Shown: piece by piece, positions 1 to 64,000 of the stretch
Position numbering within the stretch: position 1 is the first letter of the stretch
Layout: the number at the start of each line of letters is the position of its first letter
Source: Rhodoferax sp. AJA081-3
Lineage (GTDB): Bacteria; Pseudomonadota; Gammaproteobacteria; Burkholderiales; Burkholderiaceae_C
Assembly: GCF_017798165.1 (NCBI RefSeq)
Contig: NZ_CP059068.1
Location: 3,844,001 to 3,908,000, forward strand
DNA length: 64,000 bases
Direction: 5' to 3'
Program-made: the position numbers and the translations under genes
Notes under the pieces: generated by a model
Seen by the model: the letters and a program-made list of their open reading frames with translations, nothing else
What the model was told of the DNA's origin: nothing
The model's database searches: none

Positions 1-2
1 AC

Positions 3-407
3 GTGACTTCGGTCCGTGCCGTGGTTGGCCCGCCGGAGCAGCGCTGCTGGATGGAGCGTGAAGAGGTCGCGGCAACCCGTGGCGAAGCCAATGTGGGCGG
101 TGCTGTTATCGGTGCGCTGATCGGTGGCGTATTGGGTCACCAGGTGGGCGGTGGTGTGGGCAAAGACATTGCAACCGCGGGTGGTGCCGTGGCCGGAGGC
201 GTCATCGGCTCCAATGTGGGCCGCAACAACAGTGGCACACCGGCCACCACACGCGACGTGCAGAAGTGCGCCACACGCCCCAGCACTGCCGCACCGGCAT
301 TCTGGGATGTGTCGTACAACTTCCGCGGTGTGGAGCACCGTGTCCAGATGACCACACAGCCGGGTGCCACGATTCCGGTCAATGCCCAGGGTGAACCCCG
401 CAGCTAA
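3..407 (+). CDS. Glycine-zipper 2TM domain protein (5' partial)
   Basis: The visible 134 residues contain a glycine-rich stretch (about residues 30-75) with GxxxG-type spacing (GGAVIGALIGG, then GGAVAGGVIGSNVG). This is typical of glycine-zipper 2TM / YcfJ / SlyB-like outer-membrane-associated proteins, which are thought to insert as a transmembrane hairpin and affect envelope integrity. The upstream part (PPEQRCWMERE) matches the Cys-containing region that normally follows a signal peptide, so the true start almost certainly lies before base 1; the GTG at base 3 is only the first available start. A bidirectional terminator follows. The family assignment is good; the cellular role is not known. 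Confidence 0.75.
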   Translation: MTSVRAVVGPPEQRCWMEREEVAATRGEANVGGAVIGALIGGVLGHQVGGGVGKDIATAGGAVAGGVIGSNVGRNNSGTPATTRDVQKCATRPSTAAPAFWDVSYNFRGVEHRVQMTTQPGATIPVNAQGEPRS

Positions 408-430
408 AGCGGTAGTGTTGCGCTGACGAA

Positions 431-456
431 AAAAAGCCCGGGCAACCGGGCTTTTT
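431..456. terminator. Bidirectional rho-independent terminator
   Basis: A perfect 11-bp stem (AAAAAGCCCGG / CCGGGCTTTTT) closes a GCAA tetraloop, with A-runs on one side and T-runs on the other. It sits between the convergent glycine-zipper gene and the small coiled-coil gene and can serve both. Confidence 0.9.
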
Positions 457-481
457 GCTGTCTGGCGGTAAGCCGGAAAAC

Positions 482-766
482 TCAGACCTGGGACTTGAAG
501 TAGTGGAAGGAGTGCACAAAGGCGTCACGCACTTTGTCCATCTCGGCCACCATGGCATCCCAGCTCTCTTCGCTGGCGGTTTTCATTTCACCGAACTTGG
601 CCACGGCGAGGTTGGACTGCTCTTGCAGCTTGGCCATTTCGGCCTTGTACATGTCGCGTGCGTCTTCCTTGGCTTCTGTGGCTTTGGCCTGCAGGGCGTT
701 CATGTTGGTGTTGAGGTCGTCCAGCTGGGACTTCATTTTTTCGATGTAGGCGGACTTTTGGGTCAT
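482..766 (-). CDS. Small coiled-coil stress-type protein
   Basis: The gene encodes 94 residues, almost entirely Lys/Glu/Ala/Met-rich heptad-like sequence (for example KSQLDDLNTNMNALQAKA), predicting one long amphipathic coiled coil with no signal peptide. I chose the ATG at 766 because AGGA lies at the right distance upstream; the open frame extends to 826 but has no support there. It resembles the small cytoplasmic coiled-coil proteins (Sll1863-like stress proteins, phasin-like) common in proteobacteria, but no family is certain. It ends at the shared terminator with the preceding gene. Confidence 0.7.
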   Translation of the reverse strand: MTQKSAYIEKMKSQLDDLNTNMNALQAKATEAKEDARDMYKAEMAKLQEQSNLAVAKFGEMKTASEESWDAMVAEMDKVRDAFVHSFHYFKSQV

Positions 767-927
767 GGTGTTGGTTCCTGGTTGGTAAGGGGTCGTACAA
801 GCATGTTTATGCTGCCAGCTCAGCATTGGCTGGCGAGTGGGTGTGCGTCCGTTCGCTTGCGCACGGACTTTGGCCGGGCCGCTGGTTAATCTGTGCTCCA
901 GTTCCTCAGCACGTTCATGAAACCGCT

Positions 928-2328
928 ATGACCCACTATCTGCGCCTGCCCACCGCCCTTCGGCTTCTGCGTCTGGCCTGTATGGCGGGATTGGGTCTGT
1001 GTTTTACCGCCTGTGCCTCGTTACCCGACGTGGCCTATCTGCAAGAGATCACGCCGTCGGCATCGGGCCCCACAGTCACCAGCGGCAAAGGAACCTTGAG
1101 CAAAAAAGCTGGCGGGGCGCTACTGCCCAAGCGCTGGAAAAATTCGCATGTGGATGTCAATGCGCTGGCCTCTTTGGAGGAACTTGCGACCGGCAAACCG
1201 CTGATTGCAGGCAACAAGGTGACCCTGCTGTACGACGGCCCCCAGACCATGGCATCCATGATGGCCGCCATTGCAGCGGCCAAAGACCATATCAACCTGG
1301 AGACCTACATCTTTGACCAGGACGAGATCGGCCTGCAATTTGCGCAGCTGCTGATCGCGCGCCAAAAGTCGGGTGTGCAGGTGCACATCATTTATGACGC
1401 GGTGGGAACCTTTGGCACCCCCCAGGCCTTTTTTGACAACATGCGCGAAGCGGGCATACGCCTGGTTGCCTTTAACCCCGTCAACCCGTTGAAAGGTTGG
1501 GGCAGCTGGTCGCCCAATAACCGGGACCACAAAAAACTGCTGGTGGTGGACGGCAAAGTGGCGTTTACCGGGGGTGTGAACATCAGCGGGGCCTATGCGA
1601 ACAGTTCGTTGTTCCGGTCCCGGAACCGCAGCAGCGCCAAGGTCGGGTGGCGCGACACCCATATCCGCGTAGAAGGCCCGGCGGTGGCGGCCATGCAGTG
1701 GGAATTTTTGACCAGTTGGGTGAGCCAGGCATCGCCCGAACTGAGCGACAGCAATTTTTTCCCTCCGCTGGGCAATGCAGGGGACAAGCTGGTGCGGGTG
1801 CTGGCCAGCGGGCCCGATACAGACCAGGACATTTACGCGGCACACATCCTGGCGATTGACTCTGCCGTCAAGTCCATCCACATCACCAGTGCCTACTTTG
1901 TGCCGGATGTGCAGATCTTGCGGGCCTTGACCCGGGCTGCGCGCCGCGGTGTGGATGTAAAAATCATCTTGCCCGGCGTCACGGACGTGGGCCTGGTGTT
2001 TTATGCCGGTCAGTCGTTCTACGACGAAATGCTGAGCAGCGGGATTCGGGTGTTTGAGCTGCAGATTGCCGTTCTGCACGCCAAGACAGCCGTCATCGAC
2101 CGGCTGTGGTCTACGGTGGGGTCGACGAATATCGACACGCGCAGTTTTCTGCACAACTACGAACTCAATGTGGTGGTGCTGGACAACGCGTTTGCCGAGT
2201 CCCTGGAGTCGGCCTTTGAAGAAGATCTGCGTTATTCCACCGAGGTCAAGGCCGATGAGTGGGGCAAGCGCCCCTTCTCCAACCGACTGAAGGAATGGGC
2301 CGCGCGCCGCATGGAGTATTGGCTGTAG
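928..2328 (+). CDS. Phospholipase D / cardiolipin synthase-like lipoprotein
   Basis: This is a 466-residue protein with an N-terminal signal ending at a lipobox-like FTAC, so a lipoprotein is likely. Two HKD motifs are visible: HKKLLVVD at about residue 201 followed by a GG turn, and HAKTAVID at about residue 384 followed by GSTN. Paired HKD motifs form the catalytic site of phospholipase-D-superfamily phosphatidyltransferases, and overall length and motif spacing match ClsB-type cardiolipin synthases. Those enzymes usually have no lipoprotein signal, so an extracytoplasmic phospholipase role is the alternative. I prefer the ATG at 928 over the earlier frame opening at 826 because the signal peptide begins there. 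Confidence 0.85.
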   Translation: MTHYLRLPTALRLLRLACMAGLGLCFTACASLPDVAYLQEITPSASGPTVTSGKGTLSKKAGGALLPKRWKNSHVDVNALASLEELATGKPLIAGNKVTLLYDGPQTMASMMAAIAAAKDHINLETYIFDQDEIGLQFAQLLIARQKSGVQVHIIYDAVGTFGTPQAFFDNMREAGIRLVAFNPVNPLKGWGSWSPNNRDHKKLLVVDGKVAFTGGVNISGAYANSSLFRSRNRSSAKVGWRDTHIRVEGPAVAAMQWEFLTSWVSQASPELSDSNFFPPLGNAGDKLVRVLASGPDTDQDIYAAHILAIDSAVKSIHITSAYFVPDVQILRALTRAARRGVDVKIILPGVTDVGLVFYAGQSFYDEMLSSGIRVFELQIAVLHAKTAVIDRLWSTVGSTNIDTRSFLHNYELNVVVLDNAFAESLESAFEEDLRYSTEVKADEWGKRPFSNRLKEWAARRMEYWL

Positions 2329-2361
2329 AGCCGGAAGACCTGCGCTCTGGCCCAAGGGGCA

Positions 2362-2835
2362 TCAGTTGTTCAGTAGCAGTTGCAGGATCACACCGGTGGC
2401 GATGGCCACCAGGATGTAGTCGCTGCCACTTTGTACCCAGTGGTAACCACGCGGTGGTGCGCTGAGGCGGTGGCCGCGCCAGTCTTCTACAACGTATTGC
2501 CGTGTGCGGTACTGGTATGGCAGGTGACCGCCGCGGTAGTACGAATGGTTGGGGCCGGCACCACGCTCTGCGCGGTAGTCACCACGGTTATCTCGGTCAC
2601 CGCGTTGGTTGTTGTGGCCGTGGCCACGTCCGTCGTTGTCATTGTTGTAGTAACGATTTTGTTGGCGGGCATCGTCGCGGCGGTCCCGGTCGCGGTTGTT
2701 GTCGTTGTTGCGCTGGTTCTGTTCATAGCGGTTGCGGTTGGCACCGGGCGCATCGCCTTGGGCAAACGCAAACTGCCCGGCGAAGAGTGAAACTGCCAGC
2801 ACCGTACAAAGGGTGGCCTTGCTTTTCATGATCAT
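2362..2835 (-). CDS. RcnB family periplasmic protein
   Basis: The product has 157 residues with a clear signal peptide (ends FAFAQG). A low-complexity segment rich in Asn, Arg, Asp and Gly (about residues 28-95) follows, then the conserved RcnB C-terminal module: YRGGHLPYQYR, DWRGHRL, PPRGYHWV, and a terminal hydrophobic ILVAIATGVILQLLL. RcnB in E. coli is a periplasmic factor in Ni/Co homeostasis, but many family members have no known metal role. The start at 2835 has GGAG six bases upstream; a second ATG at 2829 is possible. The Asn/Arg-rich linker is longer than in the E. coli protein. Confidence 0.85.
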   Translation of the reverse strand: MIMKSKATLCTVLAVSLFAGQFAFAQGDAPGANRNRYEQNQRNNDNNRDRDRRDDARQQNRYYNNDNDGRGHGHNNQRGDRDNRGDYRAERGAGPNHSYYRGGHLPYQYRTRQYVVEDWRGHRLSAPPRGYHWVQSGSDYILVAIATGVILQLLLNN

Positions 2836-3062
2836 GGTGAACTCCAGTGGTTTGCGGGTTTGCAATCTGAAGATAGGGCCGTGTGGTGCAGATGTCGGTG
2901 CGCAGCCGCACGCACATGGGAATGCGACAGGGATGCGGAAAAAAACGGGCCGTATGTTTGCCATCGCACCGATGGCCGGAGGCTTTGTTTTTAGTATTCA
3001 CCCGTAGGCCAAAGCTTGGCTCACATGTTCCCGTTATTCAATTTCTTAAAGGACTCCACACC

Positions 3063-3263
3063 ATGAACAAAGACCAAATCTCCGGTACCGCCAAAGACAT
3101 CGCTGGAAAAGTGCAAGAGGGCGCCGGCAAACTGGTAGGCAGCACCGAGCAACAGCTCAAGGGCCTGGAAAAGCAGATCGAGGGCAAGGCTGAGAAGCGC
3201 GCGGGTGATGTGAAAGAACTGGTTCAGGACGCCAAGGATATTGTCAAGAACGCTGTCAAATAA
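3063..3263 (+). CDS. CsbD family stress protein
   Basis: The 66 residues are rich in Lys, Glu, Ala and Gly with the family hallmark near the start (MNKDQISGTAKDIAGKVQEG), then repeated Gly-Lys/Ala segments. CsbD-like proteins are small, hydrophilic and predicted disordered; they are induced by general stress or osmotic shock and have no established biochemical activity. AAGGA lies upstream of the ATG. The longer open frame starting at 2883 is rejected because the CsbD homology starts exactly at 3063. Confidence 0.9.
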   Translation: MNKDQISGTAKDIAGKVQEGAGKLVGSTEQQLKGLEKQIEGKAEKRAGDVKELVQDAKDIVKNAVK

Positions 3264-3297
3264 GCCGAAACCACAGAGCATCTCACCCTGGCGCGTA

Positions 3298-4209
3298 TTA
3301 CGGCCTGGTCTGCTGTAGCCCCAGCATGGCCAGGAAGTCAACGGCATACTGCGCCATGGGTGAGTAGCTGCGCCCCTTGAGGGACACCACACCCAGGTCG
3401 GAAAACTGGGTGGGGATGTCCGAGGTGGTCAAACGCACCAGCCGCCCGTCGGCAACCTCTTCCAGCGCACCGGCGTCGGCGCAAGCCACCACGGTGTCGG
3501 TGGCCATGGCCACGGTCTTGAGCAGGTTCAAATCGTCGCACTCAATGGCCAGAGGCAGGCGCACATCCTGAGGCAACCCCATCAGGGATGCCAGCAACAA
3601 CAAAATCTTTTCCGGCACCCGCACGCTGGCCAATCCATAGGGCAGCAAGGCCTTGCCCTGCACGCTTGTTTGGTTCAGCAAGGGATGGCCTTTGCGCACA
3701 TAAAAACTCGCCGTCAACTGTCCGATGCGGGTGACTTCCAGATCCGATGTAGCCGGTATGTTGCGCAGGTCGGCCACATAAAAATCCAGTTCTTCTGCAC
3801 GCAGGTGGTCGGCCAGGTAATTGGCATTGTTCACCTCCACCCGCACATGGACGGCGGGGAACCGCGTGCGCATGTCGGTCAGCAGGACCGGCAGCAGCGT
3901 GGCCGCGGGGTAAGGGCCTACGCCGATGGCAATGTCGCCCATTTGGCGTTCGCGGTACAGGCTGACGTCACGTTCCAGGCAGTGGTTGTCGAACACCAGT
4001 TTGCGGGCGCGCTCAACCACAAACGCACCCGCATCGGTGCAGCGCACCTCGGTTGAACCCCGGTCGAACAGCTGCAGGCCCAGTTCGTCTTCAGCAGCCT
4101 GGATGCTGCGGCTGAACGCCGGCTGGCTCAGGTGGCATTGTTGTGCCGCGCGACCAAAGTTGCGGGTGTCGGCCAGTGCCACCAGGTGTTTGAGCCGCCG
4201 AATTTCCAT
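3298..4209 (-). CDS. LysR family regulator, likely of the adjacent alkylsulfatase
   Basis: This 303-residue LysR-type regulator has an N-terminal winged helix (MEIRRLKHLVALADTRNFGRAA, then SQPAFSRSIQAAEDELG) and a C-terminal LysR substrate-binding domain. It is transcribed divergently from the alkylsulfatase gene at 4325. In Pseudomonas the LysR protein SdsB activates the alkylsulfatase gene sdsA, so the same pairing is inferred here. The start at 4209 has AGGA upstream and gives the usual family length; the open frame to 4566 overlaps the sulfatase and is spurious at its 5' end. Confidence 0.85.
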   Translation of the reverse strand: MEIRRLKHLVALADTRNFGRAAQQCHLSQPAFSRSIQAAEDELGLQLFDRGSTEVRCTDAGAFVVERARKLVFDNHCLERDVSLYRERQMGDIAIGVGPYPAATLLPVLLTDMRTRFPAVHVRVEVNNANYLADHLRAEELDFYVADLRNIPATSDLEVTRIGQLTASFYVRKGHPLLNQTSVQGKALLPYGLASVRVPEKILLLLASLMGLPQDVRLPLAIECDDLNLLKTVAMATDTVVACADAGALEEVADGRLVRLTTSDIPTQFSDLGVVSLKGRSYSPMAQYAVDFLAMLGLQQTRP

Positions 4210-4227
4210 ACAGATCTTCCTTGTCAT

Positions 4228-4270
4228 CCAATGCAGCCGATGCATTGATTTTCGCGTTTGAATGCATTGG
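4228..4270. promoter_or_regulatory. Probable LysR-type operator (ATGCATTG repeats)
   Basis: Between the divergent LysR and alkylsulfatase genes are an exact inverted repeat (CCAATGCA at 4228-4235, TGCATTGG at 4263-4270) and a direct repeat of ATGCATTG at 4240-4247 and 4262-4269, 22 bp apart, which is two helical turns. Such spacing fits a LysR-type tetramer. Binding is inferred. Confidence 0.55.
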
Positions 4271-4324
4271 ACGAATTTTAGGGGTGCTTCCACAATCCGT
4301 CCAAAACTTGGATAGGACAGGAAA

Positions 4325-6304
4325 ATGGCAAAACACCGAACCCCACGCCGACTGGCTTTTGCAGTGGCCACACTGCTTGTGTTGTGCACGGGCTGTAGCA
4401 AAACCGCAGGCATTGGCGGCACGGCGGGTGATGCCAGCCCTGAGACCCTGAAGGTCAACGCCCAATTCGCCCAAGCGCTGAAGCTGGACGACACAGCTGA
4501 CTTTGAAGATGCCAAGCGCGGTTTCATCGCCCGGCCCAGCGGCACCATCACACAGGCCGACGGCACGGTGTTGAAGGACTTTGCGGCCTACGACTTTTTG
4601 GCTAGCAAGGCCGCCGATACGGTCAACCCCAGTCTGTGGCGCCATGCCCAGCTCAATGCCAATATTGGCCTGTTCAAGGTGACCGATGGGGTGTACCAGC
4701 TGCGCGGGTTTGATATCGCCAATATGACGCTGATCGAAGGCAAGACGGGCTGGATTGTGGTTGACCCGCTGACCGCCCGCGAGACGGCCAGCGCGGCCTT
4801 GGCGTTTGCGCGCCAGCACCTGGGCAACAAGCCCGTGTCGGCCATCGTTTTCACCCACGCCCACGCCGACCATTTTGGTGGTGTGCTGGGCATCGTGACG
4901 CCGCAGGACGTTGCCCAGCGCAAGCTGCCCATCATTGCATCGGCGGGCTTCATGGAAGAGGCCACCAGTGAAAACATTCTGGTGGGTACCGGCATGGCGC
5001 GCCGCTCCTTGTACCAGTTTGGCCGGGACCTGCCGCGTTCTGCCAAGGGCAATGTGGACACCGGCCTGGGCAAGGATGTGGCCTACGGCAACATTGGCGT
5101 GCTGCCGCCCAACCTTGTGATTGACCAACCCACGCAGCCAGTGCAGGTGGACGGCCTGGACTTTGTGTTTTACAACGTGCCGGGCGCTGAATGCCCGGCC
5201 GAGCTGACCTTCAGCATCCCCAGCAAAAAACTGTACGACGGTGCCGAGAACCTGGCCCAGACCATGCACAACCTGCTGCCCGTGCGTGGTGCCAAGGTGC
5301 GCGATGCACTGCGTTGGTCCAACTACATGGACCAGGCGCTAGTGCAGACCCAGGACGCTGACATTTACATTGGCTCACACAACTGGCCCATATGGGGCAA
5401 GGCCAATATCCAGAAGATGATCACTATGCACCGCGATGTTTACAAGTACACCCACGACCAGACGGTGCGCCTGATCAACGCGGGCCACACGCCGCGCGAA
5501 ATCGCGGACATGGTGAAACTGCCCAAGTCCTTGACGGATTTTTTTGGCGCACGCGGCTACTACGGTGACTTACGCCACAACGTCAAGGCCGTGTACCAGT
5601 TCTACCTGGGCGCCTACGATGGCAATCCGGCCAACCTGAACCTGTTGCCACCGCAGGAGTCGGCCAAGCGCTACCTTGCGTTGCTGGGTGGTGCCGACAA
5701 GGCCGTGGCCGCAGCCCAAAGTGCGTTTGACCAGGGCGACTACCGCTGGGCCGCCGAATTGCTGAACCACGCGGTGTTTGGCGATCCCTCCAGCAAGGCC
5801 GCCAAGGAACTGCTGGCCAAGACCTATGACCAGATGGGGTATATGGCCGAGGCCTCGACCTGGCGCAACTCGTACCTGACGGCAGCCCAGGAGCTGCGCC
5901 AGGGCCCACCCGCCAAAGGTGCGTCCAAAGCCATGCTCATGGACATGCTGTTGCAAACACCCATGGAGCGTTTTCTGGAAGCCATGGCCGCGGGCTTGAA
6001 TGGGCCCGACGCAGAAGGCAAGGACCTGAAGGTCAACCTGGTGTTAACCGACCTGAAGGAAACCTATGTGTTGTGGATTGAAAACGCCGTGCTGCACTTC
6101 AGGCGGGGTGAGGCTGCGCCCGATGCCCACGCCACGTTGGCGCTGACCAAGGACATTTTTGTCAAGATGGTTGCCGGTACCGCAGGGGTCAAAGACACGC
6201 TGCTCAGCGACGACCTCTCGGTGACGGGTAGCAAGATCGACCTGGTGCAATTCTTCCGCCTGATCGACAAGGCGCCCGGTAATTTTGCGATCGTGACCCG
6301 GTAG
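4325..6304 (+). CDS. Alkyl sulfatase (SdsA1-like), metallo-beta-lactamase fold
   Basis: This is a 659-residue secreted lipoprotein candidate (signal ending LCTGC). The zinc-binding motif THAHADH starts at residue 177, and the LIEGKTGWIVVDPL strand before it is typical of the metallo-beta-lactamase fold. After that come the alkylsulfatase dimerisation region and a C-terminal SCP2-like domain (PMERFLEAMAAGLNGPDA to the end). The family hydrolyses primary alkyl sulfates such as dodecyl sulfate to alcohol and sulfate, using a binuclear zinc site and the C-terminal domain to hold the alkyl chain. Length matches SdsA1. It probably supplies sulfur or carbon from sulfate esters under control of the divergent LysR gene. 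Confidence 0.9.
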   Translation: MAKHRTPRRLAFAVATLLVLCTGCSKTAGIGGTAGDASPETLKVNAQFAQALKLDDTADFEDAKRGFIARPSGTITQADGTVLKDFAAYDFLASKAADTVNPSLWRHAQLNANIGLFKVTDGVYQLRGFDIANMTLIEGKTGWIVVDPLTARETASAALAFARQHLGNKPVSAIVFTHAHADHFGGVLGIVTPQDVAQRKLPIIASAGFMEEATSENILVGTGMARRSLYQFGRDLPRSAKGNVDTGLGKDVAYGNIGVLPPNLVIDQPTQPVQVDGLDFVFYNVPGAECPAELTFSIPSKKLYDGAENLAQTMHNLLPVRGAKVRDALRWSNYMDQALVQTQDADIYIGSHNWPIWGKANIQKMITMHRDVYKYTHDQTVRLINAGHTPREIADMVKLPKSLTDFFGARGYYGDLRHNVKAVYQFYLGAYDGNPANLNLLPPQESAKRYLALLGGADKAVAAAQSAFDQGDYRWAAELLNHAVFGDPSSKAAKELLAKTYDQMGYMAEASTWRNSYLTAAQELRQGPPAKGASKAMLMDMLLQTPMERFLEAMAAGLNGPDAEGKDLKVNLVLTDLKETYVLWIENAVLHFRRGEAAPDAHATLALTKDIFVKMVAGTAGVKDTLLSDDLSVTGSKIDLVQFFRLIDKAPGNFAIVTR

Positions 6305-6308
6305 ACGG

Positions 6309-6791
6309 CTAGTGCACGCCCTTGATGGCGGCCAGGCGGGCTTCCAGGTCTTGTCGCAGCTCTTTGCGCAATAGGGCCTGCTCGTAGCGGCGCTTCTCCC
6401 GCTCATTGACGGGTTGCCGCGGGGGGACGGCGACCGGTTTGCGGTCGTCATCCACTGCCACCATGGTGAAGAAGCAGCTGTTGACATGGCGCTTTTGCTG
6501 GCTGCGGATGTTTTCCGCAATCACCTTGATGCCAATTTCCATGGACGACTTGCCGGTGTAGTTGACGCTGGCCAGAAACGAGACCAGCTCGCCCACATGT
6601 ACGGGCTGGCGAAACATGACCTGGTCCACGCTGACGGTCACCACATAACGGGCGGCATAACGGCTGGCACAGGCATAGGCCACCTGGTCCAGAAACTTCA
6701 GCAAGGTGCCGCCGTGCACATTGCCGGCGAAGTTGGCCATATCGGGCGTCATCAACACGGTCATGCTGAGTTCGTGGGCGGCTGTTTCCAT
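6309..6791 (-). CDS. Acyl-CoA thioesterase, YciA-type hotdog fold
   Basis: The 160-residue protein has the hotdog signature NVHGGTLLKFLDQVAYACASRYA near residue 23, with the acidic residue in LLKFLDQ, and the strand GKSSMEIGIKV. These match the YciA/Acot-type acyl-CoA hydrolases that cleave acyl-CoA to free acid and CoA. The charged C-terminal helix (about residues 130-160) is typical of the proteobacterial group. It is convergent with the alkylsulfatase and ends four bases from it. The link between the two is positional only. Confidence 0.88.
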   Translation of the reverse strand: METAAHELSMTVLMTPDMANFAGNVHGGTLLKFLDQVAYACASRYAARYVVTVSVDQVMFRQPVHVGELVSFLASVNYTGKSSMEIGIKVIAENIRSQQKRHVNSCFFTMVAVDDDRKPVAVPPRQPVNEREKRRYEQALLRKELRQDLEARLAAIKGVH

Positions 6792-6869
6792 GGTCTTGAA
6801 TCGTCGTAAAGAGTTGAAGGTACTGCCCCGATTGTCCCTGTTTGTGCAGGGCGCAGCCGCAGGCCCGGC

Positions 6870-7973
6870 TCAGCGCCGGAATTTGCCGGTAGTGCCAATG
6901 ATGGACAGGTCCGCAAAGTCCAGGCCCGTGTGGTTGGTTGTGCTGTAGCTGATTGCCATGCCCCCCAGGTCAAACCGGCTCATGCCCTCCAGTGCCGCCT
7001 GGATACGCTCGCGTGTGGGTTTGGGGCCGGCTCGGCGCAGGGCTTCCACCAGTACCTTGGCCGATGCAAAACCCTCCAGCATGGCCGGGCTGAGATCATC
7101 GATGTTGCGAACCTTGGCCAATTGGGTGGCTTCGCGAACCAGGGGCACGTTCATGGATTTGGGCAAGACCTGGCTCACGATGACACCTGCTGCGTCTTCG
7201 CCCAGCAGCTGGATAAATCCGCCGGAGGCGTTGTTGGACAGGGTCACGAACTGCGGTTTGTTGCCCACAGCCTTGATCGCCCGTATGCCGCTGGCTACGG
7301 CCGGCCCCGATCCTATGATCATGACGGCCTGCACCGGTGACTTGCTGAGTGACTGGGCAATGCTGGAAAAGTCTGGCTTGTTGCGGTCAAACTTGGCAAT
7401 GAGGGTGGCCTGCAAACGGGCGCCTGCCAGGCTGCGTTGTGCCCCTTCCAGTCCGTCCAATCCGAAGCTGTCGTCCACGTGCAGGATGGCAATGTGCTGT
7501 ATGCCAATGGATGCCAAATGCGAGATGGCCATCTCGGCCTCACGCTGGTAGGTGGCGCGTACATTGAATACAAACTTGCGCACCGGCACGTGCAGCACCA
7601 TGGCGCCCGTGGAGGGCGCAATCAGGGGGACGCCATGCTGCTCCAGCGTGGGAATAATGGCCTCGGTGTGGGGTGTGCCACGGGTCATAAACATGGCCAC
7701 CACCTTGCGCTCTTCGACCAGGGTGCGTGCGTTGGTGGCCGCCAGCTTGGGGTCGAACTTGTCATCCAGCGTGACGATGTCAATGGTTTCACCGCCCACG
7801 CCCCCACGGGCGTTCACGGCATCCAGGTAAAGCTTGGCGCCTATGCCCGTTTCCTTGACGGTGGCGGCCACGGCGCCGGTCACACCGGTGGTCTGTCCTA
7901 TCAGGATTTGTCCGTGGGCCAGGCAGCCCAGGGTGGCCAGCAGCAGCCCGGCCAGGTGTTGGGGATATGTCAT
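6870..7973 (-). CDS. ABC transporter substrate-binding protein (branched-chain amino acid type)
   Basis: The 367-residue protein has a signal peptide (MTYPQHLAGLLLATLG, cleaved near AHG) and a Peripla_BP_6 / LivJ-type fold: QILIGQTTGVTGAVAA, then VGGETIDIVTLDDKFDPKLAATNARTLVEE, and a periplasmic-binding second lobe. No permease or ATPase of the Liv type is nearby, so it is an orphan binding protein, as is common in Burkholderiales. The start at 7973 has AAGGAGA upstream. A sigma54-type promoter lies 48-63 bases before the start and the next gene upstream encodes a sigma54 activator, so the protein may be a sensor partner or regulated target of that system. Confidence 0.85.
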   Translation of the reverse strand: MTYPQHLAGLLLATLGCLAHGQILIGQTTGVTGAVAATVKETGIGAKLYLDAVNARGGVGGETIDIVTLDDKFDPKLAATNARTLVEERKVVAMFMTRGTPHTEAIIPTLEQHGVPLIAPSTGAMVLHVPVRKFVFNVRATYQREAEMAISHLASIGIQHIAILHVDDSFGLDGLEGAQRSLAGARLQATLIAKFDRNKPDFSSIAQSLSKSPVQAVMIIGSGPAVASGIRAIKAVGNKPQFVTLSNNASGGFIQLLGEDAAGVIVSQVLPKSMNVPLVREATQLAKVRNIDDLSPAMLEGFASAKVLVEALRRAGPKPTRERIQAALEGMSRFDLGGMAISYSTTNHTGLDFADLSIIGTTGKFRR

Positions 7974-8020
7974 GTGCGTGTCTCCTTTTATAGTGGTGCG
8001 TTTGTTCCGCACCAAGACTG

Positions 8021-8036
8021 CGCACGCTTTGTGCCA
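8021..8036 (-). promoter_or_regulatory. Sigma54-type (-24/-12) promoter
   Basis: On the minus strand the sequence reads TGGCAC-AAAGC-GTGCG. The GG and GC dinucleotides have exactly ten bases between them, with one mismatch to the TTGC half of the sigma54 consensus. It points at the orphan binding-protein gene. A perfect CTTGC-N5-GCAAG inverted repeat at 8041-8055 lies just upstream and could be a protein-binding site. Confidence 0.6.
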
Positions 8037-8162
8037 AGGCCTTGCTTGTTGCAAGTGTTTGTTTTTGTTCAGGTTTTCTGTGTTGCTTGGGCGTTGATGT
8101 CTGGGACTTCAGAACGGCGCGCGGTGTTTTCCCAATTTCCGCACAGCGACGCGTGTTGTGCG

Positions 8163-9527
8163 CTAGGCGCGGCCGACCGGAATGCCGTGTTTCTTCAGCT
8201 TGTCGTACAGCGTTTTCTTGGGAATACACAGTGTTTGCGCGGCCAGCGCCACGTTGAAGTCGCTGGCGCGCAGGGCCGCCTGGATCAGTGAAGCCTCATA
8301 CGCATCCAGGCGCCGGGGCAGGCCGTCGAAACCTGGGGTGGTGTCTATGGGTTGGGAAGGGGCTTCGCCGGAGTGTTGCCCCATGTCTGCCACGCCCAGC
8401 ACCAGCTGGTCCGCAAAATTGCGCAGCTCGCGGACATTGCCCGGCCAGTCGCGCTGCTGCCACTGGGCCATGTCCGCGGCGCTCCAGGGCGGGGCGGCCT
8501 TCTGGTAACGCAGCGCCGCGCGCTGCACAAAATGCGCCAGCAGCAGGGGGATGTCTTCACGCCGGTCGTTCAGGCGGGGCAGGGCCACACTGACCACACC
8601 CAGCCGGTAGTACAGGTCTTCGCGGAACTTGCCCTCGGTACTGAGCTGGCGCAGATCGACCTTGGTGGCCGCGATCACGCGGCAATCCAGCTCCACGGTG
8701 GCGTTGCCGCCCAGGCGCTCCAACTGGCGCTCCTGCAGCACCCGCAGCATCTTGACCTGCAAGGCCATGGGCATGCTCTCGATTTCATCCAAGAACACGG
8801 TGCCCCCGTGTGCGTACTCCAGTTTTCCGATGCGCCGTTTTTGTGCGCCCGTGAAGGCACCTGCTTCATTGCCGAAAATCTCGCTCTCAAACATCGACTC
8901 GGGCAGGGCCGCGCAGTTGATGGCCACAAACTCACCCTTGCGCCGACTGGCAAGGTGCAGCTGGCGCGCCACCACCTCTTTGCCACAACCGGTGGCGCCG
9001 TTGATCAGCACGTCGGCCTGTGTGGGGCCAATGTTCTGGATGAATTTGCGTAGCCGTTCGATGCCAGGAGACTGGCCTATCAACTCGGGCATGGACGGGT
9101 GCGCGGCCCAGGCCTTGGTCAGGCGGCGGTTTTCCAGCACCAGGGTGCGCTTTTCCTGGGCGCGCAGGCAGCTCTCCAGCAGGCGTTCGGCGGCAAAGGG
9201 TTTTTCGATGAAGTCGTAGGCACCGGTGCGCAGTGCCTGCACCGCCATGACCACATCCCCATGGCCCGTTACCAGGATGACGGGCAGGTCGGCGTCGGTG
9301 TGCAGGGTGTGGGCCAGCAGGTCCAGACCCGAGGATTGGGGCAGGCGCACGTCGGTGACCACAATGCCGCAGTAGTCGGCGTTGATCAGTGCGTAGGCTT
9401 GTTCGGCATTGGCACAGGCTTGCACGGTAAAGCCCCCCAGCTCCAGGGTTTGTGTGGTGGCCAGGCGAACGGCCTGTTCGTCTTCAACCAGGATGGCGTG
9501 GCAGTGGGACAGGTTGCTTGTTTTCAT
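8163..9527 (-). CDS. Sigma54-dependent response regulator, DctD/NtrC family
   Basis: The 454-residue protein has three modules: a receiver with phospho-acceptor D59 (VVTDVRLP), an AAA+ ATPase with Walker A GATGCGKE at 177-184 and the sigma54-contact loop GAFTGA at 223-228, and a Fis-type helix-turn-helix at the C-terminus (AAQTLCIPKKTLYDKLKKHG). It would activate sigma54 promoters when phosphorylated by the sensor whose gene overlaps its start by four bases (ATGA). The nearest candidate target is the sigma54-type promoter at 8021-8036. Closest characterised relatives are C4-dicarboxylate regulators of the DctD type, but the ligand here is unknown. Confidence 0.92.
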   Translation of the reverse strand: MKTSNLSHCHAILVEDEQAVRLATTQTLELGGFTVQACANAEQAYALINADYCGIVVTDVRLPQSSGLDLLAHTLHTDADLPVILVTGHGDVVMAVQALRTGAYDFIEKPFAAERLLESCLRAQEKRTLVLENRRLTKAWAAHPSMPELIGQSPGIERLRKFIQNIGPTQADVLINGATGCGKEVVARQLHLASRRKGEFVAINCAALPESMFESEIFGNEAGAFTGAQKRRIGKLEYAHGGTVFLDEIESMPMALQVKMLRVLQERQLERLGGNATVELDCRVIAATKVDLRQLSTEGKFREDLYYRLGVVSVALPRLNDRREDIPLLLAHFVQRAALRYQKAAPPWSAADMAQWQQRDWPGNVRELRNFADQLVLGVADMGQHSGEAPSQPIDTTPGFDGLPRRLDAYEASLIQAALRASDFNVALAAQTLCIPKKTLYDKLKKHGIPVGRA

Positions 9528-11335
9528 GCGGGTAGTTTTTCTTGCGCACAGCGCGGTATGTAGACCACAAACTCGGCCCCGCAGTCGGGGTTGTTCCGGG
9601 CCTCCAGGTGGCCGTTCATGGCTTGCACAATCGACGATGAAATGGCCAGGCCCAGACCCAGGCCGTGGCCGGTGGCCTTGGTGGTGAAGAAGGGTTCAAA
9701 CAGATGTTTGACCACCTCTTGTGGCAGGCCCATGCCCGAGTCCAGGATGCGAATGCGCACCTGCTGCGCATCGGCCTCCAGCACCACCCGCACGGTTTTC
9801 TCGGGGGCCTGTTCCACGGCGTCCAGCGCATTGCGCAGCAGGTTGATCAGCACCTGCTCAATCCGCACGGTGTCACCCAGCACGCAGAAGGTTTCGGGCA
9901 GATCCAGCTGCAGTTGCACGCCGTGGCGTGCAAATTCGCTGTCGAGCAGCAGGGCTGCGTCCTGGATGGCCCGGTTGACCTCCACCACCGCGACGGCCTC
10001 CGGGCTCTTGCGGGCAAAACCCTTGAGCTGGCTCACAATGCTGCCCATGCGTGCGCTGGCGGCGCTGATGTGGCGCAGGTTGTCATCGGCCTGTGTGGTT
10101 TGCCCGCGGGACAGGTAGGTACTGGCGTTGTCGGCAAAAGCGCGGATGGCGGTCAGGGGCTGGTTCAGCTCGTGGGTGATGCCGGCCGCCATCTGGCCCA
10201 GCATGGCCAGCTTGCCGGCCTGCACCATCTCGTTGCGGGTGGAGCGCAGCAGGTTTTCGGTTTGCTGCAGCTTGTCGTATTTGGCGGCCAGTTGTGTATT
10301 GGCCGACTGCAGTTCCTGGGTGCGCAGGGCGATGTTGTGTTCCAGGTCGTCTGCGGCTTTTTTGAGGGCCAATTGTGCTGCACTGCGCTCTTCCAGCCTG
10401 CGGCGGCGTTGGTACTGCACGGCCGCCACGGCTGCCGCTACCAGCAACAACAAGACCGTGATGCTGGCCCACAATATCCCGGCGCGCAGCACCTTGGCCT
10501 GCGATGGGAACAGCATCAACTGCCAGCCCAGACGCCCCACGGGGCGTCCCACATAGGCACCAAAACCCTTGCGTGCAGCACCGGGCAGGCTGGCAATCGG
10601 TTTGATCTGTTTGCCCATGTACTGCTGGGTTTGTTCGATGTCACTTTGCACCAAAGGGGCCAGCGGGCGCAGGCTGTTGTAAACCCAGTCGCTGCGGTTG
10701 CTGAGGAACACCACACCATGCCGGTCGACCAGGGCAATGGGGTCCTCGTTGCTGCGCCAGGTCTGCTCAAACGAGGCCAGCGTGATCTTGACCGCGATCA
10801 CCCCAATCGGCGCTACCGAGCCGCGTTTGGTGCCTGCGGGGTAGACCGGTTGGGAAATGAAGTAACCCGGGATGCTGGTGGTGTTGCCGATGGCGTAAAA
10901 GTAGCCGGGCTGGCCATGGATGGCATCCCGAAAATAGGGCCTGAACCCAAAATTCTGTCCGAGAAAAGACTGCGGTGTGTCCCAGTTGCTGGCCGCAATG
11001 GTCTTGCCTTTGTGGTCCATCAGGTAGATGGCGGCCACCTTAGCCTGTTGCGCAAGGTCTTGCAAGGTGTCGTTGAGTTCGCCCTGCAATGCTGCATGGC
11101 CAGGCGCCGCCAGAAGCTGGGAGGCCATTGGCAGGTGCGCCACCGAGTAGGGCAGGGTGTCAAAGCGGTCCAGCACCGCCTCCAGGTCCAGTGCAATGAT
11201 CTGCAGTTGCCGCTCGCCGGTAAGGTGGATGTTGGCGTCCGCATTGCGAGCGCCAAACCAGAAGGCAACCGACACCAAGCCCAGGGCCAGCGCCAGGGCG
11301 CCGGACCAAGAGACAAGGCGTCGGGCGCGGACCAT
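9524..11335 (-). CDS. DctB-like sensor histidine kinase
   Basis: The 603-residue membrane sensor has TM1 near residues 9-27, an extracytoplasmic dCache-like region (about 30-280), TM2 near residues 285-305, a coiled-coil linker, a HisKA domain with AAGITHELNQPLTAIRAF, and a HATPase domain (NLLRNALDAV, LDSGMGLP, GLGLGLAIS). Architecture and motifs match DctB. It starts five bases after the stop of the ABC ATPase gene and overlaps the response regulator, so sensor, regulator and the ABC transporter upstream are probably one transcript. That suggests the sensed compound is related to the transported one. This is inference. Confidence 0.9.
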   Translation of the reverse strand: MVRARRLVSWSGALALALGLVSVAFWFGARNADANIHLTGERQLQIIALDLEAVLDRFDTLPYSVAHLPMASQLLAAPGHAALQGELNDTLQDLAQQAKVAAIYLMDHKGKTIAASNWDTPQSFLGQNFGFRPYFRDAIHGQPGYFYAIGNTTSIPGYFISQPVYPAGTKRGSVAPIGVIAVKITLASFEQTWRSNEDPIALVDRHGVVFLSNRSDWVYNSLRPLAPLVQSDIEQTQQYMGKQIKPIASLPGAARKGFGAYVGRPVGRLGWQLMLFPSQAKVLRAGILWASITVLLLLVAAAVAAVQYQRRRRLEERSAAQLALKKAADDLEHNIALRTQELQSANTQLAAKYDKLQQTENLLRSTRNEMVQAGKLAMLGQMAAGITHELNQPLTAIRAFADNASTYLSRGQTTQADDNLRHISAASARMGSIVSQLKGFARKSPEAVAVVEVNRAIQDAALLLDSEFARHGVQLQLDLPETFCVLGDTVRIEQVLINLLRNALDAVEQAPEKTVRVVLEADAQQVRIRILDSGMGLPQEVVKHLFEPFFTTKATGHGLGLGLAISSSIVQAMNGHLEARNNPDCGAEFVVYIPRCAQEKLPA

Positions 11336-11340
11336 GGCCC

Positions 11341-12138
11341 TTAGTCTACTGCCGCCATCTTCAGTTCGTCATTGTGGTGGCGCTGCTGCTCTTCCATGAC
11401 CAGTTGCCCCAGTTCACGCTTGAGCGCATTAAAGGCGGCAGACGATGGGTCGCGCAGGCGGGGCAGGTCCACCAGGATGTCCCGTTTGACCGTGCCGGGG
11501 CGGTAGGTCATCACCACAATACGGTCGGCCAGGTAGATGGCTTCTTCGATGCTGTGGGTCACGAAGATGATGGTCTTCTTGAGCTCGGCCCAGATGCGCA
11601 GCAGCTCGTCCTGCAGGTTGCGCCGGGTAAGCGCATCCAGCGCGCCAAAGGGTTCGTCCATCAGCATGGTGGGCGAGTTCAAGGCGAGCACCCGCGCAAT
11701 GGCAACCCGTTGGCGCATGCCGCCCGAGAGGTCTTTTGGAAACCGCTGCCGAAAGTCCGTGAGACCCAGCATGGCCAGCAACTGGCCCACACGTTGCTGA
11801 ATCTCGGTTTTGTCCACGTTTTTGATTTCCAGCCCGAAGCCGATGTTCTGCTCCACCGTCATCCAGGGGAACAGCGCATATTCTTGGAACACCATGCCGC
11901 GGTCCGGGCCAGGCCCGGTCACCGTGGTGCCGTTCACGGTGATGGCGCCGGAGCTGGGCAATGAGAAACCCGCCACCGCGTTGAGCAATGTTGACTTGCC
12001 ACAACCCGATGGACCCAGCAGGCAGACAAACTGGCCTTCGGGAATGTCCAGGTTGATGTCGCGCAGCGCCACCACCTCTTTGTCGGCGGTCTTGAAGATC
12101 TTGTTGACGGCCTTGACTTGAATTTGTGTAGCGTTCAT
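11341..12138 (-). CDS. ABC transporter ATPase, taurine/nitrate/sulfonate type
   Basis: The 265-residue ATPase shows Walker A GPSGCGKST, a Q-loop (FQEYALFPW), the signature LSGGMRQRVAIARVL, Walker B MLMDEPFGALD and the switch His in FVTHSIEEA. These features place it in the TauB/SsuB/NrtD group. The ATG at 12138 overlaps the upstream permease stop (TGAAATG), indicating translational coupling. It energises the permease encoded next to it; the substrate cannot be told from sequence. Confidence 0.92.
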   Translation of the reverse strand: MNATQIQVKAVNKIFKTADKEVVALRDINLDIPEGQFVCLLGPSGCGKSTLLNAVAGFSLPSSGAITVNGTTVTGPGPDRGMVFQEYALFPWMTVEQNIGFGLEIKNVDKTEIQQRVGQLLAMLGLTDFRQRFPKDLSGGMRQRVAIARVLALNSPTMLMDEPFGALDALTRRNLQDELLRIWAELKKTIIFVTHSIEEAIYLADRIVVMTYRPGTVKRDILVDLPRLRDPSSAAFNALKRELGQLVMEEQQRHHNDELKMAAVD

Positions 12139-12139
12139 T

Positions 12140-12961
12140 TCAGCTCTCCAGACCACGGTGCCAGCGCAGCAAATAGTTGTTGAGTTTGTTCATGCCAATG
12201 TCCAGCGCCAAGCCAATCAGACCGATGGTGAACATGCCGGCCATGACCTTGTCGGTCCACGAGTATTCGCGGGCTTCGTTGATGCGAAAGCCCAGGCCAT
12301 CGGGCACCGCAATCAGCTCGGACACGATCACGATCATGAAGGCCGCGCCGATGGCGATGCGTATGCCGGCCAGGATGTAGGGCGTGGCGGCCGGCAACAT
12401 CACCCGCAGGAACAGGGTGCTCTGGCTGGCACCCAAATTGCGTGCCGCCCGCAGGTAAATGCTGTCAACCTGGCGCACACCCACGATGGTGTTGATCAGC
12501 ACCGGGAAGAAGGCTGCAATGGAGATCATGAAGACGGCGGGCGGGTTGCCCAGGCCAAACCACAACATGGCCAAGGGTGTGTAGGCGCTGGGGGGGATGG
12601 GCCGCAGCACCTGCACCAGGATGTACATCTTGTCGTAGATGCGCTGGTTGGCACCCATCAGGATGCCAATCGGCAAGGCCAGTCCGCCGCCAATCAGAAA
12701 ACCGATCAACACGCGGTACATGCTGCCCCAGGCGTCACGCAGCAGTTCGCCTGAAACGGCCCAGGCCAACCAGCTGCCGGCACCGGGTGTGTAGGCATCA
12801 ACCGGAGACAAATACTGCACCCAGCGCTGCGCCACCGCCAGCGGGGATGGCAACTTCAGCGGGTTGACCCAACCCAGCACACACACCAGTTGCCACAGGG
12901 CGATAACCGCCACGGGCACGATGAGACCTGACGCAATGGCGCGCCAATTGATTTTGCTCAT
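12140..12961 (-). CDS. ABC transporter permease, TauC/SsuC type
   Basis: The 273-residue integral membrane protein has about six hydrophobic segments and the EAA-type loop near residues 165-190 (RAARNLGASQSTLFLRVMLPAATPYILAG). This loop contacts the ATPase. It is typical of BPD_transp_1 permeases of the taurine/nitrate/bicarbonate group. The gene is the middle member of a binding protein-permease-ATPase operon and lies 12 bases after the binding-protein gene. Confidence 0.92.
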   Translation of the reverse strand: MSKINWRAIASGLIVPVAVIALWQLVCVLGWVNPLKLPSPLAVAQRWVQYLSPVDAYTPGAGSWLAWAVSGELLRDAWGSMYRVLIGFLIGGGLALPIGILMGANQRIYDKMYILVQVLRPIPPSAYTPLAMLWFGLGNPPAVFMISIAAFFPVLINTIVGVRQVDSIYLRAARNLGASQSTLFLRVMLPAATPYILAGIRIAIGAAFMIVIVSELIAVPDGLGFRINEAREYSWTDKVMAGMFTIGLIGLALDIGMNKLNNYLLRWHRGLES

Positions 12962-12973
12962 GCCGATCGCTCC

Positions 12974-13945
12974 TTACTTGACGGCCAGGCTCTTCTTGGC
13001 CTGGTCCAGCAGGTCGGTACGCACCCAGTCGGTTGCCACGGGTGGTTTGGCCATCTTGCCCACACCGTACTTGGCCATGGTGTCGGTGGTGGTCTGGATG
13101 TGGGCAGCCGTCACGTCGTAGGAGTAGGGGGAGTTGGCGATGGCATCCTGGAAATCATCCGATGTGATCTGTCCCTTGAAGATGGTTTCGCGCACGTATT
13201 TCTCGGCCTGGCCTTTGGTCTCGATGAATCCTTTGGTGGATTCGACGAAACAACGCATGAATTTCTCGGCCACTACGCGGCGGTCCTTGTAGAAGCTCTC
13301 GGTCATCACCAGCGTGCGTACGGGTTCGCCAATGGGCGTGTCGTAGGGCTTCATCACCTCGACCGCAAAACCTTTGTTGATGGCCTGCGAGGACTGGGGC
13401 TCGCTTTGCATGATGGCGTCCAGGTTCTTGCCCAAGAGCGCCTGGTTCAGGTCGGCAAAGGCCAGGTACACCACCTGCACATCCTTGCCCGGCTGGTCGG
13501 ACATGCTCAGGCCGTTCTGACCCAACTGCGCCGCCAGCAGTACCTCATGGATGCCGCCGCGGGTCACGCCCACCCGTTTGCCCTTGAGGTCTTTGACCGA
13601 CTTGATGCCGGCATCCGGCCGGGCTACCAGGCGGGCGCCGCCCTTGGCAAAACCCGCCACCACATAGATGGGTGCACCGTTGGCACGGGCGGAGATGGCG
13701 CCTTCGGACGCGGTGGCGCCCACATCCAGTTCACCCGCCAGAATGGCCTGCATCACATCAGGCCCTTTGGCAAACACATGTTCTTCGACTTTGATTCCGC
13801 ACTTGGGTGCGATCTCTTTGATGTAAGAAATGGCGCCGTAGTGGGCAAACTTCAGATTGCCCAGGCGGACGACCTCTTGTGCCTGTGCGGCACCCGTGAA
13901 CAGCACCGACAGTGCCAAGGCGGAAATCAGTTGTGTTTTCAACAT
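12974..13945 (-). CDS. ABC transporter substrate-binding protein, NitT/TauT type
   Basis: The 323-residue protein has a signal peptide (MLKTQLISALALSVLFTGAAQA) and a two-lobed NMT1/SsuA-like fold, with typical features GELDVGATASEGAISARANGAPIYVVAG and DLKGKRVGVTRGG. The open frame continues upstream to 14497, but the signal peptide and a TGGAG ribosome site fix the start at 13945. It is the first gene of the transporter operon. Its ligand is unknown; the group covers taurine, alkanesulfonates, nitrate and thiamine precursors. The downstream sensor-regulator pair may respond to the same ligand. Confidence 0.9.
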   Translation of the reverse strand: MLKTQLISALALSVLFTGAAQAQEVVRLGNLKFAHYGAISYIKEIAPKCGIKVEEHVFAKGPDVMQAILAGELDVGATASEGAISARANGAPIYVVAGFAKGGARLVARPDAGIKSVKDLKGKRVGVTRGGIHEVLLAAQLGQNGLSMSDQPGKDVQVVYLAFADLNQALLGKNLDAIMQSEPQSSQAINKGFAVEVMKPYDTPIGEPVRTLVMTESFYKDRRVVAEKFMRCFVESTKGFIETKGQAEKYVRETIFKGQITSDDFQDAIANSPYSYDVTAAHIQTTTDTMAKYGVGKMAKPPVATDWVRTDLLDQAKKSLAVK

Positions 13946-13993
13946 GTTGTTGTCTCCAGTAAGTTGCAATGGACTAAACCGCAGGATGTTTTG

Positions 13994-14018
13994 CACGCAC
14001 CGTGCCAACCGGTGCGTG
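13994..14018. promoter_or_regulatory. Inverted repeat upstream of the ABC operon
   Basis: A perfect 9-bp inverted repeat (CACGCACCG / CGGTGCGTG) with a 7-base spacer lies about 50-75 bases before the binding-protein start. The rest of the stretch 13946-14244 shows nothing I can assign. It may be an operator or an mRNA hairpin; there is no T-run, so a terminator is unlikely. Confidence 0.45.
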
Positions 14019-14244
14019 TTGCTAAGTCCTTGATTTACATAGAGTGATCGCCGCGTTTGTGTCCATCGCCGTCTGAAAAATCGGAATCGGACTATGGGGT
14101 GTGCGGTTTCTCGCGCAGGGCATGTACGGAATGCCGGCCGCTGGATGTGCCGTGGCGTACGGACCGCTAAGCCCACGCGCCAGCACAATGCAAGGCCAAG
14201 GCATTGCTGCCAAACACGCGACCAAACACACGCCCAATCCCACC

Positions 14245-15159
14245 ATGCACCGTACCCTCTTGTTGATTCCACGCCTTTTGTTGGGCGCCATGCTGTTGTG
14301 CAGTATTTCGGTGACCGCAGCAGCGGCAGTGGAGCCGCCCAACAGCCACAACGCGGCCAGTCTGCTGGCCAAACAGGCCGAGTTCCACACCCAGTTGCAG
14401 GGCAAGACGTTTGGCGAGCCACTGCACCTGGCGTCACAGGACAGTGGCAACCGCTTGCATGCGGATGTTTATGCAGAGCTGGGTGCACCCTTTGCAACGG
14501 TGAGCAGCCTGTTGAGCGGGCCGGAGTCCGTGTGTGGCGTATTGTTCTTACACCTCAATGTGCGCGCCTGTGACGTACAGCGCAGCCCCCAGGGCGACGT
14601 GCTGATGCTGACGGCGGGACCCAAACAAGCCGCCGCCGGGGGCGCTGCGACCTACAGCATGGCTTACACCATGCGGGTGGATAGCACCAGCGCAGACTAC
14701 GTTCGCGTGACACTGGTGGCCGCCAGCGGACCCTTGTCCACGGCGGACTACCGCATTGTTTTTGAAGCTACGCCACTGGCAGGGCAGCGCACTTTTCTGC
14801 ACTTTGCCTACGGTTACCGTTACGGGAGCATGGCCAAGATGGCGCTGAATCTCTACCTGGCCACCGCAGGGCGCAACAAGATCGGCTTCAGCGTGGTGAG
14901 CACGGGTAGCGATGGCAAACCCCAATACGTGCAGGGTGAGCGCGGCTCGGTGGAGCGCAATGTGATGCGCAATTACCTGGCGTTGCAGGCCTATACCGGC
15001 GTGGCAGGCGGCGCACCCGCGGCGCAAATGGATGCACGGCTGCGCGCCTGGTTCGCGTTGACCGAGCGGCATCCCGCGCAATTGCATGAATTGACGCTGG
15101 AGGAGTATCTGGCGCAAAAGCGGGAAGACCTGGCCAAGAAGGTGGCCACCGCACGCTGA
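14245..15159 (+). CDS. Secreted protein of unknown function
   Basis: The 304-residue protein has a signal peptide (MHRTLLLIPRLLLGAMLLCSISVTAAAA). The mature part contains a mixed beta-rich region (ADVYAELGAPFATVSSLLSG, then YSMAYTMRVDSTSADYVRVTLVAASGPLSTADYRIVFEA) and a helical, charged C-terminus. Alternation of strand-like segments is loosely reminiscent of START/SRPBCC lipid-binding folds, but no diagnostic motif is visible and I do not assign it. The start was set at 14245 where the signal peptide begins; the frame opens at 14101. It stands alone between the ABC operon and the TPR gene. Confidence 0.65.
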   Translation: MHRTLLLIPRLLLGAMLLCSISVTAAAAVEPPNSHNAASLLAKQAEFHTQLQGKTFGEPLHLASQDSGNRLHADVYAELGAPFATVSSLLSGPESVCGVLFLHLNVRACDVQRSPQGDVLMLTAGPKQAAAGGAATYSMAYTMRVDSTSADYVRVTLVAASGPLSTADYRIVFEATPLAGQRTFLHFAYGYRYGSMAKMALNLYLATAGRNKIGFSVVSTGSDGKPQYVQGERGSVERNVMRNYLALQAYTGVAGGAPAAQMDARLRAWFALTERHPAQLHELTLEEYLAQKREDLAKKVATAR

Positions 15160-15278
15160 GCCGGCACCACACGACGCGCCTACAGCGCGATTTCTTCAGA
15201 TGGATAATGCAGCCTTTTCTTTCATGCTGGAGTGTTGGCTGTGTGTCTACTTGAATCGGCAAATGCAAAAGTAATCGC

Positions 15279-17297
15279 GTGCGTATGGGGCATGCCATGG
15301 CGGTAAAACCTGCCAAGGCCGACATGGCGAACCGCCTAGCCGAAGCATCCCGCTATCGACTGTCTGGCAATCTGAAGGCCGCCAAAGCGGTCTATTCGGA
15401 CATCCTGCGCAAGGATGCCGACAACGCTGAGGTGCTGCACTTGTTGGGCTGCCTGTCTGAAGAAATGGGCAGTGCGGACCAGGCCATCAAGTTGGTCACG
15501 AAGGCCGTCAAGGCCGATCCGACGGTGCCCGCTTATTGCTACAACCTGGGCAATATGTTGTTGCGCCAGGGCCATCTGGCAGAGGCCATACGGTACTACC
15601 GCGAGGCGATTGCGCTCAAGCCAGACTACGCCGTTGCGCACAACAACCTGGGGCGGGCCCTGAGCCAGGCGGGGGACCGGGAAGGCGCCAAGGCCAGCTT
15701 CCAAAATGCCATTGCCCACGCGCCGCGTTATGCGGACCCGCTCAACAGCCTCAGCCTGGAACGCAAGGCGCAAGGCGACCTAGAGGGTGCGGTGGCGGCC
15801 TGCAAGGCAGCCATCGACATCAAGCCGGATTTTGCCGAAGCACATTGCAATCTGGGCGGTGCTTACCTGATGATGCAGCGGGTGGTAGAGGCCGCAAGTG
15901 CCTACCAGACCGCCGTCAGGCTTCAGCCGGCACGGGCCATGTACCACGCCAACCTGGGCGGCGCCCTGTTGCGCCTGGGCCGCCAGCGTGATGCGGTGTT
16001 GGCATTTGAAGAAGCATTGCGTCTGGACCCCAGGGATGCGCTGACACGCAGCAGCCGCATCCTGGCCAGCAGTTATGTGTCGACCAGCGCGCAGGCGCTG
16101 TGGCAGCAAGTCCAGTCATGGGGTGTCCTGCACGGGCAGGCCTTGCAGAACCAGGGCCCGCGGCACACCAACGTGCCAGACCCGGAGCGCAGACTGCGCA
16201 TCGGGTTGGTGTCGGCCGATTTTCGCAACCATGCGGCCGCCTACTGGATCGAACCTTTGCTGGCTGGTTTGCACGAGGGCGACTGTGAGGTGGTGTGTTA
16301 CAGCAACAATGGCGCCGTGGATGCTGTTACCGAGCGCCTCAAGGCCTATGCGGACACCTGGGTCACCTGTGCCGCTATGGGTGACGCGGAACTGGCCCAG
16401 CGTATTGCGGCCGATGGCATCGATGTATTGGTGGACCTCTCCAGCCATACCGAGGGTCACAGGCTGCTGGTGTTTGCCCGCCAGGCCGCGCCGGTGCAGG
16501 TCAGCTGGTTTGGGTTTCCGGTTTCTACCGGCTTGCAGACCATGCAGTACCGTTTAACCGATGCGGTCATGGATCCACCCGGCCAGAGTGATGCGTTTTA
16601 TACGGAACAATTGGTGCGGCTCCCGCGCTTCTACGCTGCCTTCCGTCCAGACCCCGCGTGTGGTCCAGTGGGGCTGGGGCCTTTGGTGCGCAACGGATTT
16701 GTCACCTTTGCGTCGTTCAACACCCTGGCAAAGATCACCCCGGAGGTACTGCAATGGTGGGCCAGCATCCTCACCCGCATGCCGGATGCACGCCTGCTGG
16801 TGCAGGCGGCGGGCCTGGAGCATGCCGAACTGGCGGCTGCGTTACACGCTGCGTTCGACACACACGGCGTAGAGCCACACAGGCTGTCTCTGCGTGGATG
16901 GACGGGTATGGAAGACTATCTGCGTCTGGGCCAGGAGGCTGACATTGCGCTGGACCCGTTCCCCTTCAACGGCGGGGTTACGACCTGCCATGCTTTGTGG
17001 ATGGGGCTGCCCGTCATCACCCTCGCAGGGGAGACGGCCGCCAGCCGGGTGGGCGCCAGCATGTTGAGCGGCATGGGGCTGCAAGAGTGCATTGCCAACG
17101 ATCCCCAGAGTTACGTAGACAAGGCGGTGTCGCTGGCGCAAAACGCCCAGGCGCTGGCTGCACTGCGTGCATCACTGCGCACACGTATGGAAGGCGCAGG
17201 TTTGCTGGATGGCCGTGGCCTGGCATCCGAGGCCGAGGGGGCCTTCAGGGCCATGTGGCGCACCTGGTGTGCCAGCCGGGGTGTTACCCAACCCTGA
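15279..17297 (+). CDS. TPR-repeat O-GlcNAc transferase-like (SPINDLY family) protein
   Basis: About 670 residues. The N-terminal half (about 10-290) is a run of roughly seven TPR units (for example AYCYNLGNMLLRQGHLAEAIRYYREAIALKPDYA). The C-terminal half is a GT41-type glycosyltransferase domain: VSADFRNHAAAYWIEPLL, FGFPVSTGLQTMQYRLTDAVMDPP, FASFNTLAKITPEVLQWW and DIALDPFPFNGGVTTCHALWMGLPVITLAG. In eukaryotes this fold transfers GlcNAc or fucose to Ser/Thr. Bacterial members modify flagellin, adhesins or unknown targets. Start codons GTG 15279, ATG 15285 and ATG 15297 are all possible and none has a strong ribosome site. Confidence 0.85.
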   Translation: MRMGHAMAVKPAKADMANRLAEASRYRLSGNLKAAKAVYSDILRKDADNAEVLHLLGCLSEEMGSADQAIKLVTKAVKADPTVPAYCYNLGNMLLRQGHLAEAIRYYREAIALKPDYAVAHNNLGRALSQAGDREGAKASFQNAIAHAPRYADPLNSLSLERKAQGDLEGAVAACKAAIDIKPDFAEAHCNLGGAYLMMQRVVEAASAYQTAVRLQPARAMYHANLGGALLRLGRQRDAVLAFEEALRLDPRDALTRSSRILASSYVSTSAQALWQQVQSWGVLHGQALQNQGPRHTNVPDPERRLRIGLVSADFRNHAAAYWIEPLLAGLHEGDCEVVCYSNNGAVDAVTERLKAYADTWVTCAAMGDAELAQRIAADGIDVLVDLSSHTEGHRLLVFARQAAPVQVSWFGFPVSTGLQTMQYRLTDAVMDPPGQSDAFYTEQLVRLPRFYAAFRPDPACGPVGLGPLVRNGFVTFASFNTLAKITPEVLQWWASILTRMPDARLLVQAAGLEHAELAAALHAAFDTHGVEPHRLSLRGWTGMEDYLRLGQEADIALDPFPFNGGVTTCHALWMGLPVITLAGETAASRVGASMLSGMGLQECIANDPQSYVDKAVSLAQNAQALAALRASLRTRMEGAGLLDGRGLASEAEGAFRAMWRTWCASRGVTQP

Positions 17298-17304
17298 ATG
17301 TGGG

Positions 17305-18585
17305 CTAGGGCGTGACCAGCCCATCCATACGCACCACTTCAAAGCTGGAGCCCTTGACACTGCCCAGCTCCGACACCAGTTTGTCGTTGTTCCAGCGCGG
17401 GTCGGGGGCGCCGCTGACATACCAGTTGGAGCCGTTGTCAGCCAGCAGCATGCCGTAGGTCTTCATGCTCTGCAAGATGGCTTTGCTCTCGGTGCTGAAG
17501 CTGGCGGGGATCACATAACTGGCCTTGAGTCGCACCCGCATGCCCATGGGGGGCACATTGGCGCTGGTGTTGCTGGACGCCCAGTGGGTTGCGGGCGGCA
17601 CATAGGCGCGGCGCGTGGTGCTGGCGGTAAACCGCAGCGCGTGGCGGATCACACCGGTGGACGCTTCGTCATACCGCGCCAGCCCGGGGAAGATGGGCAG
17701 GCCCGCCGCGTCGGCACTGGTCCAGCCCGGTTGACCGCCGGGGCGCACGGTGTTGGAGTCGGTGTGGAACACCGCACCGCCACTGGCACGCCACGCTCCG
17801 CCGGCCTGCGGATACGAGTTGCCGGTTTCATACAGGCGGTTGGCATCGCGGTCTATGACCAGCACATGGCGGTCGCCACCAAAGCTGCCGCCATTGGCCA
17901 GCTGGCCTTCAATCGGCGCGTCGGCCGGTATCGGGTAGGGGCCGGGGTCGCTCTCGTCGCCATAGTCGGTAAATGTGACCGCCACCTTGGGCTGGGTGGA
18001 CGACACCACCACATAGGGAATGCCAATGGGTGCACCTTCGTACAGGCCGGAGCCAAAGTCCGGATGCAGGCCGCGGGTCAGGCCGATGCTGGCGATCAGC
18101 GCGTCGGAATTGGCGTCTACCGGTGCCCCCGAGATATCGGTGTTCCAGGCGTTGTTGGCCGGGAAGGGAATGGCGCCATTGAGGCTGGCACCGGCACCCA
18201 GGCTGGCGCCGCTCAGGTTGGCATATACCGCGCCAGCCCCGGGCGTGCTGCTGCCCACGCTCAGCAGGGTGTAGGTGTTGATACGCACGCGCACATTGTT
18301 GTAGGTGGCGCCCTGGAACGTGACCGCGCCCAGTGTCAGCAGGTTGGTGCCCGCATCAAAGGTGTCTGCCACCGGGGTTCCGCCATCCACGCCCAGCAGG
18401 GTGTAGGCACTCACCGTCGCCCGGACATTGTTGTAGGTGGTGCCACCCAGCGTCACCGCGTCCAGCGTCAGCAACTGGGTGCTGGCGTCAAATGTATCCA
18501 CCGCCTGCGCAGCGAAGGATGCCAACAGGGTCAACACAGCAGCGGCGCGTGCCGTGTACTCCAACGGTTTGTTTTTCAGCTTCAT
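17305..18585 (-). CDS. Secreted repeat-bearing protein of unknown function
   Basis: The 426-residue protein has a signal peptide (residues 1-28, cleavage near AQA). Two tandem 44-residue repeats follow (30-73 and 74-117), then a larger globular domain with NAWNTDISGAPVDANSDALI, LHPDFGSG, PYPIPADAPIEG, HVLVIDRDANRLYE and YVPPATHWAS. I recall the globular part as a conserved hypothetical protein in actinobacteria and proteobacteria without known function. Several His/Asp-rich loops could form a catalytic or metal site. AGAGG lies upstream of the ATG at 18585. The frame continues open to 19428 across the PhyH gene, which is a shadow. Confidence 0.8.
   Translation of the reverse strand: MKLKNKPLEYTARAAAVLTLLASFAAQAVDTFDASTQLLTLDAVTLGGTTYNNVRATVSAYTLLGVDGGTPVADTFDAGTNLLTLGAVTFQGATYNNVRVRINTYTLLSVGSSTPGAGAVYANLSGASLGAGASLNGAIPFPANNAWNTDISGAPVDANSDALIASIGLTRGLHPDFGSGLYEGAPIGIPYVVVSSTQPKVAVTFTDYGDESDPGPYPIPADAPIEGQLANGGSFGGDRHVLVIDRDANRLYETGNSYPQAGGAWRASGGAVFHTDSNTVRPGGQPGWTSADAAGLPIFPGLARYDEASTGVIRHALRFTASTTRRAYVPPATHWASSNTSANVPPMGMRVRLKASYVIPASFSTESKAILQSMKTYGMLLADNGSNWYVSGAPDPRWNNDKLVSELGSVKGSSFEVVRMDGLVTP
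18235..18498 (-). repeat. Tandem 132-bp coding repeat (2 x 44 residues)
   Basis: Residues 30-73 and 74-117 of the secreted protein align without gaps over 44 positions. Shared features are DTFDA, LLTL, AVT, TYNNVR, YTLL and a TP near the unit end. The unit looks like a beta-hairpin module duplicated once. Confidence 0.85.
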
Positions 18586-18720
18586 AAATACCTCTCGGAT
18601 GCCACAGCCTATCTTCACCCTTTTGTCGGCGCAAATGCAGGGGAGGCCCCCGCGCATTTTGTAACCGTTGGTGTCTTGCAGGCCTTGCCTATACTGCTGC
18701 GTCCAACACAAAGACACCCC

Positions 18721-19557
18721 ATGCTGACACCTGAACAACAAGCCACCTACCAACGCGACGGCTACCTCGTGTTGCCCAATTTCAAGTCGCCCGACGCCAT
18801 CCAGGCCCTGCGCCAGCGGGCCGGGGAGCTCGTGGACGCCTTTGTTCCACCGGCCACCAAAACCATCTTCACCACCAACGAGCAGGTGCGTTCGGTGGAC
18901 CGCTATTTCCTGGATTCCGCCACCAACACCAGTTGTTTCTTTGAAGAAGAGGCCTTCGGGCCCGATGGTGAACTGCGCCAGGCCAAGGCGCTGTCCATCA
19001 ACAAGATCGGGCACGCCATGCACGATGTGGACCCCGTGTTCTCGGATTTTTCGCGCGGGCCGGAGTTGCAACAGCTGGCCCAGGGCCTGGGCCTTGCGCA
19101 GCCCCAGATCTGGCAGTCCATGTACATCTTCAAACAACCCGGCATCGGCGGTGAGGTGGGCTGGCACCAGGACGCCACGTTTTTTGAGACCACTCCTATC
19201 AGCGTGACCACCTTCTGGTTTGCGCTGGAAGACGCGACGGTCCACAACGGGTGTTTGTGGACGCAGCCAGGCGCACACCGTAGCCCGCTGCGCGAACGGT
19301 TTGTGCGCGCGGGTGACCAGGTCAGCATGCAGAAGCTGGACGCCACACCGTGGCCCGACACCACGACCGCCATTCCGCTGGAAGTGGAAGCAGGCGCCCT
19401 GGTGGTATTCCATGGCCTGTTGCCGCACTACAGCGCCCCCAACCGTTCCAGCGCGTCACGCCATGCATATACCTTGCACGTGACGGATGCCACTACGCTT
19501 TATTCACCTGCCAACTGGATACAACGCGGCGCAGACATGCCGGTGCGCGGTTTCTGA
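18721..19557 (+). CDS. Phytanoyl-CoA dioxygenase (PhyH) family oxygenase
   Basis: The 278-residue protein has the Fe(II)/2-oxoglutarate site HxD at WHQDATFF (about residue 150) and a distal His in LVVFHGLLPHYSAPNRSSASRHAY, with the Arg for 2-oxoglutarate nearby. The N-terminus (YQRDGYLVLPNF) is characteristic of PhyH proteins. The family hydroxylates alpha carbons of phytanoyl-CoA or varied small molecules, so the substrate is open. Length matches the human and bacterial members. It is divergent from the secreted repeat protein and convergent with mlaF. The upstream open frame from 17167 is a shadow. Confidence 0.88.
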   Translation: MLTPEQQATYQRDGYLVLPNFKSPDAIQALRQRAGELVDAFVPPATKTIFTTNEQVRSVDRYFLDSATNTSCFFEEEAFGPDGELRQAKALSINKIGHAMHDVDPVFSDFSRGPELQQLAQGLGLAQPQIWQSMYIFKQPGIGGEVGWHQDATFFETTPISVTTFWFALEDATVHNGCLWTQPGAHRSPLRERFVRAGDQVSMQKLDATPWPDTTTAIPLEVEAGALVVFHGLLPHYSAPNRSSASRHAYTLHVTDATTLYSPANWIQRGADMPVRGF

Positions 19558-19586
19558 GGCACTTTCTGCGCCAGGGTGCTTGGTGT

Positions 19587-19642
19587 AAAAATAGCCTCTA
19601 GCCCCCGATAAATATGGGGGTGATGCTATTAATTTGGTAGTA
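19587..19642 (+). repeat. Dispersed repeat family 1, copy 1
   Basis: The copy contains AAAAATAGCCTCTAGCCCCC, an internal CCCCC...GGGGG hairpin, and a TGCTATTAATTTGGTAGTA tail. It shares these blocks with 27847-27903 (reverse), 29483-29537 and 40833-40887. The tail runs into the 3' end of mlaF and encodes its last residues and stop codon. Confidence 0.8.
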
Positions 19643-20471
19643 CTTCAGTGTTGCTTTGCAGCATGGCAAAGTCTTCGTCCACCGCCAGCCCGGGGAAGTG
19701 AAAACGCACTGGCCCGTCGGGCAGGGCATGCACATACTGGTGGACCATGGGGTCCGTGCTGGTACGCACCGCGTCGGGCGTGCCTTCGATGGCGACCTTG
19801 CCATTGGCCAGCACAATCACGTGGTCGGCAATCGCCAGGGTTTCTTTCAGCTCGTGCGACACAAACACACTGGTTAGCCCCATGGAGTCGTTGAGCTGGC
19901 GGATCAGCTTGGCCGCGGTCTTGAGCGAGATGGGGTCCAGGCCCGAGAAAGGCTCGTCGTACATCACCAACTCGGGGTCCAGCGCAATGGCGCGGGCCAG
20001 CGCAATGCGCCGCGCCATGCCGCCCGAGACCTCGCTGGGGTACAGTTCACGTGCACCGCGCAGGCCCACGGCGTTGAGCTTCATCAGCACGATGTCGCGG
20101 ATCAGGGCCTCGGGCAGGTCGGTGTGTTCGCGCAGCGGAAAGGCCACGTTGTCAAACACCGTGGAGTCGGCAAACAACGCGCCAAACTGGAACAGCATGC
20201 CCATGCGCCGGCGTGCGGCGTAGAGCTGCTGCTGGTCCATGCGGCCCACGTCTTGGCCATCAAACAGCATTTCGCCGGATTGCGCTTTTTGCTCGCCGCC
20301 CATCAGCTTGAGAGTGGTGGTCTTGCCCGCGCCCATGGGGCCGATCAGCGCCGTGACCTTGCCTTTGGGAATGTGCAGAGACACGTTGTCGAGGACCAGG
20401 TGGTTCTCGTAACTGAAGCTTAAGCTTCGGAATTCGACGAGGGCGTCGGAAGGGGTATTGGGGGTTGCCAT
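19629..20471 (-). CDS. mlaF: Phospholipid ABC transporter ATPase MlaF-like
   Basis: The 280-residue ATPase has Walker A GPMGAGKTT, the MlaF-typical RMGMLFQFGALFADSTVFDNVAFPLREHT, signature SGGMARRIALARAIAL, Walker B LVMYDEPFSGLDP and a C-terminal DGPVRFHFPG tail. MlaF powers MlaFEDB, which moves phospholipids between inner membrane and the periplasmic carrier MlaC. Normally mlaE, mlaD and mlaC follow directly. Here none follows; the next gene downstream is the convergent PhyH gene. A dispersed repeat forms the 3' end of the coding region, which suggests a rearrangement or relocated copy. Function would need MlaE encoded elsewhere. Confidence 0.88.
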   Translation of the reverse strand: MATPNTPSDALVEFRSLSFSYENHLVLDNVSLHIPKGKVTALIGPMGAGKTTTLKLMGGEQKAQSGEMLFDGQDVGRMDQQQLYAARRRMGMLFQFGALFADSTVFDNVAFPLREHTDLPEALIRDIVLMKLNAVGLRGARELYPSEVSGGMARRIALARAIALDPELVMYDEPFSGLDPISLKTAAKLIRQLNDSMGLTSVFVSHELKETLAIADHVIVLANGKVAIEGTPDAVRTSTDPMVHQYVHALPDGPVRFHFPGLAVDEDFAMLQSNTEVLPN

Positions 20472-20504
20472 AGGGAAAAGTCCATGCCAGGCTTGTGCTG
20501 GCAG

Positions 20505-21557
20505 CTAAGCAATGATAGCCCCGGCCGCACTTTGGGTGATGGCGTCCACCAGCGCATCCCGCAGCGGGTGTGGGGTGGCCACCTGGGGCAGCAGCAGGCC
20601 CACGCTGAAGGGAATGGCCATGGCCAGGGGTTTGACAACCAGATTGGGTCCAGCCATGGCCGCGGCGGTCAGTGGGTTGACGATGGCCACACCCAGGCCC
20701 TGTTGCACCATGGCGCAGACGGCTACGGCGCTGGTGGTTTCCAGCCGTGTGGCGCGTTGTACGCCGGCTTGCAGGAACATGGCGTCTATGGCTTGGCGGT
20801 AGGTATCGCCTTCGGCCAGACTGACAAAACGCTCGGATTCAAAGTCTTGCGGCTGCAGTGTGACGCGCTTGCACAGGCGGTGACCTGGTGGCAACACCGC
20901 TACTTCGTTGGCGGTGAGCAGCGCGCGCAATTCCACGCCGGTGGGCGCCTCGGTGGTTTCGCCCAGGCCGATATCAAAGCGTTGTTCGCTTAATGCCTGT
21001 TCCAGCCAGGGGGATTCCAGCGGCACCACGCTCACACTGGCCTCGGGCAGGGCTTTGCTGAAGTGTTGCAGGGCCTGGGGCACCAGTGCGTGGGCCAGTG
21101 CGGGCAGGCAGGCCAGGCGCAGGCGGCCGGTGCTGAGGGTGCGCAGTTCCTGGGCGCGGGCTGCTATCTGTTCCAGGCCTATGAAGGAGCGTTCTACCTC
21201 CTGCATCAAGGCCAGGGCACGGGCGGTGGGGCGCAGGCGGCCGCGTACGCGGTCGAACAGGGCGAAGCCTAATACGTATTCCAGTCTTGCCAGTTCGCGG
21301 CTGAGGGTGGGTTGGCTGGAGCCTGTCGCGTCCGCTGCACGGCCCAAGTTTCCGTGCAGCATGATGGCGCGGAACTGGTTAAGTTGGCGGTGGGTTAGGG
21401 GCGGGGCTGGGTCGGTTCGCGCACGGAGCCTGGGCGACTGGGCGTTTTGCTCCGTGTCCCCCGCCCGCTGTGCGGGCTCCTCCTTTACCTGCGCAAAACG
21501 CCCAGTCGCCCAGGCTCCTGGGGGCGTTGATGCAGATGGCTTGGGTTGGCGGGGCAT
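20505..21557 (-). CDS. lysR: LysR, activator of lysA, with a repeat-derived N-terminal extension
   Basis: The 350-residue LysR-type regulator closely matches E. coli LysR (SQPTLSREL, FDRVRGRLRPT, ACLPALAHALVPQ, SAVAVCAMVQQGLG) and is divergent from lysA, as in E. coli. The recognition domain starts near residue 52 (LTHRQLNQFRAIM). Residues about 14-44 are the translation of a dispersed hairpin element (RFAQVKEEP...GDTEQN). No ATG, GTG or TTG occurs in frame between the element and the helix-turn-helix, so the start must be 21557 unless a rare codon is used. The extension is therefore probably real and family-atypical. Confidence 0.88.
   Translation of the reverse strand: MPRQPKPSASTPPGAWATGRFAQVKEEPAQRAGDTEQNAQSPRLRARTDPAPPLTHRQLNQFRAIMLHGNLGRAADATGSSQPTLSRELARLEYVLGFALFDRVRGRLRPTARALALMQEVERSFIGLEQIAARAQELRTLSTGRLRLACLPALAHALVPQALQHFSKALPEASVSVVPLESPWLEQALSEQRFDIGLGETTEAPTGVELRALLTANEVAVLPPGHRLCKRVTLQPQDFESERFVSLAEGDTYRQAIDAMFLQAGVQRATRLETTSAVAVCAMVQQGLGVAIVNPLTAAAMAGPNLVVKPLAMAIPFSVGLLLPQVATPHPLRDALVDAITQSAAGAIIA
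21425..21518. repeat. Dispersed structured element family 2, copy A
   Basis: Perfect 26-bp inverted arms (21425-21450 and 21493-21518) enclose a 42-base interior. The interior has the conserved strand TCCGTGTCCCCC, an apical hairpin GCCCGC-TGT-GCGGGC, and a second conserved strand TCCTCCTTTACCTGC. The same conserved strands occur in copies B (26624-26717) and C (26758-26849, reverse), but arm and apical-stem sequences differ. It lies inside the 5' coding part of lysR. Confidence 0.85.
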
Positions 21558-21566
21558 TTGCTAACT

Positions 21567-21587
21567 ATATCCATATTGAATAGATAT
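21567..21587. promoter_or_regulatory. Probable LysR operator between lysR and lysA
   Basis: The inverted repeat ATATC-N11-GATAT lies in the divergent promoter region, in the position expected for LysR binding. It is only 10-30 bases from the annotated lysR start, which leaves little room for a lysR leader. Confidence 0.5.
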
Positions 21588-21638
21588 CTAACAAAAATGG
21601 CATTGATTGAATCGACTAGGGCTGGGATCATCCAGCCT

Positions 21639-22892
21639 ATGAATCCATTTACACCCTCCACCCTTGCATCTTTGGCTCAACAACACGGCACACCGCTGTG
21701 GGTGTATGACGCCGCCACTATTCAACGCCAAGTCCAGGCGCTGCGCCAGTTTGACGTGGTGCGTTTTGCGCAAAAGGCCAATTCCAATACCCACTTGCTG
21801 CGCCTGCTGAAAGCTGACGGCGTGATGGTGGATGCGGTGTCGTTGGGCGAGGTCGAGCGTGCGTTGGCTGCTGGCTACACGCCCGGTTTGCACAACGGCC
21901 ATGCCGAAATCGTCTTTACCGCCGACCTGCTGGACCGCACGACGCTGCCACGTTTGGTGGAACTGGGTATTCCCGTCAACTGTGGCTCCATCGACATGCT
22001 GGACCAGTTGGGTGCCGTCAGCCCCGGCCACCCGGTGTGGCTGCGCATCAACCCCGGCTTTGGCCATGGTCACAGCAACAAGACCAATACCGGCGGCGAG
22101 CACAGCAAACATGGCATCTGGCATGGTGATCTGGTCGCCGCGCTGGCCAAGGTGCGCAGCAATGGCCTGGCGCTGCAGGGCTTGCACATGCACATTGGTT
22201 CGGGTGTGGACTACGGGCATCTGCAAGAGGTGTGTGGTGCCATGGTGGACCTGGTGCGCACGGTCAAGGCGCAGGGCATGGATTTGCATGCCGTGTCGGC
22301 GGGCGGTGGCCTGTCCATCCCCTACCGGGCGGACGAGGCTCCTATCGACACCGCGCACTACTTCTCGCTGTGGGACGCTGCCCGCCAACAGATCGCCGCA
22401 GACATGGGCCATGCCATTGCGTTGGAACTGGAGCCCGGCCGTTACCTGGTCGCCGAGTCCGGCGTGTTGGTGGCCGAGGTGCGTGCCACCAAGGCCCAGG
22501 GCAGCCAGCATTTTGTGATGGTGGACGCGGGTTTCAGCGACCTGATGCGCCCCTCCATGTATGGCAGCCACCACGGCATGGAGATCGTCCACGCTGACGG
22601 TACCCCTGCCACCGGGCAGGTGCAGCCCAGCGTGGTGGCCGGGCCGCTGTGTGAATCGGGCGATGTGTTCACGCAAGGCGAGGGTGGTGTGGTGTTGCAG
22701 CGCGACCTGCCGGTGGCGCAGGTGGGAGACCTGCTGGTGATCCACGACACCGGCGCGTATGGCGCGTCCATGTCCTCCAACTACAACACCCGCCCGCTGA
22801 TTCCGGAAGTGCTGGTGGAAGCCAATGGCAATGCCCGCCTGATACGCCGCAAGCAGACGGTAGCGGAACTTATTGCGCTGGAGGCGGTATAA
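21639..22892 (+). CDS. lysA: Diaminopimelate decarboxylase
   Basis: A 417-residue PLP enzyme that decarboxylates meso-diaminopimelate to L-lysine, the last step of lysine synthesis. The PLP lysine is in FAQKANSN, the glycine loop is in SAGGGLSIPY, and the active-site Cys is in GPLCESGD; ELEPGRYLVAESG is also diagnostic. I chose ATG 21639 because homology begins there and because the LysR-like operator at 21567-21587 needs promoter space; ATG 21597 is an alternative. The divergent lysR neighbour supports lysine-responsive control. Confidence 0.95.
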   Translation: MNPFTPSTLASLAQQHGTPLWVYDAATIQRQVQALRQFDVVRFAQKANSNTHLLRLLKADGVMVDAVSLGEVERALAAGYTPGLHNGHAEIVFTADLLDRTTLPRLVELGIPVNCGSIDMLDQLGAVSPGHPVWLRINPGFGHGHSNKTNTGGEHSKHGIWHGDLVAALAKVRSNGLALQGLHMHIGSGVDYGHLQEVCGAMVDLVRTVKAQGMDLHAVSAGGGLSIPYRADEAPIDTAHYFSLWDAARQQIAADMGHAIALELEPGRYLVAESGVLVAEVRATKAQGSQHFVMVDAGFSDLMRPSMYGSHHGMEIVHADGTPATGQVQPSVVAGPLCESGDVFTQGEGGVVLQRDLPVAQVGDLLVIHDTGAYGASMSSNYNTRPLIPEVLVEANGNARLIRRKQTVAELIALEAV

Positions 22893-22917
22893 CCTTAGGT
22901 AAACCCTAAGGACACCC

Positions 22918-24633
22918 ATGGACCACAACATCTCCCTGATCACCACCATTGCCGCGGGCTTTGGTGTTGCGCTGGTGTTTGGGTTCATTGCTGAACGCAT
23001 CAAAATCCCGGCGCTGGTAGGGTATCTGGTGGCGGGCATCCTCATCGGCCCGGCCACGCCAGGGTTTGTGGCTGACGTGCACATCGCCTCGCAGCTGTCC
23101 GAGATCGGCGTTATGTTGCTGATGTTTGGCGTGGGGCTGCATTTTTCACTCAATGATCTGCTAGCCGTCAAACGGATTGCCGTGCCCGGTGCCGTGGTGC
23201 AGATGGGGCTGGCGACCGGGCTTGGGGTGCTTACCGCCTGGTGGTGGGGCTGGAGTTGGGGCGCGGGGCTGGTTTTTGGTCTGTCGCTCTCCTGCGCCAG
23301 CACCGTGGTGTTGCTCAAGGCGCTGGAAGCCCGTGGTGTGCTGGACACCATGAATGGGCGCATCGCAGTGGGCTGGCTGGTGGTGGAAGACCTGGCCACG
23401 GTGATGGTGCTGGTGTTGCTGCCACCGCTGGCGGGTGTGCTGGGTGGTGCAGTGGCGGGTGCCAGTACCGCACCGGTGGCGGAGGCCAAACCGATCTGGA
23501 TGGCGATTGGGCAAACCCTGTTGCAGGTGGCGGCCTTTATTGCGCTGATGCTGGTGGTGGGGCGCCGCGCATTGCCCTGGCTACTGTGGCAGGTGGCGCG
23601 CACCGGTTCACGCGAGCTGTTCACGCTGGCCGTCATCGCCACGGCGATTGGTATTGCCTACGGCGCCTCGGCCCTGTTCAGCGTGTCGTTTGCGCTGGGT
23701 GCATTTTTTGCCGGCATGGTGATGCGCGAGTCCGAATTCAGCCACCGCGCGGCGGAAGAATCACTGCCCCTGCGCGATGCCTTCTCGGTGCTGTTTTTTG
23801 TGTCGGTGGGCATGTTGTTTGAGCCCGCCATCCTGGTGGAGCAGCCCATGCGGGTGTTGGCCGTGGTTGCCATCATCATCCTGGGCAAGGCGCTGGTGGC
23901 GGCGGCCCTGGTGCTGGCCCTGCGTTACCCCATCAACACGGCGCTGACGGTGGCGGCCAGCCTGGCGCAAATTGGGGAGTTTTCGTTCATTTTGGCGGGC
24001 CTGGGTGTATCGCTGGGTCTGTTGCCCGCCATGGGCATGAGCCTGGTGCTTGCCGGTGCGCTGATCTCGATTGCGCTGAACCCCTTGCTGTTTGCCGCCA
24101 TTGAGCCGTTCAGGCGCTGGGTTTTGGCCCGTTCAGAACTGGCCCGTCGCCTGGAGCAGCGGCAAGACCCTTATGCCGAACTACCCACGAGCACCGAGCG
24201 CAAATACCTGGAAGGGCAGGTGGTGCTGGTGGGTTATGGCCGGGTGGGCAAACGGATTGCCAAGGCCATGGAGGCTCGCGGCATCCCCTATGTGGTGGTG
24301 GAGCAAAACCGCGAACGGGTCGAGCAGTTGCGCGGCCAGGGTGTGGCCGCCGTGTCGGGTAGCGCGGCCGACCCGGCGGTGCTGATCCAGGCCCACATCG
24401 CCCATGCCGCCATGCTGGTGATCGCCACACCGGACCCGGTGGGTGTGCGGCAAATGGCGGACACCGCACGCGCGCTCAACCCCAGCATCGAAATTGTGCT
24501 GCGCACCCACAGCGAGGCCGAGTCACAGATGCTGCGCGACGATGGCATCGGCAAGGTCTTTTTTGGCGAGGAAGAGCTGGCCAAGGGCATGACCCAGCAT
24601 GTGCTGGAGCGTTTCGCACCCCAACCGGCCTGA
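22918..24633 (+). CDS. ybaL: YbaL-type cation:proton antiporter (CPA2) with TrkA-N domain
   Basis: The 571-residue protein has about twelve membrane segments (residues 5-390), typical CPA2/Kef sequence (LVGYLVAGILIGPATPGFVADV, LLMFGVGLHFS, GWLVVEDL), then a cytoplasmic TrkA-N Rossmann domain starting VVLVGYGRVGKRIAKAMEARG near residue 434. It matches E. coli YbaL (RosB) closely, including order and length. It probably exchanges K+ or Na+ for protons and is gated by nucleotide. It starts 25 bases after lysA and could be read through from it, but the pairing has no obvious functional logic. Confidence 0.92.
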   Translation: MDHNISLITTIAAGFGVALVFGFIAERIKIPALVGYLVAGILIGPATPGFVADVHIASQLSEIGVMLLMFGVGLHFSLNDLLAVKRIAVPGAVVQMGLATGLGVLTAWWWGWSWGAGLVFGLSLSCASTVVLLKALEARGVLDTMNGRIAVGWLVVEDLATVMVLVLLPPLAGVLGGAVAGASTAPVAEAKPIWMAIGQTLLQVAAFIALMLVVGRRALPWLLWQVARTGSRELFTLAVIATAIGIAYGASALFSVSFALGAFFAGMVMRESEFSHRAAEESLPLRDAFSVLFFVSVGMLFEPAILVEQPMRVLAVVAIIILGKALVAAALVLALRYPINTALTVAASLAQIGEFSFILAGLGVSLGLLPAMGMSLVLAGALISIALNPLLFAAIEPFRRWVLARSELARRLEQRQDPYAELPTSTERKYLEGQVVLVGYGRVGKRIAKAMEARGIPYVVVEQNRERVEQLRGQGVAAVSGSAADPAVLIQAHIAHAAMLVIATPDPVGVRQMADTARALNPSIEIVLRTHSEAESQMLRDDGIGKVFFGEEELAKGMTQHVLERFAPQPA

Positions 24634-24665
24634 AGAGACTAAAGGGCCGGCATCACGCGGAGTGG

Positions 24666-25562
24666 TCAGGCCACGCCGCGGGCCTGCACCAGGCGCACGC
24701 GCCTGCTATTGACCAGGCCCTCCAGGCTGTACACCACCAGCGCCCCCCAGATCAATGCAAAACCGACCAGGCGCGGCAGCTGCAGTGACTCGTTGAACAC
24801 GGTCACGCTCAGCAGGAACAGGATGCTGGGCGATACGTATTGCAGTATGCCCAGTGTGGTCATGGGGATGCGGCGTGCGCCAGCGGCAAACAGCAACAAG
24901 GGGATAGCCGTCAGCGGCCCGGCAATCGCCAACCAGCCCAAGGCGCTGGCATTCGCTTGCAGAAGCACACTGTCACCCTGTGCCACACCGTAGACCAGGT
25001 AGGCCAACGCAAACGGCGCCAGCATCATGGTTTCCAGCGTCAGGCCCTCCAGCGCGCCCAGCACCGCCACCTTGCGCAGCAGGCCGTAGAAGCCAAAGGT
25101 CAGGGCAAGCGCCAGCGCCACCCAGGGCAGCCGCCCGGTCTGCACGGTTAGCCACACCACACCCAGCGCCGCCAAGGCCACCGCCATCCACTGGCCGCGG
25201 CGCGGGCGTTCACCCAGAAAGGCGTAGGCAAAGGTAACGTTCACCAGCGGCAGGATGAAGTAACCCAGGCTGGCGTCCAGCACGTGCTGGTTTTGCACCG
25301 CCCATACATAGATCAGCCAGTTGCTGGACAGCAGCAGGGCCGACAGCGCAAAGGCACCCAGAACCTTGGGCTGGCGCACCACCTGGCCTATCCAGGCCCA
25401 GCGCTTGAGCACCAGCAGGAGCAGCACCACAAACAGCAGGGACCACACGGTGCGGTGCATCACCACCTCCAGCGCGGGCACGTCGGCGATTTGCCGAAAA
25501 TACAGCGGGAACAGGCCCCACACCATGTAGGCAAGGGTGGCGTAAATGATTCCAGGGTTCAT
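24666..25562 (-). CDS. rarD: RarD-type EamA family transporter
   Basis: The 298-residue membrane protein has ten predicted helices and the RarD signature at the N-terminus (GIIYATLAYMVWGLFPLYFRQI, then VVMHRTVWSLLFV), plus the conserved ALNWLIYVWAV-like SNWLIYVWAVQNQHVLDASLGYFI. RarD is linked to chloramphenicol sensitivity and is a drug/metabolite exporter of uncertain substrate. ATG 25562 gives the E. coli length; the upstream 24 codons have no membrane character. Divergent from a LysR-type regulator 98 bases away. Confidence 0.92.
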   Translation of the reverse strand: MNPGIIYATLAYMVWGLFPLYFRQIADVPALEVVMHRTVWSLLFVVLLLLVLKRWAWIGQVVRQPKVLGAFALSALLLSSNWLIYVWAVQNQHVLDASLGYFILPLVNVTFAYAFLGERPRRGQWMAVALAALGVVWLTVQTGRLPWVALALALTFGFYGLLRKVAVLGALEGLTLETMMLAPFALAYLVYGVAQGDSVLLQANASALGWLAIAGPLTAIPLLLFAAGARRIPMTTLGILQYVSPSILFLLSVTVFNESLQLPRLVGFALIWGALVVYSLEGLVNSRRVRLVQARGVA

Positions 25563-25660
25563 GGGTGTTTGGCTTCCAGTAGCGGGCAATGGTAGGGCGC
25601 CGATACCGGTTTGCAAAACGATAAAACTTTGCATATCTTGCTACTTATCCTCACATTAAG

Positions 25661-26581
25661 ATGTTGCGAATGAACGCCCTGCACCGTTTGCCCAACCTGT
25701 CCGCCCTGCGCGCCTTTGAAGCCGCCGCACGGCACGAGAACTTTTCACGCGCCGCGGAAGAAATCCACGTGACACACGGTGCCATCAGCCACCAGGTGCG
25801 GGCGCTGGAGGCCGAGCTGGGTGTGCCCCTGTTCACCCGCAACGGCAAGCGTGTGGCCATCACTCCGCAGGGCCTGCGGTTTGCGCAAACCGTTCGCAAC
25901 GCCTTTGAGGACATTGCCGACGGCGTGCAGCAGGTGCGGGCCCACTCCCAGCAGAAGCGGCTGACCGTGTCCTGCCTGCCATCTTTTGCCGCCCGCTGGC
26001 TGGCGCCGCGCCTGGGCAAGTTCATCGAGGCCCACCCCGATACCGAGCTGGTGTTGCAGTCCAGCGGCCAACTGCAAGACCTGGTGCGCGATGGCATCGA
26101 TGTGGGCATCCGTTTTGGCAGCGGCCAGTACCCGGGCATGGAGGTGGAGTTGCTGATGGGTGACTCTTACTACCCGGTGGCCAGCCCGCGGTACCAGGGC
26201 GGCCAGTTACCCAAGAGCCCGGCGCAACTCAAAGGTGCGCGCTTGTTGTTGTCCGACGAGCCCTGGGCACCGTGGCTGCAGGCGGCCAAAGTGGCCATGA
26301 CCGAACCCACGGGGGGAGTGCGCTTCCAGGACATGTCGTTTGTGATCCGCGCTGCGCTGGATGGCGAGGGCATAGGCCTGGTGCGCCATGTGGTGGCCGA
26401 GCAGGAGATTGCCCAGGGCAGCCTGCTGCGCCTGTTTGACGTGGCGGTTAAATGCGAAAGCCAGTACTACCTGGCCTACTCGCCGGGTGCGTCGGAAAAG
26501 CCCCAGGTTGCGGCTTTCCTGGAATGGCTGCGGGGGGAGGTTGCGCGGTTCAAGGCCCAGGCTGGGGATTTGGTGGCTTAG
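25661..26581 (+). CDS. LysR family regulator, GcvA-like
   Basis: The 306-residue protein is of the GcvA/AmpR subgroup: RLPNLSALRAFEAAARHENFSRAAEEIHVTHGAISHQVRALE, then LTVSCLPSFAARWLAPRLG in the effector domain. It lies divergent to rarD, so rarD is the natural first target to consider. GcvA itself regulates glycine cleavage, but subgroup members regulate many pathways and the effector is unknown. ATG at 25661 or 25670 (MNAL) are both possible. Confidence 0.88.
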   Translation: MLRMNALHRLPNLSALRAFEAAARHENFSRAAEEIHVTHGAISHQVRALEAELGVPLFTRNGKRVAITPQGLRFAQTVRNAFEDIADGVQQVRAHSQQKRLTVSCLPSFAARWLAPRLGKFIEAHPDTELVLQSSGQLQDLVRDGIDVGIRFGSGQYPGMEVELLMGDSYYPVASPRYQGGQLPKSPAQLKGARLLLSDEPWAPWLQAAKVAMTEPTGGVRFQDMSFVIRAALDGEGIGLVRHVVAEQEIAQGSLLRLFDVAVKCESQYYLAYSPGASEKPQVAAFLEWLRGEVARFKAQAGDLVA

Positions 26582-26623
26582 GTTCTTGTCGTTCGTTCAT
26601 CCTATGGGGCATTGATGTGGGGG

Positions 26624-26717
26624 TGTAGCAGTCGGGTAGCGGGTTTTGCTCCGTGTCCCCCGCGCCCTTTGGGCGCTCCTCCTTTAACTGCGCAAAACCC
26701 ACTGCCCGACCGCTACA
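26624..26717. repeat. Dispersed structured element family 2, copy B
   Basis: Outer arms 26624-26649 and 26692-26717 are complementary over 26 bp with three mismatches, using a sequence unrelated to copy A except for the innermost TTTTGC/GCAAAA. The interior keeps TCCGTGTCCCCC and TCCTCCTTTAACTGC and has a different apical hairpin, GCGCCC-TTT-GGGCGC. It sits in the gene-free stretch 26582-26954. Confidence 0.85.
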
Positions 26718-26757
26718 CGCAGTTTGGCGTGCGGCGCGCGCAGAGGCAATGGTTCGA

Positions 26758-26849
26758 GCATCAGGCTTGGGGTGGCCGTTTTGCGCAGGTAAAGGAGGAG
26801 CCCGAAGGGCGGGGGACACGGAGCAAAACGGCTGCCCCATGCCTGCTGC
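26758..26849. repeat. Dispersed structured element family 2, copy C (reverse orientation)
   Basis: Arms 26758-26784 and 26823-26849 are complementary over 27 bp with four mismatches and are again of a different sequence from copies A and B. Read on the minus strand the interior has the same conserved strands and a shorter apical hairpin, GCCC-TTC-GGGC. It faces copy B 40 bases away and lies just upstream of argB. Confidence 0.85.
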
Positions 26850-26954
26850 GGGCAAGCAGCCAAAAACGTCGTCGGTTTTCGGTCAGCTTCGCACGCGTAC
26901 GATGCGGCACAATCCCGTCAATCTCCCTGCAACCCCACTGAGCGACACCAATCC

Positions 26955-27845
26955 ATGTCCGACACCACCCACATTGCCCCCCGCGACAAAGCCGAAATCC
27001 TGGCCCAGGCCCTGCCCTACATCCGCAAGTACCACGGCAAGACCATGGTTATCAAATACGGTGGCAACGCCATGACCGACCCGGCCCTGCAGGCCGACTT
27101 TGCCGAAGACGTGGTGCTCTTGAAGCTGGTCGGCATCAACCCGGTGGTCGTGCACGGCGGCGGCCCCCAGATTGAAAACGCCCTCAAACGCCTGGGCAAA
27201 AAAGGCGAGTTCATCCAGGGCATGCGTGTGACCGACGCCGAAACCATGGAAGTCGTGGAGTGGGTGCTGGGCGGCGAGGTGCAGCAGGACATCGTGGGCC
27301 TGATCAACCAGGCCGGTGGCAAGGCCGTGGGCCTGACCGGGCGCGACGGCGGCATGATACGCGCGCAAAAACTCAAGATGCTGGACAACACCGACCCCAA
27401 TGTGGAACACGATGTGGGGCAGGTCGGCGATATCGTCAGCGTGGACCCCAGCGTGGTCAAGGCCCTGCAGGACGACGCCTTCATCCCCGTCATCAGCCCC
27501 ATTGGTTTTGGCGAGAACAACGAGAGTTACAACATCAACGCCGACGTGGTGGCCGCCAAACTGGCCACCGTGCTCAAGGCCGAAAAACTGATGATGCTGA
27601 CCAATATCAGTGGTGTGCTGGACAAAAACGGCGAGCTGCTGGCCGACCTGACCGCGCGGCGCATCGACGAGTTGTTTGCCGACGGCACCATCAGCGGTGG
27701 CATGTTGCCCAAGATTGCCGGTGCGCTGGACGCTGCCAAGAGTGGTGTCAACGCGGTGCACATCATCGACGGGCGTGTGCCCCACGTGTTGCTGCTAGAA
27801 ATATTGACCGACCAGGCCTTTGGTACCATGATCCGATCCCATTAG
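26955..27845 (+). CDS. argB: Acetylglutamate kinase
   Basis: The 296-residue kinase phosphorylates N-acetyl-L-glutamate in arginine synthesis. Diagnostic segments are [43 protein letters not shown] near the N-terminus, [21 protein letters not shown], and the ATP region [16 protein letters not shown]. The Lys and Gly residues of the substrate site are intact. No strong ribosome site is visible before ATG 26955. The upstream 373-base stretch contains only repeat copies B and C. Confidence 0.97.
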
Positions 27846-27846
27846 G

Positions 27847-27903
27847 ATTGCTATTGTTGTTATAGCGATATAGGTCCATTTCACGAGGGCTGGAGGCCAA
27901 TTT
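27847..27903 (-). repeat. Dispersed repeat family 1, copy 2 (reverse)
   Basis: On the minus strand the copy reads AAATTGGCCTCCAGCCCTCG near its start and ends with TATAACAACAATAGCAAT, matching the block order of the other copies. On the plus strand its GGAGG at 27892-27896 sits eight bases before the ATG of the response-regulator gene and forms its ribosome-binding site. Confidence 0.75.
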
Positions 27904-27904
27904 C

Positions 27905-28630
27905 ATGCGACTCTTGTTGGTGGAAGACGATGTCATGGTGGCCAGCGGCATCAAGCTGGGGCTGACGGGCGCGGGCTACGCGGTGGACTGGGTGGGCAGC
28001 GCCGAACGTGCGCTGGAGGTCACCCGCTCCGAGGCCTTTGATCTGGCCGTCATCGACATCGGCCTGCCCGGCATGGACGGTCTGGAGCTGACCCAGAGCC
28101 TGCGCAAAGAAGGCCATGCCATGCCGGTGCTTATCTTGACAGCGCGTGACGCCCTGCAAGACCGGGTGCAGGGGCTGGACATGGGCGGCGACGACTACAT
28201 GGTCAAACCGTTCGAGTTGCCCGAGCTGTTGGCCCGCCTGCGCGCACTCTTGCGCCGCTCACAGGCCGCTACCTCGGCCACGCTGAGTTTTGGCCCGCTG
28301 GAGCTGGACACGGCGTTACGCCAGGCCAGCGTACGCAGCCCGGATGGCGCCAGCCAGCCCATCGAGCTGGGCCCGCGCGAATGGACGGTGATGGAATACC
28401 TGATGCTGCAGGCCCCCAAACCGGCCAACAAAGACAAACTGCTACAGGCCCTGACTGGCTGGGACAAGGAAATCACGCCCAATGCGGTGGAGGTCTACAT
28501 CTCCCGCCTGCGCGGCAAGCTGGAGCCCCACGGCCTGGCGCTGCGCTCCATCCGCGGCTTTGGTTACCGGCTGGAGCTTTTGAACCCGCCCACGGCAGCT
28601 GGCCCTGCAGCACCTGCACCCGCTGAGTGA
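27905..28630 (+). CDS. OmpR/QseB-type response regulator
   Basis: The 241-residue regulator has a receiver (MRLLLVEDD, phospho-acceptor in LAVIDIGLPGMDG near D51, MPVLILTARDAL, GADDY-like GGDDYMVKPF) and a C-terminal winged-helix DNA-binding domain ending SIRGFGYRLE. It forms an operon with the sensor gene, whose ATG overlaps its stop (TGATG). The translation signal GGAGG is provided by a dispersed repeat. Relatives include QseB, TctD and PmrA; the stimulus is unknown. Confidence 0.93.
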   Translation: MRLLLVEDDVMVASGIKLGLTGAGYAVDWVGSAERALEVTRSEAFDLAVIDIGLPGMDGLELTQSLRKEGHAMPVLILTARDALQDRVQGLDMGGDDYMVKPFELPELLARLRALLRRSQAATSATLSFGPLELDTALRQASVRSPDGASQPIELGPREWTVMEYLMLQAPKPANKDKLLQALTGWDKEITPNAVEVYISRLRGKLEPHGLALRSIRGFGYRLELLNPPTAAGPAAPAPAE

Positions 28631-30105
28631 TGCCTTCTGCGCAAGTCGGCATGGCTTCGGGTTTGCAGCGGCGGCTGCTGCTGTTGCTGCTGGCGCCCCT
28701 GCTGCTGCTGGCGGCGCTGAACACGTGGTTTGACTTTCGATCCGCCGACAGCGCCGCGCTGGAGCAAGACCGCCAGCTGCTAGCCATGGTGCCCATGATG
28801 GCTGCGTCTGTAGTGGCCCGCGGCGCCACCGACGACGCGCCACCGGTGCTGCTGATGGCCCCGCCACTGGAAGACTTTTTAGCCCAACGCCCTAGCCTGT
28901 CCGCCTATGCCTTTGTGGCCCGTGAAGGCAGCGTTCTGGTGGGCGACAGCTGGCTCAGCGGCATGCCACCGGCCACTGGAGAGCCCGAGTTTTCCAGCCA
29001 GGAGTTTGACGGCGTGACCTACCGCATCGTCAGCCAGCGTGTGCACACCGTGGCCGGTGACCTGGTGCTGCGCCTGGCCGACGGCTCGGACCCGCGCCAG
29101 CAGTGGCTGCGTCTGTTGTGGCTCAAGGTGGGCTTGCCCAACCTGGTGCTGGCGGTGGCGGCCTTTTTTGCGGTGAACTGGGCAGTGCGCCGGGCACTGC
29201 GCCCCTTGATCGAGTTGAAAGAGGCGGTGGAGAGCCGTTCGCCCCGGGACCTGTCGGCGCTGGACGCCGAGGGTTCGCCCGACGAGGTGCGCCCGCTGGT
29301 GCTGTCGCTGAACCGCCTGTTCGACCTGGTCAACGCCCAGGCCGAGAGCCAGCGCCGCTTTGTGGCAGACGCAGCCCACCAGTTGCGCACACCACTGGCC
29401 GGCCTGCAGGCCCAGGTAGAGGCTTGGGCGCAGGCGGTGGGGGCCACCGCAGCCAAGGCCCACCCCGAACATGTCTATATGGAAAATAGCCATCTAGCCC
29501 CCGCAGAACTTGAAGGTATCGCTATCACTTTGGAAGCAAGCCAGGTTTTCAAGTTGCGCCAGGCGGTGCGCCGTACCTCACAACTGGCCAACCAGCTGCT
29601 GGCCCTGTCACGCGCAGACGCCCGCAGCGCCAACACCCAGGCCATGCAGCGGGTGGACCTGCGCCAACTGTGCGAGATGCTGCTGGAAACCCACCTGGAC
29701 GCCGCATCCGCCAAGGAAATGGATCTGGGGCTGGAAGCCGTGGACGTGCATGCGACCGGCCACGAATGGCTGCTGCGCGAGCTGCTGGGCAACCTGTTGG
29801 ACAACGCCATCCGTTACACGCCACGCGGTGGCGCCATCACCCTGCGCTGCGGCTGGGCGCAGGAGCCCGGCATGGATGCTGCCCAGCCCTTTTTGGAGGT
29901 GGAAGACAACGGCCCCGGCGTGCCGGTGGCCGAGCGCACCCGCATGCTGGAGCGTTTCTACCGCCTGACCGGTACGCAGGGTGAGGGCAGTGGCCTGGGC
30001 CTTGCCATCGCCGAAGAAATCGCCCGCGTGCACCACAGCCATTTGCAGGTGCTGGATGGGCATGGCGGGCGGGGCTTGCGGATGCGGTTGAGCTTGCCGG
30101 CATAG
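28630..30105 (+). CDS. TctE/QseC-type sensor histidine kinase with a repeat-derived insertion
   Basis: The 491-residue sensor has TM1 near residues 15-33, a periplasmic region, TM2 near residues 165-185, HAMP, HisKA (RRFVADAAHQLRTPLAGLQAQVEAW, His near residue 254), and HATPase motifs (LLGNLLDNAIRYTP, VEDNGPGVP, EGSGLGLAIAEEIA). Between the two HisKA helices, residues about 285-303 are the translation of a family 1 dispersed repeat. They interrupt an alignment that otherwise resumes at LRQAVRRTSQLANQLLALSRADA. The insertion keeps the frame and falls in the loop of the dimerisation hairpin, so the kinase may be active. GTG 28627 is an alternative start. Confidence 0.9.
   Translation: MPSAQVGMASGLQRRLLLLLLAPLLLLAALNTWFDFRSADSAALEQDRQLLAMVPMMAASVVARGATDDAPPVLLMAPPLEDFLAQRPSLSAYAFVAREGSVLVGDSWLSGMPPATGEPEFSSQEFDGVTYRIVSQRVHTVAGDLVLRLADGSDPRQQWLRLLWLKVGLPNLVLAVAAFFAVNWAVRRALRPLIELKEAVESRSPRDLSALDAEGSPDEVRPLVLSLNRLFDLVNAQAESQRRFVADAAHQLRTPLAGLQAQVEAWAQAVGATAAKAHPEHVYMENSHLAPAELEGIAITLEASQVFKLRQAVRRTSQLANQLLALSRADARSANTQAMQRVDLRQLCEMLLETHLDAASAKEMDLGLEAVDVHATGHEWLLRELLGNLLDNAIRYTPRGGAITLRCGWAQEPGMDAAQPFLEVEDNGPGVPVAERTRMLERFYRLTGTQGEGSGLGLAIAEEIARVHHSHLQVLDGHGGRGLRMRLSLPA
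29483..29537 (+). repeat. Dispersed repeat family 1, copy 3 (inside a histidine kinase gene)
   Basis: AAAATAGCCATCTAGCCCCC followed by a variable middle and GCTATCACTTTGGAAGCA align block for block with copies at 19587 and 40833. It is translated as part of the HisKA domain. Confidence 0.75.
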
Positions 30106-30118
30106 TCTCGTAAAATCA

Positions 30119-30138
30119 AACTAGTTCAATAAACTAGT
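30119..30138. promoter_or_regulatory. Probable autoregulatory operator of the Phd/VapC pair
   Basis: Two ACTAGT palindromes (30120-30125 and 30133-30138), 13 bp centre to centre, lie in an AT-rich stretch just before the antitoxin start. Paired short palindromes are typical operator sites for Phd/YefM antitoxins. Confidence 0.6.
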
Positions 30139-30144
30139 CATATC

Positions 30145-30468
30145 ATGCAAACGCCTCCTACACTATCGCCAGCAAATGCTTGGCGACTGCAAGACGCCAA
30201 GGCGCAATTCAGCGAGTTGGTGGACAACGCCATGCGTGGCGTGCCCCAGCACGTCACGCGGCGTGGAAAACAAGCCGTGGTGGTGCTGTCGGAGGCAGAT
30301 TTCGAGGCACTGCAGAGAAATGCGGCCGCCAAGCAACCCAGGGGCCTGATCGAACACTTGCTGGCCATTCCAAAGACGCCCGTGCCTTATCAGTCCAAAG
30401 AGCGCACGGTAGCGGACGCAGAGTTCCCCCGCCTTGACCTGCAGCCACGGGAGATTGACTTTTCATGA
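30145..30468 (+). CDS. Phd/YefM family antitoxin
   Basis: The 107-residue protein has the Phd/YefM N-terminal DNA-binding fold (NAWRLQDAKAQFSELVDNAMRGVPQHVTRRGKQAVVVLSEADFEAL) and a flexible C-terminus (residues 70-107) that would wrap the toxin. It neutralises the PIN-domain toxin encoded downstream, whose ATG overlaps its stop by four bases, and should repress its own promoter through the ACTAGT sites. The module is inserted between the two-component system and slmA. Confidence 0.9.
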   Translation: MQTPPTLSPANAWRLQDAKAQFSELVDNAMRGVPQHVTRRGKQAVVVLSEADFEALQRNAAAKQPRGLIEHLLAIPKTPVPYQSKERTVADAEFPRLDLQPREIDFS

Positions 30469-30875
30469 TCCTGCTCGATACCGTGGTTCTGTCGGAGTTG
30501 CGCAAGACAAAGCCGAATGCCAATGTGACAAACTATCTCAAAGCGCAGGCCGAAGGCACCACATTCCTAAGTGCCTTGTCGATTGGTGAAATTGAAGCTG
30601 GCATTGAACGTCAGCGCGGTCACAATCCCGCGTTTGCGGACGAACTGGCGCAATGGTTGGTGGCATTGGAGCTGCAGTTCTCACAGTACATATTGCCGGT
30701 GACCCCTGCGATCGCCAAACTATGGGGGCGGCTGTGTGTGCAGACCGGTAACAAGGGGATAGACAACCTGATCGCTGCAACCGCGCTATGCCACAACCTC
30801 AGCGTTGTCACGCGCAATACCAAACACTTTGAACCTACGGGTGTTCGGGTGTTGAATCCGTTCGACGCGCAGTAA
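30465..30875 (+). CDS. VapC/FitB-like PIN-domain toxin
   Basis: The 136-residue PIN nuclease has acidic residues in the expected order: D5 in MILLDTVVLSELRK, E in SIGEIEAGIE near residue 44, and D in NKGIDNLIAATA near residue 104. VTRNTKHF, which replaces the common VTRNxxDF, follows. PIN toxins cut tRNA or rRNA with Mg2+. The N-terminal motif and pairing with a Phd-type antitoxin match FitB/StbB-like members. It appears intact. Confidence 0.9.
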   Translation: MILLDTVVLSELRKTKPNANVTNYLKAQAEGTTFLSALSIGEIEAGIERQRGHNPAFADELAQWLVALELQFSQYILPVTPAIAKLWGRLCVQTGNKGIDNLIAATALCHNLSVVTRNTKHFEPTGVRVLNPFDAQ

Positions 30876-30951
30876 TCAGCGTCGATTGGTGTGCGTATTA
30901 ACCCTTGCCACCCCTATGCGAGAATGATTTATCACCATCGCTTTGTGCACC

Positions 30952-31656
30952 ATGCCAGACGCCCTTACCCAGTCCCCTGAGCCATTAGAAGACCAGGCAG
31001 CAGCCGGGCAGGCGTCCGACGCGCTGCCTGCGCCCGCCACCACCACCACCCGCAAACGCCCCAAGCCCGGCGAGCGCCGGGTGCAGATCTTGCAGGCCCT
31101 GGCCAGCATGCTGGAGCAGCCCAGTGGTGAGCGCATCACCACCGCCGCACTGGCGGCCCGGCTCGATGTCAGTGAGGCGGCCTTGTACCGCCACTTCGCC
31201 AGCAAGGCGCAGATGTTTGAAGGCCTGATCGAGTTCATCGAACAAAGCGTGTTCTCGCTGGTCAACCAGATCGTGGAACGTGAGCAGGCAAATGCCGATG
31301 GCGCGGCCGATGTGGGCCAGCGCCAGGCCGCCAAACTGATTGCCATGGTGCTGCAGTTCGCCGAGAAAAACCCCGGCATGGCCCGCGTCATGGTGGGGGA
31401 TGCGCTGGTGTTTGAGAACGAACGCCTGATCGCCCGCATGAACCAGTTCTTCGACAAGATAGAAGCCACGCTCAAGCAGTGCCTGCGCGACGGTGCCGCG
31501 TCTGATGCCTCGGCCACGCCCACCGTGGACGCGCAGGTGCGTGCCTCGGTGCTGGCGGCTTTTGTGGGGGGGCGTCTGCAGCGGTTTGTGCGCTCAGGCT
31601 ACAAACGCCTGCCGTCCGAAAACCTGGAAGCCAGCCTGCGGGTGCTGCTGGGGTAA
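30952..31656 (+). CDS. slmA: Nucleoid occlusion factor SlmA
   Basis: The 234-residue TetR-like protein matches SlmA: RRVQILQALASMLEQPSGERITTAALAARLDVSEAALYRHFASKAQMFEGLIEFIEQSVFS, then FAEKNPGMARVMVGDALVFENERL. SlmA binds chromosomal sites and blocks FtsZ ring assembly over the nucleoid. A Pro/Ala/Thr-rich N-terminal tail of about 40 residues precedes the DNA-binding domain. ATG 30952 is chosen over TTG 30943. An argB to slmA neighbourhood is, as I recall, common in Burkholderiales; here the sensor pair and toxin-antitoxin module lie between them. Confidence 0.92.
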   Translation: MPDALTQSPEPLEDQAAAGQASDALPAPATTTTRKRPKPGERRVQILQALASMLEQPSGERITTAALAARLDVSEAALYRHFASKAQMFEGLIEFIEQSVFSLVNQIVEREQANADGAADVGQRQAAKLIAMVLQFAEKNPGMARVMVGDALVFENERLIARMNQFFDKIEATLKQCLRDGAASDASATPTVDAQVRASVLAAFVGGRLQRFVRSGYKRLPSENLEASLRVLLG

Positions 31657-31728
31657 ACCCATGCCCGGTTTAGAAAACCGGCTCTAGACCACAAAAAAAT
31701 TTCCCGGCGCGGGGTGTAATGCATGCAG

Positions 31729-31748
31729 AATAGCACGATCGTTCTATT
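31729..31748. promoter_or_regulatory. TetR-type palindromic operator of the beta-oxidation cluster
   Basis: The 20-bp near-perfect palindrome AATAGCACGA-TCGTTCTATT (one mismatched pair) is centred on CGATCG, upstream of the TetR gene and the fatty-acid genes. Betaproteobacterial fatty-acid regulators of the TetR family (FadP type) are known to control such clusters; assignment to FadP is inferred. Confidence 0.7.
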
Positions 31749-31901
31749 TTGTAGTACATTGCGTCCATATCTATCGCGTCACTCTCCGCCAAGCTGATCC
31801 GCAAAGCCCGCCCGGCCGAAGCGCGCGCCGCCGCTTCTGCGGCCGGCAAGTCCCCCTCGGGGCGTGCCCTGCAAAAGGGCCAGCAAACCAAGCTGGCCAT
31901 T

Positions 31902-32486
31902 GTGGATGCCGCGCTGAGCCTGGCCACCCAGATTGGCCTGGAAGGCCTGAGCATCGGCGCCCTGGCCGAGGCCACCAATATGAGCAAGTCGGGTGTTTTC
32001 GCACACTTTGGCTCGCGGGAAGAACTGCAGATCTCGGTCATCCACCAGTATTTCGCGCTGTTTGAGCGTGACGTGTTTTATGTGGCCATGGAGCAGCCCC
32101 GCGGCCTGCCCCGCGTCAAGGCCCTGTTTGCCAACTGGATGAAGCTGGTGGCCGAGGAGATCCAGGCCGGCTGCATCTTCATCAGCGGCGCCGTCGAGTT
32201 TGACGACCGCCCCGGCCCCGTGCGCGACGCGCTGGCCACATCCGTACAGACCTGGCTGGCGGCCATGAACCGCTCCATCGTGCTGGCCAAGGCCTGCGGC
32301 GACCTGCGTGCCGATGTCGACGAAGAACAAATGGCGTTCGAGATCCACGGCCTGATCCTGGCCCTGCATTACGAAGCCCGTTTCCTGAACAAGCCTGGCT
32401 CGATAGAGCGTGCCAACAAAGGCTTTGAAAACATCCTGGCGCGTTACGGTGCCAAGACCCCATCCACTTCCAAATCCACAACCTGA
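31902..32486 (+). CDS. TetR family regulator of fatty-acid degradation (start uncertain)
   Basis: At least 194 residues with a TetR helix-turn-helix (LEGLSIGALAEATNMSKSGVFAHFGSREELQ) and an all-helical effector domain. From the GTG at 31902 the protein would begin inside the first conserved helix (VDAALSLATQIG). The same frame stays open upstream to 31755 and encodes plausible N-terminal sequence (SLSAKLIRKARPAEARAAAS), but contains no ATG, GTG or TTG; an ATA at 31767 may be a decayed start. The gene precedes the acyl-CoA dehydrogenase gene by 37 bases and the palindrome at 31729 suggests autoregulation. Confidence 0.8.
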   Translation: MDAALSLATQIGLEGLSIGALAEATNMSKSGVFAHFGSREELQISVIHQYFALFERDVFYVAMEQPRGLPRVKALFANWMKLVAEEIQAGCIFISGAVEFDDRPGPVRDALATSVQTWLAAMNRSIVLAKACGDLRADVDEEQMAFEIHGLILALHYEARFLNKPGSIERANKGFENILARYGAKTPSTSKSTT

Positions 32487-32523
32487 TTTTTTCCGAATCA
32501 CTGTTCCACAAGGAGTTATCGAT

Positions 32524-34320
32524 ATGCCTACATACACCCCACCCCTGCGTGACATGCAGTTTGTGATGCACGAAGTCCTCAAGGTCGTGGACGACTTCAA
32601 GCAAATCCCGCAACACGCCGAGATCGACGCCGACACCATCAACGCCGTGCTGGAAGAAGGCGGCAAGTTCGCCTCGGAAGTGATCTTCCCGTTGAACATC
32701 TCCGGTGACGCCGAGGGTTGCACGCTGGACACCAAGACCCACGCGGTGACCACACCCAAGGGTTTCAAGGAAGCTTACAAGACCTATATCGAAGGCGGCT
32801 GGGCGGCTCTGGGTTGCGACCCCGAGTTTGGCGGTCAGGGCCTGCCCCTGGTTGTCAACAGCATGTTTTATGAAATGCTGAACAGCGCCAACCAGGCTTG
32901 GACCATGTACCCCGGTCTGACCCACGGCGCTTATGCTGCCTTGCACACGCACGGTACCGACGAGCAAAAGGCCACCTACCTGCACAAGATGACCAGTGGT
33001 GAGTGGACCGGCACCATGTGCCTGACAGAACCCCATTGCGGTACCGACCTGGGCCTGATGCGCACCAAGGCCGAGCCCCAGGCGGACGGCACCTACAAGA
33101 TCACCGGCAACAAGATCTTCATCAGCGCCGGTGAACACGACATGGCCGACAACATCATCCACCTGGTGTTGGCCCGCCTGCCCGATGCGCCTCCCGGCAT
33201 CAAGGGTGTCAGCCTGTTCATCGTGCCCAAGTTCAATGTGAACAAGGACGGTTCTTTGGGTTCACGCAATGGCATCTATTGCGGTGGCCTGGAGCACAAG
33301 ATGGGCATCAAGTCCAACGCTACTGCCCAGATCGTCATGGAAGATGCCATCGGCACCATGGTCGGCCAGCCCAACAAGGGCATGCAGGGCATGTTCGTGA
33401 TGATGAACGCCGCCCGCCTGGGTGTGGGCAACCAGTCCCTGGGCCTGACCGAAGTGGCGTTCCAGAATGCGCTGGCCTATGCCAAAGACCGCATCCAGAT
33501 GCGCAGCCTGTCCGGCCCCAAGGCCAAGGACAAGGCGGCGGACCCCATCATCGTGCACCCCGATGTGCGCAAGATGCTGCTGACAGCCAAGGCCTATGCC
33601 GAAGGTGGCCGTGCGTTGCAGGCCTTCTGCTCCATGCTGCTGGAAAAAGAACACGGCCACCCGGACGAAAAAGTCCGCAAGGACTCGGGCGAAATGTTGT
33701 CCATGCTGACACCCATCGTCAAAGCCTTCCTCACGGACAACGGCCACATCTCCACCAATGCCTGCATGCAGGTGTTTGGCGGCCATGGCTTCATCAAGGA
33801 ATGGGGCATGGAACAGTTTGTCCGCGACAACCGCATCAACCTGATCTACGAAGGCACCAACACCATCCAGTCGCTGGACCTGCTGGGCCGCAAGATTTTG
33901 GGCAACAACGGCGCCACGCTGAAGAAGTTCGGCAAGCTGGTGGGCAAGCTGGTGGAAGAAGAAGGCGTCAACGAAAAGATGGCCGAGTTCATCACCCCCA
34001 TCGCCATCCTGGGTGACCAGATGACCAAGTTCACCACCGAGATTGGTTTCAAGGGTTTCCAGAACCCCGACGAAGTGGGCGCTGCTGCGGTGGACTATCT
34101 GCGCGTGGCAGGCCATCTGGTGTTTGGCTACTTCTGGGCCCGCATGGCACAGGTGGCTCTGCGCGAAATCGCAGCGGGCAATACCGACCCGTTCTATGGT
34201 GCCAAGTTGCAGACAGCGCGCTTCTACTTCAGCAAGCTGTTCCCTGAAACCGCAACGCTGATGCGCACTGCACGGGCAGGCAGCAAGGTTCTGATGGATA
34301 CCGATCTGGCTCTGGCCTGA
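32524..34320 (+). CDS. Acyl-CoA dehydrogenase, long form with C-terminal domain
   Basis: The 598-residue flavoprotein belongs to the large acyl-CoA dehydrogenase / DmdC-like group. It has the FAD-dependent core (MCLTEPHCGTDLGLMRTKAEPQADGTYKITGNKIFISAGEHDM), a conserved EGTNTIQSLDLLGRKIL segment with the usual catalytic-base position (IYEGTN near residue 441), and an extra C-terminal domain after about residue 470. It would form the 2,3-double bond in acyl-CoA, the first step of beta-oxidation, passing electrons to ETF. ATG 32524 follows AAGGAG; the upstream open frame from 32410 overlaps the TetR gene. Confidence 0.93.
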   Translation: MPTYTPPLRDMQFVMHEVLKVVDDFKQIPQHAEIDADTINAVLEEGGKFASEVIFPLNISGDAEGCTLDTKTHAVTTPKGFKEAYKTYIEGGWAALGCDPEFGGQGLPLVVNSMFYEMLNSANQAWTMYPGLTHGAYAALHTHGTDEQKATYLHKMTSGEWTGTMCLTEPHCGTDLGLMRTKAEPQADGTYKITGNKIFISAGEHDMADNIIHLVLARLPDAPPGIKGVSLFIVPKFNVNKDGSLGSRNGIYCGGLEHKMGIKSNATAQIVMEDAIGTMVGQPNKGMQGMFVMMNAARLGVGNQSLGLTEVAFQNALAYAKDRIQMRSLSGPKAKDKAADPIIVHPDVRKMLLTAKAYAEGGRALQAFCSMLLEKEHGHPDEKVRKDSGEMLSMLTPIVKAFLTDNGHISTNACMQVFGGHGFIKEWGMEQFVRDNRINLIYEGTNTIQSLDLLGRKILGNNGATLKKFGKLVGKLVEEEGVNEKMAEFITPIAILGDQMTKFTTEIGFKGFQNPDEVGAAAVDYLRVAGHLVFGYFWARMAQVALREIAAGNTDPFYGAKLQTARFYFSKLFPETATLMRTARAGSKVLMDTDLALA

Positions 34321-34375
34321 TACCGGTTCGTTTTGCCGGATTGTTTGTTCGATTCAAGAAAATAGAGGAGTCCCC

Positions 34376-34810
34376 ATGTTGCGTACCGTCATTGCAGGTC
34401 TGGTGTTTGGTTTCAGTGTCTCGGCCATGGCCCAGATGTCGCCTGTGGGCGTATGGAATTCGGTAGATGACAAAACCAAGGAACTGAAGTCCGAGATCGT
34501 GATCACCGAAAACGCTGGCGTGTTGAGTGGGAAGATCTCCAAACTCCTGCGCAAGGACGCCAAGCAGGACGACGTGTGCCGCGAGTGCACCGACGACCGC
34601 AAGGACAAACCCCTCATTGGTCTTGAGATCATCCGTGGCGCCAAGAAGGCGGATGGCAAAGACGTGTGGGAGGACGGCAAGATCCTTGATCCTGAAAACG
34701 GCAAAACCTATGCCTTGCGTATGACCCCTATCGAGAACGGATCCAAGCTCGAAGTGCGCGGCTCCATTGCCTTCTTTGGACGGACCCAGACCTGGGTTCG
34801 CGCCAAATAA
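34376..34810 (+). CDS. DUF2147 family periplasmic protein
   Basis: The 144-residue protein has a signal peptide (MLRTVIAGLVFGFSVSAMA) and the DUF2147 fold: SPVGVWNSVDDKTKELKSEIVITE, then DVCRECTDDRKDKPLIGLEIIRG, and WEDGKILDPENGKTYALRM. The family is found widely in proteobacteria with no assigned activity. Lipocalin-like beta strands and the paired Cys are visible. It lies between the acyl-CoA dehydrogenase and the FadB-like gene in the same direction, so co-expression with fatty-acid degradation is likely. Confidence 0.9.
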   Translation: MLRTVIAGLVFGFSVSAMAQMSPVGVWNSVDDKTKELKSEIVITENAGVLSGKISKLLRKDAKQDDVCRECTDDRKDKPLIGLEIIRGAKKADGKDVWEDGKILDPENGKTYALRMTPIENGSKLEVRGSIAFFGRTQTWVRAK

Positions 34811-34834
34811 CCTCTTACTCAGAGAGATATATTC

Positions 34835-37234
34835 ATGTCCCGTTTCCAAGTCAGAAAAGTCGCCGTGCTCGGCGCCGGTGTGATGGGTGCGCAAATCGCC
34901 GCCCATCTGGTCAATGTCAAGGTGCCGGTGGTGCTGTTCGATTTGCCGGCCAAGGAAGGCCCGAAGAACGGCATCGTCACCAAGGCCGTCGAGGGCCTGA
35001 AAAAACTCAAGCCTGCACCCTTGGGTGTGGCCGAAGATGCGGTGCTGATCCAGCAGGCCAACTACGAAGAGCACATGGATGTGCTCAAGGAATGTGACCT
35101 GATCATCGAGGCCATTGCCGAACGCATGGACTGGAAGCTGGACCTGTACAAGAAGATCGCACCCTTTGTGGCGCCGCACGCCATCGTGGCGTCCAACACG
35201 TCGGGCCTGTCGATCACCAAGCTGAGTGAAGCGCTGCCCGAAGAAATCAAGCCACGCTTCTGCGGCATCCACTTCTTCAATCCACCCCGCTACATGGCAC
35301 TGGTGGAACTGATCAACACCCCCACTACTCAATCGCAGGTGCTGGATGATCTGGAAGCTTTTGTCACCAGCAACCTGGGCAAGGGCGTGGTTCATGCCAA
35401 GGATTCGCCCAACTTCATCGCTAACCGCGTCGGCATCGCTGGCATGTTGACGACGATGAAAGAGGTCGAAAACTTTGGTCTGACTTTTGATGTGGTCGAT
35501 GACCTGACCGGCAAGAAGCTGGGCCGCGCCTCCAGCGGCACCTTCCGTACCGCCGACGTTGTGGGTCTGGACACCATGGCCCACGTCATCAAGACGCTGC
35601 AGGACACGCTGAGCATTGAGACCGATCCGTTCTACGCCAGTTTTGCCACCCCTGAGGTGCTGAAGACGCTGCTGGAAATGGGCAACCTGGGTCAGAAGAC
35701 AAAAGCCGGTTTCTTCAAAAAGGTCGGCCGTGATGTGCTGCGCTTTGATCTGGCCAGCAAAGAATACGTGCCTGCCGGTGAAAAGGCCGATGAGGTCTAT
35801 GGCCGCATGCTGAAAAAGCCTGCCGCTGAGCGCCTGAAGCTGCTGCGCAATGCCGAGGGCAAGCAGGGGCAGTTCCTGTGGGCTATTCTGCGCAACAGCT
35901 TCCACTATGCCGCCATCCATTTGGCATCGATTGCCGACAACGCGCGTGATGTGGACTTCTGCATGCGCTGGGGCTTTGGTATGCAGCAAGGCCCGTTCGA
36001 GCTGTGGCAAGAGGCCGGCTGGCTGGAAGTGGCCAAGATGGTCCAGGAAGACATCGATGCGGGCAAGGCGCTGTGCAAAGCACCGTTGCCCAAGTGGGTG
36101 TTTGAAGGCCCTGTCGCGGAGCGTGGTGGTGTGCACCAGCCGGAGGGCTCGTTCAACCCCACCACCGGCAAGTTTGTTGCACCACGCAGCCTGCCCGTGT
36201 ATGCCCGCCAGCACTTCCCCGAAAGCGTGCTGGGTGCGAATGCACCTTCCGCCACAACGGCTGGCAAGACGCTGTTTGAAGACGAATCGATTCGCCTGTG
36301 GACGCTGGACGATGAAGTCGTCATCGCCAGCATCAAGACCAAGATGCATGCCATCGGCCCCGGTGTGGTCGAAGGTCTGCTGGCCGGCCTGGACATGGCC
36401 GAGAAGGATTACAAGGGCCTGGTGGTCTGGTCTCCCGATGACATGTTCTCCGCGGGTGCCGATCTGCAGTCCATGTTGCCCGCTTTCATGATCGGCGGCG
36501 CTGCCGCCATCGACGGCGCCGAGCTGGAGATGCAGCAGGCTATGCTGAAGTTGCGTTACTCCAATGTGCCGGTGGTGTCTGCGGTGCGCGGCCTGGCATT
36601 GGGTGGCGGATGTGAATTGGCCGTATATTCCAGCCGCCGCGTGGCCGCCATGGAAAGTTACATCGGTCTGGTGGAAGTCGGAGTAGGCCTGGTTCCCGGT
36701 GCCGGTGGCCTGACCTACATCGCCCGCCGAGCGGCCGAGAACATGGCCCTGTCCACCTCCAAGGACTTGCTGCCGTTCCTGACTGAAGGTTTCACCGGCG
36801 CCGCTATGGCCAAGGTGGGCACCAGCGCGCTGGAAAGCCGCAAGCTGGGCTACCTGCTGGACAGCGATGTTATCGTGCCGCACAAGGACGAGCTCCTGTT
36901 TGTCGCCATCAACGAGGCCAAGGCCTTGTTTGCTGGCGGCTACCGCGCGCCGCACAAGCGCCTGTTCCCGGTGGCCGGCCGCAGCGGCATTGCCACCATC
37001 ACGGCACAGCTGGTCAATATGCGTGACGGTGGTTTCATCAGCGGACACGACTTCCATATCGGTAAGCTGATCGCCGAAGTGGTGTGTGGCGGCCAGGTGG
37101 ATGCCGGCACCCTGGTCAGCGAAGAATACCTGATGACATTGGAGCGCAAGGCCTTTACCTCGCTGCTGACCAACGCGAAGACGCAGGAACGCATCATGGG
37201 CATGATGTCCACCGGCAAACCGGTGCGCAACTGA
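34835..37234 (+). CDS. 3-hydroxyacyl-CoA dehydrogenase / enoyl-CoA hydratase (FadN/FadB-like)
   Basis: The 799-residue bifunctional enzyme has the dehydrogenase first and the hydratase last, the reverse of E. coli FadB and as in Bacillus FadN. The NAD-binding site VAVLGAGVMGAQIAAHL is near residue 10, the dehydrogenase signature is FCGIHFFNPPRYMALVELI, and the C-terminal crotonase domain has the oxyanion segment SAGADLQSM plus both catalytic Glu residues (LGGGCELAVYSS and IGLVEVGVGLVPGAGG). It hydrates enoyl-CoA and oxidises the hydroxyacyl-CoA product. The next gene starts one base after its stop. Confidence 0.94.
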   Translation: MSRFQVRKVAVLGAGVMGAQIAAHLVNVKVPVVLFDLPAKEGPKNGIVTKAVEGLKKLKPAPLGVAEDAVLIQQANYEEHMDVLKECDLIIEAIAERMDWKLDLYKKIAPFVAPHAIVASNTSGLSITKLSEALPEEIKPRFCGIHFFNPPRYMALVELINTPTTQSQVLDDLEAFVTSNLGKGVVHAKDSPNFIANRVGIAGMLTTMKEVENFGLTFDVVDDLTGKKLGRASSGTFRTADVVGLDTMAHVIKTLQDTLSIETDPFYASFATPEVLKTLLEMGNLGQKTKAGFFKKVGRDVLRFDLASKEYVPAGEKADEVYGRMLKKPAAERLKLLRNAEGKQGQFLWAILRNSFHYAAIHLASIADNARDVDFCMRWGFGMQQGPFELWQEAGWLEVAKMVQEDIDAGKALCKAPLPKWVFEGPVAERGGVHQPEGSFNPTTGKFVAPRSLPVYARQHFPESVLGANAPSATTAGKTLFEDESIRLWTLDDEVVIASIKTKMHAIGPGVVEGLLAGLDMAEKDYKGLVVWSPDDMFSAGADLQSMLPAFMIGGAAAIDGAELEMQQAMLKLRYSNVPVVSAVRGLALGGGCELAVYSSRRVAAMESYIGLVEVGVGLVPGAGGLTYIARRAAENMALSTSKDLLPFLTEGFTGAAMAKVGTSALESRKLGYLLDSDVIVPHKDELLFVAINEAKALFAGGYRAPHKRLFPVAGRSGIATITAQLVNMRDGGFISGHDFHIGKLIAEVVCGGQVDAGTLVSEEYLMTLERKAFTSLLTNAKTQERIMGMMSTGKPVRN

Positions 37235-37235
37235 T

Positions 37236-37772
37236 ATGTCCACGACCGCTCGTCCCAACCGCCTGGCACGCACGCTGGCCCAACTGGACCGGGTGCCTGC
37301 ACCGCTGCGTCCGCTGGTGCGCAACCTCGTGTTGCGCCGCGCCGTGCCTTTTACCGGTACGGCACGCCTGGACTTTGCCGTGATGACGCCTGAGAAGGTG
37401 GAGATTGGCATTGCCAACCAGCGCCGGGTGCAAAACCATATCCAGGGCGTGCACGCCGCTGCGATGACGCTGTTGGCCGAAACGGCCACCGGCATGGTGG
37501 TCGGCATGAATGTGCGCGACGATTGCCTGCCCCTGGCCAAGGAACTCAAGGTGCAGTTCAAACGCCGCACCCAGGGCGACATGCGCGCCGTGGCGCAGTT
37601 GACCGCCCAACAGCGCCAGCAGATGCAGACACAGGACAAGGGCGAAGTGGTCGTGCCGGTGACCGTGACCGATGCATCGGGCCAAGAGCCTATCCAGTGT
37701 GAATTCATCTGGGCCTGGGTGCCGACCGCCAAGAAGGCGGCCACCACCAAGACCCGCAGCGTTCCGGCCTGA
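37236..37772 (+). CDS. DUF4442 hotdog-fold thioesterase-like protein
   Basis: The 178-residue protein matches the DUF4442 / PaaI-like hotdog group: FTGTARLDFAVMTPEKVEIGIANQRRVQNHIQGVHAAAMTLLAETATGMVVGMNVRD. The helix after the NHIQGVHAAA turn is where the catalytic Asp/Glu of hotdog thioesterases sits. The embedded position between fadB-like and thiolase genes, with one-base spacing from the former, suggests it removes CoA from stalled intermediates or releases acyl products. Confidence 0.85.
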   Translation: MSTTARPNRLARTLAQLDRVPAPLRPLVRNLVLRRAVPFTGTARLDFAVMTPEKVEIGIANQRRVQNHIQGVHAAAMTLLAETATGMVVGMNVRDDCLPLAKELKVQFKRRTQGDMRAVAQLTAQQRQQMQTQDKGEVVVPVTVTDASGQEPIQCEFIWAWVPTAKKAATTKTRSVPA

Positions 37773-37809
37773 TGCCGGGACCCACCCAGAACCGTTAAGG
37801 AGTTACTCC

Positions 37810-39003
37810 ATGAAACAAGTGCAAGACGCCTACATTGTTGCTGCCACCCGCACGCCCATCGGGCGCTCCGGCCGCGGCTACTTCCGCAACACCCGCCCCG
37901 ACGAACTGCTGGTGGCTGCCATCCGCAGTGCCATGCTGCAGGTGCCTTCGCTGGACCCCAAGGCGATTGAAGACGCCATCATTGGCTGCTCTTTCCCTGA
38001 GGGTGAGCAGGGCATGAACATGGCCCGTATTGCCACCGGTCTGGCCTTTGCCAATCCGGTGGGCGGCGTCACCGTCAACCGCTTCTGCGCTTCCGGTGTG
38101 ACCGCGATCCAGATGGCCGCCGACCGCATCCGCGTGGGCGAGGCCGATGTGATGATTGCCGGTGGAGCCGAGTCCATGAGCATGGTGCCCATGGGTGGCA
38201 ACAAGACCTCGTTCAACCCCGCAGTGTTCGAGCGTGACGAAAACATCGGCATCGCCTACGGCATGGGCCTGACCGCCGAGAAGGTGGCTCAGCAGTGGAA
38301 AATTTCGCGCGAAATGCAAGATGCCTTTGCGCTGGAGTCGCACCTGCGCGCCGTCAAGGCCCAGCAGGCCGGTGAATTCACCGACGAAATCACCCCCTTC
38401 GACGTGATTGAACGCACACCCGACCTGGCCACCGGTGAGGTGCGGAGCAAGACCCGCACCGTGAGCCTGGACGAAGGCCCCCGCCCCGACACCACGCTGG
38501 AAGCCCTGGCCAAGTTGAAGCCGGTGTTTGCTGCGCGCGGCAGTGTCACCGCCGGCAATAGCTCACAAACCAGCGACGGCGCCGGTGCGCTGATCCTGGC
38601 CAGCGAAAAGGCGGTCAAGCAGTTTGGCCTGACGCCCTTGGCACGTTTTGTGTCGTTCGCCGCACGCGGCGTGCCGCCCGAGATCATGGGTATTGGCCCT
38701 ATCGAGGCCATTCCCGCCGCGCTGCGCTACGCCGGCATCAACAGCCAGGACATCGGCTGGTACGAGCTGAACGAAGCCTTTGCTGCACAGTCCTTGGCCG
38801 TTATCAATACTTTGGGTTTGGACCCTTCCAAGGTCAACCCCATGGGCGGTGCCATTGCCCTGGGCCACCCCCTGGGCGCTACCGGTGCTATCCGGGCCGC
38901 GACAGTGGTGCACGCCTTGCGTCGCCATAATCTGAAGTACGGCATGGTGACCATGTGTGTGGGTACGGGCCAGGGCGCTGCAGGGATTTTTGAGCGCGTC
39001 TGA
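37810..39003 (+). CDS. Acetyl-CoA C-acyltransferase (thiolase)
   Basis: The 397-residue thiolase has the acylated Cys93 in NRFCASG, His in GHPLGATGAIR near residue 354, and the second Cys in MCVGTGQGAAG near residue 384. It catalyses CoA-dependent cleavage of 3-ketoacyl-CoA, the last beta-oxidation step, and pairs with the FadB-like enzyme two genes upstream. AAGGAG precedes ATG 37810. The frame upstream to 37672 overlaps the DUF4442 gene and is not coding. Confidence 0.95.
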   Translation: MKQVQDAYIVAATRTPIGRSGRGYFRNTRPDELLVAAIRSAMLQVPSLDPKAIEDAIIGCSFPEGEQGMNMARIATGLAFANPVGGVTVNRFCASGVTAIQMAADRIRVGEADVMIAGGAESMSMVPMGGNKTSFNPAVFERDENIGIAYGMGLTAEKVAQQWKISREMQDAFALESHLRAVKAQQAGEFTDEITPFDVIERTPDLATGEVRSKTRTVSLDEGPRPDTTLEALAKLKPVFAARGSVTAGNSSQTSDGAGALILASEKAVKQFGLTPLARFVSFAARGVPPEIMGIGPIEAIPAALRYAGINSQDIGWYELNEAFAAQSLAVINTLGLDPSKVNPMGGAIALGHPLGATGAIRAATVVHALRRHNLKYGMVTMCVGTGQGAAGIFERV

Positions 39004-39068
39004 TCCCATCGGATACCGCCCAACCCGAGGTCGCCTGCTGGTGGCCTTTTTTCATGGGAGAAATCGAT

Positions 39069-39875
39069 GTGAGTAGCCATGCTTTTGACCAGGCCATAGC
39101 CCTGGAACTCCAGGGTGACGGCAGCTTTGCCGGCCACACCAGTGCGGCCTACGCCAACATGGTGGGCCCGTTTGGTGGCATCAGTGCCGCACAAATGGTG
39201 AATGCCGTGTTGCTGCACCCGGATCGCCTGGGCGACCCGGTATCACTGACCATCAACTTTGCAGCGGCCCTGGAGGCGGGGCCGTTTGTGGTGCAGGCCC
39301 GTGCCGCACGCACCAACCGCTCCACCCAGCACTGGATCATTGAAGTCCTGCAAAAAGGCGAGACTGTGCTCACCGGCACCGCCTTCACCGCGCTGCGCCG
39401 TGAAACCTGGGGCGTGGACGACGATGCCATGCCCCTGTGCCCACCCCCACAAGACACGCCGCACGGCAAGAGCCCCATGCCCATGGAGTGGGTCAAACAG
39501 TACGACATGCGGCCCATTGCCGGTGCCATGCCCCTGGTCTGGGACGGCAGTGGCGACACCAGCCTGACCCAACTGTGGGTGCGCGACAACCCGCCGCGCC
39601 CGCTGGACTTTGCCTCACTCACCGCCTTGTCCGATGTGTTTTTTCCTCGCATCTTTGTGCGCCGCGCGACGCTGGTGCCAGTGGGCACCGTGACCATGAC
39701 GGTGTATTACCACGCCGACAGTGCCCAACTGCAGGCCAGCGGCACCAGCTACCTGCTGGCCCAAGCCCGCGCTCAAGCTTTTCGCAACGGATACTTCGAC
39801 CACACGGCCCAGCTGTGGAATGAGGCCGGCGTGTTGCTGGCGACTACCCACCAGGTTGTTTATTACAAAAACTAA
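39069..39875 (+). CDS. Acyl-CoA thioesterase, TesB-like double hotdog
   Basis: The 268-residue protein has a tandem hotdog arrangement: the N-terminal half shows GPFGGISAAQMVNAVL and HWIIEVLQKGETVLTGTAF, and the C-terminal half shows TVTMTVYYHADSAQLQASGTSYLLAQARAQAFRNGYFDHTAQLWNEAGVLLATTHQVVYYK. It is of the YbgC/TesB-related thioesterase family 4HBT_3. GTG 39069 has GGGAG at good spacing, whereas ATG 39054 has none; the product differs by five residues. It lies in the fatty-acid cluster. Confidence 0.88.
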   Translation: MSSHAFDQAIALELQGDGSFAGHTSAAYANMVGPFGGISAAQMVNAVLLHPDRLGDPVSLTINFAAALEAGPFVVQARAARTNRSTQHWIIEVLQKGETVLTGTAFTALRRETWGVDDDAMPLCPPPQDTPHGKSPMPMEWVKQYDMRPIAGAMPLVWDGSGDTSLTQLWVRDNPPRPLDFASLTALSDVFFPRIFVRRATLVPVGTVTMTVYYHADSAQLQASGTSYLLAQARAQAFRNGYFDHTAQLWNEAGVLLATTHQVVYYKN

Positions 39876-39882
39876 TATGTTT

Positions 39883-39930
39883 GCGGGACAGACCGCAGCT
39901 GCGAAGCAGCAAGCTCTGTCCCCAACTGAC
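39883..39930. repeat. Hairpin repeat family 3, unit 1
   Basis: Outer stem GGGACAGA (39885-39892) pairs with TCTGTCCC (39915-39922). The apical stem is GCTGC-GAA-GCAGC (39898-39910). It is followed by AACTGA and then a second unit 56 bases on. Confidence 0.8.
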
Positions 39931-39938
39931 TAGAAATT

Positions 39939-39987
39939 GCGGGACAGACCGTAGTCGCGCAGCGACAAGCTCTGTCCTCAACTGATT
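39939..39987. repeat. Hairpin repeat family 3, unit 2
   Basis: The same outer stem occurs (GGGACAGA 39941-39948 with TCTGTCCT 39971-39978), but the apical stem is now GTCGC-GCA-GCGAC (39954-39966). The stem sequence changed while pairing was preserved. It ends 15 bases before the enoyl-CoA hydratase-like start. Confidence 0.8.
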
Positions 39988-40001
39988 AAGAAGGAGACGT
40001 T

Positions 40002-40769
40002 ATGCAAGACATTCTGACCCACACCGCCGACGGCGTGATGACTCTCACCATCAACCGCCCGGACAAAAAGAACTCGTTCACCCAAGCCATGTACGGCGCC
40101 ATGGCCGACGCGCTGGAGCAGGCCAAGAACGACGCCACCATCCGTGTCACCGTCATCCAGGGCGACGTGACCGTGTTCAGCGCTGGCAATGACATCAGCG
40201 ACTTTTTGCAACGCAAACCCATGCCGCAAGAAGAAGCGCCGGTGTTCAAGTTCCTGCGTGGTATTGCCACCCACCCCAAGCCCATCGTCGCCGCCGTCTG
40301 CGGCCCGGCCGTGGGTATTGGCACCACGCTGCTGTTCCACTGCGACCTGGTCTACGCCGGTGACAACGCCGCCTTTTCCATGCCCTTTGTCAACCTGGGC
40401 CTGTGCCCCGAGGCCGGCTCCAGCCTGCTGGTGCCCCAGATGATGGGTTACCACCGCGCGGCGGAGGCGCTGTTGCTGGGTGAGCCCTTCATGGCCGAGG
40501 CCGCGTTGGAAGTGGGCCTGGTCAATCGCATCCTGCCCCCCACCGAGGTCAACGACATGGTGCAAACGCTGGCGCGCAAGCTGGCCGCCAAGCCCATGGG
40601 TTCGCTGATTGAAACCAAACGCCTGATGAAGAAGGGCCAGATGGCCCAGGTGTTGGCCCAGATTGCAGAGGAGGGCGAGAACTTTGCCCGCCTGTTGCAA
40701 GAGCCTGCGGCTAAAGAAGCCTTCACCGCGTTTCTGGAGAAGCGCAAGCCCGATTTTTCCAAGGTTTAA
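40002..40769 (+). CDS. Enoyl-CoA hydratase/isomerase family protein
   Basis: The 255-residue crotonase-fold protein has the oxyanion segment FSAGNDISDFLQ near residue 63 and GPAVGIGTTLLFHCDLVY near residue 102. The two Glu residues used by classical hydratases are missing (GIGTTLL in place of GGCEL, MPFVNLG in place of PEI), while LGLCPEAGSS carries a Glu in the position used by delta3-delta2 enoyl-CoA isomerases. An isomerase acting on unsaturated fatty acids is therefore more likely than a hydratase. AAGGAGA precedes the ATG. Confidence 0.88.
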   Translation: MQDILTHTADGVMTLTINRPDKKNSFTQAMYGAMADALEQAKNDATIRVTVIQGDVTVFSAGNDISDFLQRKPMPQEEAPVFKFLRGIATHPKPIVAAVCGPAVGIGTTLLFHCDLVYAGDNAAFSMPFVNLGLCPEAGSSLLVPQMMGYHRAAEALLLGEPFMAEAALEVGLVNRILPPTEVNDMVQTLARKLAAKPMGSLIETKRLMKKGQMAQVLAQIAEEGENFARLLQEPAAKEAFTAFLEKRKPDFSKV

Positions 40770-40832
40770 CCCCTACGTACCCGGCGGCACCAAGGGGCTT
40801 CAGGTGGCGCTGGGCCAAGAGGCTTTGAATCA

Positions 40833-40887
40833 TTTTGGCCTCTAGCCCCCGAGAATACTAGTTCTGTAGCTATAAAAATAGTAGCAC
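40833..40887 (+). repeat. Dispersed repeat family 1, copy 4
   Basis: The copy reads TTTTGGCCTCTAGCCCCCGA, then an imperfect hairpin (AGAATACTAGTTCT) and TAGCTATAAAAATAGTAGCA. It separates the isomerase-like gene from the SDR gene and ends 31 bases before the SDR start. Confidence 0.8.
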
Positions 40888-40918
40888 TATTGTGCTGCTC
40901 CACCAGGAGACAAACAAC

Positions 40919-41770
40919 ATGAACACCCCTACCGCACCGGCATCCACGCTCCAGGGCAAGACCCTGTTCATCACCGGCGCCTCGCGTGGCATTGGCTTGG
41001 CCATGGCCAAACGCGCGGCGCGGGACGGCGCCAACATCGTCATCCTGGCCAAGACCACGGACCCAAACCCCAAGCTGCCCGGCACCATCTACAGCGCTGC
41101 GGCCGAAATTGAAGCCGCGGGCGGCAAGGCGCTGCCGCTGGCGGTGGACATCCGCGACGACGACGCAGTGTTCGCGGCTGTGGCCAAAGCGGTGGAGACC
41201 TTTGGTGGCATCGACATCCTGGTCAACAACGCCAGCGCCATCAGCATGACCAATACCGAAGCCACGCCCATGAAACGCTTCGACCTGATGAATGGCATCA
41301 ATGCGCGCGGCACCTACTTGTGCACGGCTGCCTGCCTGCCGGAATTGAAGAAATCAGCCGCTGCCGGGCGCAAGACCCAGGTGCTGACCATGTCGCCACC
41401 CCTCTCCATGAAGACCCACTGGTTCGCCGCCCACACGGCCTACAGCATGGCCAAATACGGCATGAGCATGTGCACGCTGGGCCACGCCGGTGAGTTCAAG
41501 AAACTGGGCATTGCCGTGAATAGCCTGTGGCCACGCACGGCCATCGCCACGGCCGCGATGCAGATGATTCCCGGTGTGGACATAGCCCTGTGCCGCACGC
41601 CCGAAATCATGGCGGACGCTGCCTACTGCGTGCTGACCAACTCCGCGTTTGAGACCGGCAACTTCTACATCGACGATGCGGTGTTGGCCGCGCATGGCAT
41701 CACCGACCTGGATGCCTATGCGGTTACGCCGGGCAACAAGAACTTTTTGCCAGACTTTTTTGTAGATTAA
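40919..41770 (+). CDS. Short-chain dehydrogenase/reductase (HSDL2-like)
   Basis: The 283-residue SDR has the cofactor motif FITGASRGIGLAMAKRAARDG, the NNASA motif and the catalytic Tyr/Lys in AYSMAKYG, preceded by a Ser-containing MSPPLSM. The sequence (IVILAKTTDPNPKLPGTIYSAAAEIEAAGGKALPL, SLWPRTAIATAAMQM) matches the HSDL2-like group linked to fatty-acid metabolism. AGGAGA precedes ATG 40919. It is the last plus-strand gene of the beta-oxidation cluster. Confidence 0.9.
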   Translation: MNTPTAPASTLQGKTLFITGASRGIGLAMAKRAARDGANIVILAKTTDPNPKLPGTIYSAAAEIEAAGGKALPLAVDIRDDDAVFAAVAKAVETFGGIDILVNNASAISMTNTEATPMKRFDLMNGINARGTYLCTAACLPELKKSAAAGRKTQVLTMSPPLSMKTHWFAAHTAYSMAKYGMSMCTLGHAGEFKKLGIAVNSLWPRTAIATAAMQMIPGVDIALCRTPEIMADAAYCVLTNSAFETGNFYIDDAVLAAHGITDLDAYAVTPGNKNFLPDFFVD

Positions 41771-41773
41771 CGC

Positions 41774-42523
41774 TTACCGCGCCAGATATCCACCGTCTAC
41801 CGGGTAATAAGACCCGGTGACAAAGGATGCACGGTCTGACGACAACCACACCACCAGCTCCGCCACTTCCTCTGGCCGGCCAATGCGGCCCAGGGCGTGA
41901 GCGCTGGCCAAGGCAGCGTCTACGGCAGGGTCGCTCACTAGGCCCTGGATCATGGGGGTGTAGATAAATCCTGGCCCAATGGCGTTGATGCGTACACCCT
42001 GGGTGCCGTATTCCAGTGCGGCGGCCTGGGTGAGGCCCACGACGCCGTGTTTGGCCGCGGTATAGGCCGGCGCAGTGGCAAACCCGACGGCGCCTAGTAT
42101 GGACGCCACGTTGATGATGGAACCACCGCCGGACGTGAGCATGGCGGCAATCTGGTACTTCATGCCGTAGAACACGCCTGAGAGATTGGTGTTGATGACC
42201 TGTTCCCAGCCATCCACTGGGTAATCGGCAGTGGGAGCCTGTGGGCCGCCAATGCCCGCGTTGTTGCAGGCGACATCCAGTCTTCCAAAGTGGGCAACCG
42301 TGCGCTCCACCAGCGCGCGCGCGTCGTCGGCCTTGCCAACGTCCGCCGCTACAAAGATGGCATCCCCGCCTTGGGCACGCACCAGGGCAACTGTCTCCTC
42401 GCCTGCCGGGGTCGTGATGTCGGAAACAACTACCCTTGCGCCTTCACGGGCCCAGGCCAGCGCAATGGCGCGGCCAATACCAGACCCGCCACCGGTCACC
42501 AACGCAACTTTGTTCTTCAGCAT
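41774..42523 (-). CDS. Short-chain dehydrogenase/reductase (FabG-like)
   Basis: The 249-residue classical SDR shows VTGGGSGIGRAIALAWAREG, CNNAGIGG, the catalytic Ser in INVASILG and YTAAKHG, and the C-terminal YPVDGGYLAR typical of FabG-like tetramers. The preference (Asp in VVVSDITT) points to NAD(H). Substrate is unknown; it may act on hydroxyacyl or secondary alcohols given the neighbouring cluster. GGAGG precedes ATG 42523. It ends three bases from the convergent SDR gene. Confidence 0.9.
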   Translation of the reverse strand: MLKNKVALVTGGGSGIGRAIALAWAREGARVVVSDITTPAGEETVALVRAQGGDAIFVAADVGKADDARALVERTVAHFGRLDVACNNAGIGGPQAPTADYPVDGWEQVINTNLSGVFYGMKYQIAAMLTSGGGSIINVASILGAVGFATAPAYTAAKHGVVGLTQAAALEYGTQGVRINAIGPGFIYTPMIQGLVSDPAVDAALASAHALGRIGRPEEVAELVVWLSSDRASFVTGSYYPVDGGYLAR

Positions 42524-42557
42524 AAGTCCTCCAGACGTGAACCCCATGTGTCACAGT

Positions 42558-43934
42558 TCATTGTGGGTTGTGTGCCGTGTTGCGGACTTGATATGTGTCA
42601 ACCCATGGCAAGTCTGCGCGGCAGGTGGGGCAAGTTTGCCGGCCGGTTGTGCGCGCGGTGCGCTCGGGTTTGCGCAGGTTGCTGGCCACCCATACTGCTC
42701 GCGGTTCGTTGATGCGGCCGGTCGCGGCCCAGCGGCGGGCCTCCAGCGCAGGGTTGTGCAGCATGGCGGCTAGCCACACGGCCTCGTCGGTGGTGAGCTG
42801 GTCGGCACGTTTGGCGAAATAGGTGTGGGCCGCCGCCTGTGCGCCACACACGGTGGCGCCCCAGGGCGCGTTGTCCAGGTACAGGCGCAGGATGCGGGCC
42901 TTGCCCAGGGTGTGTTCCATCTCCACCGCGTACAACAGTTCACGCAGCTTGCGCACCGGCGTGCGTTCACCGCCAGTTACCAGCAGCTTGGCCACCTGTT
43001 GCGACAGCGTACTGGCACCGCGCAAGCTGGTGTGCGGCGTCTCACCGGCGGCCTGCACGGCGCGCTGGTTGTTGCTGCGCAGGGCGTGGGTTATTTCCAC
43101 GATGTCGTAACCGGTGTGCTCGAAGAAGCGCTGGTCTTCTGCGGCGACCACGGCGCGCGCCAGCAGGCTGTTGGGTCCCAAGGCCACGGGCTTCGTGCGG
43201 GCCGGCAGGCCCTTGTTGCAGGTGCTCTGCGCATTGGCCCATTGGTCCGTGCCCAGTCCCTGCACCGCCATGCCCACCAATTGCGGCTGCACGGTCAGGG
43301 CGCGGGACGGCAGGCTGAGCGTCGCCCGTAGGGCGAAAGTGCCCGCGATCTGTGCAGCTTTCAGTTCGGGTATGGCTTCGGCAAACAGGGCATACCCATC
43401 CCGCACCGGGGTCGGCGGCAGGTCCATGTCCAGCAGCAGGCTGGTATGGGTCAACTGGCCGCGCCAGCTTGCGGCCACCGCACCCGAGGCCACCGTGCCC
43501 TGCAGTTGCATGCCAGTACGCCGCACGCTGACATCGACCGCAGGCAGGCGCAGCGCGGTGGTGCCCCAGCTGGGGTTGCGCAGGCTGCAGGGTTGGCAGC
43601 GCAGGGTCAAGACTTGGTCTTGCGCGACCCAGCCCAAGCGCAAGGGGCCTGCGGGCGAGGGCAGGGTGTGGCCCGCCAGTCGTTGCGCCACCCAGGGCGT
43701 GGTGCCCAGCCAGATCAGCGAGGCAACCCCTACCTCTACCGGCACCGGCCCCACCTGCACGGTCGTAGCCCAGGCCCCCGGCGCAGGGCGTATGGCTGCG
43801 CGGGCCACAAAAAATAGCAGCAGCGTTGCACACACCAGGCTGGCGGTGACCACGCTCACCCAGTAGGCCAGACGGTACAGGGCACGTGATGCCGACAGCG
43901 TGGCAAAGTGAAGTAAAGCAGCGATGTGGTTCAT
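42558..43934 (-). CDS. Monofunctional GT51 transglycosylase with C-terminal Cys motif
   Basis: The 458-residue membrane-anchored protein has one N-terminal TM (about residues 25-50), a 180-residue region of unknown fold, and a GT51 peptidoglycan glycosyltransferase domain: VAAEDQRFFEHTGYD (catalytic Glu), GASTLSQQVAKLL and RKLRELLYAVEMEHTLGKARILRLYLDNAPWG. There is no transpeptidase domain. The C-terminus carries a CPTCRADLPW segment, unusual for this family. The start overlaps the stop of the preceding small gene (ATGA), so it is the last member of the exosortase operon. It may polymerise or remodel glycan at the site where the sorted protein is placed. Confidence 0.88.
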   Translation of the reverse strand: MNHIAALLHFATLSASRALYRLAYWVSVVTASLVCATLLLFFVARAAIRPAPGAWATTVQVGPVPVEVGVASLIWLGTTPWVAQRLAGHTLPSPAGPLRLGWVAQDQVLTLRCQPCSLRNPSWGTTALRLPAVDVSVRRTGMQLQGTVASGAVAASWRGQLTHTSLLLDMDLPPTPVRDGYALFAEAIPELKAAQIAGTFALRATLSLPSRALTVQPQLVGMAVQGLGTDQWANAQSTCNKGLPARTKPVALGPNSLLARAVVAAEDQRFFEHTGYDIVEITHALRSNNQRAVQAAGETPHTSLRGASTLSQQVAKLLVTGGERTPVRKLRELLYAVEMEHTLGKARILRLYLDNAPWGATVCGAQAAAHTYFAKRADQLTTDEAVWLAAMLHNPALEARRWAATGRINEPRAVWVASNLRKPERTARTTGRQTCPTCRADLPWVDTYQVRNTAHNPQ

Positions 43935-44524
43935 AGCGGTGTGGCAACGGTGATGGCTTTCCAGGGGCCGTGGGATTGGCCAGCGACCGACGCCCAGTAC
44001 CAGGACGAGGTGTCGGTAAAGCCCTGGCCGTTGGCATCTTCAATGCGTTCACACACACGCACGCTGCGGCCTTTGCGCTGCGCCACAAAACAGCGCCAGT
44101 GGTCATTGGTGTGTGCCTGGGCTTCCAGCTGTTCGTTGGTGACGTGGTAGCCCAGGCCGCGGTAACAGTCGGTGGCGGGGTGCAGCATGCGTGTGGGTTT
44201 GCTTACCGTGCGCAGCACCAGCGTGTGTTGGCCGTCGGTCATGCGCGCCACGGTGCCGGGAAAGTGTTTGGCAAAGCGCAATTCCACATCGCTCAGTGCC
44301 AGCGGGCGCAGAGGGGCACCTTGCCATTGACTGGGCATTTCATCTGTGACCTTGGCAGCACCTGGTGTTGTGCGCCCATGGGGTCCGGCGTCTTCGACCA
44401 CCCTATGTCCATCGGATGCAATGTGGGCGACACCGGCCAGCGCACACAGGGGCAGCACGGCCGCCCACAGGGCCTTGTGCAGCACGCGGTTCAAGAAGCG
44501 GTTTTCCAACAAACGCTTGTGCAT
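43931..44524 (-). CDS. Exosortase-associated small membrane-anchored protein (EpsI-like)
   Basis: The 197-residue protein has an N-terminal hydrophobic anchor (LWAAVLPLCALAGVAHIA) and an extracytoplasmic domain. HPATDCYRGLGYHV near residue 115 recalls the conserved Cys region of EpsI proteins that accompany exosortases; paired Cys follow (HWRCFVAQ, VRVCERI), and WYWASVAGQSHGPW near the end is strongly patterned. The start lies two bases after the exosortase stop. The EpsI resemblance is weak and inferred partly from context; function unknown. Confidence 0.7.
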   Translation of the reverse strand: MHKRLLENRFLNRVLHKALWAAVLPLCALAGVAHIASDGHRVVEDAGPHGRTTPGAAKVTDEMPSQWQGAPLRPLALSDVELRFAKHFPGTVARMTDGQHTLVLRTVSKPTRMLHPATDCYRGLGYHVTNEQLEAQAHTNDHWRCFVAQRKGRSVRVCERIEDANGQGFTDTSSWYWASVAGQSHGPWKAITVATPL

Positions 44525-44526
44525 GG

Positions 44527-45393
44527 TTATCTCGTGTTGTTCAATGGGCGAGGACGATTGGCTGCCATGGCCCAGGTAATGCCCGCGCAGACCAGTGCCA
44601 GCACCACCAGACCTACTACTTCATGGCCCCAGCCAGGCAGCGGTGCGCCCGAGGCCTGAAAGCTCACCAGAACGGTGTTGCGCAGCACATTGCCCACCAG
44701 CACCAACGCACTGACGATAGGCAAGCGCAGCAAAAAGCTGCGGTTGGCGCGGCCTACCACCAGCGCCACCACACAGGCCGTGAAATAGCCCAGCCAGACC
44801 ATCTGCACTCCAGAGCAAGGCGCGTCCACGATGACCAGTTGCCCGTCGACTATCAGGCTGCTGCCGCTGCGCTCCACCGTGTGGGCTGCAGACAGCAACC
44901 AGCGGCTGGCCTCGGCGGTGACCACGCGCAGGGGAAAGCCCGCATAGAACTGAAGTGATGCCAGCAGCGGCAGGGACAGCACCGACAAACCCAGCACCGG
45001 TGCCGTAGCCACCTGCGATGGCAAAAATGCCAGCAGCCCCAGTGCGAGTGACAACAAACCGACCAGCGCCACCAGCAGATCGGGCAACTGGGCGTGCAGC
45101 GCGGTGGTCAACACCGCACCGGCCAGTGCTGCCACCTGAAAACCCAGGCGCGGTGCAGCACGCAGGCGCAGGCGGTGTTGCCATACCAGGGTGCCCAGAG
45201 CCGCCACGGCCAGTACGCCCAGCGGGTCGTCCGAGCCATCGACCATGCGCTGACCCATCCACCACCAGGTTGGCCACAGCGCCACTGCCAGCAGGGCCAG
45301 CCAGCGCCATTCGGCGGCCGTGTCGATGGCGATGCCAAAGCGCACGAAGCGTGGCATCTGCAACAGACGAGGCAGGGTGCGAGGGTGTTCCAT
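44527..45393 (-). CDS. Exosortase (PEP-CTERM sorting transpeptidase)
   Basis: The 288-residue integral membrane protein has about seven to eight helices and the exosortase catalytic triad: Cys193 in DAPCSGVQM, Arg238 in GNVLRNTVLV and His257 in GWGHEVVGL. Exosortases cleave PEP-CTERM tails in the inner membrane and attach or release the protein at the cell surface. It starts nine bases after the VIT-VWA gene, whose product has the only recognisable PEP-CTERM tail in this window. A one-enzyme one-substrate system is therefore likely. I do not assign an Xrt subtype letter. Confidence 0.92.
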   Translation of the reverse strand: MEHPRTLPRLLQMPRFVRFGIAIDTAAEWRWLALLAVALWPTWWWMGQRMVDGSDDPLGVLAVAALGTLVWQHRLRLRAAPRLGFQVAALAGAVLTTALHAQLPDLLVALVGLLSLALGLLAFLPSQVATAPVLGLSVLSLPLLASLQFYAGFPLRVVTAEASRWLLSAAHTVERSGSSLIVDGQLVIVDAPCSGVQMVWLGYFTACVVALVVGRANRSFLLRLPIVSALVLVGNVLRNTVLVSFQASGAPLPGWGHEVVGLVVLALVCAGITWAMAANRPRPLNNTR

Positions 45394-45402
45394 GTCCAGC
45401 CT

Positions 45403-47496
45403 TCAGCTTGTCAAGTGGTGGTAGCGTGCGCGGCGGCGGCGGCGGCGGCGGCGGGTGGCCAGCATGGCCAGGACCGATAGCGTGACGGCCATCGCACCCC
45501 AGGTTGCGGGCTCGGGCGTGCTGGGCACTTCGGCGCCCAGGGCCGTGTTCTCCACACCCTGGGGCAATGGAGAGGGCTGGTTCACGCTGGTACTGTCTTG
45601 CGGCGCCAGGTTGCGCACCACCTGGTCTACCGCCAGGAAGCTGGTGTACTGCGTCAGCAGGCTGTACTTCAAGCCCAGGTCGGTGATGGCCTTGCTGTAG
45701 CTGTCGCCACCCACCAGCGATTCCTGGTCGCTCAGCGATGCAATGCGGTGGCGGGCCCACAGGTGGCGCAGGGCGGCCGTGTCCGCAGCTGTGTTGGCGC
45801 TGATCTCCATGGTTTGTTGCACAGGGCCATTGGCAGAGTTGCCCTCCAGGATCAGCTTGCCCTTGGCCTCGCCGCGCCATTTGCCAAACACGATCACCGG
45901 GCGTTGCGCCAGCAGATCGGGCAGGTTGCGCGGCTCCACGTCGTACACGTCCAGGCCTTCGACGCGCAGTTTTACATTGGTCAACACGGGGGATTCGATC
46001 ATGGTCTTGAAGCGGGCTGCTTGTTCGGCAGCCTCTGCGGGTTTGGTGATGATGAAAGGCTCACCCATGCCGGCGCGGGCCAGTCCTTCCATCAGGTGGC
46101 GGTTGACGCTGGAGCCAATGCCGAACGAAAACACATTGGCCTTGGAAAGGTTGTTGCGCACCAGGTCAAAAGCTTCGCGCTCCACGGTTACATAGCCGTC
46201 AGTCACCACGACCACGGTGCGTGACACGTCGGCAGCCTTGGGTTCGGCGTACACCCGTTTCAACGCGGGGATCAGTTCCGTGCTGCCTCCACCGCCCATT
46301 TGGTCAATGGTGCGCACGGCCTGTTCGATATTGGCCTTGGTGGCGGGCACCGAGTGGTCGTTCAGGAAGCGGTTGCTGCCGGAGAACAACAACACGTTGA
46401 ACGTGTCGCTGGGGCGCAGGTTGCCAATCAGTTCACGCAACAGGGCCTTGGCAGTGTTGAGCGGAAAGCCGTGCATGGAGCCCGAGATGTCCACCACAAA
46501 GATGTAGTCGCGCGGCGAAATGGCACTGGCCGGCGGTGCCTTGGGTGGTTCCACCATGGCCAGGAAGAAGTTTTCATCCTGCCCTTTGTAGAGCATCACG
46601 CCGCTCTCGATCTTGTCGCCCGCCAGGCGGTAGTCCAGGATGAAGTCGCGGTTGTTGGCTGGCTCCACGTTGGGGTTCAGGCCAATGATGGTGGCGCCGC
46701 CCTGCTCGGTAGCGCTGCGGATGTCGTGTGAACTGGAGCGCACTTCCTTCAGGCCAATGGGCGTGTTCAGCGTGACATGGATATCAAACGCTGCGCCCGT
46801 GTGCTGGCCTTTGGGCATGAAGGGCTGTGCCACCCAGGTGGCGCCTGCCTGATTGCTCTGGGGGCTGTTGTAGCGGGGGCCTACAACCGTGGGGAACACA
46901 AACTGGTAGTTGCCGTTGGTAGGCACCAGCAGCTCGGTGTAGCGCAGCTCCACCTTTACATCGTCGCCGGGCAGGATGTTGGCCACATTCATCTGGAACA
47001 CATTGGGCAGGTGTTGCTCCAGCAGCGCTGCCGTTTTGCCTTCTTGCTTGGCGGCGTCGTATTCCACGCGGGCTTGCTGTTTCTCCTTGATCTTGGCGGT
47101 GATCAGGCGGTCGGCCAGGCGCACATTCATGCCATGCACGGCCGCGCGGGTGGAGCCGGGAAATACGTACTTGGCTTCGATGGCGCGCTGGCCTTCATTC
47201 TTGTAGGTTTGCACGACCGTCACGTCGGCGATGACGCCGCTGACACGCACATCTACCTGGGTGGACTTGAGCGGCAACTGGTCTACACCAGGGTTGTCGC
47301 TTTTGACAAAGAAGTAGGGACTTTCGGTCTTGAGGCGGGGGGCGGTGTCACGGTCTTGTGCCTGTGCGGGGCTGCTGACCAGCACCACAAAACAGGCGGC
47401 TGACAGGGTGGTGGTGACGAGCCACAACCAGCGCGACATGCGAGCGGGCGCTTGCGAAGGGGGTGGTGCGGTAAATGCCGGGGCTGTGATAGCCAT
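45403..47496 (-). CDS. VIT-VWA surface protein with PEP-CTERM tail
   Basis: The 697-residue protein has a long signal region (residues about 20-47), a VIT domain (about 75-200), a VWA domain with MIDAS DISGS at 336-340, the Thr in GGGGSTELIPAL, and Asp in VVVVTDGY. The C-terminus is PEPATWGAMAVTLSVLAML followed by eight Arg. The architecture matches the dedicated target proteins (marine proteobacterial sortase target, TIGR03788) that normally accompany a class C-like sortase; here the tail and partner are of exosortase type. GGAG precedes ATG 47496. Probable surface or envelope adhesion or sensing protein under CreBC control. Confidence 0.92.
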   Translation of the reverse strand: MAITAPAFTAPPPSQAPARMSRWLWLVTTTLSAACFVVLVSSPAQAQDRDTAPRLKTESPYFFVKSDNPGVDQLPLKSTQVDVRVSGVIADVTVVQTYKNEGQRAIEAKYVFPGSTRAAVHGMNVRLADRLITAKIKEKQQARVEYDAAKQEGKTAALLEQHLPNVFQMNVANILPGDDVKVELRYTELLVPTNGNYQFVFPTVVGPRYNSPQSNQAGATWVAQPFMPKGQHTGAAFDIHVTLNTPIGLKEVRSSSHDIRSATEQGGATIIGLNPNVEPANNRDFILDYRLAGDKIESGVMLYKGQDENFFLAMVEPPKAPPASAISPRDYIFVVDISGSMHGFPLNTAKALLRELIGNLRPSDTFNVLLFSGSNRFLNDHSVPATKANIEQAVRTIDQMGGGGSTELIPALKRVYAEPKAADVSRTVVVVTDGYVTVEREAFDLVRNNLSKANVFSFGIGSSVNRHLMEGLARAGMGEPFIITKPAEAAEQAARFKTMIESPVLTNVKLRVEGLDVYDVEPRNLPDLLAQRPVIVFGKWRGEAKGKLILEGNSANGPVQQTMEISANTAADTAALRHLWARHRIASLSDQESLVGGDSYSKAITDLGLKYSLLTQYTSFLAVDQVVRNLAPQDSTSVNQPSPLPQGVENTALGAEVPSTPEPATWGAMAVTLSVLAMLATRRRRRRRRARYHHLTS
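45431..45454 (-). repeat. (CGG)8 trinucleotide run coding for poly-Arg
   Basis: Eight uninterrupted CGG triplets code, on the minus strand, for the eight Arg that end the PEP-CTERM anchor. Slippage would change the Arg count in frame. Confidence 0.85.
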
Positions 47497-47586
47497 GGTG
47501 CTTTCTCCAAACGGCGTGCGGTATTGCACGGTGGAGAGAGCATCCCGCGCCAGCGAGAAAACAATGCGAAGGCTTTAGCGCCTTGT

Positions 47587-47613
47587 GTGAAAACTGTGTG
47601 AAATGTCGGTGAA
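47587..47613 (-). promoter_or_regulatory. Three cre-tag half-sites (CreB operator)
   Basis: On the minus strand TTCAC occurs three times, at 47613-47609, 47602-47598 and 47591-47587, each separated by exactly six bases. The known E. coli CreB site is TTCAC-N6-TTCAC. The array lies between creC and the VIT-VWA gene, about 90-117 bases before its start. Confidence 0.85.
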
Positions 47614-47624
47614 AGCTGCGCCCA

Positions 47625-49115
47625 TCAGCTTGCGCGTGTCTTGGTGCTGCGTGGCAGCCACAGCCTGGCAATGGCACCGGTTGCACCTGCTGCTTCGCCG
47701 GCATCTGAACGGTTGCCCAATGCGATTCGCCCCCGGTGCAGGGAGGCGATTTCCTTCACAAAACTCAGGCCCAGGCCGGTGCTCTTCTTGCGCGAATGCG
47801 GGCGGGCCAGCGAGTAAAACTTCTCAAACACCTTGTCTTCTGCATAACTGGGTATGCCCGCCCCCTGGTCACATACGGTGATGCAGACCCAGCGGCCATC
47901 CAGGTGCAGGCCCAGCTCCACCTGCCCGCCCTCGGGTGAAAAATCCAGCGCGTTGTCCAGCAGGTTGCTGACGGCGCGGCGCAGTAAAAAGGGGTCGGCC
48001 TCCACCGTGGCGTCTGTGTCGGCCGCCACCGTGATGCGGATGCGCCGTTGTGCCGCAGCGCCGTGGGATGCATGGGCCAATTCTTCCAGCAAGGGAAGCA
48101 GTGTTATAGGCTCTACGGTGTCCAGCACGCGGCGGGTTTCCAGCGCGGTCAGCTCCATCATGCGGTCCACCATCTCCTGGATGCGTTCAGTCTCCCGCTG
48201 GATGTTGCCCAGAAAGCGCTGGCGCTGTGCTTCTTCCATCGGCTCCTGCAACAGCTCTGCCGCTCCGCGTATGGCGGACAGCGGGCTTTTGACTTCGTGT
48301 GTCAGCGTTTGCACATAGTCGGCCACATAGTTGCGCCCGGCTAGTGCGTCGCGCATTTCGTCGTAGGCGGCACGTAGCAGCTGCCAGGCGCGCCGCACCA
48401 GGCGCCAGGGGTGGAAGCCCTGCTGCGCGTTGACATACCGCGCATAGTCGGCGATCAGGCCAAAGGGGCGCACCAGCCACACCGACACGGTCACCGCCAG
48501 CACCAGCACCGCCACCACAGACAACATGCCGGCGTACAGCGTGCGGCTGCGTGCGGCGGCCACAAACTGGCCAAAGGTCTGCACCGGTTTGCCCACGGTG
48601 ACGACACCAATGATTTCGCCGCTGCCGGTGCCCTGTGCATTGGTGTTCCAGTACACGGGGGCGGCCATGTACATCACGGCGGAATTGGGGTCACCCGGGA
48701 TATCCATCGAGGTGCGGGCGCCGTATTCACCCTTGAGTGTCATGCGCACATCGCGCCACTGCGAAAAGTCCTTGCCCAGCGATTGGCCGGTGGAGTCAAA
48801 CACGACGGTGCCGTTGCGGTCGGTGACATAGGTGCGCAGCTCCACGCGGGTCTTGCGGATATCGAAGATCTGCGCCTCAAACTGGCGTGCATACACGGCC
48901 TTGAACAGCACCTCCAGTCGCGCCGTATCCAGTGCGCCATCACGCACGTCCTGCTCCACCAGCGCGGCCAGCACCTGGGAGGTTTCCACCAGCGACTCTT
49001 CGGCAGACTCACGGTAACGCGGGTCCAGGTCCGAGACCACGTGGTACAGCACGGCGGCCAGTCCGATGGCATAGATCAGCAGGATGCCTAAAAAAATACG
49101 CGTGCGTTTAGACAA
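47625..49115 (-). CDS. creC: CreC-type sensor histidine kinase
   Basis: The 496-residue sensor matches E. coli CreC along its length: TM1 near residues 7-25, a periplasmic domain with RTYVTDRNGTVVFDS, SQWRDVRMTLKGEYGARTS and SAVMYMAAPVY, TM2 near 195-215, then HisKA with TLTHEVKSPLSAIRGAAELL (His273) and HATPase motifs NLLDNALDFSPEGG, DQGAGIP and KSTGLGLSFVKEIA. CreC responds to metabolic or envelope conditions in E. coli; in Pseudomonas and Aeromonas relatives respond to beta-lactam damage. It is 21 bases after creB and followed by cre-tags. Confidence 0.9.
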   Translation of the reverse strand: MSKRTRIFLGILLIYAIGLAAVLYHVVSDLDPRYRESAEESLVETSQVLAALVEQDVRDGALDTARLEVLFKAVYARQFEAQIFDIRKTRVELRTYVTDRNGTVVFDSTGQSLGKDFSQWRDVRMTLKGEYGARTSMDIPGDPNSAVMYMAAPVYWNTNAQGTGSGEIIGVVTVGKPVQTFGQFVAAARSRTLYAGMLSVVAVLVLAVTVSVWLVRPFGLIADYARYVNAQQGFHPWRLVRRAWQLLRAAYDEMRDALAGRNYVADYVQTLTHEVKSPLSAIRGAAELLQEPMEEAQRQRFLGNIQRETERIQEMVDRMMELTALETRRVLDTVEPITLLPLLEELAHASHGAAAQRRIRITVAADTDATVEADPFLLRRAVSNLLDNALDFSPEGGQVELGLHLDGRWVCITVCDQGAGIPSYAEDKVFEKFYSLARPHSRKKSTGLGLSFVKEIASLHRGRIALGNRSDAGEAAGATGAIARLWLPRSTKTRAS

Positions 49116-49136
49116 AATGGCCGCCAGACTTCGCGA

Positions 49137-49895
49137 TCAACTGGGTGTCCCGGGTAGGTCTTCGTTGAGCGCATACCCGGTACCGCGCAGTGTGCGGATG
49201 GGCTCCAGACCCGGCGCCACGGACTTGAGCTTGGCACGCAGGGTCTTGATGTGGGCGTCCACCGTGCGGTCAAAACTGTCGTTGGCATCGCCCCAGACCT
49301 TTTGCAGCAGCTCGTCGCGGGTGTACACGCGGCCCGGCTTTTGCACCAGCAGGCGCAGCACGCCGTATTCGTAGCGTGACAGCTCCAGCGCGCGGCCATA
49401 GAAGCGGATCTGGTGGCGCTCTTCGTCCAGCAGCCACAAGGCGGGTGTTGGCGCGGAAGTGGTGGGCGTGGGAGTTGCCGCGATTGCCACTGCGGTTGCG
49501 GTTGCTGCCACAGGCCGCGCACTGCGGCGCAGGATGGTGCGCACCCGTGCCACCAACTCGCGCGGCGAAAAAGGCTTGGCAATATAGTCGTCGGCCCCCA
49601 GCTCCAGTCCCACCACGCGGTCAATCTCGTCGCTGCGCGCCGTCAAAAACAGCATGGGCACCTGGTGGCCGCCGGGCAGAGCCTGCAGGCGGCGGAACAG
49701 CTCAAACCCGTTCATGTCCGGCAGGCCCACGTCCAGCACGGCCAGTGCTGGCGGCTCGGCGGCAAACTGGGCCAGGGCCTCGGATGCGGTGCTGCACCAC
49801 ACGGGTGCAAAGCCGTCGGTGGACAACACGTATTGCAGCGTGTCCGCAATGCCGGATTCGTCTTCCACCAAAAGGATACGCGGTTTGGGAGTCAT
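49137..49895 (-). CDS. creB: CreB-type response regulator
   Basis: The 252-residue regulator closely follows E. coli CreB: LLVEDESGIADTLQYVL, phospho-acceptor D55 in LAVLDVGLPDMNGFELFRRLQAL, LFLTARSDEIDRVVGLELGADDYIAKPFSPRELVARVRTILRR, and the winged helix with RYEYGVLRLLVQKPGRVYTRDELLQKVW and DRTVDAHIKTLRAKL. An Ala/Thr/Pro-rich linker of about 30 residues (SARPVAATATAVAIAATPTP...) between the domains is longer than in E. coli. Start at 49895; frames upstream to 50201 overlap the divergent cytochrome gene. It should bind the TTCAC repeats at 47587-47613. Confidence 0.9.
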   Translation of the reverse strand: MTPKPRILLVEDESGIADTLQYVLSTDGFAPVWCSTASEALAQFAAEPPALAVLDVGLPDMNGFELFRRLQALPGGHQVPMLFLTARSDEIDRVVGLELGADDYIAKPFSPRELVARVRTILRRSARPVAATATAVAIAATPTPTTSAPTPALWLLDEERHQIRFYGRALELSRYEYGVLRLLVQKPGRVYTRDELLQKVWGDANDSFDRTVDAHIKTLRAKLKSVAPGLEPIRTLRGTGYALNEDLPGTPS

Positions 49896-50058
49896 AGGGT
49901 GGTAATGGTAACGGGCGGTCTGCGGCAAGGCTTGCGGCCGGGGTGGATGCGAAAAGTAACAATATTTTGTCGGTTGCTGCATCCGTTTGTCGCGCAACTT
50001 CGTTTGTAATGGGTGCGGTGCATGTTGCAGCGCATCCAATTTACCGAGGGTGGTGTGT

Positions 50059-50577
50059 ATGAAAAGTTCTTTTGCTTTCCTGGTGCTGTCGGCCAGTATG
50101 GCCCTTCCGGCATGGGGCGCTGGCAGCGTAGACGCCGGGCGTCTGATTTTCCCCGTGTGCCAGAGCTGCCACACGGACCCGGTGACCGCGCCGCGTTTCA
50201 CGCCCTACCGGTTCAACGGCACCGAACTGTTGGGCGCCTTCCAGAGAACACCGCAGATGAATGTGTATGCGGACCTGGGCACACAGACCATTGGCGACCT
50301 GGCCACCTACTTGGGGCTGCCAGACAGCAACGACACGGATCGCTTACTGGACTGGGGCGAAGACACCTTCCCGCAGCTGTTGTCGCCGCGCCGCCAGACC
50401 ACCGGTCAGGCATTGGGCTATACCTACCGCTTTTACCCGGATACCGGCGTCTACGTGGGGACCAAGGACGGCATCGTCTGGCTCTACGAGAGCCGTGCAC
50501 CCGGCGCATCACTGGATACCATCGTCCGCCTGGGCACCATGCGCAGCTACCTGGACCAGATGCCCAACAACCGCTGA
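50059..50577 (+). CDS. Periplasmic protein with one CxxCH haem motif
   Basis: The 172-residue protein has a signal peptide (MKSSFAFLVLSASMALPAWG) and an early CQSCH haem-binding motif after DAGRLIFPV, consistent with a short c-type cytochrome. The remaining 120 residues (TGQALGYTYRFYPDTGVYVGTKDGIVWLYE) do not look like a cytochrome fold and resemble a beta-rich domain. It heads the TlpA-DUF4266-DUF3570-ApbE cluster and is divergent from creB. An electron-transfer role with the flavin-transfer system is inferred. Confidence 0.75.
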   Translation: MKSSFAFLVLSASMALPAWGAGSVDAGRLIFPVCQSCHTDPVTAPRFTPYRFNGTELLGAFQRTPQMNVYADLGTQTIGDLATYLGLPDSNDTDRLLDWGEDTFPQLLSPRRQTTGQALGYTYRFYPDTGVYVGTKDGIVWLYESRAPGASLDTIVRLGTMRSYLDQMPNNR

Positions 50578-50597
50578 ACCACCGTTCCTGTTCTCCC

Positions 50598-51095
50598 ATG
50601 CGTCAATTTTTTGCGCGAGCTGCGGCGCTGGTCTTGGGTGCTTTCCTCGGCCTGCCGGCCGCTGCGGTTGAGGTGGGGGATGTGCCTCCCGCCTTTAACC
50701 TGACCGGGCGTGTTGGTGCCGTCAAACTCAGCGACTATGCGGGCAAAACGGTGTACCTGGACTTTTGGGCCTCGTGGTGTGGGCCGTGCAAACAGTCGTT
50801 TCCGTGGATGAACGATATGCAGGCACGCTACGCGGCACAGGGGTTGCGTGTAGTGGCAATCAATGTGGACCAGAAAGCCGAGGACGCCCAGGCGTTTTTG
50901 CGCAAGACGCCGGCCCACTTTGACCTCGCATTCGACCCCACGGGCCAAACCCCCAAGGCCTACGCTATCAAAGCCATGCCCACCGCGGTGCTGATAGGCC
51001 CGGATGGCAAGGTGCTCAGCGTGCACAGCGGTTTCAAGGACAATGACCGCAGCGCACTGGAGCAAAACATTCGCCAGGCCCTGCGCCTGCCTTAA
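50598..51095 (+). CDS. TlpA-like periplasmic thioredoxin
   Basis: The 165-residue protein has a signal peptide and a thioredoxin fold with the WCGPC active site (DFWASWCGPCKQSFPWMNDMQ) and cis-Pro in IKAMPTAVLIG. It belongs to the TlpA/ResA group that reduces or oxidises periplasmic Cys pairs, including apocytochrome haem sites. Its neighbours offer two candidate substrates: the CxxCH protein upstream and the Cys-ended DUF4266 lipoprotein downstream. Confidence 0.9.
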   Translation: MRQFFARAAALVLGAFLGLPAAAVEVGDVPPAFNLTGRVGAVKLSDYAGKTVYLDFWASWCGPCKQSFPWMNDMQARYAAQGLRVVAINVDQKAEDAQAFLRKTPAHFDLAFDPTGQTPKAYAIKAMPTAVLIGPDGKVLSVHSGFKDNDRSALEQNIRQALRLP

Positions 51096-51120
51096 ACACC
51101 CTGCAAGGATGACGGTTCAG

Positions 51121-51351
51121 ATGATGAAAGCATTGGTTTGGAGCCTGCTCACGGTGGGCCTTGGGGGCGCTTTGGCTGGCTGCAGTACACCTGGTCCGGT
51201 GCAGGCCTGGGAAAAGGGCAACCTGGCCAAGCCCGGTATGGCCATGGACGCAGACCCGCTGGACCAGCGGTTCATGCAACACATCTACACCAGCAAAGAA
51301 AACTCCACCGGCGGCGCCAGTGTGGGTGGCGGCGGCTGTGGCTGCAACTGA
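51121..51351 (+). CDS. DUF4266 lipoprotein with C-terminal CxC
   Basis: The 76-residue lipoprotein (signal ending ALAGCSTP) has the DUF4266 core VQAWEKGNLAKPGMAMDADPLDQRFMQHIYTSKE and ends in a Gly-rich tail with two Cys (GGGGCGCN). DUF4266 genes occur beside DUF3570 and ApbE genes. The protein could be the flavinylated or thiol-modified carrier of the cluster, but no experimentally known function is available to me. ATG 51121 and 51124 are both possible. Confidence 0.85.
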   Translation: MMKALVWSLLTVGLGGALAGCSTPGPVQAWEKGNLAKPGMAMDADPLDQRFMQHIYTSKENSTGGASVGGGGCGCN

Positions 51352-51364
51352 AGAAGGGCCCCGC

Positions 51365-52576
51365 GTGCAAACCCCCGTTTTTACCCAACCAAGCCCTACC
51401 ACCCGCCATCACTCCGCCGGTGGCAGTGTGCTGCTGGCGTCCCTGGTCTTGCCTGGCCTGGCCGCGCTGGCCTGTGTGGCGCCGCTGACTGCGGCCGCTG
51501 AAACGGCGCCCGACAAAACTACGGTGGCACTGAAATACGGCCACTACACCGACAGCCAACCGGGTTGGGAACGTGTGACCGCGCGCTCGCCCCAGCTGTA
51601 TGTGCAGGCGCCAATTGCCGGAGATTGGTCCCTCGAAGCCTCTGCGGTGATGGATGCCGTGTCGGGCGCGACACCACGCTGGCACACCCAGAACGCCGCG
51701 TTTTCGGGTGCCAGCCGTATGGACGATGTGCGCCGGGCGGGCGACGTCAAGGTGACGCGTTACTTCGCGCGCGCCGCCGTGTCGGCCAGCCTGGCAAACT
51801 CCAATGAAAACGACTATGCCTCCCACGCTGCAGGGCTGGAGGCGCGCTGGTCCACCGAGGACAACAACCGCACCTGGTCTGCCGGGCTCGGCCTGTCCAA
51901 TGACCGTATCGACGCGTCCAAAACGGGCGGCAGCGGCTCTGGCGGACAAAAGAGCACGCGGGAGTACCAACTGGGCCTGACCCAGGTGCTCACCACCGAT
52001 GACTTGGTACAGTTCAATCTGACGCGTAGCCTGGGCCGTGGTTATTACAGCGATCCCTACAAGAGTTTTGACCAACGCCCGGACCTGCGGGATGCCTGGA
52101 TTGCACTGGCGCGCTGGAACCACTACCTGGCGCCCTTTGACGCAGCATTACGCAGCAGCTACCGCTACTACAACGACAGTTTTGGCGTCTTGTCCCACAC
52201 CCTGGGTCTGGATTGGGTGCAAAGCGCCGGCGCGTGGACGGTCACACCCGGCCTGCGTTACTACAGCCAAAGTGCGGCGCACTTTTACCTGGACCCTATC
52301 CTGAACGCCCAGGGCCAATACGACCAGATTGCGGTCATCACCCGTGCGGTCAATCAACGGGGCCGCAACCAATCCACAGACCAGCGCCTGGCCGCGTTTG
52401 GCGCGGTCACGTTGTCGGTCAAACTGGCCTATGCCTTCAACCCCGACACCTCGGTGGATGTCAAACTGGAAACCTATAGACAAAGTGCCAGCCTCCAACT
52501 GGGCGGCGAAGGCAGCCCCGGGCTGGACCCGTTCAGGGCCAATTTTGTGCAGCTGGGCCTGACCCACCGGTTTTAA
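51365..52576 (+). CDS. DUF3570 outer-membrane beta-barrel-like protein
   Basis: The approximately 403-residue protein has a GTG start, a signal-like hydrophobic region (LLASLVLPGLAALACVAP), then a long series of alternating strand-like segments with aromatic ends (for example LGLDWVQSAGAWTVTPGLRYYSQSAAHFYLDPI) and a terminal Phe (FVQLGLTHRF). These are features of an outer-membrane barrel. DUF3570 members typically co-occur with DUF4266 and ApbE. It may place the cluster's redox function at the outer membrane. The GTG start is supported by a GAAGGG upstream but is not certain. Confidence 0.85.
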   Translation: MQTPVFTQPSPTTRHHSAGGSVLLASLVLPGLAALACVAPLTAAAETAPDKTTVALKYGHYTDSQPGWERVTARSPQLYVQAPIAGDWSLEASAVMDAVSGATPRWHTQNAAFSGASRMDDVRRAGDVKVTRYFARAAVSASLANSNENDYASHAAGLEARWSTEDNNRTWSAGLGLSNDRIDASKTGGSGSGGQKSTREYQLGLTQVLTTDDLVQFNLTRSLGRGYYSDPYKSFDQRPDLRDAWIALARWNHYLAPFDAALRSSYRYYNDSFGVLSHTLGLDWVQSAGAWTVTPGLRYYSQSAAHFYLDPILNAQGQYDQIAVITRAVNQRGRNQSTDQRLAAFGAVTLSVKLAYAFNPDTSVDVKLETYRQSASLQLGGEGSPGLDPFRANFVQLGLTHRF

Positions 52577-52588
52577 GAGGCCACCGCC

Positions 52589-53527
52589 GTGAGCCGCTGG
52601 CGCAGCCTGCGCTTCGAGTTTTCTGCCATGGCCTCGCCCTGCAGCCTGCAGATGGATGGCCAGGATGAACAGGGCATGCGCACCGCCGCTGCCGCAGCCA
52701 TTGCGGAGGTCCACCGCATTGAGGCAAAGTATTCACGCTACACCGAAGACAGCATCATCAGCCGCATCAACCGCGCGGCCGGCCAGGACGCCGTGGATGT
52801 GGATGCAGAGACTGCCGAGTTGTTGGGCTTTGCCGACAGCCTGTGGACGCTCAGTGGTGGCCTGTTTGACATCAGCTCTGGCGTGTTGCGCCGGGCCTGG
52901 GACTTCAAGGCAGGCAAGCTCCCTGCAGTGGATGCCTTGCAGGCTTTGCTGGCCACAGTGGGCTCGCAGCATGTGCAGCGGCAGGGGCATCAGGTGCGCC
53001 TGGCCTTGCCGGGCATGGAGCTGGACTTTGGTGGTTTTGGCAAGGAATATGCTGCCGACCGGGCGGCGGCGGTGTTGCTCCAGCATGGCATCCACCATGC
53101 GCTGGTCAACCTGGGGGGCGACATCCACGCACTGGGTGAACGGGGTCTGCCGGAACTGCAAGGCGCGCCGTGGAGCGTGCACATCCAGCACCCGCGCGCA
53201 GATGCAAGCGGGGGCGATACGACTCTGGCGGTGCTGCCGCTGGCACGCGGCGGCCTGGCGACCAGTGGTGACTATGAGCGGTTTTTGATGGTGGACGGCG
53301 TGCGCTACTGCCATGTGCTCGACCCGCGCACGGGCTGGCCAGTTGCGCACTGGCAGTCGGTGACGGTGCTGGCGGCCAACACCACAACCGCCGGTGCGCT
53401 GACAACCATTGCCATGCTCAAGGGCGTGGACGCCATCGCCTGGTTGCAGGCGCAAGGCGTGCGTTACCTGGCCGTACAACACGACGGTCAGGTGCTGTCA
53501 CAGGGCGCGTCAGACGCTAGGTCATGA
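52589..53527 (+). CDS. FAD:protein FMN transferase (ApbE family)
   Basis: The 312-residue protein has ApbE features: ASPCSLQMDG near the start, GGFGKEYAADRAAAVL, NLGGDIHALG, and the Mg/FAD-binding DPRTGWPV with TVLAANTTTAGALTTIAML. ApbE enzymes attach FMN from FAD to Thr or Ser of extracytoplasmic redox proteins. No NqrB/C, RnfD/G or FMN-binding domain is in this window, so the target is likely DUF4266 or a protein encoded elsewhere. No signal peptide is evident; GTG start. Confidence 0.92.
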   Translation: MSRWRSLRFEFSAMASPCSLQMDGQDEQGMRTAAAAAIAEVHRIEAKYSRYTEDSIISRINRAAGQDAVDVDAETAELLGFADSLWTLSGGLFDISSGVLRRAWDFKAGKLPAVDALQALLATVGSQHVQRQGHQVRLALPGMELDFGGFGKEYAADRAAAVLLQHGIHHALVNLGGDIHALGERGLPELQGAPWSVHIQHPRADASGGDTTLAVLPLARGGLATSGDYERFLMVDGVRYCHVLDPRTGWPVAHWQSVTVLAANTTTAGALTTIAMLKGVDAIAWLQAQGVRYLAVQHDGQVLSQGASDARS

Positions 53528-53888
53528 TGGTCTTGCGGGGCGTGTCGGGCAGGGTCAGCACCAGCCCACCCGTTCCCCGCATGACCAACTGCGCGTGCTG
53601 GCTAAAGGCTGTGCCGTCAATCTCCGAGAGCTTTTTGGCGCTGCACCACAGTGTCTTTTCCAGCCGCGCCAGCGGAACTTCGTAGTACGCGGTGACATGG
53701 CCCCTGCTGTAGCAGGAGATGGCGCACGCTTCGTAGACCAGGTGGTCATCTTCCAGTCGGGCGGCATCGACCAGCCACAGCACCAGGGTTTCTTCCAGCT
53801 CGGTGCGCGCGGGGCCATCCTCCAGCCGCAGCGCATTCAGAAAACATTCGACGGTATGGGCGGTGTGTTGCAAGTCTTGCGGGCGCAT
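53517..53888 (-). CDS. Hypothetical protein
   Basis: A 123-residue protein with no signal peptide and one hydrophobic patch, containing LEETLVLWLVDAARLEDDHLVYEACAISCYSRGHVTAYYEVPLARLEKTLWCSA. I do not recognise the family. It is the last gene of the minus-strand operon starting with the aldo-keto reductase and overlaps the convergent apbE 3' end by 11 bases. The composition is normal for the region. Confidence 0.6.
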   Translation of the reverse strand: MRPQDLQHTAHTVECFLNALRLEDGPARTELEETLVLWLVDAARLEDDHLVYEACAISCYSRGHVTAYYEVPLARLEKTLWCSAKKLSEIDGTAFSQHAQLVMRGTGGLVLTLPDTPRKTIMT

Positions 53889-53890
53889 GG

Positions 53891-54355
53891 TCAGGCTGTC
53901 ATCAACACCGCGTTGGCAGACGCTGCACGGACCTGTTCAATGATCCTGGCAGACAGTGTGTCAAACCGGGTGGTCTTGCACTTGAGCAGGTTTTCTGCCA
54001 TGCGTGTGCTGCGCGGAAACCTGCGGCGCTCCAACACAAACGCCGTGCCACTGGTGCACTCCAGCCGCAGCTTGCCCAAAGTGGGCGACAGGGTCATGCG
54101 TTTCACATTGCCAAAGTAGACGATGGTATTGCCGCACAACAGGTAGCGCGGCCCCAGCAGCAACTGGCGGGGTGTGGCCAGCCAGGCAATCAAGGGCACT
54201 GCCAACAGCACAGCCGCAGCGGCACTGGCCAACACCGCCGTGGCTACCACGGCGAGCAGCAGGCTGGCGCCCGTAAACAAAATGCGCAGCGGGCTGCGGC
54301 TAACCCCATCGGCGTGTTGGTAGCTGAAGCGGGTGAACGCGGGTTGCCATGTCAT
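53891..54355 (-). CDS. Membrane protein of unknown function
   Basis: A 154-residue protein with two adjacent transmembrane helices (about residues 25-62: LLLAVVATAVLASAAAAVLLAVPLIAWLA) and a C-terminal cytoplasmic part resembling a PH-like bacterial domain (LLLGPRYLLCGNTIVYFGNVKRMTLSPTLGKLRLECTSGTAFVLERRRFP). Its start overlaps the stop of the DUF2785 gene. Function unknown. Confidence 0.65.
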   Translation of the reverse strand: MTWQPAFTRFSYQHADGVSRSPLRILFTGASLLLAVVATAVLASAAAAVLLAVPLIAWLATPRQLLLGPRYLLCGNTIVYFGNVKRMTLSPTLGKLRLECTSGTAFVLERRRFPRSTRMAENLLKCKTTRFDTLSARIIEQVRAASANAVLMTA

Positions 54356-55269
54356 GGCAGGGCCTTCAGCGCCAGTGGCAGAGCAGTGCCCAACGCGGCC
54401 TGCACCGCCGCATCACTGCTGGCCCGAACACCGGCATCCAGCGCGCGCAGGAATGCTTTGGTATTGTGCATGCGCGCCAGACCGGCCTGGCTGGCAAATG
54501 CGTCATCCCATGTTTTCAACGGCGCGGGTGCTGCCAGCGTGCCGATATACCCGGTCCAGAAACCGGCATCCAGCAGGCCGCGCCGTGCCGCGTAGAGAAC
54601 GGGCCGCGTCAGCCGATCCGCCTCACCGTAGATATAAAAATGTTCACCGGGCGGCGCGATCTGGCTCTGCACGGCCAACAACATGGCCTGCAGTTGTACC
54701 GCGTCGATGGCAGGGTTGAGTGCCAGCTGCAGCATCAGGTCGGCAGCATGGGCCACCGCATGGCGCCAGCCTTCACCGGTTGCGAAACCCCGGTAGTCTT
54801 TGATGCTGGTCAGGTACTCCGCGCCTGCTGTCACCAGCGCCGCGCGCTCATCGTTACTCAGGAAGGGTACCAGGCGATCCGCCCGCGCCACCTCGGACAA
54901 CACCAGCGCCGCGAAGGGCTTGGCAAAACCATGGGTATCACTGGCCGTAGGGCTCAGCTGGGCTAATTGCGATTGGTAGATGGCGCGCTGGGTGACGGCA
55001 GATAACTGCTTGCTGCGCAAAAGCGCACTCAAACCCTCAAACGCCACGCCATCGCGCAGTGCAGGGTCGGCATGGCCCAGGCAGGGCACAAGGGCCAGTG
55101 CCACGGCCTGGCGCTGCGTGTCATCCGTCAGCTTCCATTGGTTGGCCTTGAGGCGCTGAAGATCTGCCGGGGGCCATGCAGGCGGCGGGCATTGTGCGTG
55201 GGCCACCGCACCACACCCCAGAAGCAGACCAAGGGCACCGTGCAGCAGGCCTGTCGTCAGGCGTCGCAT
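54352..55269 (-). CDS. DUF2785 domain protein, secreted
   Basis: A 305-residue protein with a signal peptide (ending VAHAQ) and an all-helical DUF2785-type domain; the segment TGEGWRHAVAHAADLMLQLALNPAID is characteristic. The family has HEAT-like helices and no known enzymatic role. It lies five bases after the aldo-keto reductase gene and overlaps the next gene, so it belongs to a four-gene unit whose purpose is not clear. Confidence 0.8.
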   Translation of the reverse strand: MRRLTTGLLHGALGLLLGCGAVAHAQCPPPAWPPADLQRLKANQWKLTDDTQRQAVALALVPCLGHADPALRDGVAFEGLSALLRSKQLSAVTQRAIYQSQLAQLSPTASDTHGFAKPFAALVLSEVARADRLVPFLSNDERAALVTAGAEYLTSIKDYRGFATGEGWRHAVAHAADLMLQLALNPAIDAVQLQAMLLAVQSQIAPPGEHFYIYGEADRLTRPVLYAARRGLLDAGFWTGYIGTLAAPAPLKTWDDAFASQAGLARMHNTKAFLRALDAGVRASSDAAVQAALGTALPLALKALP

Positions 55270-55274
55270 AGGCT

Positions 55275-56255
55275 TTACTCCGCCAATGCCAGCGTGGCCG
55301 TGTCGATTTTTTCCAGCACCGAGGGCGTGAGCTTGTCCAGCACGGCCAGTGCGCCCAGGTTCTCCTGCAGTTGCGACATGCGTGATGCGCCGGTGATCAC
55401 GGTGCTGACACGCGGGTTGTGTGCGGCCCAGGCAATGGCCAGTTGGCCCATGGTGCAGCCCAGCTCGGCTGCAACGGCCTCCAGCTTGGTCACGGCGGCA
55501 TTCTTCGCAGCATCGGTCAGGCCCTTGAGCAAAAAGTCCATACCCTTGACCGACCCGCGGCTGCCTTCGGGCACACCGCTGCGGTACTTGCCGGTCAGCA
55601 GGCCACTGGCCAGCGGGCTCCAGGTCGTCAGGCCCAGGCCAATGTCTTCATACAGCCGGGCGTATTCCACCTCCACGCGTTTGCGGTGGAACACGTTGTA
55701 CTGGGGTTGCTCCATGACGGGCTTGTGCAGGTGGTGGCGCTCGGCAATCTCCCAGGCCGCGCGGATGTCGCTGGCCGACCATTCACTGGTACCCCAGTAC
55801 AGGGCCTTGCCCTGGCTGATCATGTCGCTCATGGCCCACACCGTCTCTTCAATCGGTGTGTGGGGGTCCGGGCGGTGGCAGTAGACCAGGTCGATGAAGT
55901 CCAGGCCCATACGTTTGAGCGATCCGTCTATGGCCTGCATCAGGTACTTGCGGTTCAGTGTGTCCTTGCGGTTGATGGGCTGCTCATCACGCGACAGGCC
56001 CCAGAAAAACTTGGTGGACACCACGTAGTTGATCCGTGGCCAGTTCAGGGCCTTGATGGCTTCACCCATGACCGTTTCGCTCTTGCCCAGCGCGTAGACC
56101 TCGGCGTTGTCAAAAAAATTGACACCGGCGTCGTACGCTGCGGCCAGCATCTCCTTGGCGGCGGATACATCGACCTGGTTGTGGTACGTGACCCAGGAAC
56201 CCAGTGAGAGCGTACTGACTTGCAGGCCACTGCGGCCCAGACGGCGGTATTGCAT
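55275..56255 (-). CDS. Aldo/keto reductase, potassium-channel beta-subunit type
   Basis: The 326-residue protein matches the KCNAB/YghZ-like AKR group: [21 protein letters not shown], catalytic D and Y in [21 protein letters not shown], Lys in [25 protein letters not shown] and [14 protein letters not shown]. It reduces aldehydes or ketones with NADPH; the physiological substrate is unknown. It begins the minus-strand operon and is divergent from the kdp operon. The resemblance to K+ channel beta subunits next to a K+ uptake operon is probably coincidence. Confidence 0.92.
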
Positions 56256-56323
56256 AGATGCACCTTTGTAATTGGATAGAAATCTCAGTGAACCGATTCT
56301 GCCAGCTGCCTGTCTGCACCTGC

Positions 56324-56345
56324 ATTTTTACGCTTTTTATACACC
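56324..56345 (+). promoter_or_regulatory. KdpE-like binding site
   Basis: ATTTTTACGCTTTTTATACA and the next two bases closely resemble the T-rich KdpE site of the E. coli kdpFABC promoter (ATTTTTATAC followed by T-run and ACACC, as I recall it). It lies about 75-97 bases before the first small gene of the operon. Confidence 0.7.
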
Positions 56346-56420
56346 AGGCCCAGATATCTCAACTGCGTTTTTACGCGTCCAAAACCATACTCATCAGCAT
56401 ATTTCATAGAGAGGTCAATC

Positions 56421-56525
56421 ATGGATGTTGTGTTTGTTGGCGGCGCCATTGGGCTGTGGTTCGCCATGGTCTTGGTGGTTTGGGGCTTGAAGAAACTGGA
56501 AACACCGGAGGCGACAAGGCCATGA
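56421..56525 (+). CDS. Small membrane protein upstream of kdpF
   Basis: The 34-residue peptide begins [20 protein letters not shown] and has one transmembrane helix and a charged tail ([11 protein letters not shown]). GAGGT precedes the ATG, and the stop overlaps the kdpF ATG by four bases (ATGA), which argues strongly that it is translated with the Kdp complex. It is not KdpF-like in sequence. A second KdpF-type accessory subunit is possible. Confidence 0.75.
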
Positions 56526-56620
56526 ACATCTTGCACGTGATGTATGGCGGCGGCGCCTTGGTTGCCGCCCTGTTGTTGGTCTATCTGGTTTATGCGCTGT
56601 TTCGCGCCGAGGAGTTTTGA
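56522..56620 (+). CDS. kdpF: K+-transporting ATPase small subunit KdpF
   Basis: The 32-residue single-helix peptide has the family-typical [16 protein letters not shown] ending (E. coli ends YLVYALINAEAF). KdpF stabilises the KdpABC complex. Its stop overlaps the kdpA ATG (TGATG). Confidence 0.93.
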
Positions 56621-58419
56621 TGAGCGGCTCAGCTTGGGGCTTATTGGCCCTGTTCCTTGTGGTTTTGTTGGCGGCGTCCTGGCCCCTGGGGAAATGGATT
56701 GCCCGCATCAGTTTGGGCAGTCTTCCGCGCTGGATGTTGCGCGTGGAGGCCCCCCTCTACAAACTGGCAGGCACCTCTGCCGACCAGTCCATGAAGTGGT
56801 CGCACTACGCACTGGCCTTGTTGGCCTTTAACGCCCTGGGCGTATTGGTGCTGTATGCATTGCAGCGCCTGCAGGTTCATCTGCCGCTCAATCCCGCCGG
56901 AATGGCGGCTGTGTCTCCCGATTCGTCTTTTAATACCGCCGTGAGTTTTGTCACTAATACCAATTGGCAGGGTTATGCCGGTGAGTCGACCATGGCTTAC
57001 CTGACCCAGATGTTGGGCCTTGCGGTGCAAAACTTTCTGTCGGCTGCTACCGGCGTTGCCGTGGTGTTTGCGCTGATCAGGGGTTTTGCTGCGCGCTCTA
57101 CAGCGGTGATTGGCAACTTCTGGGTGGACATCACACGTATCACCATGTGGCTGCTGGTGCCGTTGTCTGTGGTGTTTGCGGTATTTTTGGTGGGCCAAGG
57201 TGTGATCCAGAATTTTGATGGTTACAAGGAGGCAACCACACTGGAGATCACCCCGTTCCAGACTGCAAAAGTGGATGTTCAAGGCGCGCCCGTAGTCGAT
57301 GAAAAGGGTGCCCCCGTGATGGAAGTAGCGCAAACCGACAAACAAACCCTGCCCATGGGCCCGGTGGCCTCGCAAGAGGCCATCAAGATGTTGGGCACGA
57401 ATGGTGGTGGTTTCTTCAATGCCAATTCTGCGCACCCCTATGAAAACCCCACAGCACTCAGCAATTTTCTGCAGATGCTGGCCATCTTCCTGATTCCGGC
57501 GGCTTTGTGTTTTGCATTCGGCATCGAAGTGGGCGACAAACGCCAGGGCTGGGCCATTTTGGCGGCCATGACCGTGATGTTCGTTTTGGCGGTCGTAATC
57601 ATCACGCCGGCCGAACAGGTGGGCAACCCGCTTTTGCCGCCCTTGGGTGTGGACCAGTCGGCCAGTGCCATGCAGTCGGGCGGCAATATGGAAGGCAAAG
57701 AAACACGCTTTGGCATCAACGCGAGTAGCCTGTTTGCCGTCATCACCACGGCAGCGTCCTGCGGTGCGGTCAATACCATGCACGACTCCCTCACCCCCAT
57801 CGGCGGCATGGTGCCCATGGTGATGATGCAACTGGGTGAAGTGGTGTTTGGTGGCACCGGAACCGGCCTGTACGGCATGTTGGTGTTCGCTATCCTGGCG
57901 GTGTTTATTGCCGGTCTGATGATTGGCCGCACACCGGAGTACCTGGGCAAGAAGATCGAGGCCCATGAGATGAAGCTCACATCCCTGGTCATCCTGGTCA
58001 CCCCTATCCTGGTGCTGGCGGGTACGGCCATTGCGGTGATGTCGGATGCGGGCAGGGCTGGTATTGCCAATCCTGCCGCACACGGCTTCTCCGAAATCCT
58101 GTACGCCCTGACGTCTGCTGGCAATAACAACGGCAGCGCCTTTGCCGGCCTGTCCGCCAACACACCTTTCTACAACACGCTGCTGGGATTGGCCATGTGG
58201 TTTGGTCGCTTTGGTGTGATCGTGCCCGTGCTGGCCATTGCAGGGGCGTTGGCTGCCAAAAAGCGCCTGCCCGTGACGCCCGGTACCTTGCCAACACACG
58301 GCCCGCTGTTTGTGGTGCTGTTGATGGGAACCGTGTTGTTGGTGGGGCTGTTGAACTATGTACCCGCTCTGGCTTTGGGGCCTGTGGTCGAGCATTTGAT
58401 TCTGTGGCCTGCCCATTGA
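56620..58419 (+). CDS. kdpA: K+-transporting ATPase channel subunit KdpA
   Basis: The 599-residue membrane protein shows four selectivity-filter-like loops ([60 protein letters not shown] and [20 protein letters not shown]) and about ten helices. It carries K+ through the inner membrane. A hydrophilic insert (about residues 198-245) sits where E. coli has a similar loop. ATG 56620 is coupled to kdpF. Confidence 0.97.
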
Positions 58420-58444
58420 ACCGCACGGAGCAAAAGAACCTATT

Positions 58445-60520
58445 ATGAAAACCAATACTTCTCTTACGCTGTTTGACCCGGTGCTGGTGGTGCCCGCCAT
58501 CAAGGCATCGTTTACCAAACTCAGCCCACGCGCACAGTGGCGCAATCCGGTCATGTTTGTGGTCTATATCGGCAGCATACTGACCACACTGATCGGCATC
58601 CAGGCCTTGCAGGGCAATGGTGAAGCCTCCGCCGGGTTCATTCTGTCCGTGGCGGTCTGGCTGTGGTTCACCGTGTTGTTTGCCAACTTTGCGGAAGCAC
58701 TGGCGGAAGGGCGTAGCAAAGCACAAGCCGCCTCGCTGCGCGGCCTCAAGAAAAGCACCTGGGCCAAGAAACTGCAGGAACCGGTGCATGGCTCCACATG
58801 GCTTCCCGAGCAGGCCGAAAACCTACGCAAAGGGGATGTTGTACTGGTGGAAGCGGGTGAAATGATCCCCATGGATGGAGAGGTCATCCAGGGCGTGGCT
58901 ACCGTGGACGAAAGTGCTATCACCGGCGAGTCTGCACCCGTAGTGCGTGAATCCGGTGGCGACTTTGCCTCGGTCACCGGCGGCACCCGTGTGTTGTCCG
59001 ATTGGCTGGTGGTGCGCATAGGCGTCAACCCTGGCGAATCGTTTTTGGACCGCATGATCAGCATGGTCGAAGGCGCCAAACGCCAGAAGACACCCAATGA
59101 AATCGCACTGACGATTCTGTTGGTGGCGTTGACCATTGTGTTCCTGGTGGTCACGGTTACTCTGCTGCCGTTTTCCATCTTTAGTGTGGATGCCGCTGGT
59201 TCCGGCTCGGTGGTCAGCATCACGGCCTTGATTGCACTGCTGGTGTGCCTGATCCCCACCACCATCGGCGGGCTGTTGTCCGCAGTCGGTGTGGCGGGCA
59301 TGAGCCGCATGATGCAGGCCAATGTGATTGCCACATCGGGCCGTGCCGTGGAAGCCGCTGGTGACGTGGATGTGCTGTTGCTGGACAAGACCGGCACCAT
59401 CACCCATGGCAACCGCCAGGCGTCGTCTTTTGTGCCGGCTCCGGGTGTGAGCCAGTCACAACTGGCGGTGAGCGCCGCCCAGGCTTCCATGGCCGATGAA
59501 ACACCAGAAGGCCGCAGCATCGTGGCCCTGGCGCAGCGTGCCGGCAGCATCCCCGCTTTGCTGGGCGAAACCTTGGAAGTGCCTTTCACGGCGCAGACCC
59601 GCATGAGCGGTATGGACGTAAAGTTGCCCGATGGCAGCACGCGCCAGCTGCGCAAGGGTGCGGTAGATGCCGTGCGCAAACATGTCGAGGCCTTGGGCGG
59701 TCAATTGCCTGCCGAAGTGGTACGGGCTGCCGACGAGGTTTCGCGCCGCGGCAGCACGCCCCTGGCGGTGACCGACGGCAAGGTGGTGCTGGGCATTGTG
59801 GAGCTCAAGGACATTGTCAAAGCCGGTATCAAGGAGCGTTTTGGTGAGCTGCGCCGCATGGGTATCAAGACCGTGATGATTACCGGTGACAACCGGCTCA
59901 CGGCTGCGGCCATAGCGGCGGAAGCCGGCGTGGACGATTTTCTGGCCGAAGCCACCCCGGAAGAAAAGCTCAAGCTGATCCGCCAGTACCAGGCGGAAGG
60001 GCGCCTGGTGGCCATGACGGGTGATGGCACCAACGACGCGCCCGCCTTGGCGCAAGCCGACGTGGCTGTGGCCATGAACAGCGGTACCCAAGCCGCGAAA
60101 GAGGCCGGCAATATGGTGGACCTGGATTCCAACCCCACCAAGCTGCTGGAGATTGTGGAAACCGGCAAGGCCCTGTTGATGACGCGCGGCTCGCTCACCA
60201 CGTTCTCCATTGCCAACGACGTGGCCAAATATTTCGCCATCATCCCGGCGATTTTTGTGACCACCTATCCGCAGCTGGCGGCGCTGAATGTGATGCAACT
60301 GGGTAGCCCGTCTTCGGCCATTTTGTCGGCCGTGATTTTCAACGCCCTCATCATCATGTTCCTGATCCCCTTGGCACTAAAGGGTGTGAAGTACCGCGCC
60401 GTTGGTGCTGCCGTCCTGCTGCGCCGCAACCTGTTGATCTACGGCCTGGGCGGACTGGTGGTTCCCTTTGTCGGTATCAAGGCTATTGACCTGTTATTGG
60501 TCGCCCTGGGACTCGTTTAA
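58445..60520 (+). CDS. kdpB: K+-transporting P-type ATPase KdpB
   Basis: The 691-residue P-type ATPase has the phosphorylated Asp at 314 in [17 protein letters not shown] in [13 protein letters not shown], and the hinge motif [25 protein letters not shown]. It hydrolyses ATP to drive uptake via KdpA. All catalytic residues are present. It is 25 bases after kdpA. Confidence 0.97.
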
Positions 60521-60542
60521 CTATTTAACTCAGAAATATTCC

Positions 60543-61298
60543 ATGAACTTCAAAACCAAATCCATTCTTGTTCTTGCAACTGCTGCCCTGTTGGGCACCA
60601 CGGCCATGGCCCAAACCGCGGCGCCTGCGTCCACGGTGAGCTTCAATGTGGGCGTCGTGAGCGACTACCGTTTCCGCAGCGTTGCACAAACATCGTTCAA
60701 ACCCGCCCTGCAAGGCGGCGTGGACTTTTCCCATACCAGCGGTTTTTACGCGGGTGCCTGGGGCTCCAACGTCAGCTGGATCAAGGACTATGTGGGCGCC
60801 ACCGATGGCACCTTGGAGATTGATCTGTACGGCGGCTTCAAGGGTGAAATCACCTCCGGCCTGAACTTCGACGTGGGTGTCATCACCTACCAATACCCCA
60901 ACAACACCGCGGACCGCGTGCTGGTCAATGCCAATACCACTGAGGTGTATGGCGCACTGACCTTCGGCATCGTGACCGTCAAATACAGCCACTCCACCGG
61001 CAACTTCATTGCCAACCCCAACAGCTCGGGCAGCGCCTACCTGGAAGCAGCTGCAGCCTTTGACCTGGGCAACGGTTTCTCGCTGACACCCCACGTGGGT
61101 CGCCAGACCATCCCCAACCAGGGTGGCAATGGTGACTACACCGACTTTTCCCTGACCCTGGGCAAAGACTTCGGCAATGGCCTGTCCGCATCCCTGGCGG
61201 CCTACACCACCGATGCCAAAGACGTCTTCTACAAAGTCGGCACCTTTGACAACCTGGGTAAGAACGCCGTCACCGTCGGCGTGAAGTACACGTTTTAA
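60543..61298 (+). CDS. TorF family putative porin (between kdpB and kdpC)
   Basis: The 251-residue protein has a signal peptide (MNFKTKSILVLATAALLGTTAMAQ) and a beta-barrel pattern: VSFNVGVVSDYRFRSVAQTSFKPALQGGVDFSHTSGFYAGAWGSNVSW, EIDLYGGFKG, and the terminal VGVKYTF. It fits the TorF / TIGR02001 family of putative porins. Position between kdpB and kdpC, with 22 and 15 bases to each side, places it in the kdp transcript. An outer-membrane path for K+ or osmotic adaptation is inferred; the family has no proven substrate. Confidence 0.9.
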   Translation: MNFKTKSILVLATAALLGTTAMAQTAAPASTVSFNVGVVSDYRFRSVAQTSFKPALQGGVDFSHTSGFYAGAWGSNVSWIKDYVGATDGTLEIDLYGGFKGEITSGLNFDVGVITYQYPNNTADRVLVNANTTEVYGALTFGIVTVKYSHSTGNFIANPNSSGSAYLEAAAAFDLGNGFSLTPHVGRQTIPNQGGNGDYTDFSLTLGKDFGNGLSASLAAYTTDAKDVFYKVGTFDNLGKNAVTVGVKYTF

Positions 61299-61313
61299 TT
61301 GGAGGCAAGCAAG

Positions 61314-61886
61314 ATGAACAAGATTCTTCGCCCCGCACTGGTGACCTTTACCGTGTTGACGCTGGTGACCGGTGTGGCCTATCCGCTGCTGGTCACCGGC
61401 ATGGGCCAGTCGTTATTTCCCACCGAAGCGGCTGGTAGCCTGATCCAGCGTGATGGCAAGTTGGTGGGCTCCGCCCTGATTGGGCAAAACTTCTCGGACC
61501 CAGGCCACTTTTGGGGTCGCCCATCCGCCACCGGGCCTTATGCCAACAACGCAGCGGCTTCCAGTGGTTCCAACCAAGGTCCGTTGAATCCGGCGCTGGT
61601 AGAGGCCGTCAAGGGTCGGGTGGAGGCGCTACGTGCAGCGGACCCCGGCAATACCTTGCCGGTTCCCGTCGAGTTGGTCACGGCTTCGGCCAGCGGCCTG
61701 GACCCCCACATCAGCCCCGCCGCAGCCCAGTACCAGGTGCAGCGTGTTGCGAAATCCCGCGGCGTGGATGCTGCGAAGGTCCAGGCCCTGGTGGCCGACC
61801 ATACCCAACGCCCGCTTCTGGGCATACTGGGTGAGCCGGTCGTGAATGTGCTGCGCCTGAACTTGGCTCTGGACGCCGTGCGGTAA
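61314..61886 (+). CDS. kdpC: K+-transporting ATPase subunit KdpC
   Basis: The 190-residue protein has one N-terminal TM (residues 6-28), [44 protein letters not shown] and [26 protein letters not shown], all diagnostic for KdpC. It acts as a chaperone that raises ATP affinity of KdpB. GGAGG precedes the ATG. Confidence 0.97.
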
Positions 61887-61890
61887 TGCC

Positions 61891-62046
61891 ATGAGCGGAC
61901 AGTGGTTCGAACTCTTGCTGGCCCTAGCTGTGTTGTTGCTGCCCATGCTGGTGGCCTGGGCCTTTCTATCGTTTCAAGCGCGGCGCAGACGCGGACAGGG
62001 TGCATCCAAATGGCATGACACATCCCGGCGCCGTGGTCACAATTGA
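61891..62046 (+). CDS. Small membrane protein between kdpC and kdpD
   Basis: The 51-residue protein has one transmembrane helix (LLLALAVLLLPMLVAWAFLSF) and a basic tail (ARRRRGQGASKWHDTSRRRGHN). It follows kdpC by four bases. I do not recognise the family. A role in the Kdp complex or in KdpD signalling is a guess from position only. Confidence 0.6.
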   Translation: MSGQWFELLLALAVLLLPMLVAWAFLSFQARRRRGQGASKWHDTSRRRGHN

Positions 62047-62064
62047 GTTCTGGAGGTTTCCGAG

Positions 62065-62115
62065 ATGAGCGGACCAATAGACAGTACGCGGGCCACACGC
62101 CCATGCGCTGCATAG
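62065..62115 (+). CDS. Possible 16-residue leader ORF before kdpD
   Basis: GGAGG at 62052-62056 is ideally placed for the ATG at 62065, and the frame stops (TAG) at 62113-62115, seven bases before the kdpD ATG, which has no ribosome site of its own. Translation coupling is possible. The peptide sequence shows no known motif, so this may be chance. Confidence 0.35.
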   Translation: MSGPIDSTRATRPCAA

Positions 62116-62122
62116 GCAAAAG

Positions 62123-64000
62123 ATGGCTAACAGTACCGACTCCCGCCCCAACCCCGACGCCCTGCTGGCCCAAATGCAGGATGAAGACCGCGCCCTTCAG
62201 CGTGGCAAGTTGCGCATTTATTTTGGCGCCAGTGCCGGTGTCGGCAAGACCTACGCAATGTTGAGTGCCGCCCAGCGGGCGCAGCGGGCCGGGCAAAAGG
62301 TGTTGGTCGGCGTGGTCGAAACCCATGGCCGCAAGGAAACCATGGAGCTGCAGGCCGACCTGAAGCTGCTGCCTCTGCGCAAAATTCCGTACCGAGGGCA
62401 GGTGCTGCTGGAGCTCGATCTGGACGCTGCACTGGCGGCCAAACCCGATGTGTTGTTGGTCGATGAACTGGCGCATACCAATGCACCGGGCTCGCGCCAC
62501 CCCAAGCGCTGGCAAGATGTGCAGGAGTTGCTGGACGCCGGCATCGACGTCTGGACCGCCTTGAATGTGCAGCATCTGGAAAGCCTGAATGGCACCGTCG
62601 GCGCCATCACCGGCATTCGTGTCAATGAGACGGTGCCCGACACCGTGCTCGACGGTGCCGATGAACTGATACTGGTAGACGTGACGGCAGACGAGTTGTT
62701 GGCCCGCTTGAAGGCCGGCAAGGTCTATGTGCCCCAGCAAGCCGAGCGTGCCACACAAAACTTCTTCCGCAAGGGCAACTTGTTTGCATTGCGCGAAATC
62801 GCCCTGCGCCGAACGGCGGAGCATGTGGGTGATGACGTGCGCAGCTACCGGGCCAAACAACACCTGTTGGCAAGCCACGGTCCCTCCAAAGGGAATCCCT
62901 CCTGGAATACCTCGGGCACCCTGTTGGTTTGTGTGGGGCCGGATGCGGGCGCCGAACATGCCGTGCGCTGTGCGGCGCGGCTGGCAGGGCAGCTCAATGT
63001 GCGCTGGCATGCTGCCTATGTGGAGACCCCGGCACTGCAACGGTTGCCAGCGGAAGTGCGTGACCGTACCTTGGCCGTCTTAAAACTCGCCGAAGAGCTG
63101 GGCGGGAACACGGCCGTATTAACGGGCGACGACATTGCCAGCGTGCTGCTCGAACAGGCACAGACGCTCAATTGCGCAACCGTTCTGCTGGGGCGCCCCC
63201 AGGAGCGTGTGTGGAGCCGGCCGGGACGCGCTTTTAAACCCACACTGACGCGCCAACTGGCGAGTTTGGCCCCCACGCTGGACATTATGGAAGTGGGCAC
63301 AACCGAGAGTGTGCGCCGTTTGGCATCTGCCGTGCCGGTGGGTAAGCGGGACGACGATTCGGAGTCGGGCTGGCTGGAATCCTGGCCCCGTTATGCCTGG
63401 GCGCTGGGCGCGTGTATAGCAACCACCCTGTTGACCTTGCCCATGTTGGCGCTGTTTGATCTGGCCAACATTGTGATGCTGTTTCTGCTGTGTGTGGTGT
63501 TGGTGGCCGTCAAACTGGGGCGCGGCCCCGCCATGTTGGCAGCCATCCTGTCGGTAGCGTCCTTTGACTTCTTTTTTGTGGCACCACGCCTTTCGTTTGC
63601 GGTGAGTGATGTTCAGTACCTGGTGACCTTTGCGGTCATGTTGGGGGTGGGCCTGCTGATCGGACAGTTGACTGCCAATTTGCGGTTCTCGGCCCATGTG
63701 TCTGCCAGCAGGGAGCGCAGGGCGCTCGCGCTGTTCGAGCTCACCCGTGACCTCTCTGCGGCGCTCCAGTCGGTCCAGGTGGTTGAGTTGGGCGAGGCCG
63801 CCGTGCAGCGCATCTTTGGCGGACAAGCCCGCGTTTTTATCACCAGTGCCAATGACAAGCTGGAGTTGGGCGACAGCCTGCCCGACCAGCTGGATGCCAG
63901 CATTGCCGACTGGACGTTTCACAATGGGCAACGGGCTGGCATGGCCACCGCCACACTGCCCTCCAACGCCTGGCACTATGTACCGCTGCAGGCGCCCATG
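62123..64000 (+). CDS. kdpD: Osmosensitive K+ channel sensor histidine kinase KdpD (3' partial)
   Basis: The visible 626 residues cover the KdpD N-terminal domain (RIYFGASAGVGKTYAMLSAAQRA Walker-like site; VVETHGRKETMELQADLKLLP; LLVDELAHTNAPGSRHPKRWQDVQELL), a universal-stress-protein-like domain (about 265-385), four TM helices (about 420-510: ALGACIATTLLTLPM to MLGVGLLIGQL) and the start of a GAF-like domain. The HisKA and ATPase domains lie beyond the window, presumably with kdpE. Start at 62123 because conserved sequence begins soon after. KdpD responds to low K+ and phosphorylates KdpE, which would bind the site at 56324. Confidence 0.95.
   Translation, partial: MANSTDSRPNPDALLAQMQDEDRALQRGKLRIYFGASAGVGKTYAMLSAAQRAQRAGQKVLVGVVETHGRKETMELQADLKLLPLRKIPYRGQVLLELDLDAALAAKPDVLLVDELAHTNAPGSRHPKRWQDVQELLDAGIDVWTALNVQHLESLNGTVGAITGIRVNETVPDTVLDGADELILVDVTADELLARLKAGKVYVPQQAERATQNFFRKGNLFALREIALRRTAEHVGDDVRSYRAKQHLLASHGPSKGNPSWNTSGTLLVCVGPDAGAEHAVRCAARLAGQLNVRWHAAYVETPALQRLPAEVRDRTLAVLKLAEELGGNTAVLTGDDIASVLLEQAQTLNCATVLLGRPQERVWSRPGRAFKPTLTRQLASLAPTLDIMEVGTTESVRRLASAVPVGKRDDDSESGWLESWPRYAWALGACIATTLLTLPMLALFDLANIVMLFLLCVVLVAVKLGRGPAMLAAILSVASFDFFFVAPRLSFAVSDVQYLVTFAVMLGVGLLIGQLTANLRFSAHVSASRERRALALFELTRDLSAALQSVQVVELGEAAVQRIFGGQARVFITSANDKLELGDSLPDQLDASIADWTFHNGQRAGMATATLPSNAWHYVPLQAPM

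What the first reader, a model, noticed from the sequence alone, without database searches (positions are those of the whole stretch)
42558..49895. CreBC-controlled single-substrate exosortase system with VIT-VWA target and transglycosylase
Seven kb on one strand hold creB, creC, cre-tags, a VIT-VWA protein with PEP-CTERM, an exosortase with full Cys-Arg-His triad, an EpsI-like protein and a GT51 transglycosylase, the last four with gaps or overlaps under 10 bases. Known proteobacterial dedicated sortase systems have a class C-like sortase, a VIT-VWA target and their own two-component pair. Here the sorting enzyme and signal have been replaced by exosortase and PEP-CTERM while the target type and regulators are kept. 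The added peptidoglycan polymerase links sorting with wall synthesis, and CreBC links it with envelope or metabolic stress.
Basis: partly seen in the sequence, partly recalled or inferred. Interest (0 to 1): 0.85.

Follow-up and report, generated by a model that had tools for sequence, protein, structure and literature searches.

The report
CreBC-controlled exosortase and wall-polymerase operon
A bacterial stress sensor known for detecting damage to cell-wall synthesis appears here to switch on one four-gene operon that exports a single adhesion-type protein and makes an unusual cell-wall polymerase, apparently in place of the sensor's usual output gene, creD.

Summary
In detail: creB, creC, tandem cre-tags, then VIT-VWA (PEP-CTERM), exosortase Q (XrtQ), an EpsI-like protein and a GT51 polymerase with an unassigned N-domain. 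CreBC control is well supported: 76 of 79 related VIT-VWA genes have an exact TTCAC-N6-TTCAC tag upstream. In 299 sampled family genomes, 48 of 48 with XrtQ have CreC, against 77 of 251 without. Tags also occur in other families and where creBC lies elsewhere. The regulators are not 'kept' from the dedicated sortase systems, and an exosortase serving a VIT-VWA protein is already in print (PMC3237569). New: the operon is a CreBC output, and CreD is missing almost only where its GT51 is present. Of 29 CreC genomes without CreD, 28 have the GT51 (one, G116, without XrtQ); the exception, G133, has an eroded operon. All 76 CreC genomes lacking XrtQ and the GT51 keep CreD. The GT51 and the exosortase can occur apart, so covalent coupling of sorting to wall synthesis is disfavoured. 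Best reading: a peptidoglycan-stress module whose GT51 may stand in for CreD. Regulation is supported by sequence only; the biochemistry is inferred.

The parts
49137..49895 (-). creB, OmpR-type response regulator
   Evidence: NF008296 305.4 bits, cut-off 273
47625..49115 (-). creC, sensor histidine kinase (TTG start as called)
   Evidence: NF008312 576 bits, cut-off 356
47587..47613 (-). two overlapping cre-tags (three TTCAC at 11-bp period), about 90 bp upstream of the VIT-VWA start codon
   Evidence: consensus TTCACN6TTCAC in PMC4689548 (passage)
45403..47496 (-). VIT-VWA protein, 697 aa, MIDAS DISGS, C-terminal TPEP motif, hydrophobic stretch, Arg-rich tail
   Evidence: PF08487, PF13768, TIGR02595; MIDAS and TPEP in 80 of 80 rows
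44527..45393 (-). exosortase Q (XrtQ), C193/R238/H257
   Evidence: NF012182 377.4 bits, cut-off 270; triad in 80 of 80 rows
43931..44524 (-). EpsI-like protein, 197 aa
   Evidence: similar to C-terminal part of exosortase T, 41.8 bits; fused to XrtQ in L018, L027, L049, L053
42558..43934 (-). GT51 peptidoglycan glycosyltransferase: N-terminal helix, unassigned beta-rich domain with a CxxC, catalytic domain with E266 and E332

Best explanation
This is a CreBC output operon for peptidoglycan or lipid-carrier stress. CreC senses a disturbance of wall synthesis and phosphorylates CreB. CreB binds the tandem cre-tags and turns on vit-vwa, xrtQ, epsI and gt51 as one transcript. The VIT-VWA protein is exported, held in the membrane by its PEP-CTERM tail, and released or transferred by XrtQ with help from the EpsI-like protein. 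The GT51 polymerises lipid II and has no transpeptidase domain for beta-lactams to hit. In this genome, which has no creD, the operon has taken creD's place as the main CreBC target, and the GT51 is the likeliest part to stand in for CreD. Shown by sequence: gene identities, intact active sites, conserved tags, co-occurrence, the pattern of CreD absence. From published work in other species: what activates CreBC. Inferred: CreB binding here, co-transcription, processing by XrtQ, GT51 activity, the functional exchange with CreD.
For: Tags: exact tag upstream of VIT-VWA in 76 of 79 related loci, 90-115 bp from the called start in 56 of those 76. All 92 exact tags in 1,255,457 bases of the 80 loci are on the operon's strand, none on the other; the other three loci have a one-mismatch tag near -110. 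Flanks of the tag carry little conserved information. Among 20 genomes scanned whole, 19 have a tag upstream of the operon (in G116, of the GT51), and in G191 and G276 it is the only one (in six of the 19 the place was judged by distance to xrtQ). Where CreC is not within 15 kb of XrtQ, 7 of 10 operons with upstream sequence have an exact tag. Co-occurrence in 299 genomes: XrtQ with CreC 48 of 48, against 77 of 251 without XrtQ; GT51 N-domain with XrtQ 45, XrtQ only 3, GT51 only 1, neither 250. Genus level: 25 of 25 XrtQ genera have CreC, against 36 of 101 others. CreC genomes without CreD: 29, of which 28 have the GT51 N-domain; all 76 CreC genomes lacking both XrtQ and the GT51 have CreD. 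G116: creB, creC, tag, GT51, no XrtQ, no CreD. Other families: L157 has all four genes and a tag; L158 and L159 have an XrtQ-like exosortase, EpsI-like protein and a different VIT protein, with a tag just upstream. Active sites: XrtQ triad 80 of 80 rows, GT51 glutamates each 73 of 74. Published (passages only): loss of PBP4 activates CreBC (PMC2654508), colicin M induces its regulon (PMC3599342), loss of late O-glycan assembly genes raises CreD over 30-fold (PMC12152626).
Against: No expression, binding or processing data. Twenty XrtQ genomes keep CreD, so replacement is not general. G133 has CreC, a tag and a split XrtQ but no CreD, no GT51 and no VIT-VWA on the contigs read, so CreD can be missing without the GT51. 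No exact tag in L136, L139, L141, L149 or at the operon of G549. Genome-wide tags are not all real: in the 20 genomes 113 exact tags stand against 55 for the reversed control pattern. One relative's GT51 (L054) has both catalytic glutamate positions changed. The counts are not corrected for shared ancestry, and the base rate of CreC in the order was not measured. In 49 of 80 loci the tag lies between the operon and a divergent creD, so part of its conservation there could serve creD.
Confidence: 0.7

Rival explanations
1. Synteny only: the operon happens to sit by creBC, and the tags are those of creD, present or lost.
For: In 49 of 80 loci creD is divergent and shares the intergenic region. 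XrtQ is within 15 kb of CreC in 37 of 48 genomes (with G133 corrected).
Against: The tag is kept where creD is absent from the whole genome (own genome), where the operon is 41-46 kb from creC on one contig (G082, G245), in G462 of another family, and in G329 and G372 with a different VIT target. All 92 tags in the 80 loci point towards vit-vwa.
Confidence: 0.08
2. XrtQ couples the VIT-VWA protein to a lipid-linked wall precursor that the GT51 then polymerises: covalent anchoring to nascent peptidoglycan.
For: Tight operon; GT51 N-domain and XrtQ co-occur in 45 genomes, with 3 XrtQ-only and 1 GT51-only. Precedent of transpeptidase-like sorting in sortases (recalled).
Against: The two parts separate: GT51 without XrtQ in G116; VIT-VWA with XrtQ but no GT51 in G033 and G549.
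Confidence: 0.1
3. A descendant of the marine proteobacterial dedicated sortase system with its own regulators kept and only enzyme and signal exchanged.
For: The target resembles TIGR03788 (428.9 bits).
Against: Target below that equivalog's cut-off (551.65); kinase 107.4 (cut-off 612.2) and regulator 126.7 (cut-off 335.7) far below, while CreC and CreB models are passed.
Confidence: 0.03
4. An adhesion or biofilm system that uses CreBC only as a growth-state switch; the GT51 is incidental wall maintenance.
For: VWA with intact MIDAS; PEP-CTERM systems are tied to exopolysaccharide and flocs in print (PMC1569441 and PMC9850573, title and start of abstract only).
Against: G116 keeps the GT51 behind creC and a tag, with no VIT-VWA in the 14 kb fetched. 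Five other tags examined in these genomes precede envelope or wall genes (hand-picked, exploratory).
Confidence: 0.15

Closest known systems
CreBC/BlrAB regulon (creD, cbrA-C)
   Same: CreB and CreC pass curated models; TTCACN6TTCAC tag; envelope function
   Different: Output is an exosortase/VIT-VWA/GT51 operon; creD absent from this genome
Exosortase Q (NCBIfam NF012182)
   Same: Passes the model; triad intact
   Different: I found no paper using the name; I saw only the model's title, which says nothing of partners or CreBC
Exosortase N with VIT-domain target (TIGR04476/TIGR04477)
   Same: Exosortase plus a VIT-domain target
   Different: Window target has no TIGR04477 match and XrtQ is below the XrtN cut-off (45 of 200); L158 and L159 have TIGR04477-like targets (115 and 106, cut-off 250) beside XrtQ-like enzymes
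Proteobacterial dedicated sortase system (TIGR03784/03785/03787/03788)
   Same: VIT-VWA target beside sorting enzyme and a two-component pair (arrangement partly recalled; adjacent sortase in PMC3237569)
   Different: Exosortase instead of sortase; CreBC instead of its own pair; the three models that could match fall below cut-off
Monofunctional peptidoglycan glycosyltransferase MtgA (TIGR02070)
   Same: Single GT51 domain, no transpeptidase found by Pfam
   Different: Below cut-off (132.6 of 182.65); extra N-terminal domain with a conserved CxxC and two more conserved cysteines

Membership tests
Exosortase Q (NF012182) | score over curated cut-off 270 | tested here: met
   377.4 bits
Exosortase Q (NF012182) | Cys-Arg-His triad | tested here: met
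   C193, R238, H257 in 80 of 80 rows; the role of these residues is recalled
CreBC two-component system | both proteins over curated cut-offs | tested here: met
   305.4 of 273 and 576 of 356
CreBC regulon | TTCACN6TTCAC upstream of the controlled gene | tested here: met
   window 47587-47613; 76 of 79 relatives
CreBC regulon | transcription depends on CreB | not testable with these tools
   needs expression data
CreBCD | creD in the genome | tested here: not met
   no PF06123 match in own genome
Proteobacterial dedicated sortase system | target over TIGR03788 cut-off | tested here: not met
   428.9 of 551.65
Proteobacterial dedicated sortase system | cognate kinase TIGR03785 and regulator TIGR03787 | tested here: not met
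   107.4 of 612.2 and 126.7 of 335.7
Proteobacterial dedicated sortase system | sortase TIGR03784 in the genome | not tested
   none among the six proteins scanned; genome not searched
PEP-CTERM protein | TIGR02595 domain cut-off | tested here: met
   18.2 of 16
PEP-CTERM protein | PF07589 gathering score | tested here: not met
   16.5 of 20.7; 19.9 in the genome search
EpsI family (TIGR02914) | match to the EpsI model | tested here: not met
   no match at E<=0.01; best match exosortase T C-terminal part, 41.8 bits
Monofunctional transglycosylase (TIGR02070) | score over cut-off 182.65 | tested here: not met
   132.6
GT51 (PF00912) | gathering score and both catalytic glutamates | tested here: met
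   134.6 of 27; E266 and E332 each in 73 of 74; their roles are recalled
AsmA/YhdP-like, for the GT51 N-domain | profile or fold match | tested here: inconclusive

The most novel reading that the evidence does not exclude
The GT51 is a functional replacement for CreD: both relieve the same lipid-carrier or lipid II blockage that CreC senses, so CreBC nearly always keeps at least one of the two. The exosortase-sorted VIT-VWA protein is a surface sensor or patch deployed at the damaged wall by the same signal. This would give CreD, whose function is unsettled, a testable biochemical equivalent.
Probability: 0.27. Interest if true: 0.85.

Novelty: new variant of a known kind. Interest (0 to 1): 0.62.

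Why it matters
CreBC is studied largely for beta-lactam and envelope responses, and its best-known target CreD has no settled function. A natural set of genomes in which CreD is missing almost only where CreBC has gained a wall polymerase makes that function testable by complementation. It also gives one exosortase a likely trigger, one target and a likely physiological setting.

Tried and rejected
Rejected: 'regulators kept from the sortase system'. Disfavoured: obligate coupling of sorting and GT51, because the parts occur apart.

Errors and limits. One search used a wrong frame for VIT-VWA; its VIT column is void and was redone. The first gene caller was misled by shadow ORFs and was replaced. 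In one search the one-mismatch scan of L136 started inside the gene, because the VIT hit there begins at residue 477; only the exact scan (none) is valid. One search counted G133 as unlinked from a second contig; one search shows its XrtQ start beside creC, so the count is 37 within 15 kb and 11 not. G025 has only the first half of XrtQ behind creC and a tag, and no VIT-VWA there. The 48 XrtQ genomes are 45 over cut-off plus these two and the split hit in G105; weak hits to other exosortases (E about 4e-8 to 4e-4) were dropped. The 299 genomes are an even draw from a larger family; 7 of them miss the 90/5 quality line in the tallies. CreC was listed at E<=1e-100, CreD at 1e-10, the N-domain at 1e-5.

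Related loci: the 80 best of 96 relatives were returned. They are not independent samples. Of 11 genomes with CreC not within 15 kb, G105 has no upstream sequence; of the other ten, seven have an exact tag and three (G015, G170, G186) do not. In several of these 'unlinked' means different contigs of a draft; on one contig are G015 (no tag), G082, G245 and G233 (tag). Of the 20 genomes, 11 were chosen after a tag had been seen. Co-occurrence was not corrected for phylogeny beyond the genus count. VIT-VWA was not searched genome-wide in G116, G025 or G133.

Papers: one search listed 40 of 70; none listed holds 'exosortase' together with a Cre term, 30 were not seen. Searches returned none; the listings showed no title describing this operon. 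I read passages of PMC12152626, PMC3599342, PMC4689548, PMC2654508 and PMC3237569, none in full.
Full report
What is there. The window lies in a complete 5.17-Mb genome. On the minus strand, in order of transcription, are creB, creC, a 128-bp gap, VIT-VWA, exosortase, an EpsI-like protein and a GT51 polymerase. The last four genes are 9, 2 and -4 bp apart. The published tag, TTCACN6TTCAC, lies upstream of creD and is critical for binding of CreB/BlrA (PMC4689548, passage read). The own genome has five exact tags, two of them here; the reversed control pattern gives two. It has no CreD.

The exosortase is not alone. The genome has 14 other PEP-CTERM proteins over the Pfam cut-off, but also exosortase B with a B-type EpsI, beside which three of those proteins lie. 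The tails that my script recovered (11 of 14) read VPEPE[ST][YFL]A, while the VIT-VWA tail reads VPSTPEPATWGA and ends in a longer basic stretch. In relatives the tail keeps TPEP (80 of 80 rows), basic residues and a Thr next to the last residue (79 of 80 rows). So the XrtQ/VIT-VWA pair looks dedicated; that XrtB serves the other 14 is inference.

Conservation of the locus. A scan of one-per-species genomes returned the best 80 of 96 XrtQ relatives, mostly Rhodoferax, Curvibacter, Variovorax, Xenophilus and Polaromonas. After correcting the gene calling, VIT-VWA and Xrt are found in 79 loci each, EpsI in 74, GT51 in 74, CreC in 51, CreD in 49, a PBP1A-type protein in 53 and CreB in 33 of 80; many absences are contig ends, split calls or the edge of the fetched stretch. 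The common Variovorax arrangement is creB, creC, then a PBP1A-type gene and creD in the opposite direction, then the divergent vit-vwa, xrtQ, epsI, gt51 operon. Rhodoferax-type loci, like the window, have vit-vwa after creC with no creD between. In four loci XrtQ and the EpsI-like protein are one ORF, which ties the EpsI-like protein to the exosortase.

The tags. Upstream of VIT-VWA 76 of 79 loci have an exact tag, 90-115 bp from the called start codon in 56 of the 76. All 92 exact tags in the 1.26 Mb of these loci point towards the operon, none the other way, and the three remaining loci have a one-mismatch tag at about -110. Sixteen loci carry the overlapping double form. In 48 dereplicated rows (under 80% identical) the flanks carry little information (the TTCAC letters themselves were selected for). 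In 20 whole genomes 113 exact tags were found, against 55 for the reversed control pattern, so about half of all tags genome-wide may be chance. Yet 19 of the 20 have one upstream of the operon (in G116, of the GT51), and in G191 and G276 it is the only one.

Linkage is not the whole reason. In 11 of 48 XrtQ genomes CreC is not within 15 kb. Of the ten with upstream sequence, seven have an exact tag, including G082, G245 and G233, where creC is on the same contig 46, 41 and 26 kb away; G015, with creC 1.87 Mb away, has none. Outside the family, 300 genomes of the order gave four more hits. G462 has the whole four-gene operon with a tag about 100 bp upstream. G329 and G372 have an XrtQ-like exosortase (129 bits, under the cut-off), an EpsI-like protein and a different, membrane-type VIT protein related to the exosortase N target model, again with a tag directly upstream. 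G549 has VIT-VWA and a fused XrtQ-EpsI, no GT51 and only a one-mismatch tag. All four genomes have CreC; the base rate in the order was not measured. So the tag follows the exosortase/VIT unit across different target architectures.

Co-occurrence. The same 299 family genomes were searched for XrtQ, CreC, the GT51 N-domain and CreD. XrtQ: 48; CreC: 125; GT51 N-domain: 46; CreD: 98. All 48 XrtQ genomes have CreC; of the 251 others 77 do. XrtQ and GT51 are together in 45; XrtQ without GT51 in G025, G033 and G133; GT51 without XrtQ in G116. Two species of the own genus lack both XrtQ and CreC (G112, G197). At genus level all 25 XrtQ genera have CreC against 36 of 101 others.

The unexpected part is CreD. 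CreC and CreD normally go together (96 of 125 CreC genomes). The 29 CreC genomes without CreD are 28 XrtQ genomes and G116. Of these 29, 28 have the GT51. The exception is G133, where the tag behind creC is followed directly by the start of a split XrtQ and where I found no VIT-VWA, EpsI or GT51 on the contigs read and no GT51 N-domain in the genome. The other two XrtQ genomes without GT51 keep CreD: G033, with intact VIT-VWA, XrtQ and EpsI, and G025, with half an XrtQ behind the tag. G116, complete in one contig, has creB, creC, a tag and then the GT51; it has no XrtQ and no CreD in the genome, and no VIT-VWA in the 14 kb fetched. The 76 CreC genomes with neither XrtQ nor GT51 all have CreD. 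So in this sample the GT51 tracks the absence of CreD with one exception. Twenty XrtQ genomes keep both, so this is permission to lose CreD, not a rule.

A wider regulon, exploratory. Of the non-operon tags I looked at five that resembled the operon's tag, plus two in the own genome. The five precede, in sense orientation and within about 190 bp of the called start, a geranylgeranyl-reductase-family FAD enzyme (two genomes; E. coli CbrA is of that kind, recalled), an alpha-2-macroglobulin followed by an ORF with penicillin-binding-protein motifs, a MurA paralogue, and a VanW-like protein. The two in the own genome led to nothing convincing. The five were hand-picked, so they only suggest an envelope regulon.

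Comparison with what is known. An exosortase-sorted member of the same VIT/VWA family was noted in Verrucomicrobium spinosum in 2011 (PMC3237569, passage), NCBIfam already holds exosortase Q and an exosortase N/VIT pair, and CreBC with its tag is well known. I found no paper joining them (with the limits stated under Tried and rejected). I rate it a new variant of a known kind: a dedicated exosortase system that is a CreBC output and carries a polymerase that may be exchangeable with CreD.

Noticed in passing
L161 2476, L162 2276, L163 2405, L164 2297, L165 2682: Exact cre-tags in sense orientation shortly upstream of a geranylgeranyl-reductase-family FAD enzyme (two genomes), an alpha-2-macroglobulin gene, a MurA paralogue and a VanW-like gene: a possible wider CreB envelope regulon (hand-picked sites).
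   Followed up: partly
L158 10464-12935, L159 9996-12395: Membrane-type VIT proteins related to the exosortase N target model beside XrtQ-like exosortases in another family, each with a cre-tag directly upstream.
   Followed up: partly
L173 6746-7227, L177 162-657 with L176 78-791: Eroded operons: in G025 half an XrtQ, and in G133 a split XrtQ, stand directly behind creC and a cre-tag with no VIT-VWA between.
   Followed up: partly
L054 11214-12512: GT51 homologue in which both catalytic glutamate positions are changed: possibly an inactive copy.
   Followed up: no
L018, L027, L049, L053: XrtQ and the EpsI-like protein are one continuous ORF of 477-478 aa.
   Followed up: partly
L018 1768-4089 and like positions in 53 of 80 loci: A PBP1A-type bifunctional penicillin-binding protein gene between creC and vit-vwa, on the opposite strand to both; beside creD in 47 of the 53, without a called creD in 6.
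   Followed up: no
G329 contigs 12 and 39: Two CreC homologues in one genome, one of them with an exact cre-tag beside it.
   Followed up: no
window 50013-52576: Near creB on the plus strand: a thioredoxin-like protein, a short lipoprotein-like ORF and a 471-aa ORF that looks like an outer-membrane protein; names from reading the ORFs, not searched.
   Followed up: no
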